Shown piece after piece: positions 1-43,448 of a stretch of 43,448 nt of DNA (positions are counted from its first letter, which is position 1; each line of letters begins with the position of its first letter). This stretch comes from an uncultured Eubacteriaceae bacterium (lineage in GTDB: Bacteria > Bacillota > Clostridia > Lachnospirales > CAG-274): NCBI GenBank assembly GCA_948441255.1, contig CAOJPS010000003.1, forward strand, positions 1 to 43,448. The letters run 5' to 3'. The notes under the pieces are model-generated. The model did no database searches and was not told where the DNA came from. It saw only the letters and a list, made by a program, of their open reading frames with translations. The position numbers and the translations under genes are program-made.

Positions 1-232
1 GATATTTTCTTCTGCGAAACGTAGTTTCGCTCAAAAGTTCTTTGCTTCTTTCTTTTAAGTAGTGCCGCAAAGAAGTGCGGTCGGCGTTAGCCGATTTTTG
101 GCTTTGCCAAAAACACTGACCAAGAAGTCGGGTTTGGGCTGAAAGCCCAAGGTTTTTCTTAAGTTAGTGCATACGGGGACAGCGTCCCACGGTCTTAAGT
201 TAGTGCATGTGGGGCAAAGTCTGCGGTTTTAA
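1..232. repeat. Palindrome-mosaic intergenic repeat (locus R1)
   Basis: Successive short inverted repeats: GCGAAACgtaGTTTCGC, CCGCAaagaagTGCGG, TCGGCgttaGCCGA, TTTTTGGCtttGCCAAAAA, TTGGGCTgaaAGCCCAA, GGGACagcGTCCC. Same modules recur at about 12.0, 12.4, 17.6, 19.2, 28.2, 33.8 and 43.4 kb. A ~35-bp tandem unit 'ttaagttagtgcat..gggg.ca' occurs twice at the end. Confidence 0.85.
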
Positions 233-290
233 TATTTTTATTGAAATTTTTTTGATTTTATGGCATACTATAAAATCGGAGGGAATGGAT

Positions 291-776
291 ATGAATGTTG
301 AAATTAGGGCTTATGAGGAAAATGATTTGCGGTATATGATTGAGATATGGAACGAGGTTGTTAGAGAGGGAAATGCTTTTCCTCAGGAAAAATCTTTGGA
401 TAGTTTGACGGGCAAAGAGTTTTTTGATTCTCAAACATATGCTGCTGTTGCTGTTTATGATAAAGAGATTTGCGGTTTATACATATTGCATCCTAACAAT
501 ATTGGCAGATGCGGTCATATATGCAACGCAAGCTATGCGGTTATTTCTGGCAGAAGGGGTTTGAAAATTGGAGAAAAGCTGGTTTTGGACTCACTAATTC
601 AGGGAAAAAGATTTGGTTTTAAAATATTGCAGTTTAATGCTGTTGTGGCAGCGAATATTTCCGCGCGCTGTCTTTATGAGCGCCTTGGATTTATTAGGCT
701 TGGAACAATTCGTAAGGGATTTAGGCTTGAGGACGGGAGATATGAGGATATATGCCCTTATTATAAGGAATTATGA
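291..776 (+). CDS. GNAT-family N-acetyltransferase
   Basis: ORF with EIRAYEENDL...YAVISGRRGLKIGEKLVLDSL...VVAANISARCLYERLGFIRLGTIRKGF, a typical GNAT fold ending. GGAGGG precedes ATG 291; the ORF-track start at 207 is too far upstream. Confidence 0.85.
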   Translation: MNVEIRAYEENDLRYMIEIWNEVVREGNAFPQEKSLDSLTGKEFFDSQTYAAVAVYDKEICGLYILHPNNIGRCGHICNASYAVISGRRGLKIGEKLVLDSLIQGKRFGFKILQFNAVVAANISARCLYERLGFIRLGTIRKGFRLEDGRYEDICPYYKEL

Positions 777-815
777 AATTATGTAAACGGTGGGAAATAC
801 TGACAAATTCAAAAA

Positions 816-1040
816 TTAAGGCAATACCGCATAATTATGATTTCATAGATTTTGACGATATTTCCCATTACTGTGTCAAAACCTCTTATCATAGGCTCCG
901 ACTATGTGTACACCGCGAAGAAAAACGCGGACGGCGAAGCCGGCTTTCGCATAGCGAAAGTGTTTGAACTGCGAGCTTTTTCCTTGTACTAAAAAATATA
1001 ATCTAAAATCTATTTTATCGAATTATGCGGTATTGCTTAA
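816..1040. mobile_element. MITE-like element family A, copy 1, carrying an internal palindrome cassette
   Basis: Terminal inverted repeats ttaaggcaataccgcataatt / aattatgcggtattgcttaa. Interior matches, in opposite orientation, the element at 23331-23495, except for a ~62-bp insertion at about 907-968. Confidence 0.8.
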
Positions 1041-1051
1041 AATAATTTTTA

Positions 1052-1265
1052 TTTTAACGTGAGTTCGATGAAAAATTATAACTAATGGAACCTTTTTCTA
1101 TCGCAAAAAGGTTCCAAACCTCCAAAAATACTCTTGAAGCATTAAAAACCTTGAGGTTTCACCTCAAACTCCACAAACTTTTTAAAAAAAGTTTGACAAA
1201 AATTTTTGTGCGAAACTACGTTTCGCTGAGTTTCACTGTAATTTTTCATCGAACTCATATTTTAT
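1052..1265. repeat. Palindrome-mosaic repeat bounded by its own inverted termini (locus R2)
   Basis: Left ttttaacgtgagttcgatgaaaaattata and right gtaatttttcatcgaactcatatttta are inverted repeats. Interior has GGAACCTTTTTctatcgcAAAAAGGTTCC, TTGAGGTttcACCTCAA, CAAACTTTTTaaAAAAAGTTTG, GCGAAACtacGTTTCGC. Confidence 0.8.
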
Positions 1266-1314
1266 TAAGGCAATACCGCAAAATCTGTGAAATTATAATT
1301 GCGCGGTATTGCCG
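1264..1314. mobile_element. MITE-like family A, short internally deleted copy
   Basis: ttaaggcaataccgcaaaatctgtgaaattataattgcgcggtattgcc: both family A termini with almost no interior. The segment tgtgaaattataatt is shared with the 23331-23495 copy. Confidence 0.7.
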
Positions 1315-1321
1315 TATATAT

Positions 1322-1531
1322 TTATTTTCCTTGTTTTTCAAGATATTCGTTTATTTCGTTTACAAGTTCGTCAGCGTTAAGAGCGTGTACAAAACTTGCT
1401 TCCTCAAGAGTTTCTCCTTGGGCTGACGGACAGCCTACGCAGTGCATTCCAGCATTCATAAGAATAGCTATTATTCCTCTGTCTAACGCTATCATATCTG
1501 AAATTATCATATCTTTTGTGACTTTAGTCAT
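1322..1531 (-). CDS. DUF1858-type small protein
   Basis: MTKVTKDMIISDMIALDRGIIAILMNAGMHCVGCPSAQGETLEEAS...: CxxC motif and length typical of DUF1858. Confidence 0.85.
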   Translation of the reverse strand: MTKVTKDMIISDMIALDRGIIAILMNAGMHCVGCPSAQGETLEEASFVHALNADELVNEINEYLEKQGK

Positions 1532-1532
1532 T

Positions 1533-2237
1533 TTATTTCCTCCTTATTTCTGTATTATATTCTATATCATTATCTATCCATTCAATGGAGGGATAATATT
1601 TAAACAGCGCTTTTCCAAGAATTTTGTCCTCTTTTACATAAGTGTTATCCCAAAAACGAGAATCCCTTGAATTATTTCTGTTATCTCCAAGCATAAAATA
1701 GCTGTCTTTGGGAATATTATAGGTTAATTCTTTGTTGGCGCTGCCTTTGCCAAGTAATTTCATAGGTTCTTTTATAAAATCATCATTTAAAGGTGTTTCA
1801 CTGTCATTTATATATACTTTTGTTTCTCCCATATCATTTAGTTTTATTGTTACTTTTTCTCCGGGAAGTCCTATTATTCTTTTTATGAATAATGTGTCTT
1901 CGTCATCAGGATATTTGAAAACTACTATGTCGAAACGTTCAGGGTCGCTGAAAATATAGGATAGTCTTAACGCTACAAGACGGTCTCCCGCGTTTATTGT
2001 ATTTTCCATCGATTCGGTGGGAACAACGGCGTTTACTATTATAAATGTGGTTATTATAAACGCTAGAATAACAGCCCCCGCTATTGTGAATGTCCAGCTC
2101 ATTATCTCGTGGAATATTCGATTTTTTTTGCAGGCTTTGTTATCTTCTGAAAGTTCAGATTCTTCCTCTGACAATAATGGAGTGTTGGCTATGTTTGTAT
2201 CGTTAATATTTATATTTTCTTTTTCGTTGTCTGACAT
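1533..2237 (-). CDS. lepB: Signal peptidase I
   Basis: Single N-terminal TM, VPTESMENTINAGDRLVALRL (Ser active-site region), FIKRIIGLPGEKV, SYFMLGDNRNNSRDSRFW. Confidence 0.95.
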   Translation of the reverse strand: MSDNEKENININDTNIANTPLLSEEESELSEDNKACKKNRIFHEIMSWTFTIAGAVILAFIITTFIIVNAVVPTESMENTINAGDRLVALRLSYIFSDPERFDIVVFKYPDDEDTLFIKRIIGLPGEKVTIKLNDMGETKVYINDSETPLNDDFIKEPMKLLGKGSANKELTYNIPKDSYFMLGDNRNNSRDSRFWDNTYVKEDKILGKALFKYYPSIEWIDNDIEYNTEIRRK

Positions 2238-2297
2238 TGTTGTATACCTCGCTTAAATTAATGTGTTTATCAATATATGGAGAGAATTGAACCCTCG

Positions 2298-2584
2298 TAT
2301 AGTAATTCCACTTTAAAAGTTACAAAAAAATGATTTTACTTGCACGGGCTGCAAATTGCTTCGCAATTCGCTTACCGCCCAGCAGTGCTTACGCACTCGT
2401 AAAATATTTTTTTGTTATAGGAAACACCATATAATTCAAAAATAAAAATAATTTTTTAAAAAAATTGAAGTGATAGTGTTATTTTTCCTAAAAAATGACA
2501 CGATAACAGAAATTTTAACTTTAAAAAATTATTTTTATTATCATTTGTGCGGTGTTCCCTATATTTCAAATGGAATTACTATAA
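2298..2584. mobile_element. MITE-like family B, copy 1, interrupted by a nested element
   Basis: Termini tatagtaattccactttaaa / tttcaaatggaattactata. Interior acttgcacgggctg(c/t)aaattgcttcgcaattcgcttaccgcccagcagtgctta(c/t)gcactcgtaaaatatttttttgttata is nearly identical to 20624-20765. Confidence 0.85.
2420..2559. mobile_element. MITE-like family C nested in the family B copy
   Basis: ggaaacaccatataattcaaaaataaaaataatttttta... pairs with ...ttaaaaaattatttttattatcatttgtgcggtgttccc; tata on both sides (2416-2419 and 2560-2563); absent from the 20624-20765 copy. Confidence 0.75.
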
Positions 2585-2730
2585 ATTACAGTATACCATA
2601 ATTGTTAATAAAATAATATAAATTTTTTAACTTTTTTTTAACTTTTCGGTTTTTTTAAAAATTTTTTATATAAACTTTTTGGAAAATATGGTATACTTTA
2701 AGGAAATATATTATAGCAGGGAGGATTAAT

Positions 2731-4545
2731 ATGTCTTTGGAAAGACAATCTAGAATAAGAAATTTTAGTATAATAGCCCATATAGACCACGGCAAGTCAA
2801 CTTTGGCTGACAGACTTATTCAAAAATCGGGACTTTTGACTGAAAGAGAAATGCAGGAACAAGTTTTGGACAATATGGAATTGGAGAGAGAAAGAGGTAT
2901 TACTATTAAAGCTCAGGCGGTCAGACTTATTTATAAGGCTGATGACGGTGAGGAGTATACCCTTAATCTTATTGATACGCCGGGACACGTGGATTTTAAC
3001 TATGAGGTTTCAAGAAGCCTTGCCGCCTGCGATGGCGCTGTTTTGGTGGTTGACGCCGCCCAGGGAGTGGAGGCTCAGACACTTGCCAATGTATATTTGG
3101 CTTTGGATAATGACCTTGAGGTTTTGCCTGTTATTAATAAAATAGATTTGCCAAGCGCTGACCCTGAGAGAGTTAAACAGGAGATTGAGGATATAATAGG
3201 GCTTGACGCCGCTTCCGCCCCTCTTATTTCAGCGAAGGCGGATATAAATATTAAAGAGGTTTTTGACAGAGTTATAGCTGATATCCCAGCTCCTTCCGGT
3301 GATGAGAGCGCTCCCCTTAAAGCGTTGATTTTTGACAGTTTTTATGACGCTTATAAAGGCGTTATTGTTTTTATGAGAGTTTTTGACGGTTCTCTTAAAA
3401 AAGGCACGAAAATAAGATTTATGGCTACGGGCAAGGAATTTGAGGTTGTGGAAGCTGGGGTTTTTGGTCCGGGAAGATTTATTCCCACGGAAGAACTTTT
3501 GGCGGGTGACGTTGGATATCTTACGGCAAGTATTAAAAATGTTTCTGATACAAGAATAGGCGATACTATTACAGAAGTTTCAAGACCAGCCAAAGAGGCT
3601 CTGCCGGGATATAAAAAGGTTAATCCTATGGTGTACTGCGGTATTTTCCCCTCTGATGGCTCTAAGTATCAAGACCTTAGGGACGCTCTTGAAAAACTTC
3701 AGTTAAACGACGCTTCTTTGCAGTTTGAAGCGGAAACCTCTGTCGCTTTGGGGTTTGGCTTTAGATGTGGTTTTTTGGGGCTTCTGCACCTTGAGATTGT
3801 TCAGGAAAGACTTGAGAGAGAATATAATCTTGACCTTGTTACTACCGCTCCAAGCGTTATTTATAAAATATATCTTACTAATGGGGAGGTTATGGAACTT
3901 TCTAATCCAAGCGATATGCCTGATTTAAGCGTTATAGCTAAAATGGAAGAGCCGGTTGTTAAGGCGGAAATTATTCTTCCAAGCGATTATATTGGCACGG
4001 TTATGGAACTTTGTCAGCAAAGAAGAGGAGAATATATTGGTATGGAGTATCTTGAGGAAACAAGAGCTGTTGTTACTTATAATCTGCCTCTTAATGAGAT
4101 TATTTATGATTTCTTTGACGTGCTTAAATCCCGTACAAGAGGGTACGCTTCTTTTGATTATGAACTTATAGGTTATCAGGAATCTAAGCTTGTTAAGCTG
4201 GATATGATGGTTAACCGGGAGGTTGTTGACGCTCTTTCATTTATTGTTCACGAGTCTTCAGCTGTTGAGAGGGGAAGAAAAATCGCTGAGAAACTTAAAA
4301 AGGAAATTCCCAGACATCTTTTTGAGATTCCTATTCAGGCGGCTATAGGCAATAAAATTATAGCCAGAGAAACTGTCAGCGCTATGAGAAAAGACGTTTT
4401 GGCGAAATGCTACGGCGGCGATATTACAAGAAAGAGAAAACTTCTTGAAAAACAGAAAGAAGGTAAAAAACGTATGCGTCAGATTGGCAATGTGGAAGTT
4501 CCTCAGGCGGCTTTTATGAGTGTTTTGAAATTGGATGAGGAATGA
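2731..4545 (+). CDS. lepA: Elongation factor 4
   Basis: [31 protein letters not shown]..., GTPase motifs DTPGHVDF and [10 protein letters not shown], conserved C-terminus [35 protein letters not shown]. Confidence 0.98.
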
Positions 4546-4546
4546 T

Positions 4547-5665
4547 ATGGGAGAGATTGGCGTTTATATTCATATTCCTTTTTGCGTGAAAAAGTGCCTT
4601 TATTGTGATTTTAATTCTTTTTCGGGAAAAGAGGAATATTTTGAGGAATATAAAAATTCTATTGTAAAAGAGATTGAGAAATTTGAAACAGACAGAGAAC
4701 TGACTGTTAAAACGATTTTTATTGGGGGCGGTACTCCATCTGTTATGCCGGCGGAGTTTATTTGTGATATTTTGAATGCTGTCGGAAACAAATTTAACGC
4801 TGACAAAAATTCGGAGATTTCTATAGAGGTTAATCCCGGTACGGCGGATTTTGATAAATTTAAGTCGTATCGGGAAATGGGGATAAACAGAATAAGTGTT
4901 GGGGCGCAGTCTTTGGAGGACAGGCTTTTGAAAGTTTTGGGACGTGTTCACAATTCGGAACAGTTTTTTGAGTGTGCTGAATGGGCGAAAAAGGCTGGGT
5001 TTTCTAATATTAATTTTGACTTGATGTTCGCTCTGCCTGGTCAGACTTTGGACGAATGGAAGAAAACTTTAAGCGCCGCCGTGAAACTGAACCCGTCCCA
5101 TTTATCCCTTTACAGCCTTATTGTTGAGGAGGAAACGCCTTTTTTTGAGATGTTTGAAAGCGGAAAATTAAAAAGTGTTTCTGATGATGAGGATAGGGCT
5201 ATGTATTATTGGGCAAGGGAGTTTTTAAAGGATTTTGGATATTTTCAGTATGAAATTTCCAATTTCGCTAAAAAGGGCTTTGAGTGCCGGCACAATATTA
5301 CTTATTGGAAAAGAAAAGAGTATTTGGGTTTTGGACTTGGAGCCTGTTCATTTTTTTCTGGGAAAAGATTTCATAATAATTATGACTTGCTTGAATATAT
5401 TGCTGGAAGTTGGTTTGGAGAGGAAGAAGATTTTTCAAAAAATGACGCTTTTTCTGAGTTTATGTTTCTTGGGCTTAGAATGAATGACGGAATTTCCTTA
5501 AAAGAATTTTATGATTATTTTGGTGTGGAACTTGACAGTGTTTTTGGAAATAAAGTTGAGTTATTAATAGAACAAAAACTTTTGGAGGAAAAAAGCGGAA
5601 GGATTTGCCTTACAAGAAAAGGTGTTGACCTTTCAAACGCTGTGTTTAGAGAGCTTTTGCTGTAA
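4547..5665 (+). CDS. hemW: HemW-like radical SAM protein
   Basis: GVYIHIPFCVKKCLYCDFNSF (CxxxCxxC), FIGGGTPSVM, RISVGAQSLEDRLLKVLGRVHN; adjacent to lepA as in many Firmicutes. Confidence 0.93.
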   Translation: MGEIGVYIHIPFCVKKCLYCDFNSFSGKEEYFEEYKNSIVKEIEKFETDRELTVKTIFIGGGTPSVMPAEFICDILNAVGNKFNADKNSEISIEVNPGTADFDKFKSYREMGINRISVGAQSLEDRLLKVLGRVHNSEQFFECAEWAKKAGFSNINFDLMFALPGQTLDEWKKTLSAAVKLNPSHLSLYSLIVEEETPFFEMFESGKLKSVSDDEDRAMYYWAREFLKDFGYFQYEISNFAKKGFECRHNITYWKRKEYLGFGLGACSFFSGKRFHNNYDLLEYIAGSWFGEEEDFSKNDAFSEFMFLGLRMNDGISLKEFYDYFGVELDSVFGNKVELLIEQKLLEEKSGRICLTRKGVDLSNAVFRELLL

Positions 5666-5680
5666 TTGGAGGATAATATT

Positions 5681-7276
5681 ATGAGTTTTAAAAAATTGAT
5701 TGAGAATGCCGAAAATGGCGTAAAAGACACGTTGGTTAATTATAAAATTGTGCTTATATGGACTTTTATCGCTATGGCTTTGACACATATTTATTTTTTT
5801 GTGGGAAGATTTATCAATGAGGATATGTATGCTTATTTGAGAAAAACACCGGCGGAACCTGGTTCGGGAAGATTTTTTTATGGCGATGCTGAATTTACAA
5901 TTCTTCCTGTTATTATTTTTACAATTATATTTATTGAGTTGGCTGTTTCTGTAACTCTTATACTTAAAATGTTTAAAATTGAAAAGCCTCTTTACGGCGC
6001 TATTGTCGGCGCTTTTATGGTGACTTTTCCATCCTGGAGTTATTCTTTTGGCTATATTTTTATGTGGGATTCTTATTCGCTGTCTTTATTGACTGTTGTT
6101 TTAGCTGTCTTTATCACTGACAGGTATAAATATGGTTTTTTGCCGGGAGGATTTTTTATAGCCTGCTGTTTATCACTATATCAGTCGTATATAGCCGCAG
6201 CCATAACTTTAATTATTATGCTTTTGATAATTGAGCTTATGGAAAAAGATTTTAAAATGGTTGTTAAAAAAGCCGTGGCTTTTTTAGCTCTTGGAGTATT
6301 TGGCGTTATATTATATAAACTGGGAATATGGCTGTTTGATATTGAACTTAGTTCTTATAAGGGTTCTGATACAATGGGCGAAATTCCTATTGATATGATT
6401 CCGGGACTTATTAAAAGAACATATACTGGATTTATACAATTTTTTACGGGAAACCATTTTGGGGTTAGCGGTATTAGGTTTTTCTATGTACCGGCTTTTT
6501 TGGCGGTTGTTTATATTGCCGATATTATATTCGGAATTGTTATGCTTATTGGTATTTTGAGAAAAAAGAAGATAAAAAAATTGAATATAATTTTTACAGC
6601 GCTTTGTGCCGCCGCTTTGCCTTTGGCTGTGAATTTTGTCGACTTTATAGGCGTTAAAACGGCGGCTAGCACGCTGAACACATATGCGTTTGTACTTATG
6701 TTTATATTACCTATTGTATTATTTGCAAGATACAAAAAGTTATGGGGGGGGGTACAAAACTCCAATAAGTTATTTTTCGCTAAAAGAATATTGATAGTTT
6801 TTAGTGTTTTTATAATAGGCTATAATTTTTGGATGAACAACGCTTATTATCAAAAGGCGGAGGTTATTACCGAAAATACTAAAAATTTTGAAAACAGGCT
6901 TCTTGGAAGGTTTGAACAGCTTGAGGGATTTACTATTGACACAAAGTTTGCTATTATGGCGGACAATGACTATCTTTTTGGAAAAAACGTGAGAGACCAT
7001 TGGAGGAATTTTCCGTATATAGCGAACGACCAGGGGAACTATGGGTTTTATGTTACGGGGCTTAGAGATTTGAACAAAGCAAACTATAAAACAAGAAATC
7101 TTATGAAAAACCTTTTGGGCGTTGAGTTGAATACCGCTTCTGGTGAGGAGATTGAGGAAATTAAAAAGACTGACGAGTATAAAAATATGGGGGTTTATCC
7201 TGCTTTTGACAGTGTTAAAATGATTAACGGTATCGCTGTGGTTAATTTTGATGATAGGAGCAAGGATGAGGAATAG
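5681..7276 (+). CDS. GtrII-like (glucosyltransferase GtrII family) polytopic membrane protein, copy 1
   Basis: ~530 aa, many TM helices, homologous along its length to 8309-9919. GGAGG before ATG 5681. Family call from overall pattern (WTFIAMALTHIYFFVGR..., YSFSY/YSFGYIFMWDSYSLSLL). Confidence 0.7.
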   Translation: MSFKKLIENAENGVKDTLVNYKIVLIWTFIAMALTHIYFFVGRFINEDMYAYLRKTPAEPGSGRFFYGDAEFTILPVIIFTIIFIELAVSVTLILKMFKIEKPLYGAIVGAFMVTFPSWSYSFGYIFMWDSYSLSLLTVVLAVFITDRYKYGFLPGGFFIACCLSLYQSYIAAAITLIIMLLIIELMEKDFKMVVKKAVAFLALGVFGVILYKLGIWLFDIELSSYKGSDTMGEIPIDMIPGLIKRTYTGFIQFFTGNHFGVSGIRFFYVPAFLAVVYIADIIFGIVMLIGILRKKKIKKLNIIFTALCAAALPLAVNFVDFIGVKTAASTLNTYAFVLMFILPIVLFARYKKLWGGVQNSNKLFFAKRILIVFSVFIIGYNFWMNNAYYQKAEVITENTKNFENRLLGRFEQLEGFTIDTKFAIMADNDYLFGKNVRDHWRNFPYIANDQGNYGFYVTGLRDLNKANYKTRNLMKNLLGVELNTASGEEIEEIKKTDEYKNMGVYPAFDSVKMINGIAVVNFDDRSKDEE

Positions 7277-7286
7277 GGAGGATATT

Positions 7287-8296
7287 ATGAGTTAAAAAAA
7301 ATTGATTGTTGGATTTGAGGATAGGGCAAAAGCGTTTTTTGATAAATACAAAATGGCTATGTTCTGGACCGCTATGATTACGTTTTTTACACATATCTAT
7401 TTCTTTATGGACAGACTGGAAACGAGGATTCATTATTTCCCTTTAAAGGACAGGTTTCAAGAATCGGTTCGGGAAGATATTTTTATTGGACCGCAGAGTT
7501 TGATTTTGTACCTTATATACTTTTTGCCGTAATAATCTTGGAATTACTATTTTCTGTGATTATGGTTCTTTCTATGTTTAGGATAAAGAACAAACTGTAT
7601 TCGGTTATTATCGCCGCCGCCGCTGCCGCCCTTTTGCCTATGGCATTGAATTTTATTGATTTTATCGGGTTTAAAACAAGTTCGAATGCGCTGAACATTT
7701 ATGCTGTGGTTATTATTTTTACAGTGCCATTTGTTATAATTGATAGATATACTTATAGAATTATGGGAGGGGGTACAAAAACGCATAAAAGTAATTTCTT
7801 TTTTTCAAGAAGAATTCTGACTATTTTAAGCGCTATATTGATTGGGTATAATTTTTGGACTACTAATATGGTATATTTTAAAGCGGATGTTATAAAAACT
7901 TTTACTATGAATTTTGAAAACCGCTTATTTTCAAGATTTGAACAGATTGAGGGTTTTACTCTTGATACTCCCATAGCTGTTATTAGCGATGGAAGATATG
8001 TTTATGGCAAAGATATAGGAGAAAATTATGATTTATTTCCAAAAATAAAAGGTAACGTTGGCTTTCGTTTTAATATTATGGGTTTGGGAATAAACTCACA
8101 AGTGGCAACTATAGACGCTAAAATTTTAATTGAAAACTTACTTGGAATTAGTGTTAATACGGCAACAGAAGAACAGATTGAGGAAATTATGAAAACCGAT
8201 GAATATAAAAGTATGGGGGTTTATCCAGCCTTTGACAGTGCTAAAATGATTAACGGAGTTGCTGTGATAAATATGTGTGATAAGGAAATAAATTAA
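7287..8296 (+). pseudogene. Decayed GtrII-like copy 2
   Basis: ATG AGT TAA nonsense at codon 3 (7293-7295); 1-nt loss near 7417-7421 (CTGGAAACGAG vs expected CTGGGAAACGAG) shifts frame between the 7302-7532 and 7538-8296 ORFs; ~600-bp in-frame internal deletion at about 7610-7632 relative to copies 1 and 3. Confidence 0.88.
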
Positions 8297-8308
8297 GGAG
8301 AGAATATT

Positions 8309-9919
8309 ATGGATTTAAAAAAGTTGGCTTTAAATTTTGAGAACAAGGTAAGAGATTTTTTTAACGCACATAAAACAATTATATTTTGGACTGTTGTTTT
8401 TACAGTTTTTACGCACATATATTTTTTTATGGGAAGATATGGAAATGAGGATTCTAGATTTTATATTAATGAAACAGTTTCAATTTTTTCTTCGGGAAGA
8501 TATTTCTATGGTCATACAAAATTTGATTTTGTGCCGATTATAATATTTTTATTACATATTGTTGAGTTGATTTTTTCGGTTCTTGCTGTATTGTCGATGT
8601 TTAGAATAAAAAGTAAACTGTATTCTATTATAATCGCGGCGATTATGGTTACATTTCCTGTTTTGGGATATTCTTTTTCATACATTCAAATGTATGATAC
8701 GTATACTTTGGCACTATTGTTTTCTGTTTTGGCGGTATATTGCGCTGATAGATGGAAATATGGATTTTTTGGCGGGGGAGTACTGTTAGCGTGCGGTTTA
8801 GCGTTATATCAGGCGTATATTGAGGTTTCAATGGGCTTTTGTATGGTTATTTTGATTATTGAGTTTATTGAGAATGATATGCGAGATGTTTTTATTAAAG
8901 CTTTGAGATTTGCGGCGCTTATAATAATTGGGTTTATAGTGTATAGAGCAGGCATATGGATTTTAGGAATAGAACTTTCAAATTACGCTGGGATTGATTC
9001 AATGGGAGTGATACCTATTTCTGAAATTCCGGCTAGGGTAATAAAAGCTTATTCAGATTTTTATGGCTTTTTTACCGCGATTGACTTTAGTGTTCCATCT
9101 ATGAGTTTTTTCTATATTCCTATACCTGTGTTTGTTGTTTATGTTATATTCGCCCTGTTTTCTTTGAGGATTATTTTAAAGGCAATTAAGGAAAGTAAAG
9201 TTAAATTGATAAATAAGGCGGTTATAGTTATTGTTTTTTTGCTTATGCCGTTTATTTTGAATTTTATGGGTTTTGCCGCTTTAAGTATACATTGCTGTAT
9301 GATGTATTCGTTTGTTATACCCTTTATAATTCCATTTATTTTTATGGATAGATATTTTATGGATAAAGATGTAAATAAGAAAACTTACTCGGGAAATAAA
9401 TGTTTTTGGGTTAAAAGAGTTATGGTTGTTTTAAGCGCTATAATAATTGGTTATAATTTTTGGACAACTAATCTTCTTTATTTTAAACTGGACGTTTTGA
9501 AAACAAATACAGTCAGCTTTTTTACAAGAATGTACTCAAGGTTTGAACAGCTTGAGGGATTTACAGATAAAACCCCTATTGCTTTTATTGTTGATGGCAA
9601 AGAGTTTTTGGATAAATCGGTTAATCAAAGTTACGCCGTTTTTCCAAATACAAAAACACTGCTTATGATAAGATATAATGTGATAAGCGGATTTGCGGAG
9701 GGAACTCATAAACCGCCTTATTACGCTACGTTTAAAAACTCGGATTTCTTAAAAAATCTTTTGGGGATTATAATACCAAGGGCGAGTACAGAGCAGATTG
9801 AGGAAATTAAAAAAACCGACGAATATAAAAGTATGGGGGTTTATCCCGATTATGACAGCGTTAAAATGATTAACGGTATCGCTGTGGCTAATTTTATTGA
9901 CAACGGAAATGATGGATGA
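8309..9919 (+). CDS. GtrII-like polytopic membrane protein, copy 3
   Basis: 536 aa, intact, same architecture as copy 1, shared C-terminus IEEIKKTDEYKSMGVYPDYDSVKMINGIAV. Confidence 0.72.
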   Translation: MDLKKLALNFENKVRDFFNAHKTIIFWTVVFTVFTHIYFFMGRYGNEDSRFYINETVSIFSSGRYFYGHTKFDFVPIIIFLLHIVELIFSVLAVLSMFRIKSKLYSIIIAAIMVTFPVLGYSFSYIQMYDTYTLALLFSVLAVYCADRWKYGFFGGGVLLACGLALYQAYIEVSMGFCMVILIIEFIENDMRDVFIKALRFAALIIIGFIVYRAGIWILGIELSNYAGIDSMGVIPISEIPARVIKAYSDFYGFFTAIDFSVPSMSFFYIPIPVFVVYVIFALFSLRIILKAIKESKVKLINKAVIVIVFLLMPFILNFMGFAALSIHCCMMYSFVIPFIIPFIFMDRYFMDKDVNKKTYSGNKCFWVKRVMVVLSAIIIGYNFWTTNLLYFKLDVLKTNTVSFFTRMYSRFEQLEGFTDKTPIAFIVDGKEFLDKSVNQSYAVFPNTKTLLMIRYNVISGFAEGTHKPPYYATFKNSDFLKNLLGIIIPRASTEQIEEIKKTDEYKSMGVYPDYDSVKMINGIAVANFIDNGNDG

Positions 9920-9998
9920 TTTAATATATATTTGCAAATTTTATTTATGTGGTGTATAATAAAAAATTATTTGACTAATTTTAGGAGGATTGATATAA

Positions 9999-11963
9999 AT
10001 GGCAAAAGAAAAATTTTATATTACCACGCCTATTTACTATCCAAGCGATAAGCTTCATATTGGACATTCTTACTGTACCGTGGCCACTGACACTATGGCA
10101 AGGTATAAGAGAATGAGAGGTTTTGACGTTAAGTTTCTTACGGGAACGGATGAGCACGGTCAGAAGATTGAGCGTATCGCAAAGGAAAAAGGGGTTTCTC
10201 CCAAGGAATATGTGGACGGAATTGTTAGGTGGGTTAAAGAACTTTGGAAAACCCTTGATATAAGCTATGATTATTATATAAGAACAACTGACGAGAAGCA
10301 TATTAAAGCTGTTCAGGCGATATTTAAAAAGCTTTATGAAAATGGCGATATTTATAAAAGCTCTTATGAGGGACTGTATTGTACTCCCTGTGAAACATTT
10401 TACACCGAAAGACAGCTTGTGGACGGAAAATGTCCCGACTGCGGACGTGAGGTGGAAAAGCTTAAAGAGGAAAGCTATTTCTTTAAGCTGTCTAAATATC
10501 AGGATAGGATTATTAAACATATTGAGGAAAATCCAGAGTTTATTCAGCCGCCAACAAGGAAAAACGAAATGATTAACAATTTTCTTAAGCCTGGACTGGA
10601 GGATTTGTGTATATCAAGAACTTCTTTTAAATGGGGTATTCCTGTGGATTTTGACCCGGGTCACGTGGTTTATGTTTGGGTTGACGCTCTTTCTAACTAT
10701 ATCTCCGCTTTGGGGTATGCTTCTGATGATGATTCTGACTTTAAAAAGTATTGGCCTGCCGATGTTCACGTTGTTGGAAAAGAAATTGTTCGTTTTCATA
10801 CTATAATTTGGCCCGCTATGCTTATGGCTTTGGATTTGCCTTTGCCTAAAAAGGTTTTTGGCCACGGCTGGCTTATTATTGACGGCGGAAAAATGTCTAA
10901 ATCTAAGGGTAATGTTGTTGACCCTAAAGTTTTGACGGATAAATATGGTGTGGATTCTGTACGCTATTTCCTGCTTAGGGAAATTGCTTTTGGTCAGGAC
11001 GGCAATTTTACAAACGAGGCTTTGATTAACAGAATAAACGCCGACCTCGCTAATGATTTGGGAAATCTTCTCTCAAGAACTGTGGGAATGATTGACAAGT
11101 ATTTTGGCGGGGTTTTGCCGAAAGAGCAGACTGGAAATGATTTTGATGCTGAGATTGTTAAAACGGCTTTAAATACTGTCGTAAAAGTTGAGGAATATAT
11201 GGAAAAAATGCTTTTCAGCGACGCTTTTTCTGAAATATGGGTGCTTGTGAGAAGATGCAATAAATATATTGATGAGACTACTCCTTGGATTGTGGCTAAA
11301 GATGAAACGAGAAAAGCAGAACTTGCCGGAATTATGTATACTCTTTCGGAGGCGCTGAGAATTATCGCTGTTTTAATAAGTCCGGGTATGCCTAATACTC
11401 CTAAAGAGATTTATAAACAGCTTTGTGTTGAGGACGATAGCTTGAAAACTTGGGATTCTATTAAGGATTTTGGGGCTATGCCTAAAGAGGTTAGAATTGA
11501 AAAGGGCAGTGTTGTTTTCCCAAGAATTGATGTTAAAAAAGAACTTGAGGAGCTTGAGGCGGCTATGGAAAAGGCACAAAGCGAAAGTATCGCTAACAAA
11601 AGCGGAAAAGATGACAAAAAGAAAACTGAGGATACTGAAATTATTACAATTGACGATTTCTCTAAAATTAAGCTTAGAGTTGGTAAAGTTATAAAATGTG
11701 AGAAAGTGGAGAAGTCAGACAAACTGCTAAAATCTCAAATTGATATAGGCGGTGAGGTGCGTCAGATTGTTTCGGGTATTGCTTCTTATTATTCTCCAGA
11801 GGAAATGGTTGGAAAAAATGTTGTTGTGGTTGTGAATCTTAAACCTGTTAAACTGAGAGGTGTTTTGTCGGAGGGTATGATTCTCGCGGCCTCTGACGAC
11901 AGCGGAAGCCTTAAAGCTGTTACTGTGGACGGGGACATTAAAAGCGGTTCGGAGGTTAGGTAA
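9999..11963 (+). CDS. metG: Methionyl-tRNA synthetase with C-terminal tRNA-binding domain
   Basis: KFYITTPIYYPSDKLHIGHSYCTVATDTMARY, CPDCGREVEKL, GGKMSKSKGNVVDP (KMSKS), C-terminal IKLRVGKVIKCEKVEKSDKLLKSQIDIGGEVRQIVSGIA. Confidence 0.98.
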   Translation: MAKEKFYITTPIYYPSDKLHIGHSYCTVATDTMARYKRMRGFDVKFLTGTDEHGQKIERIAKEKGVSPKEYVDGIVRWVKELWKTLDISYDYYIRTTDEKHIKAVQAIFKKLYENGDIYKSSYEGLYCTPCETFYTERQLVDGKCPDCGREVEKLKEESYFFKLSKYQDRIIKHIEENPEFIQPPTRKNEMINNFLKPGLEDLCISRTSFKWGIPVDFDPGHVVYVWVDALSNYISALGYASDDDSDFKKYWPADVHVVGKEIVRFHTIIWPAMLMALDLPLPKKVFGHGWLIIDGGKMSKSKGNVVDPKVLTDKYGVDSVRYFLLREIAFGQDGNFTNEALINRINADLANDLGNLLSRTVGMIDKYFGGVLPKEQTGNDFDAEIVKTALNTVVKVEEYMEKMLFSDAFSEIWVLVRRCNKYIDETTPWIVAKDETRKAELAGIMYTLSEALRIIAVLISPGMPNTPKEIYKQLCVEDDSLKTWDSIKDFGAMPKEVRIEKGSVVFPRIDVKKELEELEAAMEKAQSESIANKSGKDDKKKTEDTEIITIDDFSKIKLRVGKVIKCEKVEKSDKLLKSQIDIGGEVRQIVSGIASYYSPEEMVGKNVVVVVNLKPVKLRGVLSEGMILAASDDSGSLKAVTVDGDIKSGSEVR

Positions 11964-12580
11964 AGAGTTTTTTTACTTCTTTTTTACTTCTTTCTTGAAA
12001 GAAAGAAGCAAAGAACTTTTGCGCGAAACTGCGTTTCGCTGTTTAAAAAATAGCGGCGAAACCGCCGCCGTCATTTTTTTAGCAAAGCGAATGCTTTGCG
12101 TTTTAAAGTTTAGAATCAAGCCCTTTTTAATATGTGCCGCAAAGAAGTGCGGACGGCGTAAGACGGCTTTAGGCTTTGCCAAAAGCACTGACTAGCTTGC
12201 AGGGTGTGGGACAGCGTCCCACGGTTTTAACTTAACGTGAGTTCGATGAAATTTTATAATTATTGGAACCTTTTTCTATCGCAAAAAGGTTCCAAACCTC
12301 CAAAAATGCTCTTGAAGCGTTAAAACCTTGAGGCTCTGCCTCAAACTCCGCTCGCTTTTTGAAAAAGCGAGGCAAAAACTTTCGCGCGAAACTGCGTTTC
12401 GCTGTTCTTTTAGCAAAGCGAATGCTTTGCGTTTTAAAGTTTAGGGTCAAGCCCTTTTTAATATGTGCCGCAAAGAAGTGCGGACGGCGTAAGCCGGCTT
12501 TTGGCTTTGCCAAAAGCACTGACTAGCTTGCAGGGTGTGGGACAGCGTCCCACGGTTTTAAAGCCCCACGGTCTTAAAGG
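11964..12580. repeat. Palindrome-mosaic repeat (locus R3) with an internal ~149-bp direct duplication
   Basis: 12081-12229 and 12412-12560 are near-identical (agcaaagcgaatgctttgcgttttaaagtttag..tcaagccctttttaatatgtgccgcaaagaagtgcggacggcgtaag.cggctt...gggacagcgtcccacggtttta). Also holds the R2-type block ggaacctttttctatcgcaaaaaggttccaaacctccaaaaat. Confidence 0.9.
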
Positions 12581-12581
12581 A

Positions 12582-13694
12582 ATGATTAAATTGGAACTTA
12601 AAAAAGGATATACTACGGGCACTTGTGCCGCCGCTGCCGCTAAAGCCGCCGCTAAAATGATTTTTGAGCGTAAGATTGTGAAAAAAGAGGCTGTTTTGAC
12701 ACCTAAAGGCGTTATGGTTGAAACGGAAATTATTAAACCGATTTTTGACCGAAATTACGCAAGCTGTGCTGTTAGAAAGTATTCTGGTGATGACCCCGAT
12801 GTTACTGATGGTATTCTGATTTTTGCTTCGGTTACTCTTAATGACTGCGGAAAGATAACTATAGACGGGGGCGAGGGTGTTGGAAGGGTTACTAAAAAAG
12901 GCCTTTCTCAAAATATTGGAGAGGCGGCTATTAATAGCGTTCCTAAAAAAATGATTTATGAAAATGTTGAAATGGTTTTTGATGAGTATTCTTATTGCGG
13001 TGGCGCGGATATTGTTATATCTGTTCCTGGCGGAGAAAAAATAGCGGAGAAAACTTTTAATTCTCGTCTTGGAATTGTCGGCGGAATTTCTATACTTGGA
13101 ACAAGCGGTATTGTTGAGCCTATGAGCGAACAGGCAATTGTTGATACTATAAAAGCGGAAATAAACGTTAAAAGGGCGGAAGGCGGCGACTATATTATGA
13201 TTGCCCCCGGAAATTATGGCTTTGATTTTATAAAGAAGTCTTTTGACGTGGATTTGAATAATGCTGTTAAATGCTCAAATTTTGTGGGACAGGCTTTGGA
13301 TTTTGCTGAAAAAGCCGGATTTAAAGGTGTTATGCTTGTGGGGCATATTGGCAAGTTTGTTAAGCTTGCCGGGGGAATTATGAATACTCATAGCAAAAAT
13401 GCCGACTGCCGAATGGAAATTTTGGCGTCTAATGCCGCTTTGGTTTGTGATGATTTGAACCTTGTGAGAAGTATTTTGAACTGTTGTTCTACAGATGAGG
13501 CTTTGAAGCTTATTATAGAAAAAGGCGTTTGTGAGAGGGTTATGGGGCGTATTGTTGAGAAATCCATTTTTTATGTTAGAAATAGGCTGAAACGTGATAT
13601 TGAGATTGGTATTGTTATATTCTCAAACGTTTATGGCGTGCTTGGAAAAAGTAATGGCGCTGAAAAGATGTTTAAGTATTTTAGGCAGGGGTGA
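12582..13694 (+). CDS. cbiD: Cobalt-precorrin-5B C1-methyltransferase
   Basis: LKKGYTTGTCAAAAAKAAAKMI..., GGEGVGRVTKKGLSQNIGEAAINSVPKKMI, VGHIGKFVKLAGGIMNTHS. Start set at ATG 12582; the ORF-track start 12465 lies in the upstream repeat. Confidence 0.95.
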   Translation: MIKLELKKGYTTGTCAAAAAKAAAKMIFERKIVKKEAVLTPKGVMVETEIIKPIFDRNYASCAVRKYSGDDPDVTDGILIFASVTLNDCGKITIDGGEGVGRVTKKGLSQNIGEAAINSVPKKMIYENVEMVFDEYSYCGGADIVISVPGGEKIAEKTFNSRLGIVGGISILGTSGIVEPMSEQAIVDTIKAEINVKRAEGGDYIMIAPGNYGFDFIKKSFDVDLNNAVKCSNFVGQALDFAEKAGFKGVMLVGHIGKFVKLAGGIMNTHSKNADCRMEILASNAALVCDDLNLVRSILNCCSTDEALKLIIEKGVCERVMGRIVEKSIFYVRNRLKRDIEIGIVIFSNVYGVLGKSNGAEKMFKYFRQG

Positions 13695-13698
13695 GTTT

Positions 13699-14886
13699 AT
13701 GACAGTATATCTTGTGGGAATAGGTATGGGAAATGCTGATAACCTGACTATAGAGGCTAAAGATGTTATTAATCATGCCGATTTGATAATCGGAGCGAAA
13801 AGAATGACGGAAAGTATTGGTTCTGATAAAACGGTTTTTAATTCCTATAATTCTTGTGAAATAGCTGATTATCTGAAAGGAGCAAGTTTTTCAAAGGCTG
13901 CTGTTCTGCTGTCCGGCGATGTGGGATTTTACAGCGGAGCGAAAAGACTTTTGGCGGCATTAGGAGATTTTGATGTACGGCTTGTTCCGGGAATATCTTC
14001 GCCGGTTTATTTTTGTTCTAAACTTAAAATCGGCTGGGAAGACGTTAAACTTTTGAGCCTGCACGGTAAAAAACAAAATATTGTTATGTATATTAAACGA
14101 TATAAAAAGGTTTTTGCCCTCCTTGGAAAAGGTGAGGATATAAAAAATCTTTGTGAAAAGCTTGTTTATTATGGATTGGATGATGTTGTGTTACATATTG
14201 GGCAAAGGCTTTCTTACTGTGATGAGAAAATTGTGACATCTAAAGCAAGGGATATAAAAAATTTTGATTTCGCCGATTTGTCGGTTGTTTTGGCTGAAAA
14301 CGAGAGATGTGAGGATAATTCCCTTTGGAACATTGATGACGAGTGTTTTATAAGAGATGATGTGCCTATGACTAAAAGCGAGGTTCGGTCTTTGAGTATA
14401 GCGAAACTGCGTCTTAGCGCTGATTCGGTTTTGTATGATATTGGCGCTGGAACGGGTTCGGTTTCTGTTGAGGCGGCTCTTAAACTTATTGACGGGGAAG
14501 TTTATTCTGTGGAGAAAAGTCATAACGCTGTTTGTCTTATTGAGAAAAATAAAAGAAAATTTGCCGCTGATAATATTAACATTGTTGAGGGGAACGCCGC
14601 TGAGGTTTTGGAAAAACTTCCGGCTCCCACACACGTTTTTGTTGGCGGAAGTTCGGGAGAACTTGAAAAAATTATTGAATGCGCGCTGAAAAAAAATCCA
14701 TCTGTCAGAATAGTTGTGAATGCTGTTTCTTTAAATACTTTGGGAGAGGTTATGAGAATTGCTTTGAAATTTGGACTTGAAAGCGATATTGTATGTCTTA
14801 ATGTTTCAAAAAACAGAAAAATTGGAAGGTATGAACTTATGACGGGATTAAATCCTGTCTATATTTTTACTTTGGAAAGACGCTGA
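13699..14886 (+). CDS. cbiET: Precorrin-6Y methylase / decarboxylase fusion (CbiE-CbiT)
   Basis: MTVYLVGIGMGNADNLTIEAKDVINHADLIIGAKR... (CbiE) and DVPMTKSEVRSLSIAKLRLSADSVLYDIGAGTGSVSVEAAL (CbiT). Confidence 0.93.
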   Translation: MTVYLVGIGMGNADNLTIEAKDVINHADLIIGAKRMTESIGSDKTVFNSYNSCEIADYLKGASFSKAAVLLSGDVGFYSGAKRLLAALGDFDVRLVPGISSPVYFCSKLKIGWEDVKLLSLHGKKQNIVMYIKRYKKVFALLGKGEDIKNLCEKLVYYGLDDVVLHIGQRLSYCDEKIVTSKARDIKNFDFADLSVVLAENERCEDNSLWNIDDECFIRDDVPMTKSEVRSLSIAKLRLSADSVLYDIGAGTGSVSVEAALKLIDGEVYSVEKSHNAVCLIEKNKRKFAADNINIVEGNAAEVLEKLPAPTHVFVGGSSGELEKIIECALKKNPSVRIVVNAVSLNTLGEVMRIALKFGLESDIVCLNVSKNRKIGRYELMTGLNPVYIFTLERR

Positions 14887-14892
14887 TAATTT

Positions 14893-16260
14893 ATGATAAA
14901 AAATTTGCCAAGAGTTATGATTGCCGGAGTTTCCAGCGGAAGCGGTAAAACTACTGTTATGTGCGGAATACTTGGAGCGCTTAAAAAAAGAGGAATTTGT
15001 GTTTCAGCTTGTAAATGCGGACCTGATTATATTGATACTATGTTTCATTCGGAGGTTATGGGAATTTCCTCTAAAAATCTGGATAAGTTTTTCTGTGGGG
15101 AAAGACTTTGCGAATTGTTTTATAAACATTCAAAAAACAGTGATATTACTATTATTGAGGGAGTTATGGGGTATTATGACGGTATCGCTATGGATAGTTT
15201 TTATTCGAGTTCTTATGATATTGCCCGTTCTCTTGATACTCCGGTTATACTTGTTATTAATGGAAAGGGTATGGCGCTGACCGCTGTTTCTATTATTAAA
15301 GGAATTATTGATTTTAAAAAGGACAGTAATATTAAAGGTGTTATTTTTAATAATATCTCAAAGGCTGTTTTTTTGAAAATTAAAGACATTGTTGAACGGG
15401 AGCTTGGTATTTTCGCTGTGGGATATTTGCCCTTTATTGAGGATTGTGCCGTTGAAAGCCGCCATTTGGGATTGGTTTTGCCGGGGGATATAAAAAATAT
15501 CACCTATAAAATTGACAGATTGACGGAAATGGCGGAGGAATGTATTGATATTGACCGAATTGTTTCTATCTCAAAAGAGAGTAAGGCTTTGTCATTTAGA
15601 GAGTGTGAACCAGTGTGCGCTGTTTTTAGAAATGTTAAAATAGGCGTTGCTCTTGACGGCGCTTTTTGTTTTTATTATAAAGACAATATTCAGCTTTTGG
15701 AAAGCCTGGGGTGTGAGATTGTGTATTTTAGCCCTATTAGAGATAAATTTTTGCCTGAAAAAATTTCCGGGGTTATTTTTGGAGGGGGATATCCTGAACT
15801 TTATCTTGAGGAACTTAGCCAAAACAGAGAAATGCGTGAGGATATAAAAAATGAACTTGAAAAAGGTTTGCCGGCTCTCGCCGAATGCGGTGGGTTTATG
15901 TATCTTCATAAAACGATTTCCGACAAAAAGGGAAATCCTTTTGATATGGTAGGGTTTATTGATTCGGAGGCTTCTTTTAAAGGCAGGCTTGTAAGATTTG
16001 GCTATATTACTTTGAAAGCTAATTATGACAGCTATGTTTTGAAACCGGGAGAGGAAATTAGGGCTCACGAATTCCATTATTGGGATAGTTCTGACAACGG
16101 GGAGCTGTTTTTAGCTGAAAAACCCTTGGGAGTAAAAAAATGGAATTGTGTTCATAGCGTTAAAAATGTTATTTGCGGTTATCCGCATATTTTTTATTAT
16201 TCTAATGTGAATTTCATTAAGAGATTTGTGGAAAAGTGCGCCGGTTTTGAAAGGCTGTGA
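14893..16260 (+). CDS. cbiA: Cobyrinic acid a,c-diamide synthase
   Basis: PRVMIAGVSSGSGKTTVMCGILGAL, KCGPDYIDTMFH, GGGYPELYLEELSQN, LAECGGFMYL. Confidence 0.95.
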   Translation: MIKNLPRVMIAGVSSGSGKTTVMCGILGALKKRGICVSACKCGPDYIDTMFHSEVMGISSKNLDKFFCGERLCELFYKHSKNSDITIIEGVMGYYDGIAMDSFYSSSYDIARSLDTPVILVINGKGMALTAVSIIKGIIDFKKDSNIKGVIFNNISKAVFLKIKDIVERELGIFAVGYLPFIEDCAVESRHLGLVLPGDIKNITYKIDRLTEMAEECIDIDRIVSISKESKALSFRECEPVCAVFRNVKIGVALDGAFCFYYKDNIQLLESLGCEIVYFSPIRDKFLPEKISGVIFGGGYPELYLEELSQNREMREDIKNELEKGLPALAECGGFMYLHKTISDKKGNPFDMVGFIDSEASFKGRLVRFGYITLKANYDSYVLKPGEEIRAHEFHYWDSSDNGELFLAEKPLGVKKWNCVHSVKNVICGYPHIFYYSNVNFIKRFVEKCAGFERL

Positions 16261-16264
16261 TTGT

Positions 16265-16819
16265 ATGACCGTTGTTGTGACGGGAGGAAGTGGAAGCGGA
16301 AAAAGTGAATATGCGGAAAATGCGGCGGCAGGTCTTTTTGAAAAATTTTCCGCTGAGAAGCTTATATATATTGCCACAATGCGTCCCTTTGGGCAAGAGG
16401 CTTTTGAGAGAATTGAAAAACATAGGAATATGAGAAAGGGTAAAGGTTTTGTTACCGTAGAATGTTATTCGGGAATTGTCAGAATTGAGGATATTTTGGG
16501 ATATAACTTGCGTAATTCGGTTGTTTTGCTTGAATGTATGTCTAATTTGGCGGCAAATGAGATTTTTTTTGAAAAAAATGAAAACGCTGTTAGTGATATA
16601 GTTGAAGGGATTGAGTTTATCTCTAAAAAATGTGCCGCTTTTGTTATTGTGACAAATGAGGTGTTTTCTGACGGGATTGATTATGACAAAGCGACATTAA
16701 ATTATATTGAGGCTTTGGGAAAAATTAATTGTGAGATTGCCGCTATTGCCAATACGGTTGTTGAAGTGGTATGCGGTATTCCTATATTTATTAAAGGCGG
16801 TGGTTTTGATGTTTTTTAA
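16265..16819 (+). CDS. cobU: Adenosylcobinamide kinase / adenosylcobinamide-phosphate guanylyltransferase
   Basis: VVVTGGSGSGKSEYAENAA, IYIATMRPFGQEAFERIEKHRNMR, FVIVTNEVFSDGI. Confidence 0.88.
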   Translation: MTVVVTGGSGSGKSEYAENAAAGLFEKFSAEKLIYIATMRPFGQEAFERIEKHRNMRKGKGFVTVECYSGIVRIEDILGYNLRNSVVLLECMSNLAANEIFFEKNENAVSDIVEGIEFISKKCAAFVIVTNEVFSDGIDYDKATLNYIEALGKINCEIAAIANTVVEVVCGIPIFIKGGGFDVF

Positions 16820-17555
16820 GTCACTTATCGCCGCTTTTTCTATGTATAGCAGAATACCTATGCCTAAGGTTGAATGGACAGATGATTATATGAGATATTC
16901 TCTTTGCTTTTTTCCTTTTGTTGGCACTGTTATTGGTGTTGTTATGCTGTTTGTGGGAAGTTTTCTTATAGAAAAATGCGGTCCTTTGCTTTTTGGGTGT
17001 GTTATGACGGTTATTCCTGTTTTTATTACGGGAGGAATACATTTTGACGGCTTTTTGGATACAATGGACGGCTATTGCTCTTATATGAATAAGGAAAAGC
17101 GGCTGGAAATATTGAAAGACCCTAATTCAGGGGCATTTGCTGTTATAGGCGGGCTTGTTTATTTTACTTTGTCTATTGGATTTTGGAGCGAGGCTGATTT
17201 GGAAGCGCTGAGGATTATTTCTTTTGGGTACGTTTTATCAAGAGCGCTGAGCGGACTTGGAGTGGTTTTATTTCCTCTGGCTAAAAAAAACGGAATGGTT
17301 TCATATTTTGCTGAAAAATCTCACAAAACTAAAGTGAAAATAATATTAATTTTATTTATAATTATTGACTGCGCCTTTTTGCTGACATTTAATTTTTTTG
17401 GCGGACTGGCTGTTATTTTATCATCTCTTATATGTTTTATTTTTCACTATTACAACTGTATTAAAAATTTTGGCGGCATTACCGGGGATTTGGCAGGGTT
17501 CTTTTTACAGATATGCGAGTTGGCTATACTTATTGTGAGCGTTATATTATTGTGA
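16809..17555 (+). CDS. cobS: Adenosylcobinamide-GDP ribazoletransferase
   Basis: FKSLIAAFSMYSRIPMPKVEW, GGIHFDGFLDTMDGYCSYMNKEKRLEILKDPNSGAFAVIG. Overlaps the end of cobU; start at ATG 16809. Confidence 0.94.
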   Translation: MFFKSLIAAFSMYSRIPMPKVEWTDDYMRYSLCFFPFVGTVIGVVMLFVGSFLIEKCGPLLFGCVMTVIPVFITGGIHFDGFLDTMDGYCSYMNKEKRLEILKDPNSGAFAVIGGLVYFTLSIGFWSEADLEALRIISFGYVLSRALSGLGVVLFPLAKKNGMVSYFAEKSHKTKVKIILILFIIIDCAFLLTFNFFGGLAVILSSLICFIFHYYNCIKNFGGITGDLAGFFLQICELAILIVSVILL

Positions 17556-17557
17556 TG

Positions 17558-17725
17558 AACTAAAACAGTGGGACGCTGTCCCACACCCTGCTAGCTTTCT
17601 TTCAAGAAAGCTAGGCAAAGAACTTTTATGCGAAACTGCGTTTCGCTGTTTAAAAAATAGCGAATGCTTTGCGTTATGGGTCAGAGGATTTGTGGGACAG
17701 CGTTCCACGGTGTTTCCTATATTGT
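17558..17725. repeat. Palindrome-mosaic repeat (locus R4) inside the cobalamin gene run
   Basis: GTGGGACgctGTCCCAC, CTAGCTTTCTTtcAAGAAAGCTAG, GCGAAACtgcGTTTCGC, gcgaatgctttgcg remnant, GTGGGACagcGTTCCAC. Confidence 0.85.
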
Positions 17726-17746
17726 GATGTTTGGGAGGTGTTTGGC

Positions 17747-18070
17747 TTGATTCTTGTTGTTGGCGGGGCGTTTCAGGGAAAACATAATTTTGCCGAAAAT
17801 GTCCTGGGTGTTTTGAAAGAACGTGTTTTTGATGATTTTCATTTGAAAATTAAAGACGCTGCTAATGGAAATGTGGAATTGTTTTTGAAAGATATATTTG
17901 AGGGCGGTTTTGAGGTTATTATATGTGATGAGGTTGGCTGCGGTATTGTTCCTTTGGAAAAAAGTGACAGGGAATGGAGAGAAATTGTTGGCAGAGGGCT
18001 ATGTCTGGCAGCGAAAAACTGCGATGAGGTCTGGAGAGTTCAGTGCGGTATTGGAACTAGGATAAAGTGA
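17747..18070 (+). CDS. Short CobU-like protein
   Basis: TTG start after GGGAGG. MILVVGGAFQGKHNFAENVLG... (altered P-loop) and VIICDEVGCGIVPLEKSDREWREIVGRGLCLAAKNCDEVWRVQCGIGTRIK, typical CobU C-terminal half. Confidence 0.75.
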   Translation: MILVVGGAFQGKHNFAENVLGVLKERVFDDFHLKIKDAANGNVELFLKDIFEGGFEVIICDEVGCGIVPLEKSDREWREIVGRGLCLAAKNCDEVWRVQCGIGTRIK

Positions 18071-18088
18071 CGGATAGAGGAATTTGAT

Positions 18089-19060
18089 ATGTTTGAGTAT
18101 TCTGTTTATGCTTGTTTTATAGGTTTTTTTATTGATATGCTTATTGGCGACCCTAATTTTAGGTATCACCCAATAAGACTTATTGGCGGATTTATTTCCT
18201 TTTGTGAAAGGTGTTTGAGAGGGATTTTTGCGGAGAGTGAAAAAGGGCTGAAAATGGCGGGCCTTTTTTTGATTGTTATTGTTTTGGCTGTTACTGTGGG
18301 AATTGTTTTTTTTATAAATTATTTCGCTTATAAGATTAATTTATATTTAGGGCTTGTTGCCGAGTCTTTATTTTGTTACTTTTTTATCGCCGCTAAAGCG
18401 CTTAAAACAGAAAGTATGAAAGTTTACGATAAAATATTATCGGGGGATATTGACGGGGCAAAAAACGCCCTTTCTATGATTGTGGGACGTGACGTGGAAA
18501 GGCTTGACCGTGACGGGATTGTGAGGGCGGCTGTGGAAACTGTGGCGGAAAATTTATCTGACGGGGTTATCGCTCCTGTTTTATATATTTTGATTGGCGG
18601 AAGTGTTTTTGGAGCTTTTTATAAGGCTGTTAATACTATGGATTCTATGGTGGGATATAAAAATGAAAGGTATATTTTCTTTGGAAAGTGCGCCGCTAAG
18701 CTTGACGATATCGCTAATTATCTGCCCTCAAGAATTTCGGCGGTTCTGCTTATTATTGCCAGCTTTATTTTGGGTATGAACGCCAAGGGAGCGTATAGTA
18801 TTTTCAGACGGGACAGATTTAAACATTCAAGCCCTAATTCCGCTCAGACAGAATCGGCTTGTGCTGGTGCTTTGAATATAAGGCTTGCCGGAAACGCTTA
18901 TTATTTTGGAAAGCTGTATGAAAAGCCTTTTATTGGTGATGATATTGAGAAAATATCGCCGGATAAAATTAAAGACGCTAATAAACTTATGTATGGGGCG
19001 GCTTTGATTGCTTTGGGGGTTGGGAGTATAATTTGGTTTGTTGTGAGGATTTGGAAATAG
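18089..19060 (+). CDS. cbiB: Adenosylcobinamide-phosphate synthase
   Basis: FFIDMLIGDPNFRYHPIRLIGGFI, ETVAENLSDGVIAPVLYILIGG, YKAVNTMDSMVGYKNERY, SPNSAQTESACAGALNIRLAG. Confidence 0.95.
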   Translation: MFEYSVYACFIGFFIDMLIGDPNFRYHPIRLIGGFISFCERCLRGIFAESEKGLKMAGLFLIVIVLAVTVGIVFFINYFAYKINLYLGLVAESLFCYFFIAAKALKTESMKVYDKILSGDIDGAKNALSMIVGRDVERLDRDGIVRAAVETVAENLSDGVIAPVLYILIGGSVFGAFYKAVNTMDSMVGYKNERYIFFGKCAAKLDDIANYLPSRISAVLLIIASFILGMNAKGAYSIFRRDRFKHSSPNSAQTESACAGALNIRLAGNAYYFGKLYEKPFIGDDIEKISPDKIKDANKLMYGAALIALGVGSIIWFVVRIWK

Positions 19061-19094
19061 AAAAGGCAAACATTTCTAATGTTTGCCTTTTCTA
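19061..19094. terminator. Intrinsic terminator-like hairpin after cbiB
   Basis: GAAAAGGCAAACATttctaATGTTTGCCTTTTC immediately after the cbiB stop. Confidence 0.75.
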
Positions 19095-19097
19095 GTA

Positions 19098-19411
19098 TTT
19101 TAACGTGAGTTTGATAAAGCATTAAAAACCTTGGGCTTTCAGCCCAAACCCGACTTCTTGTTCAGTGTTTTTGGCTTCGCCAAAAATCGGCTTACGCCGA
19201 CCGCATTTCTTTGCGGCACTACTTAAAAGAAAGAAGCAAAGAACTTTTGTGCGAAACTACGTTTCGCTGATGAAATGAGAAATTTTCAATTAAAATTAAA
19301 TTAACCAATAACTTTATTTTCAGCAAAGCGTTAGCTTTGCGTTTTAAAGTTTAGGGTCAAGCCCTTTTTAAAGGGCTTGCAGGGTGTGGGACAGCGTCCC
19401 ACGGTTTTAAA
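19098..19411. repeat. Palindrome-mosaic repeat (locus R5) between convergent cbiB and dnaJ
   Basis: tttaacgtgagtttgat start, TTGGGCTttcAGCCCAA, TTTTTGGCttcGCCAAAAA, TCGGCttacGCCGA, CCGCAtttctTTGCGG, GCGAAACtacGTTTCGC, GCAAAGCgttaGCTTTGC, AAGCCCTTTttAAAGGGCTT, GTGGGACagcGTCCCAC. Confidence 0.88.
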
Positions 19412-19419
19412 TCTTTTTT

Positions 19420-20571
19420 TTATTCGTTGAAAAAATCTTTTACCTTTTCGCCGAAACTTTTGCTTTTTTTCTCTGGGGGAATGTACCCTGAAAATTCACG
19501 AAGTAATTCTTTTTGGCGTTCAGTCAGCTTTGTTGGTATTTGTACTTTAAATGTGATAATCTGGTCGCCTCGGTATTTGCTGTTTCGGACGTTGTATGCG
19601 CCTTTGCCTTTTAATACCGCTGTGTCATTTGGCTGAGTTCCAGCTTTTAGGGTATACTTTTCTTCACCGTCTATTGTTGGGATAGTCAGTTCGTCCCCTA
19701 AAGCCGCCTGTGTGAAAGATATTGGCACATCAAGGTATATATTGTTCTCTTTTCGCACAAAGCTTTTGTGAGGTCTTACATATATGTTCACGTACAAGTC
19801 GCCGTTTGCTCCGCCACGGTCGCCGGCTTCGCCTAAACCAGCTTTTCTTATGCTCTGACCGTTGTCAATTCCTCTGGGAATTGATATCTTGATTTTCTTA
19901 GCTTTCTTAACTTTTCCTTTACCTCTGCACGACGGGCAGGGCTCTTTAATGATTTTGCCTTCGCCGTGGCACGCCGAACACGGCCTTGTGCTGCGCATTG
20001 TGCCGAACATCGTCTGCTGTACTACGCTTTCCTGTCCTGTACCGCCGCATTTCTTGCAGTTTTCCGCAACTGTTCCGGGTTTTGCTCCCGTACCTTTGCA
20101 GTGTTCGCAAGTTTCTGTTATATTTAGTGAAATTTCTTTTTCCGTATCTTTCATAGATTCCTCAAAAGAAATTTGAATATTGGTCTGGACGTCCGCTCCT
20201 CTTTTAGGACCGTTTCTTTTTCTGCTTCCACCGCCGAAAATATCGCCAAAACCGCTTCCGCCGAAAAAGCTTTCAAATATATCCCCCATATCCATTCCGC
20301 TGAAACCGCCGCTGAAGCCGCCTCCCGCTGAACCGCCCCCGTTTTCAAACGCTGAGTGTCCATAGTGGTCATATGCCGCTTTTTTCTGAGCGTCGCTTAA
20401 AACCTCGTACGCTTCGCCAGCTTCTTTAAATTTCGCTTCGGCTTCTTTATTGTTGGGGTTGGCATCGGGGTGGTATTTTTTTGCCAGTTTTCTGTACGCC
20501 TTTTTTATGTCGGCGTCACTGGCGTTTTTGTCCACCCCCAATACTTCGTAATAATCTCGTTTATCTGCCAA
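19420..20571 (-). CDS. dnaJ: Chaperone DnaJ
   Basis: [49 protein letters not shown], four CxxCxGxG zinc motifs. TTG start at 20571 with AGGAGG upstream. Confidence 0.97.
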
Positions 20572-20623
20572 GCAAGTCACCTCCTGAGAGTCTGTCTGAA
20601 AATTATTGAACATCTTTTGTGTA

Positions 20624-20765
20624 TATAGTAATTACACTTTAAAGGTTACAAAAAAATTATTTTACTTGCACGGGCTGTAAATTGCTTCGCAATTCGCTTA
20701 CCGCCCAGCAGTGCTTATGCACTCGTAAAATATTTTTTTGTTATAATTTAAGTGTAATTACTATA
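20624..20765. mobile_element. MITE-like family B, uninterrupted copy
   Basis: tatagtaattacactttaaa / tttaagtgtaattactata inverted termini; interior matches 2298-2415. Confidence 0.85.
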
Positions 20766-20769
20766 GTCA

Positions 20770-20807
20770 GCAAACTTACAGCAATTCTGGAATTGCTGTA
20801 AGTTTGC
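20770..20807. other. 18-bp perfect stem-loop between dnaK and dnaJ
   Basis: GCAAACTTACAGCAATTC tg GAATTGCTGTAAGTTTGC. No U-tract follows it on the operon (minus) strand. Confidence 0.85.
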
Positions 20808-20820
20808 CTTATATATTTTA

Positions 20821-22668
20821 TTACATATCTATTACATCGTCATTGTTTGTGTTTTGAGCGCCGCCCATATCCATATTAGGGTCGGCTCCTGCCTGAGCGC
20901 CTGCTTGCTGATAGAGTTTTGTGGAGAAATCGTTTACAACTTTTGAAAGTGTTTCCGTGGCTGTTTTTAATGTGGCTACATCGCTTTCAGACATTGTTTC
21001 AGAGTTCATACCCTCCGTAACTTTTTTAAGGTTTTCAACTTCGCCCTGAATTTTGTTCTTGTCTTCGTCTGTTATCTTATCTTTGAGGTTTTCATCGTTA
21101 AGCAGTTTTTCTGTCTGAAATATTAAGCTGTCCGCTTCATTTTTAACGTCTATAGCCTCTTTGCGTTTTTTATCCTGCTCGGCGTATTGCTCGGCTTCTC
21201 TGACAGCTCTGTCGATTTCCTCATCGCTTAAGTTTGTGCTTGAGGTAATTGTGATGTTCTGTTCTTTTCCTGTTCCCAAATCTTTCGCGGAAACTTTTGT
21301 TATTCCGTTGGCGTCTATATCAAATGAAACCTCAATTTGAGGGATTCCTCTTGGAGCTGGAGCGATTCCGTCAAGTCTGAATTGTCCGAGTGACTTGTTA
21401 TCTCTTGCCAAAGGTCTTTCGCCTTGAACAATGTTTATATCAACAGCTGTCTGATTATCAGCGTAAGTTGAGAAAACTTGTTTTTTATTTGTTGGGATTG
21501 TGGTGTTTCTTGGAATAAGAACTGTTGAAACTCCCCCGGCTGTTTCGATTCCAAGAGAAAGAGGAGTAACGTCAAGAAGCAAAATGCTTCCGGCGCCTTC
21601 ATCACCGGCAAGTTTTCCACCTTGAATTGAGGCTCCGAGGGCTACACATTCGTCTGGATTGATTCCTTTAAACGGTTCTTTTCCAGTGATTTTAGCAACC
21701 TCATCCTGAACAGCCGGTATTCTTGTTGAACCTCCTACAAGAAGAACTTTGTCAAGCTCGGAAGCTGAAAGGTCGGCGTCTGACAAAGCGTTTCTTACAG
21801 GACCTAAAGTGGCTTCTACAAGGTCGTGTGTAAGTTCGTCAAATTTAGCTTTTGAAAGTGTAATATCAAGGTGTTTTGGACCGTCTTGATTCATAGTGAT
21901 AAATGGCAGGTTGATGTTTGTGGTTGTGGTTGTGGAAAGCTCTTTTTTCGCTTTTTCAGCGGCTTCTTTAAGTCTTTGCATAGCCATTTTATCTGTACTT
22001 AAATCCATATTTTCTGTCTTTTTAAATTCAGCGACAAGATAGTCGATTATTCTCTGGTCGAAGTCATCGCCTCCAAGGTGGTTGTTTCCGCTTGTGGCGA
22101 GAACTTCTATAACGCCGTCGCCGATTTCTATTATTGAAACGTCAAATGTTCCGCCGCCAAGGTCATAAACCATAATTTTTTGCTCTTTCTCATTGTCAAG
22201 ACCATATGCCAAAGCCGCCGCCGTAGGCTCGTTTATAATACGTTTTACGTCAAGTCCGGCAATTTTTCCGGCGTCTTTTGTCGCTTGTCTTTGGCTGTCT
22301 GTGAAATATGCCGGTACTGTTATTACGGCTTCCGTAACAGATTCGCCTATATAACTCTCAGCGTCTTTTTTAAGCTTTTGAAGAATCATAGCGGAAATTT
22401 CCTGCGGTGAGAATTTTTTATCATCGTGAGTGAATTTATAGTCGGAACCCATATGACGCTTAATTGAAATAACAGTTCCATCTACATTTGTTACAGCCTG
22501 ACGTTTCGCTGTTTCTCCAACAAGTCTTTCTCCTGTTTTTGTGAAGCCTACAACAGACGGTGTCGTTCTCATACCCTCACTGTTGGCTATAACTACTGGC
22601 TGACCGCCTTCCATAACAGCGACGCAAGAGTTTGTTGTACCTAAATCAATTCCTATTATTTTTCCCAT
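20821..22668 (-). CDS. dnaK: Chaperone DnaK
   Basis: [21 protein letters not shown]..., [37 protein letters not shown]. Confidence 0.99.
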
Positions 22669-22716
22669 TATTATTTCCTCCCAAAATATAAATATTTAAA
22701 TGTACGGCAAATCGCC

Positions 22717-23298
22717 TTAATTTGCTACCTGTACCATACTTGGTCTTATAACTTTATCTTTGCATATATAGCCTTTTTGAAGAACTTTTGTTATTTCGTT
22801 TTCTCCAAAGTTTTCGTCCTCAATGTGCATAACGGCATTGTGGAAGTTTGGGTCAAAAGTTTTGCCTTCAGCCTCAATTTCAGAAACGCCTAGAGATGAG
22901 AGAATTTCCGTGAACTGTTTTAAAACCATTTCAATTCCCTTATAAAGTCCGCTTTCTTTTTCTTCCTCTGAAACGGCGGAAACAGCTCTCTCAAAGTTGT
23001 CGATAACTGGAATAAGCTTTAAAACTGAATCTCTTACACCGTCGTCATACATATTTGCTTTTTCTTTGGACGTGCGTTTTCTGAAATTATCAAATTCGGC
23101 AAGAGTCCTTTGATATCTGTCAAGATAATCAGCCGCTTTTTTTTCAAGCTCCGCCTTTTCATCTATAATTTCTTCTTTAGGCGCGCTATCTTCGCTGTTT
23201 ATGTCGCATTCTTTATTGTCATCGGCGCTGTTTTCACAATTATTGTCTGTTTCATTTGTTTTTATGTCGTCAACCGATTCCTTTTCTTTTTCTTCCAT
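22717..23298 (-). CDS. grpE: Nucleotide exchange factor GrpE
   Basis: YLDRYQRTLAEFDNFRKRTSKEKANMYDDGV..., LIPVIDNFERA, EAEGKTFDPNFHNAVMHIED, VLQKGYICKDKVIRPSMVQVAN. Confidence 0.96.
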   Translation of the reverse strand: MEEKEKESVDDIKTNETDNNCENSADDNKECDINSEDSAPKEEIIDEKAELEKKAADYLDRYQRTLAEFDNFRKRTSKEKANMYDDGVRDSVLKLIPVIDNFERAVSAVSEEEKESGLYKGIEMVLKQFTEILSSLGVSEIEAEGKTFDPNFHNAVMHIEDENFGENEITKVLQKGYICKDKVIRPSMVQVAN

Positions 23299-23330
23299 AA
23301 TGAGATTAATTTCTCCTTTCTAAAATTGCT

Positions 23331-23495
23331 TTAAGGCAATACCGCATAATTCAATAAAACAGGTTTGAGATGATATTTTTCAGTGCAAGGAAAAAGCTCG
23401 CAATCATAGCCGGCGCCTATGATAAGAGGTTTTGACGCAGCAATGGAAAATATCAGCCAAAGCTGTGAAATTATAATTATGCGGTAGTGCCTTAA
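23331..23495. mobile_element. MITE-like family A, copy without cassette, in the hrcA-grpE intergenic gap
   Basis: ttaaggcaataccgcataatt / aattatgcggtagtgccttaa. The hrcA stop codon (23492-23494) falls inside the right terminus. Confidence 0.85.
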
Positions 23496-24556
23496 GTTCC
23501 TTCGTCAGAAAGAGCTTTGATAACATCGTTTATATTGTTTACTATACTGTTTAAAACGGGAATAACCTGCGCGTAGTTCATTCTTGTCGGACCTATTATT
23601 CCTATGCTGCCATATGAGTTTTTTCCATATTTATAGTCGGTCTTTATAATGCTGCAGTCTTTTAACTGTTCCATTGAGTTTTCATTGCCGATAAGAATTT
23701 TGATATTTCCCAAGCCTGATTTTTTTTCTTCTGTTTTTTCTTTATCACATTCAAGAATACTTATCAGCATATCTTTTTCCTCAAGCGCTTTGAAAACGGA
23801 CTTTGCTTTCTCAATATCGCTGAATTCGGGAAAGTCGAGAATATTGTTTACCCCGCTTGTGTAAACGCGCATATTTCTCTCATCATAAGCGGTTTTTAAA
23901 ACAGAAATGAAAACGTCGTCTATAAGTTTGCCGTAGGGTGAACTGAGAAATTGGGAATATGCTTCTTTTGAACTTATCTCAGAAAAAGAGTATTCTTTAA
24001 GCGTTTGATTTACAATATTTGAAATTTGATTTAAAATATCTGGTTCTGGTGCGTGATTGACTTTTATTACGTTGTTTTTGACAACTTTGTTGTCTGTTAC
24101 TATGACAGTGATTACAGACGTTTCGTCAAAAGGAATAACTTGAACGTGTTTTATTTTTATTTCCTGGCATTTAGGCTCGCTTACAACTGTAGTGTAATTT
24201 GTGAGGAGGGCGAGCGCTTTTGCCGTCTTACGCATAAGATACTCTATATGGTTTATGTTTTCCGCTACGGTGTTTCTTAAAAAATCTGTTTCTTGTTTTG
24301 TGAGTTCCCGAAAACGCAGAAGTCTGTCTACATAAAGCCTGTAGCCCATATCGGAGGGAACTCTGCCGGATGAGGTGTGAGGCTGAATTATAAAACCAAG
24401 TTCCTCAAGGTCGCTCATCTCATTTCTTATTGTGGCGCTGCTTATTCCCAAATTATATTTTTTTGCTATTGTTCTTGAACCTATTGGTTCAGCGGTGGCT
24501 ATATAATCGTTTATAATTGCCTCCAGTATTTTTATTTTTCTTTCATTTAAAATCAT
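23492..24556 (-). CDS. hrcA: Heat-inducible transcription repressor HrcA
   Basis: LNERKIKILEAIINDYIATAEPIGSRTIAKKYNLGISSATIRNEMSDLEELGFIIQPHTSSGRVPSDMGYRLYVD. Confidence 0.97.
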   Translation of the reverse strand: MILNERKIKILEAIINDYIATAEPIGSRTIAKKYNLGISSATIRNEMSDLEELGFIIQPHTSSGRVPSDMGYRLYVDRLLRFRELTKQETDFLRNTVAENINHIEYLMRKTAKALALLTNYTTVVSEPKCQEIKIKHVQVIPFDETSVITVIVTDNKVVKNNVIKVNHAPEPDILNQISNIVNQTLKEYSFSEISSKEAYSQFLSSPYGKLIDDVFISVLKTAYDERNMRVYTSGVNNILDFPEFSDIEKAKSVFKALEEKDMLISILECDKEKTEEKKSGLGNIKILIGNENSMEQLKDCSIIKTDYKYGKNSYGSIGIIGPTRMNYAQVIPVLNSIVNNINDVIKALSDEGT

Positions 24557-24596
24557 TCAATCACGTCCTTTGCGAGAACACCAATTTAAAACTTTG

Positions 24597-24623
24597 TTAG
24601 CACTCGATTATGACGAGTGCTAA
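24597..24623. promoter_or_regulatory. CIRCE operator (HrcA binding site)
   Basis: Perfect TTAGCACTC-N9-GAGTGCTAA upstream of hrcA. Confidence 0.98.
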
Positions 24624-24795
24624 TATCTAATAATAAAAATATCACTATTGACCGAATATGTCAAGTGATATTTTAAATTTTTTTTTATTTTAAGGAAATA
24701 CTACATAATTAATTATGTACATTATTGTGATTAAATGGTATAATCATAGGGTAATATTGGATTGCTATAAAAATTTATATTGAGGAGAAATTGAG

Positions 24796-27246
24796 ATGAT
24801 TAAAATAGCGAGAGAAATTTTTATTAAACATATTGTGCTGATAATTTCCGCTGTTATAATTCTTTTTGGAACGTTGAATTTTGTTAAAATGAATTTTGGG
24901 ACAGATATATATAATGCCAAGGATTTTAGAAGCGGTTATACAGAGAAAGATGAAAAAATTATTACGGATGGGGAGGCGGCCGTCTTTACTTACGGACCGT
25001 ATATAAGTCTTAAAAAAGGAGAATATTCCTTAAAGATTTATTATCAATGTGATTTTGACAACGAATATGATATTTCAGCGGACTTTGGGGGCGTGATTGT
25101 CAGTGAGGGCGTTCTTCCCGCTGGAAGCGATTATGTTGAAACATTTTTTTCATTGGAAGAAGATGTTTTTGACGATGGCATTGAAATAAGGACAAAGTAT
25201 AAAGGGGCAGGTACTTTTGAACTTAAAAGCGTTGAAATCAGCAGAAATTTTGTGGCGGCTGAGGAAATTATAGCTGTTGTTATGTTTATTGCCGCTGCCG
25301 CTGTTTTTATGGCGTTTCTTTATATTTTTAAAGAAAAACGAGAAGAAATTAAAATTGTGTTTTTTTGGTTCGCTTTAAACTATGTAATGTTTTATGGCTA
25401 TATGATTAAAAGCTTGCACAATATTACAATTTCGGCGGTTTTGTTGACTATACTCACAGCTTCTGTCTTTATCTCTAAGGAAAAGCTTTTAAGGTTTGTT
25501 AAAGAGGTAAAAGCGGAAGAACTTTTATGTATGCTTCTGTTTTCGTATATAGGAGCCTCTTTGGTGCTTTTGTTTTTGAATGAGACTTCAGCTTCTTTGG
25601 TGGATTTTGTTAAAAATACCGCTTTGAAAGATGTTTTATATAATATGGCGTTTATATTTGATATTTTTCTTATTTACAGACTTTTGAGAAATAAAAGCTT
25701 TTCCTCATACAGAATTTTGCTTTTTTCTGTGTTTCTTTTTGGCGGTATGGTTTTGTTTGAGTGCGGGCAGAATTTGTACCTTACCATTGGAGTTATAATG
25801 ATTTTGGCGTATTTTGTTTACTATCTATTTGACAAGGAAAGATTTTCTGTTAAAAATTTGGAGATAAGTCATAAGGCGGCTTTTTGTGTGCTCTCTGTAG
25901 CTTTTATAGCGGTATTTTTGATTTTAGCGTGGAATAATATATGCAGATACAGATTATTTTATTATCAGGCGTTTGATTCGGGAATATTTTTTCAAATGTT
26001 TGAGAATATGGCTAAATCCGGTCTTCCGGTTACAACTTGTGAAAGAAATATGCTGATATCTCACTTTTATATACATTTTTCACCAATTTACTATATTATA
26101 CTGCCTTTGTATATGATATTTAGAAATCCGGAGGTTCTTCTTGTTGTTCAGGCGTTTGCCGTGAGCTCTGTTGTTTTTCCTGTGTTTATGCTTTGTAAAA
26201 AACATAAGTTTTCTGGGCTTATGACTGTTGCCGTGGGACTTGTTTCTCTATTTCTTCCGGCTTTTGTCTGCTCCTTGTATTGGGGTTTTCACGAAAATAA
26301 GTTTTTGGCGGTGTTTATACTCTGGTTCATTTATTTTATGGAAGAAAAAAAGAACATTGGCACATTTATTTTTATGGCGCTTACTTTGATGATTAAAGAG
26401 GATGCCGCTTTATATATAATATGTGTTTGTATGTACTATTTCGCTAAGAAAGAAGAGGTTAGAAGGACTTTTGCCGTTTTGGCGTTTTCACTTGTGTATT
26501 TCGCGGCTGTTATGATTTTTATACAGTCGGGAGGAGAAAGTCTTATGAGCGCTCATTATGGGGCGTATTATCTTCCGGGGCAGGAAGGTACTTGGGATTT
26601 GCTTCATAATATTATCTCAAACCCTGTTTTCTTTTTGAAAAATAACTTTACAGAAGAAACTTTTCCGTATATTTTATATGTTATGACGCCGCTTTTGTTT
26701 GCTCCTTTGGCGGCAGGTAATTTTAAGAGATTTATTCTCTTGATTCCTCTTGTGGTTATGAACCTTATGACGCCTTATATATATCAGCACGATGTGTATT
26801 TTCAGTATTCATACGGTTCTTCCGCGCTGCTTTTGTTTATGTTCATTTTGAGCGTTAAAGATAAGCCGGATAAGTTTAAGTATGTTATTTGTCTTACAGC
26901 TGTGTTCGCGTCATTTTTTATGACTTACGCCAGAATGGGAGAGGGACTTATAAGCCCTGGCAGAGAGTATGAGGAAAACAGAGAGGCCTTTGATTATTAT
27001 GAGGAAGCTTTGAGAGAAAATGTTCCGGAGGAAGCGTCTGTGGCGGCTTCGGGAGGTATTCCGACTCATTTGTACAATCACGCTGAGATGTATTTATATG
27101 AAGAAAATTTTGATTTGGAAAAGTATAATGTGGATTATCTTGTTTTTGATGTTTCGGATGTATTTGATATGGATAAAATTAAGGAACAAGGCTATGAGGA
27201 AGAATACAGAGACGATAAATTTGTTATTTATAAAAAATTCGCTTGA
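24796..27246 (+). CDS. DUF2079-like polytopic membrane protein
   Basis: 816 aa, many TM helices, FDSGIFFQMFENMAKSGLP...SHFYIHFSPIYYIILPLYMIFRNPEVLLVVQAF, GFHENKFLAVFILW, typical DUF2079 pattern. Confidence 0.75.
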   Translation: MIKIAREIFIKHIVLIISAVIILFGTLNFVKMNFGTDIYNAKDFRSGYTEKDEKIITDGEAAVFTYGPYISLKKGEYSLKIYYQCDFDNEYDISADFGGVIVSEGVLPAGSDYVETFFSLEEDVFDDGIEIRTKYKGAGTFELKSVEISRNFVAAEEIIAVVMFIAAAAVFMAFLYIFKEKREEIKIVFFWFALNYVMFYGYMIKSLHNITISAVLLTILTASVFISKEKLLRFVKEVKAEELLCMLLFSYIGASLVLLFLNETSASLVDFVKNTALKDVLYNMAFIFDIFLIYRLLRNKSFSSYRILLFSVFLFGGMVLFECGQNLYLTIGVIMILAYFVYYLFDKERFSVKNLEISHKAAFCVLSVAFIAVFLILAWNNICRYRLFYYQAFDSGIFFQMFENMAKSGLPVTTCERNMLISHFYIHFSPIYYIILPLYMIFRNPEVLLVVQAFAVSSVVFPVFMLCKKHKFSGLMTVAVGLVSLFLPAFVCSLYWGFHENKFLAVFILWFIYFMEEKKNIGTFIFMALTLMIKEDAALYIICVCMYYFAKKEEVRRTFAVLAFSLVYFAAVMIFIQSGGESLMSAHYGAYYLPGQEGTWDLLHNIISNPVFFLKNNFTEETFPYILYVMTPLLFAPLAAGNFKRFILLIPLVVMNLMTPYIYQHDVYFQYSYGSSALLLFMFILSVKDKPDKFKYVICLTAVFASFFMTYARMGEGLISPGREYEENREAFDYYEEALRENVPEEASVAASGGIPTHLYNHAEMYLYEENFDLEKYNVDYLVFDVSDVFDMDKIKEQGYEEEYRDDKFVIYKKFA

Positions 27247-27251
27247 CTATA

Positions 27252-27280
27252 AAAAAACCGCCCATTACGGGCGGTTTTTT
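27252..27280. terminator. Bidirectional intrinsic terminator between convergent genes
   Basis: aaaaaaCCGCCCattacGGGCGGtttttt. Confidence 0.9.
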
Positions 27281-27285
27281 ACAGT

Positions 27286-28122
27286 TTATTTTGACGAAGC
27301 GGTTTCCGCGGGGACTTCATTTTCTGACGGGAATTTGAACATTGTTTTGTTTCCTCTGTAAACATATGTGAATTGGAGTATTTCATTAGTTCCTTGTATA
27401 AGTGTGTTTGGATTGAAAAAAAACACTATTCCTTCTTTTGAGAGATACCAGTTTAAATTTTCCATATTTTTTATTATATCGTCTTCTGTGAAATCAGTTT
27501 TGTTTTTAAATATTTCCTTGTCTTTCGCCGCTTCGGTTTTAAAGCCGTTTGACAGAATTTTTATAAGCCCAAGGTTTGTTGCCTCAAAAATTTCGGAAAG
27601 CTCTAATCTTTTTCCTGTTTCCATATTATATGTTATGCCCTCGGAGTTGTATATATGGGTTATGCCCCCTGTATAATCTTCTCGGGCTTTTAAAAATGAT
27701 ATAATATTGTCCTGGTTGAATTGAAGAACATAGTTTACTGTGGAAGAATGGGGATAAAACTCCTTTTTCTCCGCCGCCGCTTTTTTTGCTGTTTCTTTCG
27801 CTGCCGTTATATTTTGGCTTTCCTTTATTTTTGAGATGAAATCAGCTGCTTCTTTTTTAAAAGCGGTATTTAATTCTTCTGTTACTCTTTCCTTTTTTGT
27901 CGAGGTAATTATTGGATATGTGAATGAGATTGTATATACCGTTTTATTTTCCTCATTTGTTATTGTTTCTACTATTGTTTCTGTTTTTACATAGTAGGGG
28001 GAGTCAGCTGACTGCTCCTTTTTTTGCTGTTCTTCTTTTGAGGATTGCTCTGAATTATTATCACATCCCGCGGAAGCAAATATAAGTAATATTATAAAAA
28101 TTAATATCGTTATTTTTCTCAT
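27286..28122 (-). CDS. Lipoprotein with DUF3298-like C-terminal domain
   Basis: MRKITILIFIILLIFASAGCDNN lipobox; ...YTISFTYPIITSTKKERVTEELNTAFKKEA... and ITYNMETGKRLELSEIFEATN resemble DUF4163/DUF3298 (RsiV-type) proteins. Confidence 0.7.
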   Translation of the reverse strand: MRKITILIFIILLIFASAGCDNNSEQSSKEEQQKKEQSADSPYYVKTETIVETITNEENKTVYTISFTYPIITSTKKERVTEELNTAFKKEAADFISKIKESQNITAAKETAKKAAAEKKEFYPHSSTVNYVLQFNQDNIISFLKAREDYTGGITHIYNSEGITYNMETGKRLELSEIFEATNLGLIKILSNGFKTEAAKDKEIFKNKTDFTEDDIIKNMENLNWYLSKEGIVFFFNPNTLIQGTNEILQFTYVYRGNKTMFKFPSENEVPAETASSK

Positions 28123-28149
28123 TTGACATCTCCTTTTATAAAAATATTG

Positions 28150-28468
28150 ATGGTTTTATTGAACACGTGGTACACTGTCCCACACCCTGCTAAAATATTA
28201 AAACCGTGTAAACCCGTGGGACGCTGTCCCACACCCTGCAAGCCCTTTAAAAAGGGCTTGACCCTAAACTTTAACAAGCAAAAACTGTCGTTTTTGCTAT
28301 ATATAGTGAAAGAAATTTAATAACGGCAAAATAAATTTTTTTACTTCTTTTTAAGTTCTTTCACTATAAGTAGTGCCGCAAAGAAGTGCGGTCGGCTGGG
28401 GTCGATTTTTGGCAAAGCCAAAAACATTAACCAGGAAGTCGGGTTTGGGCTGAAAGCCCAAGGTTTTT
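28150..28468. repeat. Palindrome-mosaic repeat (locus R6), overlapping the 3' end of the ytqA-like gene
   Basis: Two GTGG(G/T)AC..GTCCCAC copies, AAGCCCTTTaaAAAGGGCTT, AGCAAAAACtgtcGTTTTTGCT, TATAGTGAAAGAA(28302-28314)/TTCTTTCACTATA(28356-28368), CCGCAaagaagTGCGG, TTTTTGGCaaaGCCAAAAA, TTGGGCTgaaAGCCCAA. Confidence 0.88.
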
Positions 28469-29353
28469 AGAATATTTATCTAATTCTTTGTTTAGTCTGT
28501 TTAGTACGGCTTTTTTGTTTCCTGTCCATTTTGGCTCTATTAGTATTTTTTTTGGTCCGTCACCGGTTATTCGATGGACGGTTATATCTTTTGGAATTAA
28601 AGCTATGGCTTTTGCTACAAGGCCGCAATATTCGTCAAGACTTAGTATTTTAAAAGGGGTTTTTTTGTAGATTTCGGCAAGTTTTGTTCCTTCCAAAACG
28701 TGCAGAAGCTGTATTTTTATTCCTTTTATTCCGCTGTTTACGGCATATTTTACGGAGTTTAGCATATCTTCCTCTGTTTCGCCGGGAATGCCGAAAATTA
28801 TATGGCATATTACATCAATATTGGCTTTGTTTAATAGTGACATAGCTTTTTCAAATTCTGTGTTGCTGTAACATCGATTGATATATACGGCGCTTTTCTC
28901 ATTTGATGTCTGCAAGCCGATTTCTACAGTTATATAAAGTTTTTCACTGAGTTCTTTTAATAAATTTATAGTTTCATCGCTTATACAGTCGGGGCGTGTG
29001 CCTATTGATATTCCGACAACGTCTTTTAAATCTGCCGCCTCGGTAAATATTTTTCGCAGTTTTTCTATGGGAGCGTAGGTGTTTGTGAATGACTGGAAGT
29101 ATATCATATATTTTCCGCTTTTCCATTTTTTGCTCATTATTTCTTTGGTTTTCTCAAATTGTTCGGCTATGGGCATATTGGACGGAAAAAGAAAATCTCC
29201 TGAGCCTTTTTCTGAACAAAATATACAGCCTCCTTTTCCTTTTGTACCGTCACGGTTTGGACACGTGAAATTTCCGTTTATTGGAATTTTTATTATTTTG
29301 CAGCCGAATTTTTTCCTGAAAAACTCATTGGCTGAATTATAATGAAGTGGCAT
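28427..29353 (-). CDS. YtqA/TIGR01212-type radical SAM protein
   Basis: KIPINGNFTCPNRDGTKGKGGCIFCSEKGSGDF, YMIYFQSFTNTYAPIEKLRKIF, GISIGTRPDCI, VEIGLQTSNEKSAVYINRCY. Terminal ~13 codons come from repeat sequence. Confidence 0.92.
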   Translation of the reverse strand: MPLHYNSANEFFRKKFGCKIIKIPINGNFTCPNRDGTKGKGGCIFCSEKGSGDFLFPSNMPIAEQFEKTKEIMSKKWKSGKYMIYFQSFTNTYAPIEKLRKIFTEAADLKDVVGISIGTRPDCISDETINLLKELSEKLYITVEIGLQTSNEKSAVYINRCYSNTEFEKAMSLLNKANIDVICHIIFGIPGETEEDMLNSVKYAVNSGIKGIKIQLLHVLEGTKLAEIYKKTPFKILSLDEYCGLVAKAIALIPKDITVHRITGDGPKKILIEPKWTGNKKAVLNRLNKELDKYSKNLGLSAQTRLPG

Positions 29354-29491
29354 TTTATCACACCTTTGCTGCTTTTTAAATTTATTTCCTATAATTGCTT
29401 AATGTATTATAACATACAAAGATAGGTTTTGTAAATAAAGAAAAAAAGTGGAAATTGGTTTTTTTTGGCGAAATTGCCTTAAATAAAATAG

Positions 29492-29520
29492 TTGACAAGA
29501 GGGTGGTTTAATAGTATAAT
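29492..29520 (+). promoter_or_regulatory. Consensus vegetative promoter upstream of the SRP RNA region
   Basis: TTGACA (29492-29497), 17-nt spacer, TATAAT (29515-29520). Confidence 0.8.
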
Positions 29521-29651
29521 TGTGACCATAGCAATATTTTGAATGGTTGTTTTGTTATATTTGGAAGAAACACTGGGGTATGCCAATTTTTGGCAGCTGT
29601 GTTTTGACCGTTTTATGTTTTTTGACGGTCTTTGATTTTTGTTATAAATTT

Positions 29652-29921
29652 TCTCGTGATAGCCGGGGAGGTAGCGGCACCCTGTATCCACAATCCGCTG
29701 TAGTGGAGGTGACGTCTGCTTTAGATTTCTCTGTTTGGTAGTCTGCCCTTTAAAAGAAGGCGATGACGGCTGAGTCTTGCGCAACAGGAATTTGTGAACC
29801 GTGTCAGATCCTGACGGAAGCAGCACTAAGCAAACACTCTTGTGTGCCGTGAGGGTGCTTGGCCTGAGTTTTCTTTTTTAGGTTACGTATGGGACAGGAA
29901 GGCGACAGCAGATTCACGGGA
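29652..29921 (+). ncRNA. ffs: Large signal recognition particle RNA (Bacillus/Clostridia type with Alu domain)
   Basis: agccggggaggtagcggcaccctgtatccacaatccgct..., ctgagtcttgcgcaacaggaatttgtgaaccgtgtcagatcctgacggaagcagcactaag...tgtgccgtgagggtgcttggc; terminal tctcgtgat/attcacggga pairing. Upstream of dnaX. Confidence 0.95.
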
Positions 29922-29997
29922 TTCATATATTTTTGTGTTTAAAGGCCGCTTTGACGGTCTTTTTATTTTTTCGTGATTTTATAAATGAGGTGTTTTT

Positions 29998-31584
29998 TTG
30001 AGTTATTTGGCCCTTTACAGAAAAATGCGTCCGAAAAACTTTGACCAGGTTGTTGGACAGGAACATATTGTAAAAACTTTACGCAATCAAATTAAAACCG
30101 ATAGAATAAGCCACGCTTATTTGTTTTGCGGAACAAGAGGAACGGGAAAAACATCAACAGCTAAAATATTCGCAAAAGCTGTGAACTGTGTTAATCCAAA
30201 CGACGGACAGCCCTGCGGTGAATGTGATGTATGTATGGACATTGAAAAAGGTTCGGCTATGAATGTTATTGAGATAGACGCCGCAAGCAACAATAGTGTT
30301 GACAATATAAGGGATATAAGGGACGAGGTTAAATATCCTCCCACAGAAGGGAGATTTAAGGTTTATATTATAGATGAGGTTCATATGCTGTCTGCCGGAG
30401 CTTTTAACGCTCTTTTAAAAACACTGGAGGAGCCGCCGGCACACGTTATTTTTATACTTGCTACCACAGACCCTCAGAAAATTCCCGTTACTATACTATC
30501 GAGATGTCAGAGATTTGATTTTAAAAGAATTTCCGCTTCAATGATAGGGGATACTCTTAAAAGATATATGAAAAATGAGAAAGTTTCAGTTTCTGACGAC
30601 GCTGTTTATTATATCGCCCGCGCGGCTGACGGCGCTATGCGTGACGCTCTTAGTATTATTGACCAGTGTATAGCTTTTTATTTTGGTGAGGAAATTACTC
30701 TGCCGAAAGTTTTGGAAGTTTGCGGAGCGGTGGATTTATCTGTGTTTTTTGATATGACTGACGCGCTGTTTAAACAAAACGGTGAGAGGTGTATGGAAAT
30801 TATTGAGAATGTAGTTTCGAATGGACGAGATATTGTTCAGTTTGTTAATGACCTTATTTTGCATTTTAGAAATATTATTGTTTCTCTTTCTGTTCCCAAT
30901 GGCTCTAACGCTCTTGAGTTTTCGGAGGAAAGCGCGGAGAGATATAGAAAACAGGGAGAGGAAATAGATAAGGGATTTCTTATGGAGCTTATAAATGTTT
31001 TTTCTGCTTTGCAGGGACATATTAAGTATTCTTCTAATCCAAGAGTAATTTTGGAAGTTGAATGTATTAAAATTTGCAATCCGGTTGGAGGAGAAAATAT
31101 TGAGCAGCTTAAGGCAGAAATAAGAAATATTCAGAAAAAAATAAGCGATGGCGTTTTTGTTTCTGAAAAGCCTGTTTCCGCTGTGAGTGCTAATGCCAGC
31201 GAGGTTTTGGAAAATTTGGCAAAGCCTAAACCAAAAGCTGTTCCAGAGGATATTAAAACTGTTTTGGGACAATGGAAAAATTTTGCCGATGATTTTAAAA
31301 TTGCTGACAAGTATTTTATTCTTCAAGTTAAACCTAGATTTCTTGATGATAAATTCTATGTGGTATGCCCTTCAAAAGGACATTATGACAGAATTTTAAG
31401 ACTTAAAGAGGAAATTGAACAAAATCTTTATAAAAAATATCAAAAAGAGTTTTCTGTTTTTGCTGTGACACAAAAAGAGTTTGAAAGAAAATGCGGTGAA
31501 TTTGATATGACCGACGTTCAAATGGATTTTGATATTGAGGAAGAAGTTAATTCTAAAATAGGTGATGTTATTTGGGACGATTGA
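29998..31584 (+). CDS. dnaX: DNA polymerase III subunit gamma/tau
   Basis: SYLALYRKMRPKNFDQVVGQEHIVKTLRNQIKTDRISHAYLFCGTRGTGKTSTAKIFAKAVNC; TTG start. Confidence 0.97.
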   Translation: MSYLALYRKMRPKNFDQVVGQEHIVKTLRNQIKTDRISHAYLFCGTRGTGKTSTAKIFAKAVNCVNPNDGQPCGECDVCMDIEKGSAMNVIEIDAASNNSVDNIRDIRDEVKYPPTEGRFKVYIIDEVHMLSAGAFNALLKTLEEPPAHVIFILATTDPQKIPVTILSRCQRFDFKRISASMIGDTLKRYMKNEKVSVSDDAVYYIARAADGAMRDALSIIDQCIAFYFGEEITLPKVLEVCGAVDLSVFFDMTDALFKQNGERCMEIIENVVSNGRDIVQFVNDLILHFRNIIVSLSVPNGSNALEFSEESAERYRKQGEEIDKGFLMELINVFSALQGHIKYSSNPRVILEVECIKICNPVGGENIEQLKAEIRNIQKKISDGVFVSEKPVSAVSANASEVLENLAKPKPKAVPEDIKTVLGQWKNFADDFKIADKYFILQVKPRFLDDKFYVVCPSKGHYDRILRLKEEIEQNLYKKYQKEFSVFAVTQKEFERKCGEFDMTDVQMDFDIEEEVNSKIGDVIWDD

Positions 31585-31605
31585 TTATATTTGGAGGAAT
31601 TTGAT

Positions 31606-32409
31606 ATGAAAAAAGTTTTGACTGTTGCCGGGTCTGATTGCAGCGGAGGCGCGGGAGTTCAGGCTGACCTTAAAACATTTGGGGCACACGGTGTTTTTGG
31701 TATGAGCGTTATTGTTTCGGTTGTGGCTGAAAATACAAGCCGTGTTATTGATATTCAAGATATAAGTCCTGATATGATTGAAAAACAGTTTGACGCTGTT
31801 TTTGAGGATATTGAGGTTGATGGCGTTAAAGTTGGTATGCTCTCAAAACCGGATTGTATGAGAGCTGTTTCTGGAAAACTGAGAGAGTATAAACCGGATA
31901 ATCTTGTTGTTGACCCGGTTATGTACGCTAAGGGCGGAGCGCCTTTGATGGCGCCCGATTCTATAGATTTGTTCATAAAGGAAATTATTCCTCTTTCTTA
32001 TGTGCTTACTCCCAATATACCTGAGGCGGAAAAAATTTCTGGTATGGAAATTAAAAATGTAAGTGATATGAAAAAAGCTTGCCGTGCTGTTTTTGAAATG
32101 GGCGCTCGGAATGTTTTGGTTAAGGGAGGTCATTCTATAGGCGACGCTGAGGATATTTTATTTGACGGAAAAGAATTTTACAGCTTTAAAACCAAAAGAA
32201 TTGATACTAAAAACACTCACGGTACGGGCTGTACTCTTTCTTCCGCTGTCGCCGCTAATCTCGCTTTGGGAAAAGGAGTGTATGAGGCAGTTTCCCTTGC
32301 CAAAGACTATATTACAGCCGCTATTGAACATTCTCTTGAAATAGGGAAAGGCCACGGCCCTACAAATCATTTTTATGAACTTTACAAAAAGGCTGGAATA
32401 GGAGAGTGA
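31606..32409 (+). CDS. thiD: Hydroxymethylpyrimidine/phosphomethylpyrimidine kinase
   Basis: KKVLTVAGSDCSGGAGVQADLKTFGAHGVFGMSVIV, VDPVMYAKGGAPLM, KNTHGTGCTLSSAVAANLA. Confidence 0.95.
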   Translation: MKKVLTVAGSDCSGGAGVQADLKTFGAHGVFGMSVIVSVVAENTSRVIDIQDISPDMIEKQFDAVFEDIEVDGVKVGMLSKPDCMRAVSGKLREYKPDNLVVDPVMYAKGGAPLMAPDSIDLFIKEIIPLSYVLTPNIPEAEKISGMEIKNVSDMKKACRAVFEMGARNVLVKGGHSIGDAEDILFDGKEFYSFKTKRIDTKNTHGTGCTLSSAVAANLALGKGVYEAVSLAKDYITAAIEHSLEIGKGHGPTNHFYELYKKAGIGE

Positions 32410-32416
32410 GAGTTTT

Positions 32417-33055
32417 ATGGATAAAAAATGTGTTGACTACACATTGTATCTTGTGACCGACAGAGAGCTTATGTCATCGGAAAAACTTGAGGACGCTGTT
32501 TTTGACGCTCTTTCCGGGGGCTGCGGAATTGTTCAGCTCAGAGAGAAAAACTGTTCGTCAAGAGAATTTTTTGATATGGCTTTGAGAATTAAAAGAATTT
32601 GCCGTGAGTTTGACGTCCCACTCATTATAAATGACAGGGCTGATATAGCTTTGGCGGCGGACTGCGACGGGGTACATATAGGGCAAAAAGATTTGCCTGC
32701 GGAATATGTGAGAAAAATTATTGGAAAAGATAAAATATTGGGTGTTTCCGCCTCAAATATTGACAAAGCTTTGGAGGCTTATAAAAACGGAGCGGATTAT
32801 TTGGGTGTGGGCGCTGTTTTTCCTACATCAACCAAAACAGATACCAATTCGGTTACTATAGAACAAATTGCGGAAATTAAAAAGGCTGTTGGTATACCTG
32901 TTGTTGCTATAGGCGGAATTAAAAAAGAAAAACTGTGCCTTTTTAGAGGAACTAGAATTGACGGTGCCGCTGTGGTTTCCGCTGTTATATCAGAGCCTGA
33001 TATAAAAAAGGCGGCGGAAGAGTTTAAAGTCGCCTGGAGGTGTGTCGATGTTTGA
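32417..33055 (+). CDS. thiE: Thiamine-phosphate synthase
   Basis: LYLVTDRELM, GGCGIVQLREKNCSSREF, PLIINDRADIALAADCDGVHIGQKDLP, DYLGVGAVFPTSTKTD, VVAIGGI. Confidence 0.95.
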   Translation: MDKKCVDYTLYLVTDRELMSSEKLEDAVFDALSGGCGIVQLREKNCSSREFFDMALRIKRICREFDVPLIINDRADIALAADCDGVHIGQKDLPAEYVRKIIGKDKILGVSASNIDKALEAYKNGADYLGVGAVFPTSTKTDTNSVTIEQIAEIKKAVGIPVVAIGGIKKEKLCLFRGTRIDGAAVVSAVISEPDIKKAAEEFKVAWRCVDV

Positions 33056-33704
33056 TTTTGAGGGTGCTGTTTTTGATATGGACGGGACTATCGCTGATTC
33101 TCACTATGTCTGGAAAAAGGTTGACCTTGATTTTTTTGGGAAGAGAGGTCTTGATATTCCTGAAAACTATGGTGAGAAATTAAGTTCTATGAGTTTTAGA
33201 GAAGCGGCGGTGTTTACAAAAAATAATTATGGTTTTTTGGAATCTCCGGAGGAAATTATGGCGGAATGGTATTCTATGGCTATTTATGAGTATAGCTATA
33301 ACGTTAAGCTTAAACCTTTCGCTGGGGAATACATAGAGAGTATTAAGAAAAAGGGCGTTAAAACCGCTCTTTGCACAGCTTCTCCTAAAGAACTTTATGA
33401 GCCGTTTCTTAAAAGGCATAATATATTTTCTTATTTTGACGTTTTTGTGAGCGGTTCGGAAGTTTCCAGGGGAAAAGAGTTTCCTGATATATATTTACTT
33501 ACCGCTGAAAGGCTTGGGATTTTGCCGGAGAGATGCGTTGTTTTTGAGGATATCCCAAAGGCGGTGAGGGGGGCTAAAGCCGCTGGTATGAAAACTGTAG
33601 GCGTTTTTGACGAGAATACGGTGGGCGGCAACAGAATTCTTATTGAAAAAGAAGCTGATTTTTTTATACTGGATTTCTCGGAAAAGTACACCAAGGAAAT
33701 TTAA
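33048..33704 (+). CDS. HAD-superfamily phosphatase (beta-phosphoglucomutase-like)
   Basis: FEGAVFDMDGTIADSHYVWKKVD, CTASPKELYEPFLKRHNIFSYFDVFVSG, CVVFEDIPKAVRGAKAAGMKTVGV. ATG 33048 overlaps the thiE end. Confidence 0.9.
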   Translation: MFDFEGAVFDMDGTIADSHYVWKKVDLDFFGKRGLDIPENYGEKLSSMSFREAAVFTKNNYGFLESPEEIMAEWYSMAIYEYSYNVKLKPFAGEYIESIKKKGVKTALCTASPKELYEPFLKRHNIFSYFDVFVSGSEVSRGKEFPDIYLLTAERLGILPERCVVFEDIPKAVRGAKAAGMKTVGVFDENTVGGNRILIEKEADFFILDFSEKYTKEI

Positions 33705-34010
33705 AACCTTGGGATTTAAAGCCTTGGGACTTAAAACCGCAGGACGCTGTCCCGCACCCTGCAAGCTGATCAGTGTTTTTGGCTTCGCCAAAAATCGGCT
33801 TACGCCGACCGCACTTCTTTGCGGCACCTATTGAAAAAAAGCTTGGCAAAAAACTTTTGCGCGAAACTATGTTTCGCGGAAGAGAATATTAAAATTATAT
33901 CAAAAACGATAGTTTTTTAACAGCGAAACGTAGTTTCGCACAGAGGTTCTTTGCTTCTTTCTTTTAAGAAAGAAGTCGGGTTTGGGCTGAAAGCCCAAGA
34001 TTTTTCTTAA
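33705..34010. repeat. Palindrome-mosaic repeat (locus R7)
   Basis: caGGACgctGTCCcgcaccctgcaagctgatcagtg, TTTTTGGCttcGCCAAAAA, TCGGCttacGCCGA, CCGCActtctTTGCGG, GCGAAACtatGTTTCGC, AAAAACgatagTTTTT, GCGAAACgtaGTTTCGC, TTGGGCTgaaAGCCCAA. Confidence 0.88.
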
Positions 34011-34072
34011 ATTAATCAAGAATGAGAAATTTTACAATTTTATTACTTTTGACAAAATAACGACGTTTGCCT

Positions 34073-34101
34073 TTGACTTTTATATTCAATAGTTATATAA
34101 T
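34073..34101 (+). promoter_or_regulatory. Vegetative-type promoter for the surface protein genes
   Basis: TTGACT (34073-34078), 17-nt spacer, TATAAT (34096-34101); ~98-nt leader, then TAGGAGG before ATG 34206. Confidence 0.65.
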
Positions 34102-34205
34102 TAATTATGGTGAGGTGGGCATTTTTGCGCTTTTTTGCTGTATGCGGCTGAACTTGTTCATTTTTCAAGCCGATTGATTATAAAATATGATTTAGGAGGT
34201 ATTGT

Positions 34206-37200
34206 ATGAAAACTATAGCGGCTAAGCTTTTGAGCTTTGTTTTTATTTTGAACACTTTGTTTTTTGGCGTTTCTTTTAAAACATTTGCTGCCGACGCTTT
34301 TAGATTTGAATGGAATAAAGGCAGTATTCTGGACGATGGTCTTAATATTGTCGATAAAAATAATAATTATGAGAACGTTTTTCTTTGGTGGGATTTTGGA
34401 AAAAGAAACGGAAGCAATTTTGATAAGGGTACTTATACATTGAACTATAATATACAAGATGGAAGGGGTGTTGAGTTTATTGTTGACAAAAGTGCCAATG
34501 AGGCTGTTGTTACTTACAAAGTTAAGGATTATGCCACAAATACATATATCCCTGTTGCCGATACCCTTTTTCAAGTGTACAGCGATACCCAGGGTTATTA
34601 TATCACCCCTGACAAGGAAAAGTTCCCTAATGTTTCTGATAATTTCGGGGTAATTTATGATGAGGCGGACGGAAAGCCTAAAGAGGCGAGTTTCCGTATT
34701 ACTCAAGGTACTGGCTTCGCTTTTAAATTTGATAATAAAACAGTTAAGTTTCAATGGGTTAGAGGTACTGACAATGATGTTATGTATTTTGTTACGGATG
34801 GTGTGACACAAGGCAATATCTTTGACTTTAATCTTAACCTTGATATATCGGGAGAATCTAAAATTTCTCAAAGTTTGCAGGTTTTTACCGGAATTAACGC
34901 GTCTTCTTTCAGTTCTAAGCCTTACGCTAATGACAGAAAAGAGGAAATTGACCATACTACAAGACCTTATATTGACAAAGACCCAGGTAGCGACCCTACG
35001 GAACTTGTTCTTACTATCGCTATGCCTAAAGTATGGGACGATACCTCAAAAAAATATGTGTTTGTTGACCCGGCTTCTATAGGAAGAGAAGACCAAACAT
35101 CTCTTATTGTGGAACTTGGTCATAATGATGATAAAAAGAAAATTCAAGTTACTGTAAATGATATTTACTCAAATGATGTGGCGGGCGGAACTTCTTATTC
35201 CACATCAGGTCCTGGAACGGCTACGGCTGAAAGAAACGGTGATGACACTGCTTTGCTGGTTACAATTAAAAATCTTGAGCCGGGAGTTATTTATAATCCT
35301 GTTGAACTTTCGCTTTATAAGCCTAATAAGCAGAGCTTTCTCGCTGATGTCACAAACATTGACCACGGCGTTGTTTATACTTATCCTATTTATACTATTG
35401 AGGCTTTTTCCGCTGAACAGTATTACCTTAAAATTCAGCCTTTTGAGGGCTATAAAGGATATTATACCGTTTTGTCGGGAGCGACCGCCTCAACTATACG
35501 TGAGTGGGCGAGAGTTGAAGATTCTAAAGGAGGAACAGAGCCTATTTATGTTCCTGTTAATATTAACGCCGTTAATAAACAAACTCAATTCTTTAGAGTT
35601 GACTTTACATTTACTCCTCCGGATTCTACACCGGGTACTGACCTTAAAACACTTACATCTCAGATTCTTAAATATACTCCTTTTGAGTCGGATGTCGTAA
35701 TAAGTACCCCTGGTAATTTTAAGGTGCTTTCCGCGGAGATTGTTCCCGCTATTGAGGGCGCTTCTACCGAAAAGCAGCTTATTATGGATTTGCAGTGGGA
35801 TATGGCTTATGATACTGTACTTAAAAATCTTGTGAGCAACAATGGAGGCTCTATTGATGTTTTCTATGATTTTAACAGAGGACTTAAACCATATGACGAG
35901 AATGAACAAAGATTTTCAGAGATAAAACTTCATATTACTTTGAATGGCGATGTTTTGGATATAGAACCGTCTGTTGTTGAGGGAGACGCTGAAATTGAGA
36001 AGTTTGAGTGGGATTCTTATGAGGTTCTTATAGGAACAACTCGTCAAACTATTATAAGACCTATTGTTACTTTTAGACTGCCTACCGCTCCGAAAGAGGA
36101 GGAAAACCAGCTTTTCCTTTATCCTAATGTTTATTTCTTAAACTTCGGCGGACATTATATGGATAATACAACTTATGTGACTATACCAGATTCCCTTTAT
36201 GATGATGTGACTTTGGACGACGCTGTTGATTATGATGTTCCTCAGCCTCAGAATGTCAGAGTGGTTACTACAGGGGACAACGCTGTTGGAAAAACTTCTT
36301 TCACTGTTGATTGGGATACATTTGACATTGACGATATAAACAGTATGATATATGAGTATAGAGTTAAAATGCTTAACTCTAGAAGATATGATTTTAATGA
36401 CGAGTCTATTAAGTTTAACGCTTATATAACTCAGGATAAAGACGCTTTTGACAAGCTTATTTCATTTGAAAATGACAGAGAGTCTATTACGGATACCCTT
36501 GCCGCTCGTATTAAAACTCATAATTTTGAGAATAAAAAAGCGGAGGCTGGTCTTGATGTTTCGGCTCTTAAAGATGAAAACGGAAATATTCTCCGTGAGG
36601 ATTTGAGAAACAATGATATTGTTAAGATTACTAATATACTGCACGACGGCGCCGCGGAAAAACAGTCGCTTTCTTTGACAGGACTTGATAAAAACCAGTC
36701 TTATTATGTGGTTTTGGAAACGGTTGTTATTCCTTATGATACTGAAAAAGAAATTTATCTGCCGGAGGAAGAAGATATTTCTGGTTATTCTCAGATTGTT
36801 ACCGCTACTACTTTGCCTGATGAGGATGTCCCTGGACCTGAAAATAATTATCCTGAAGCTCCGGAGAATTTTACAAAGGACGAGATTACTTTAAACAGTG
36901 TTAAACTTATATGGGACAGAGTTGTTGATTCTGATGAGTATGAGAATAGCTCTATAGAATATCAGTTTATAAGAATTAACGGCGAACAGATGGACCAGAA
37001 TATTAGGGCGAGCAGAAAATCTTATGAGGAAATTTGGAATGACCTTAAAGAAGGCGTGAATGTTAATATCGCTGGATGGCAAACAAAAGAAGACAGTATT
37101 TATCGGTTTGACGGAAACTCTTTTTCGGCGGAACCAGTGGAGGCTAATTCTTTTGGATATGACAGAAGCGATACTGTTAAAAACTTTTTGTATGACAGAA

Positions 37201-39050
37201 CTTTAAGTCCTAATCAGCTTTATTTTTACTATCTTAGAGCTATGAGAGTTATTGACGGAAAACCTGTCGCTTATTCTATTTGGGTTCCTCTTTCTGTTAC
37301 CACAACTCCTGTTGAAAGCCCTTATAATCTTACCGTTGAGAGAAGTATTAAGCACGATAAGGAATATGAGGCGGTTATTAGCTTTGATACTCCTTATTTT
37401 GATATAGATTTGCTTGGTACAGAGTATGATATTCAGTACGCTATTAAAAAAGATACGGATTTGTGGAGTGAGCCTATTACTATGAGCGCCGCTGACCTTA
37501 AAGGGCGGTATACTGAAAACGCTGACGGAAGTTTGCATTTTATTTATACTATAAAGGGCCTTGAACAAGGTACTATGCACTTTATAAAAGTGAGAATTCT
37601 GAATAAAACGCTTAATGAGGCTTCTGTATATTCTAATATAGTTAAAACAAGGACTGATATTGACCAGGTTGACCAGGATAAGAAAGAAGAAATTGAAGGC
37701 TGGATTGACAGATACAAAGAACTTCTTGAGGAACTTCTTGACGACCCTTATTGGATTTTGGAAGATACAACCGCTAACACTATTGTTTATTACAGACCTA
37801 AACATTTTGGAAGCGTTATAAATTCCTCTCCTTCGGGAGTTATTGACCTTGCTGTTGGAGAATACGGCGCTAAAAAGACTTATTATATGCCGGCAAGCGC
37901 TATAAAACAAGCGTATGACGCTAATAAGGGCTTTAGAGTGAGCTGGAAAGGCGGAGAGGTTGTTATAGGCGCGAGAGCCATTGACCCCGCTTTGAATCAA
38001 GCTGTAAGACAGGTTCTTGACAGAATAGACCACGACCATATTGAGGATTATTTTATTAAAATAACAGCTTATTTTAATGAGGTTTCTTATACTATTGACG
38101 GCGTTGAGCCTTTAAGTCCTGTTATTGATGTGGAAGTTGACGCTGTCGGCTCGGAAGATGATATCCAGGAATGGGACGATGAAAGAGTTGACGATATTAT
38201 TGAATGGATTGCTGAACAGATTGAGGATGACTATGAGGATATCGTTGATGAGATTGAGGATTCTGACAAGGATGAGGAAATGGTTAAATATATTAAAGAC
38301 CTTGTTGAGGATTTTAATGAGGATACATATGAGGAATTTCTTGATGACCTTGATGATATAATTGACAGAACTTACGCTACGGAAGAGCTGGAATCGAATA
38401 TTATTATCGCTTATCCTGCTGACCAGGGCGTTAATGTTTCGGCAAGACGTCAGATAAACGGTGTGTGGACGGGTGTTTCTGTTTCTGAATATATGGGCAA
38501 AAAGGCGATTTATACTAAAAACCCAGGTATTTATGTGTTTATTGGAAAGGCTGTTATTATTCCTGGAATTTCAGAAATTCCTAATGGTCAGGTTATTACT
38601 AATATTATAGCTAAATATGGGCTTGAGGATTTCCTTGGAAAGGGTACCGCGCTTAATATTAACGCTCCCCTTACAAGAAGCGCCGCGCTGGGCTGTTCGG
38701 CAAGAATAGCGGGAGCTCAGCAGACTGCTGACCCTATTGCTTTCTTTACGTCTAAGGGAATTAATCTTCTTGTTAAGAGCAAAGAGGGCAATACTACTAA
38801 TCAAGAAGGCGTTTATCTTGTTATGATGGCTTATCAGACAAGAACTAACAAAAAGATAGAAACTATTCAAATTAGAAATTATACTGCCACAAGCGGTATT
38901 AATGGTATACAGCCTGTATTTAAAAAGAGTATACAGGCGGCTTTTGAAACAGGAGTTTATACAAATTCGGGAATGAATCCATCGGGGATTATGACCGTGA
39001 AGGATTATTTGCAGATGCTTGGCAATATGTCCGCTAAAACTAATCTTTAA
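34206..39050 (+). CDS. Giant exported FN3-type surface protein (1614 aa), divergent SLH-like C-terminus
   Basis: Signal peptide MKTIAAKLLSFVFILNTLFFGVSFKTFAADA; FN3-like blocks (e.g. PEAPENFTKDEITLNSVKLIWDRV); C-terminus with TRSAALGCSARIAG...AFETGVYTNSGMNPSGIMTVKDYLQMLGNM resembling degenerate SLH repeats. Confidence 0.75.
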   Translation: MKTIAAKLLSFVFILNTLFFGVSFKTFAADAFRFEWNKGSILDDGLNIVDKNNNYENVFLWWDFGKRNGSNFDKGTYTLNYNIQDGRGVEFIVDKSANEAVVTYKVKDYATNTYIPVADTLFQVYSDTQGYYITPDKEKFPNVSDNFGVIYDEADGKPKEASFRITQGTGFAFKFDNKTVKFQWVRGTDNDVMYFVTDGVTQGNIFDFNLNLDISGESKISQSLQVFTGINASSFSSKPYANDRKEEIDHTTRPYIDKDPGSDPTELVLTIAMPKVWDDTSKKYVFVDPASIGREDQTSLIVELGHNDDKKKIQVTVNDIYSNDVAGGTSYSTSGPGTATAERNGDDTALLVTIKNLEPGVIYNPVELSLYKPNKQSFLADVTNIDHGVVYTYPIYTIEAFSAEQYYLKIQPFEGYKGYYTVLSGATASTIREWARVEDSKGGTEPIYVPVNINAVNKQTQFFRVDFTFTPPDSTPGTDLKTLTSQILKYTPFESDVVISTPGNFKVLSAEIVPAIEGASTEKQLIMDLQWDMAYDTVLKNLVSNNGGSIDVFYDFNRGLKPYDENEQRFSEIKLHITLNGDVLDIEPSVVEGDAEIEKFEWDSYEVLIGTTRQTIIRPIVTFRLPTAPKEEENQLFLYPNVYFLNFGGHYMDNTTYVTIPDSLYDDVTLDDAVDYDVPQPQNVRVVTTGDNAVGKTSFTVDWDTFDIDDINSMIYEYRVKMLNSRRYDFNDESIKFNAYITQDKDAFDKLISFENDRESITDTLAARIKTHNFENKKAEAGLDVSALKDENGNILREDLRNNDIVKITNILHDGAAEKQSLSLTGLDKNQSYYVVLETVVIPYDTEKEIYLPEEEDISGYSQIVTATTLPDEDVPGPENNYPEAPENFTKDEITLNSVKLIWDRVVDSDEYENSSIEYQFIRINGEQMDQNIRASRKSYEEIWNDLKEGVNVNIAGWQTKEDSIYRFDGNSFSAEPVEANSFGYDRSDTVKNFLYDRTLSPNQLYFYYLRAMRVIDGKPVAYSIWVPLSVTTTPVESPYNLTVERSIKHDKEYEAVISFDTPYFDIDLLGTEYDIQYAIKKDTDLWSEPITMSAADLKGRYTENADGSLHFIYTIKGLEQGTMHFIKVRILNKTLNEASVYSNIVKTRTDIDQVDQDKKEEIEGWIDRYKELLEELLDDPYWILEDTTANTIVYYRPKHFGSVINSSPSGVIDLAVGEYGAKKTYYMPASAIKQAYDANKGFRVSWKGGEVVIGARAIDPALNQAVRQVLDRIDHDHIEDYFIKITAYFNEVSYTIDGVEPLSPVIDVEVDAVGSEDDIQEWDDERVDDIIEWIAEQIEDDYEDIVDEIEDSDKDEEMVKYIKDLVEDFNEDTYEEFLDDLDDIIDRTYATEELESNIIIAYPADQGVNVSARRQINGVWTGVSVSEYMGKKAIYTKNPGIYVFIGKAVIIPGISEIPNGQVITNIIAKYGLEDFLGKGTALNINAPLTRSAALGCSARIAGAQQTADPIAFFTSKGINLLVKSKEGNTTNQEGVYLVMMAYQTRTNKKIETIQIRNYTATSGINGIQPVFKKSIQAAFETGVYTNSGMNPSGIMTVKDYLQMLGNMSAKTNL

Positions 39051-39064
39051 GGAGGAATTTTTCT

Positions 39065-42000
39065 ATGAAAAATAGATTGAAAAGAATATCCGCTCTTTTA
39101 CTCTCCTTTATTATGCTGTCTTCGTGTGTTTTGTTTAACTTTGAAAGTGTTTTCGCTAATCTTCAGACACACGTTAGAGATGTTGTTATTAGGGTTATGC
39201 CTTCTACGGATAGACTGAGCAATATTAACTTGTCTTGGACTAATCCTCAATGGTCTACTGTGCCTGACGGCGCCGCCAACGAGGGTGATAAAGAGCACCC
39301 TCCAGAGGGTTATAGAATTATGGAAAGAAATTTGACTGCCGGTGACAGTAATTTTATAAATGTTTCCGATGATTTGCCGGCAGGCGACCCTCCTATTACA
39401 ACAGCTACTATATCAAGAAATCTTACAACCGGAAGTCTTTATATGTATAGAGTTATGCCTTTCCATAAACATACATATTTCAGACAGGATAATACTGTTG
39501 AGGTGAGAGAGGCGCCTTATGACAATACAAGTCCGGAGGAAGTACTGTTTATGTCTGACTTGGAGGTTACCGCCCACGGTTCGGGAGATACTCTTACTGT
39601 TACTTGGGATAATCCTCTTTTTAACAACAGAAACATTTTCTCGGGATATAGAATTTATTATCAAAGAGGTGGCGCCAGCGTTACAAATTTTAACAATTAT
39701 AAAGACGTTAGTATTGATAATGAGGAACTTATTGTTTCTCAGGATTCTTTGAGAAAAGGCGTTTCAAGGCTTACTTATACTATTTATGACGCTTCCCTCG
39801 CTCAAAGTGAGGTTTACGCGGTTAAAGTTGAGCCGTTGTACGCTGGTTCGGAGATAAGAAAGCTTACTAATTTGAGTTACGCTGAAATATCAATTAACGA
39901 TAAAATTTATAAATTGGGTTTTAACGCTTACAGCACAAATGAGTATAGAACAAATAACGCTTATATCGCTGTTCCCCTTGAAATTCTTGAGAATGGAAAA
40001 GATTATCTTAACCTTCATTGGTGGGGGCTTTCAACCACTCTTGGAAATATTGAGAAAATTGAGGTATATAAAGGCCCGTCGGAAACGGATATTGGTGTTA
40101 ATATAGGTACTATTTTTAATACCCAGGCTGTTTATGTCAACTATTGGCAGATTGATAAGCCTACGGAAATTACTTATTATCAAATTAGAATTTTTGTGGA
40201 GGGTATGGACGTTCCGGTTTTGTCGGAAATCGCTATGTATGACCCTAATATAGTGAATATTACCCCTAATAAACCAAGGCTTTTGGCGCAATATAATGCT
40301 GCCGCTACGACAAACACTATTGACGCTTACTGGACTGTATTTATGCGCTATCCTTATACTGACAGTGAGAATGAGTTTGCCGATGAGGACGGTATGTATA
40401 TTGACAAAAATGTTAAATATGATTTGTGGATTACCGACAGTCTTGAAAATCTTAATGATCCTAATTTGCCGAAAACCCTTGACTCGGTGACTCCCGCTCA
40501 GCTTACACAGACTAATATAGAAGGAGTCGTGAGCCCTGTTTATCATAGTCCTTTGACTACTTATACCGGAAGAGATTCCGCTGGGGGATTTGTTACTAAA
40601 CCTATAGCTCAGAATAAGGTTTATTATTTGAAAATAGTCGCTTCAAAACCTATTCCCCTTGGTGATGACCTTACAGCCGCTCCTGCTTACGCTTCGGAGT
40701 ATTTTCCGGCGAGAGGTGATATCGCTACTCCTCAGTCACTTAACAAGCCTCCTCTTAAAATAAGAGAAGATGAGGATGGAAAAGAACTTATTACAAATAA
40801 TTCTATTGAGGTTGAGTGGAAAACACGCTGGTTTGAGGTTTATGACGAAAAGACAGATTCTTGGTATACTAAAGTTTCGGTTGATGATTCTGTTATTCAT
40901 TTCGGTGATGAGGCTACAACCTCCGGCGCTATTGATTTTTGTGATTCCGCCAGTAAAGAGGCTGTAAGAGAAAAATTTAAAAACGCCGGCGTTTCTGAAG
41001 ACGCTGTAAATCTTTTGCCTGTAAGGCAAGTTGATTTGAGAGCAAGCGATATTAAATATGAAATGATTTATTTGCCTTATAAGGATATATCGTCGGTTGA
41101 TGGAGGATATGAAAGTTATCTTGAGCAGATTATGAATGATGAAAACGCGGGCTGGCAGGAGATTACTCCGGAGTTTTTCTCTGATATAGGCGCCGCTTAT
41201 AAGGTTGAGGGGCTTGAAAAGAATACTACTTACGCCATTATTATAAGACCTTACAGAATTCTTGAGGACGGTCAGAAAGACGCTTATCCTTCTTATGTTA
41301 TGGGTACGACTTTGCCTGACGATGTTAAACTTGATATAACTCCTACGGTTCCTGTTTTGGAGGAGGAAACTCACGATGATATGTCTATTACTGTTAAATG
41401 GCAGGAATATATAGACAGTCTTGAGTATGAACTCTCTTACAGTACGGATTTGCTTTCTGACCCCAACGCCGGTACGATTATCAATATGGAGGAAATCCTT
41501 AGAAACGGCGAGAGGAAAACAGAAGAGGAAATTAAAAGAATTTTTTACAGAATAAGAGGACTTATGCCGGAAACGGGATATTATATATGGATTAGAGCAA
41601 ATGTTCCTAATGATGGAGAGCCTATTTACTCCTCGTGGTCGAGCCCTATTTATGTAATTACATCAGAGCTTGGAAAACCAGAGGTTCCGGACGGTCTTGG
41701 CCTTATTTCCAAAGACAGTCTTAATATTTATAACAAAGGCACAGATACAAAATATAGTCAGCGTACCGGTGATTATATTATAGTTGAGTGGAACAGAAAT
41801 CAAGATGACCTTGGTCCGTCGCCAGCTGTCGCGGCTACGGGAGAGGGCTATGAGGTTTTAGTTCACCCTGATATTCAGTCTACAATTATTACTAAGCTTA
41901 ATAATCTTATCCCTAATACTGATTATTATGCCAGAGTTAAGGCAAGGTGTACTGTTAGTTTGGATTCGGAGGGAAACAGAGAAAAACTCTTTACATATAT

Positions 42001-43354
42001 TTTGCAGTTCTCTGTAAACCGTGATTTTAAAGACGCTTTGACTATTGTTATTCCTGATGGCCCGGCTGAAATTGAGGAAACTCAATATACCAAAGAGTCG
42101 GACTGGAGTTCCGCCGTTAGATTTAAAGCGGGAAAAACTGATGACGAGTATGACGGAGATATAATAGATTCCCATTATCCTTTGCCTGATGATGATTTTG
42201 AGTATATTTATGACGGTTTTACTAATACTCTGACATATCGTTTCCGTTCTGATAAAGAGGATTTGGACGGTCTTGACGATAATTTTGTTGACCAGAGATT
42301 TATATCTACTTTGATTAAAAAGCAGCTTTACGCTTTTGAGGTTGACTTGACCTATTATAATAATTATACGATTAAAAACAGAGTTGTTGAGATTCCTTAT
42401 TCAATTATGGAGGCTTTTGGTGAGCACGACGTTACTCTTTATTTTAAAGCCGATAATGTTACATTTGGGCTTTCTCCTGATTTTGTGAGAACAAATGAGG
42501 TGAACAGCCTTGCCGGATATGGAAAGGGCGCTTCTGTCAGAATTACCGCTTCTTCTGATAATTCGGGCGTTCCTATGCTTGGATATGGTCAATCTTATAT
42601 TTCTTCGCCGCAAAAACTTTCTGTTGATATTGTTACGCCGGAGAAAACTCTTAACTTGAAACAATTTTATAAAGATGTTTCTGTAGCGATTAAACTTAAT
42701 GACAGATATACTATTCAGGAAACAAATGTGGGCGCTTATTATGACACTGATTTGACTGCTGACTGGCAGAGATATACAAGTATGTATGACGAGGTTACGG
42801 GAACTTTTATAGGAAATACCAAAATTCCCGCCGCTTTTTCCGCTATTAGGAAGAACGCTCCGTCTATTTCCTCAAATGACGCTAACGCTGTAAACTCTCT
42901 TGTGAATTTGAACAGCAGAATAGCTATTACGGATTTGCAGTACGCTAAACCTAATTCGGTTGTTTCTACGGTTCAGTTTAACAATATTGTGGCGGCGGTG
43001 GCAAACGGAAGAAAAGATGTCGCTGTAAACGGCGCTTTGTCTGATGATGATTATAAGGCTCTTTCAAGAAAGGGTATGCTTATAAATTCCGCCACGGTTT
43101 CAAGAGAAGAGGGAATTAATATTCTTGTTAAGCTGTATGAGACAAAAACAGGAAGAAAGGCGGCTTATACGCCTATTAATCTTACGCCTTACACAGATAT
43201 ATCGGGCGCTGACCCAAAATATGTTTCCGCTTTGCTTAAAGCCGGCGACCTTGGATTTTACGGCAACACATACGGCGCCAGACCTAAAGATACTATGAGT
43301 TTCGCTGATTTGCTTTATATGGTTGACATAATTATAAGAGATGGCAATTTGTAG
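39065..43354 (+). CDS. Giant exported FN3-type surface protein (1429 aa), divergent SLH-like C-terminus
   Basis: Signal peptide MKNRLKRISALLLSFIMLSSCVLFNFESVFA; FN3-like blocks; C-terminus VSREEGINILVKLYETKTGRKAAYTPINLTPYTDISGADPKYVSALLKAGDLGFYGNTYGARPKDTMSFADLLYMVDII. Confidence 0.75.
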   Translation: MKNRLKRISALLLSFIMLSSCVLFNFESVFANLQTHVRDVVIRVMPSTDRLSNINLSWTNPQWSTVPDGAANEGDKEHPPEGYRIMERNLTAGDSNFINVSDDLPAGDPPITTATISRNLTTGSLYMYRVMPFHKHTYFRQDNTVEVREAPYDNTSPEEVLFMSDLEVTAHGSGDTLTVTWDNPLFNNRNIFSGYRIYYQRGGASVTNFNNYKDVSIDNEELIVSQDSLRKGVSRLTYTIYDASLAQSEVYAVKVEPLYAGSEIRKLTNLSYAEISINDKIYKLGFNAYSTNEYRTNNAYIAVPLEILENGKDYLNLHWWGLSTTLGNIEKIEVYKGPSETDIGVNIGTIFNTQAVYVNYWQIDKPTEITYYQIRIFVEGMDVPVLSEIAMYDPNIVNITPNKPRLLAQYNAAATTNTIDAYWTVFMRYPYTDSENEFADEDGMYIDKNVKYDLWITDSLENLNDPNLPKTLDSVTPAQLTQTNIEGVVSPVYHSPLTTYTGRDSAGGFVTKPIAQNKVYYLKIVASKPIPLGDDLTAAPAYASEYFPARGDIATPQSLNKPPLKIREDEDGKELITNNSIEVEWKTRWFEVYDEKTDSWYTKVSVDDSVIHFGDEATTSGAIDFCDSASKEAVREKFKNAGVSEDAVNLLPVRQVDLRASDIKYEMIYLPYKDISSVDGGYESYLEQIMNDENAGWQEITPEFFSDIGAAYKVEGLEKNTTYAIIIRPYRILEDGQKDAYPSYVMGTTLPDDVKLDITPTVPVLEEETHDDMSITVKWQEYIDSLEYELSYSTDLLSDPNAGTIINMEEILRNGERKTEEEIKRIFYRIRGLMPETGYYIWIRANVPNDGEPIYSSWSSPIYVITSELGKPEVPDGLGLISKDSLNIYNKGTDTKYSQRTGDYIIVEWNRNQDDLGPSPAVAATGEGYEVLVHPDIQSTIITKLNNLIPNTDYYARVKARCTVSLDSEGNREKLFTYILQFSVNRDFKDALTIVIPDGPAEIEETQYTKESDWSSAVRFKAGKTDDEYDGDIIDSHYPLPDDDFEYIYDGFTNTLTYRFRSDKEDLDGLDDNFVDQRFISTLIKKQLYAFEVDLTYYNNYTIKNRVVEIPYSIMEAFGEHDVTLYFKADNVTFGLSPDFVRTNEVNSLAGYGKGASVRITASSDNSGVPMLGYGQSYISSPQKLSVDIVTPEKTLNLKQFYKDVSVAIKLNDRYTIQETNVGAYYDTDLTADWQRYTSMYDEVTGTFIGNTKIPAAFSAIRKNAPSISSNDANAVNSLVNLNSRIAITDLQYAKPNSVVSTVQFNNIVAAVANGRKDVAVNGALSDDDYKALSRKGMLINSATVSREEGINILVKLYETKTGRKAAYTPINLTPYTDISGADPKYVSALLKAGDLGFYGNTYGARPKDTMSFADLLYMVDIIIRDGNL

Positions 43355-43448
43355 TTTAAAACCTAAAACCGTGGGACGCTGTCCTATACGCACTAAATTA
43401 AAACCGTGGGACGCTGTCCCACACCCTGCAAGGGACAAGTCCCTTGAC
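43355..43448. repeat. Palindrome-mosaic repeat (locus R8), truncated by the window end
   Basis: Two copies of taaaaccGTGGGACgctGTCC(C/T)a.., caccctgcAAGGGACaaGTCCCTTgac. Confidence 0.85.

Follow-up and report, generated by a model that had tools for sequence, protein, structure and literature searches.

By organisation, the closest known counterparts of the repeats described here are the BOX elements (boxA-boxBn-boxC) of Streptococcus pneumoniae and S. suis, in which an optional internal module is present in zero to several tandem copies between fixed ends and folds largely independently of those ends (PMC3049150). In S. suis, two alternative sets of ends enclose one and the same boxB, as in the boxE-boxBn-boxF form (PMC3049150). 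The Correia (NEMIS) elements of Neisseria are short, TA-targeted inverted-repeat elements of two lengths that differ by an internal block of ~50 bp (PMC2229807). RUP of S. pneumoniae, an IS630-type MITE, is characterised by its size, inverted ends, TA target, and insertion into IS transposase genes, and an optional internal module is not described for it (PMC2229807). REP/BIME and REPIN sequences are dispersed intergenic palindromes that form mosaic arrays and whose hairpins serve as landing sites for other elements (PMC1525189).

The DNA analysed here (the window) is a stretch of 43,448 nucleotides, contig 3 of a genome of 2.62 Mb in 282 contigs. A repeat family found in it, termed family A, shares with BOX the arrangement of fixed ends around an optional tandem middle module (zero, one, or two units), and this module, termed the cassette, is also found between different ends, as is boxB in S. 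suis. The cassette occurs in Clostridia and not in streptococci, is likened to BOX by organisation and not by boxA, boxB, or boxC sequence, and differs in being a covarying four-helix cloverleaf present in 26 genera and in many unrelated hairpins. Like the Correia elements, family A has two lengths differing by an internal block; to our knowledge, the Neisseria block has neither an independent existence nor tandem copies, whereas the cassette occurs in other repeats and genera. Family A matches RUP in size, inverted ends, TA target, and insertion into an IS transposase gene. With REP/BIME and REPIN, the features in common are dispersed intergenic palindromes, mosaic arrays, and hairpins that host other elements; no common GTAG-type foot was noticed, and the cassette unit is a cloverleaf rather than one hairpin. 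The ERIC sequences of Yersinia and relatives are palindromic repeats with an optional insert at a fixed place, as is family A, and we know of no case in which the ERIC insert is a shared module of other repeats.

Two states of one palindromic repeat

According to the preliminary description of this DNA, the element at 816-1040 shares its flanks with 23331-23495 read as the reverse complement, and only the first carries an insert. This was confirmed by alignment, with 142 of 164 positions identical (87%) outside the one inserted block, and such matches were essentially absent from dinucleotide shuffles. In the filled copy, the 63 nt TGTACACC...TTTGAAC (907-969) stand between CTATG (902-906) and TGCGAGC; in the reverse complement of the empty copy, only AT separates CTATG from TGCGAGC. 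The insert had been located correctly, but its end was placed one base short, at 968. As proposed, it aligns over its whole length with the cassette at 12.47 kb, and the feature common to the two is the cloverleaf fold, with an outer stem of ACA/TGT at 910 and GTG/CAC in the 12.47 kb cassette. The filled repeat folds as a single long hairpin (z -5.4) and the empty repeat as one hairpin (z -6.5).

Copies of family A were gathered from the genome with a core pattern allowing up to two mismatches, and chance matches and double readings of palindromes were set aside. This search resulted in ~51 copies, a count that is approximate because some copies were merged as duplicates. The cassette directly follows CTATG in 14 copies, two of which are cut by contig ends, and at least three further cassette-bearing fragments are chimeric or located at contig ends. 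With ~14 of 51 cores filled, cassette-free copies predominate and filled copies are not the majority. The insertion point is always the same across the family, and the left junctions in this genome are all alike. One filled copy (L003) and one empty copy (L021), located at different genomic places, have arms that are the same base for base, with the junctions CTATG/TGTACACC..TTTGACC/TGCGAG and CTATG/AT/TGCGAG, which shows gain or loss of the cassette as one unit, as had been proposed. In a tree of 48 arm sequences from which the cassette was left out, the two states showed no clustering: 11 state changes were counted against a mean of 10.9-11.0 for shuffled labels, and at least five are forced by well supported branches. 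Given this lack of clustering and the identical arms of L003 and L021, the cassette state either turns over more quickly than the arms accumulate differences or is reassorted by recombination between arms and cassettes.

Recombination could in principle be the whole explanation, with a single founding insertion in family A and all present differences resulting from gene conversion between dispersed copies. The uniform left junctions and the uncoupling of state from arm phylogeny agree with this, as does a hairpin-3 loop variant, TCA, that is common to L003 and L006, copies of different arm subfamilies. Conversion by itself, however, leaves the cassettes in hairpins without family A arm sequence (described below) unexplained. 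We regard it as a somewhat unlikely full account; gene conversion is a step of the model that we favour rather than a full alternative to it.

Two 63-nt units are present in the family A copies at contigs C7 and C223. Tandem units were found in this genome at C7, C223, C254, and C169 and elsewhere in genomes G013, G192, and G284, such arrays recur across genomes, and they are present in the second host family (family B) too. Four contigs (C120, C149, C210, and C254) end within a cassette, which would fit arrays breaking the assembly.

Family A is MITE-like, being short, bounded by terminal inverted repeats, and devoid of genes; the empty copy is 165 bp, with ends complementary over ~20 bp, and is thus too short for a transposase gene. 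By eye, TA is present at both ends of the copies. One cassette-bearing copy (L182, G000:C120, 1711-1839) interrupts an IS200 transposase gene at TA. An uninterrupted copy of the IS on C123 shares 97.5% identity with it as far as the insertion and runs on past the TA, a comparison in which the left side alone is visible as contig C120 ends inside the cassette. The TA ends and this one-sided view of an insertion point to target duplication and mobility of family A. Two Y1 transposase genes are present in the genome, both read as IS200 genes and one of them broken by family A, and 254 sites in the genome resemble family A ends.

Several other repeats were encountered. The 1.5 kb upstream of L182 contain two more family A copies along with other repeats. 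Nested insertions are present in three family A copies (L008, L009, and L012), where a different repeat, with AAGGAAACACCG at its start, breaks the right arm. A second repeat with more than 10 copies (G000 C2, C15, C43, C74, C83, and others; L126-L131) has the tip motif CATAGCCGAAGCCTATGCCGACCG and the ends TATAGTCAATCAACTT / AAGTTGATTGACTATA, and its CATAG...CTATG tip is common to family A. Within the window, two 122-nt repeats at 2298-2419 and 20624-20745 are 96% identical; the latter has inverted ends, and the two belong to another MITE-like family. Tandem paralogous genes at 5666-9919 contain repeated segments spaced 1.0 and 1.6 kb. A large bacterial signal recognition particle RNA gave a strong Rfam match at 29654-29919, and an IS605 RNA hint at 5078-5273 was under the Rfam threshold.

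Structure and distribution of the cassette

The cassette is a small non-coding DNA module made up of a cloverleaf of ~55 nt and a short tail, usually TGAC. In the cloverleaf, three hairpins are enclosed by an outer stem 3 bp or more long. In an 18-sequence alignment, hand-guided with N spacers setting the register as a first MAFFT alignment of families A and B had misplaced loop 1, 98.6% of the cells are paired and all three outer pairs are changed on both sides, with the outer-stem variants ACA/TGT, GTG/CAC, GCG/CGC, TCA/TGA, and GCA/TGC. For 75 distinct model-fitted sequences from other genomes, 99.2% of the cells are paired and 18 of 20 pairs are changed on both sides; this set is biased towards the model, and shuffles and slides nevertheless scored far lower. 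The motif AAGA in loop 1 and the TGAC tail are conserved. G-T accounts for 22 of the 2187 paired cells (~1%), against six A-C pairs. Structured RNAs generally carry many more wobble pairs than this. The rarity of wobble pairs suggests that the pairing is kept up at the DNA level and not as an RNA gene.

If the cassette were instead a working structured RNA carried in untranslated regions and under selection for its fold, such as an element for processing or stability, strong covariation and conserved elements such as AAGA and TGAC would also be expected, and the outnumbering of A-C by G-T pairs points the same way, although this excess may come from covariance model scoring. Such an RNA is difficult to reconcile with the low share of wobble pairs, the high and variable copy number, the arrays, the many genomes of the same genera without a match, and the lack of a matching Rfam family, and we consider it quite improbable.

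Within the order, a covariance model of 20 pairs matched 73 of 295 genomes (26 of 129 genera), with full-length matches at E 1e-11 and below in many of them. Among 399 genomes drawn across the phylum, two matched, the genome studied here aside. Many genomes of cassette-bearing genera had no match to the model, and all organism names encountered were those of uncultured Clostridia and Eubacteriales from animal guts. Repeats often contain short GC-rich hairpins, and two unrelated palindromes might have come to look alike by chance; this is barely credible and was rejected because shuffling expects zero matches and the model matches the order at E 1e-11 and below and almost nothing outside it. 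The cassettes matched no Rfam family, even with E values up to 1 allowed, and the consensus cassette had no match in phage and plasmid collections; two viral contigs matched a cassette pattern. In the open-access literature searched, no description of the module was found, an absence that is weak evidence.

Filled and empty hairpins of other hosts

The covariance model identified seven cassette homologues in the window, including 908-971, and six of these are located in family B hairpins (Table 1). Empty counterparts with the same flanks are close by in the window for two of the filled hairpins, those at 12448 (empty at 19358) and 45 (empty at 33954). The CTAGC and CAAAC hairpin types are empty in the window and have filled relatives elsewhere in the genome. 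In filled hairpins, the 5' arm and loop are retained and the cassette lies in the 3' arm, 2-6 bases past the loop, with 0-3 bases of the 3' arm missing. Genome G026 contains both empty and filled counterparts of GCTCCCCC/GGGGGAGC hairpins, and its two-hairpin repeat (CCCCCTCAGTC...GACTGAGGGGG) carries the cassette in the right-hand hairpin at one locus and in the left-hand one at another, with the partner hairpin empty each time.

Table 1. Family A repeats, cassettes, and empty hairpins in the window
Feature	Position	Strand	Remarks
Family A repeat, filled state	816..1040	+	MITE-like; inverted ends TTAAGGCAATACCGCATAATTAT / AATTATGCGGTATTGC; TA target
Cassette of 816-1040	907..969	+	outer stem 910-912/961-963; hairpin 1 913-930; hairpin 2 932-942; hairpin 3 944-960; tail TTGAAC 964-969
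Family A repeat, empty state	23331..23495	-	AT where the cassette would stand
Cassette in CTTCTTTCTT...AAGAAG hairpin (family B)	60..124	+	covariance model
Cassette in CAAGCCC...GCTTG hairpin (family B)	12132..12196	+	covariance model
Cassette in CAAGCCC...GCTTG hairpin (family B)	12463..12527	+	covariance model
Cassette in CTTCTTTCTT...AAGAAG hairpin (family B)	19157..19221	-	covariance model
Cassette (family B), context partly eroded	28371..28435	+	covariance model
Cassette in CAAGCTTTTTTT...GCTTG hairpin (family B)	33765..33829	-	covariance model
Empty hairpin CAAGCCCTTT-TT-AAAGGGCTTG (CAAGCCCTTTTTAAAGGGCTTG type)	19358..19379	+	counterpart of hairpin at 12448
Second empty CAAGCCCTTTTTAAAGGGCTTG hairpin	28239..28260	-	
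Empty hairpin CTTCTTTCTT-TT-AAGAAAGAAG (CTTCTTTCTTTTAAGAAAGAAG type)	33954..33975	+	counterpart of hairpin at 45
Empty hairpin CTTCTTTCTT-GA-AAGAAAGAAG	11987..12008	+	
Empty hairpin CTAGCTTTCTT-TC-AAGAAAGCTAG	17591..17614	+	filled relative L065
Empty hairpin CAAACTTTTT-TT-AAAAAGTTTG	1174..1195	-	filled relatives L019, L068

A stem of at least 6 bp near the cassette was found in eight of 46 distinct flank pairs against 1.6 expected from permuted pairs (p ~1e-4), a suggestive result in that the offset limits were set after viewing examples and the test was chosen after a null energy test. In that energy test, the flank duplexes overall were no better than permuted pairs, and ~80% of distinct contexts are without a flanking stem of at least 6 bp. 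The preference for hairpin tips is clear for several host families and not for most single contexts.

Another possibility is that the cassette was ancestral in family A and was lost repeatedly. Empty copies would then be deletion products, made for instance where the cloverleaf halted a polymerase, which copied the opposite palindrome arm and so restored a clean hairpin. Quasipalindrome template switching is known in E. coli (PMC7202029), and near-perfect palindromes such as the empty tips are its expected product; the two replaced bases also often match the opposite arm (AT with TATCATAG and TT with TAACATAG). The two copies in the window are therefore not by themselves evidence of insertion, as template switching could also have produced the empty copy, the more perfect palindrome. 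Genomes G002 and G003 contain both states, with diverged cassettes at the same point, which also favours ancestral presence, but every family A copy recovered from the sister genus G005 and from G001 is cassette-free. Moreover, empty-arm bases are absent from filled copies, so plain deletion cannot produce the empty state, and each unrelated host hairpin must have acquired a cassette at least once. Repeated loss of an ancestral cassette is thus an unlikely history, and insertion is supported mainly because unrelated host hairpins have empty counterparts.

Flanking duplications at the cassette, a further sign suggested for inspection in the preliminary description, were looked for and no target-site duplication was found: among 46 distinct contexts, direct repeats beside the cassette were no commoner than in permuted pairs. 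No conserved upstream target was noticed. In the one orthologous region examined, an intergenic site (L305 1560-1990, L322-L326), no presence/absence of the cassette at a strictly orthologous position was found; the palindromic repeats there differ between G026, G062, and G063, and G019, G032, and G061 have only short spacers. As there is no target duplication and no upstream target was noticed, we infer the founding insertion from the paralogous empty counterparts. For the unrelated hosts, insertion is the best reading. Conversion and loss are probably also at work in family A, where gene conversion, precise loss, and re-insertion may each account for changes of state.

A model for the cassette and its significance

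The cassette is a cloverleaf that is present or absent as a unit, has a fixed position in family A, forms tandem copies, and occupies several unrelated host hairpins. On balance, it is probably an optional component of longer palindromic repeats, located close to their tips and with a history of founding insertion, host-borne spread, conversion, and loss. Rare founding insertions would bring the module close to the tip of a hairpin repeat, in most cases into the 3' arm immediately beyond the loop. They would remove or replace 0-3 nt and leave no target duplication; our guess is that a structure-guided single-strand step during replication may be involved. In an abundant host family such as family A, the cassette would then ride on transposition of the host repeat and on gene conversion between dispersed copies. 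Loss could follow when an empty copy converts a filled one or when replication switches template to the opposite arm, and the number of units would shift by slippage. The hairpin arms would stay complementary mainly through DNA-level correction. More tentatively, the cassette may represent a distinct kind of mobile DNA module that enters hairpin tips, with no target duplication and no coding capacity, across an order of gut Clostridia, and the repeats may be nested palindromes built by repeated tip insertion.

The cassette behaves as a small accessory that different repeats have in common, comparable to boxB in the streptococcal BOX elements. It is a widespread and easily found module with paired empty and filled sites, often within one genome, and these paired sites make the gain and loss of internal modules in palindromic repeats, an old question, testable. 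The cassette may also underlie a class of assembly breaks and repeat mosaics found in uncultured gut Clostridia, and it is a possible marker for strain typing, as BOX is in streptococci.
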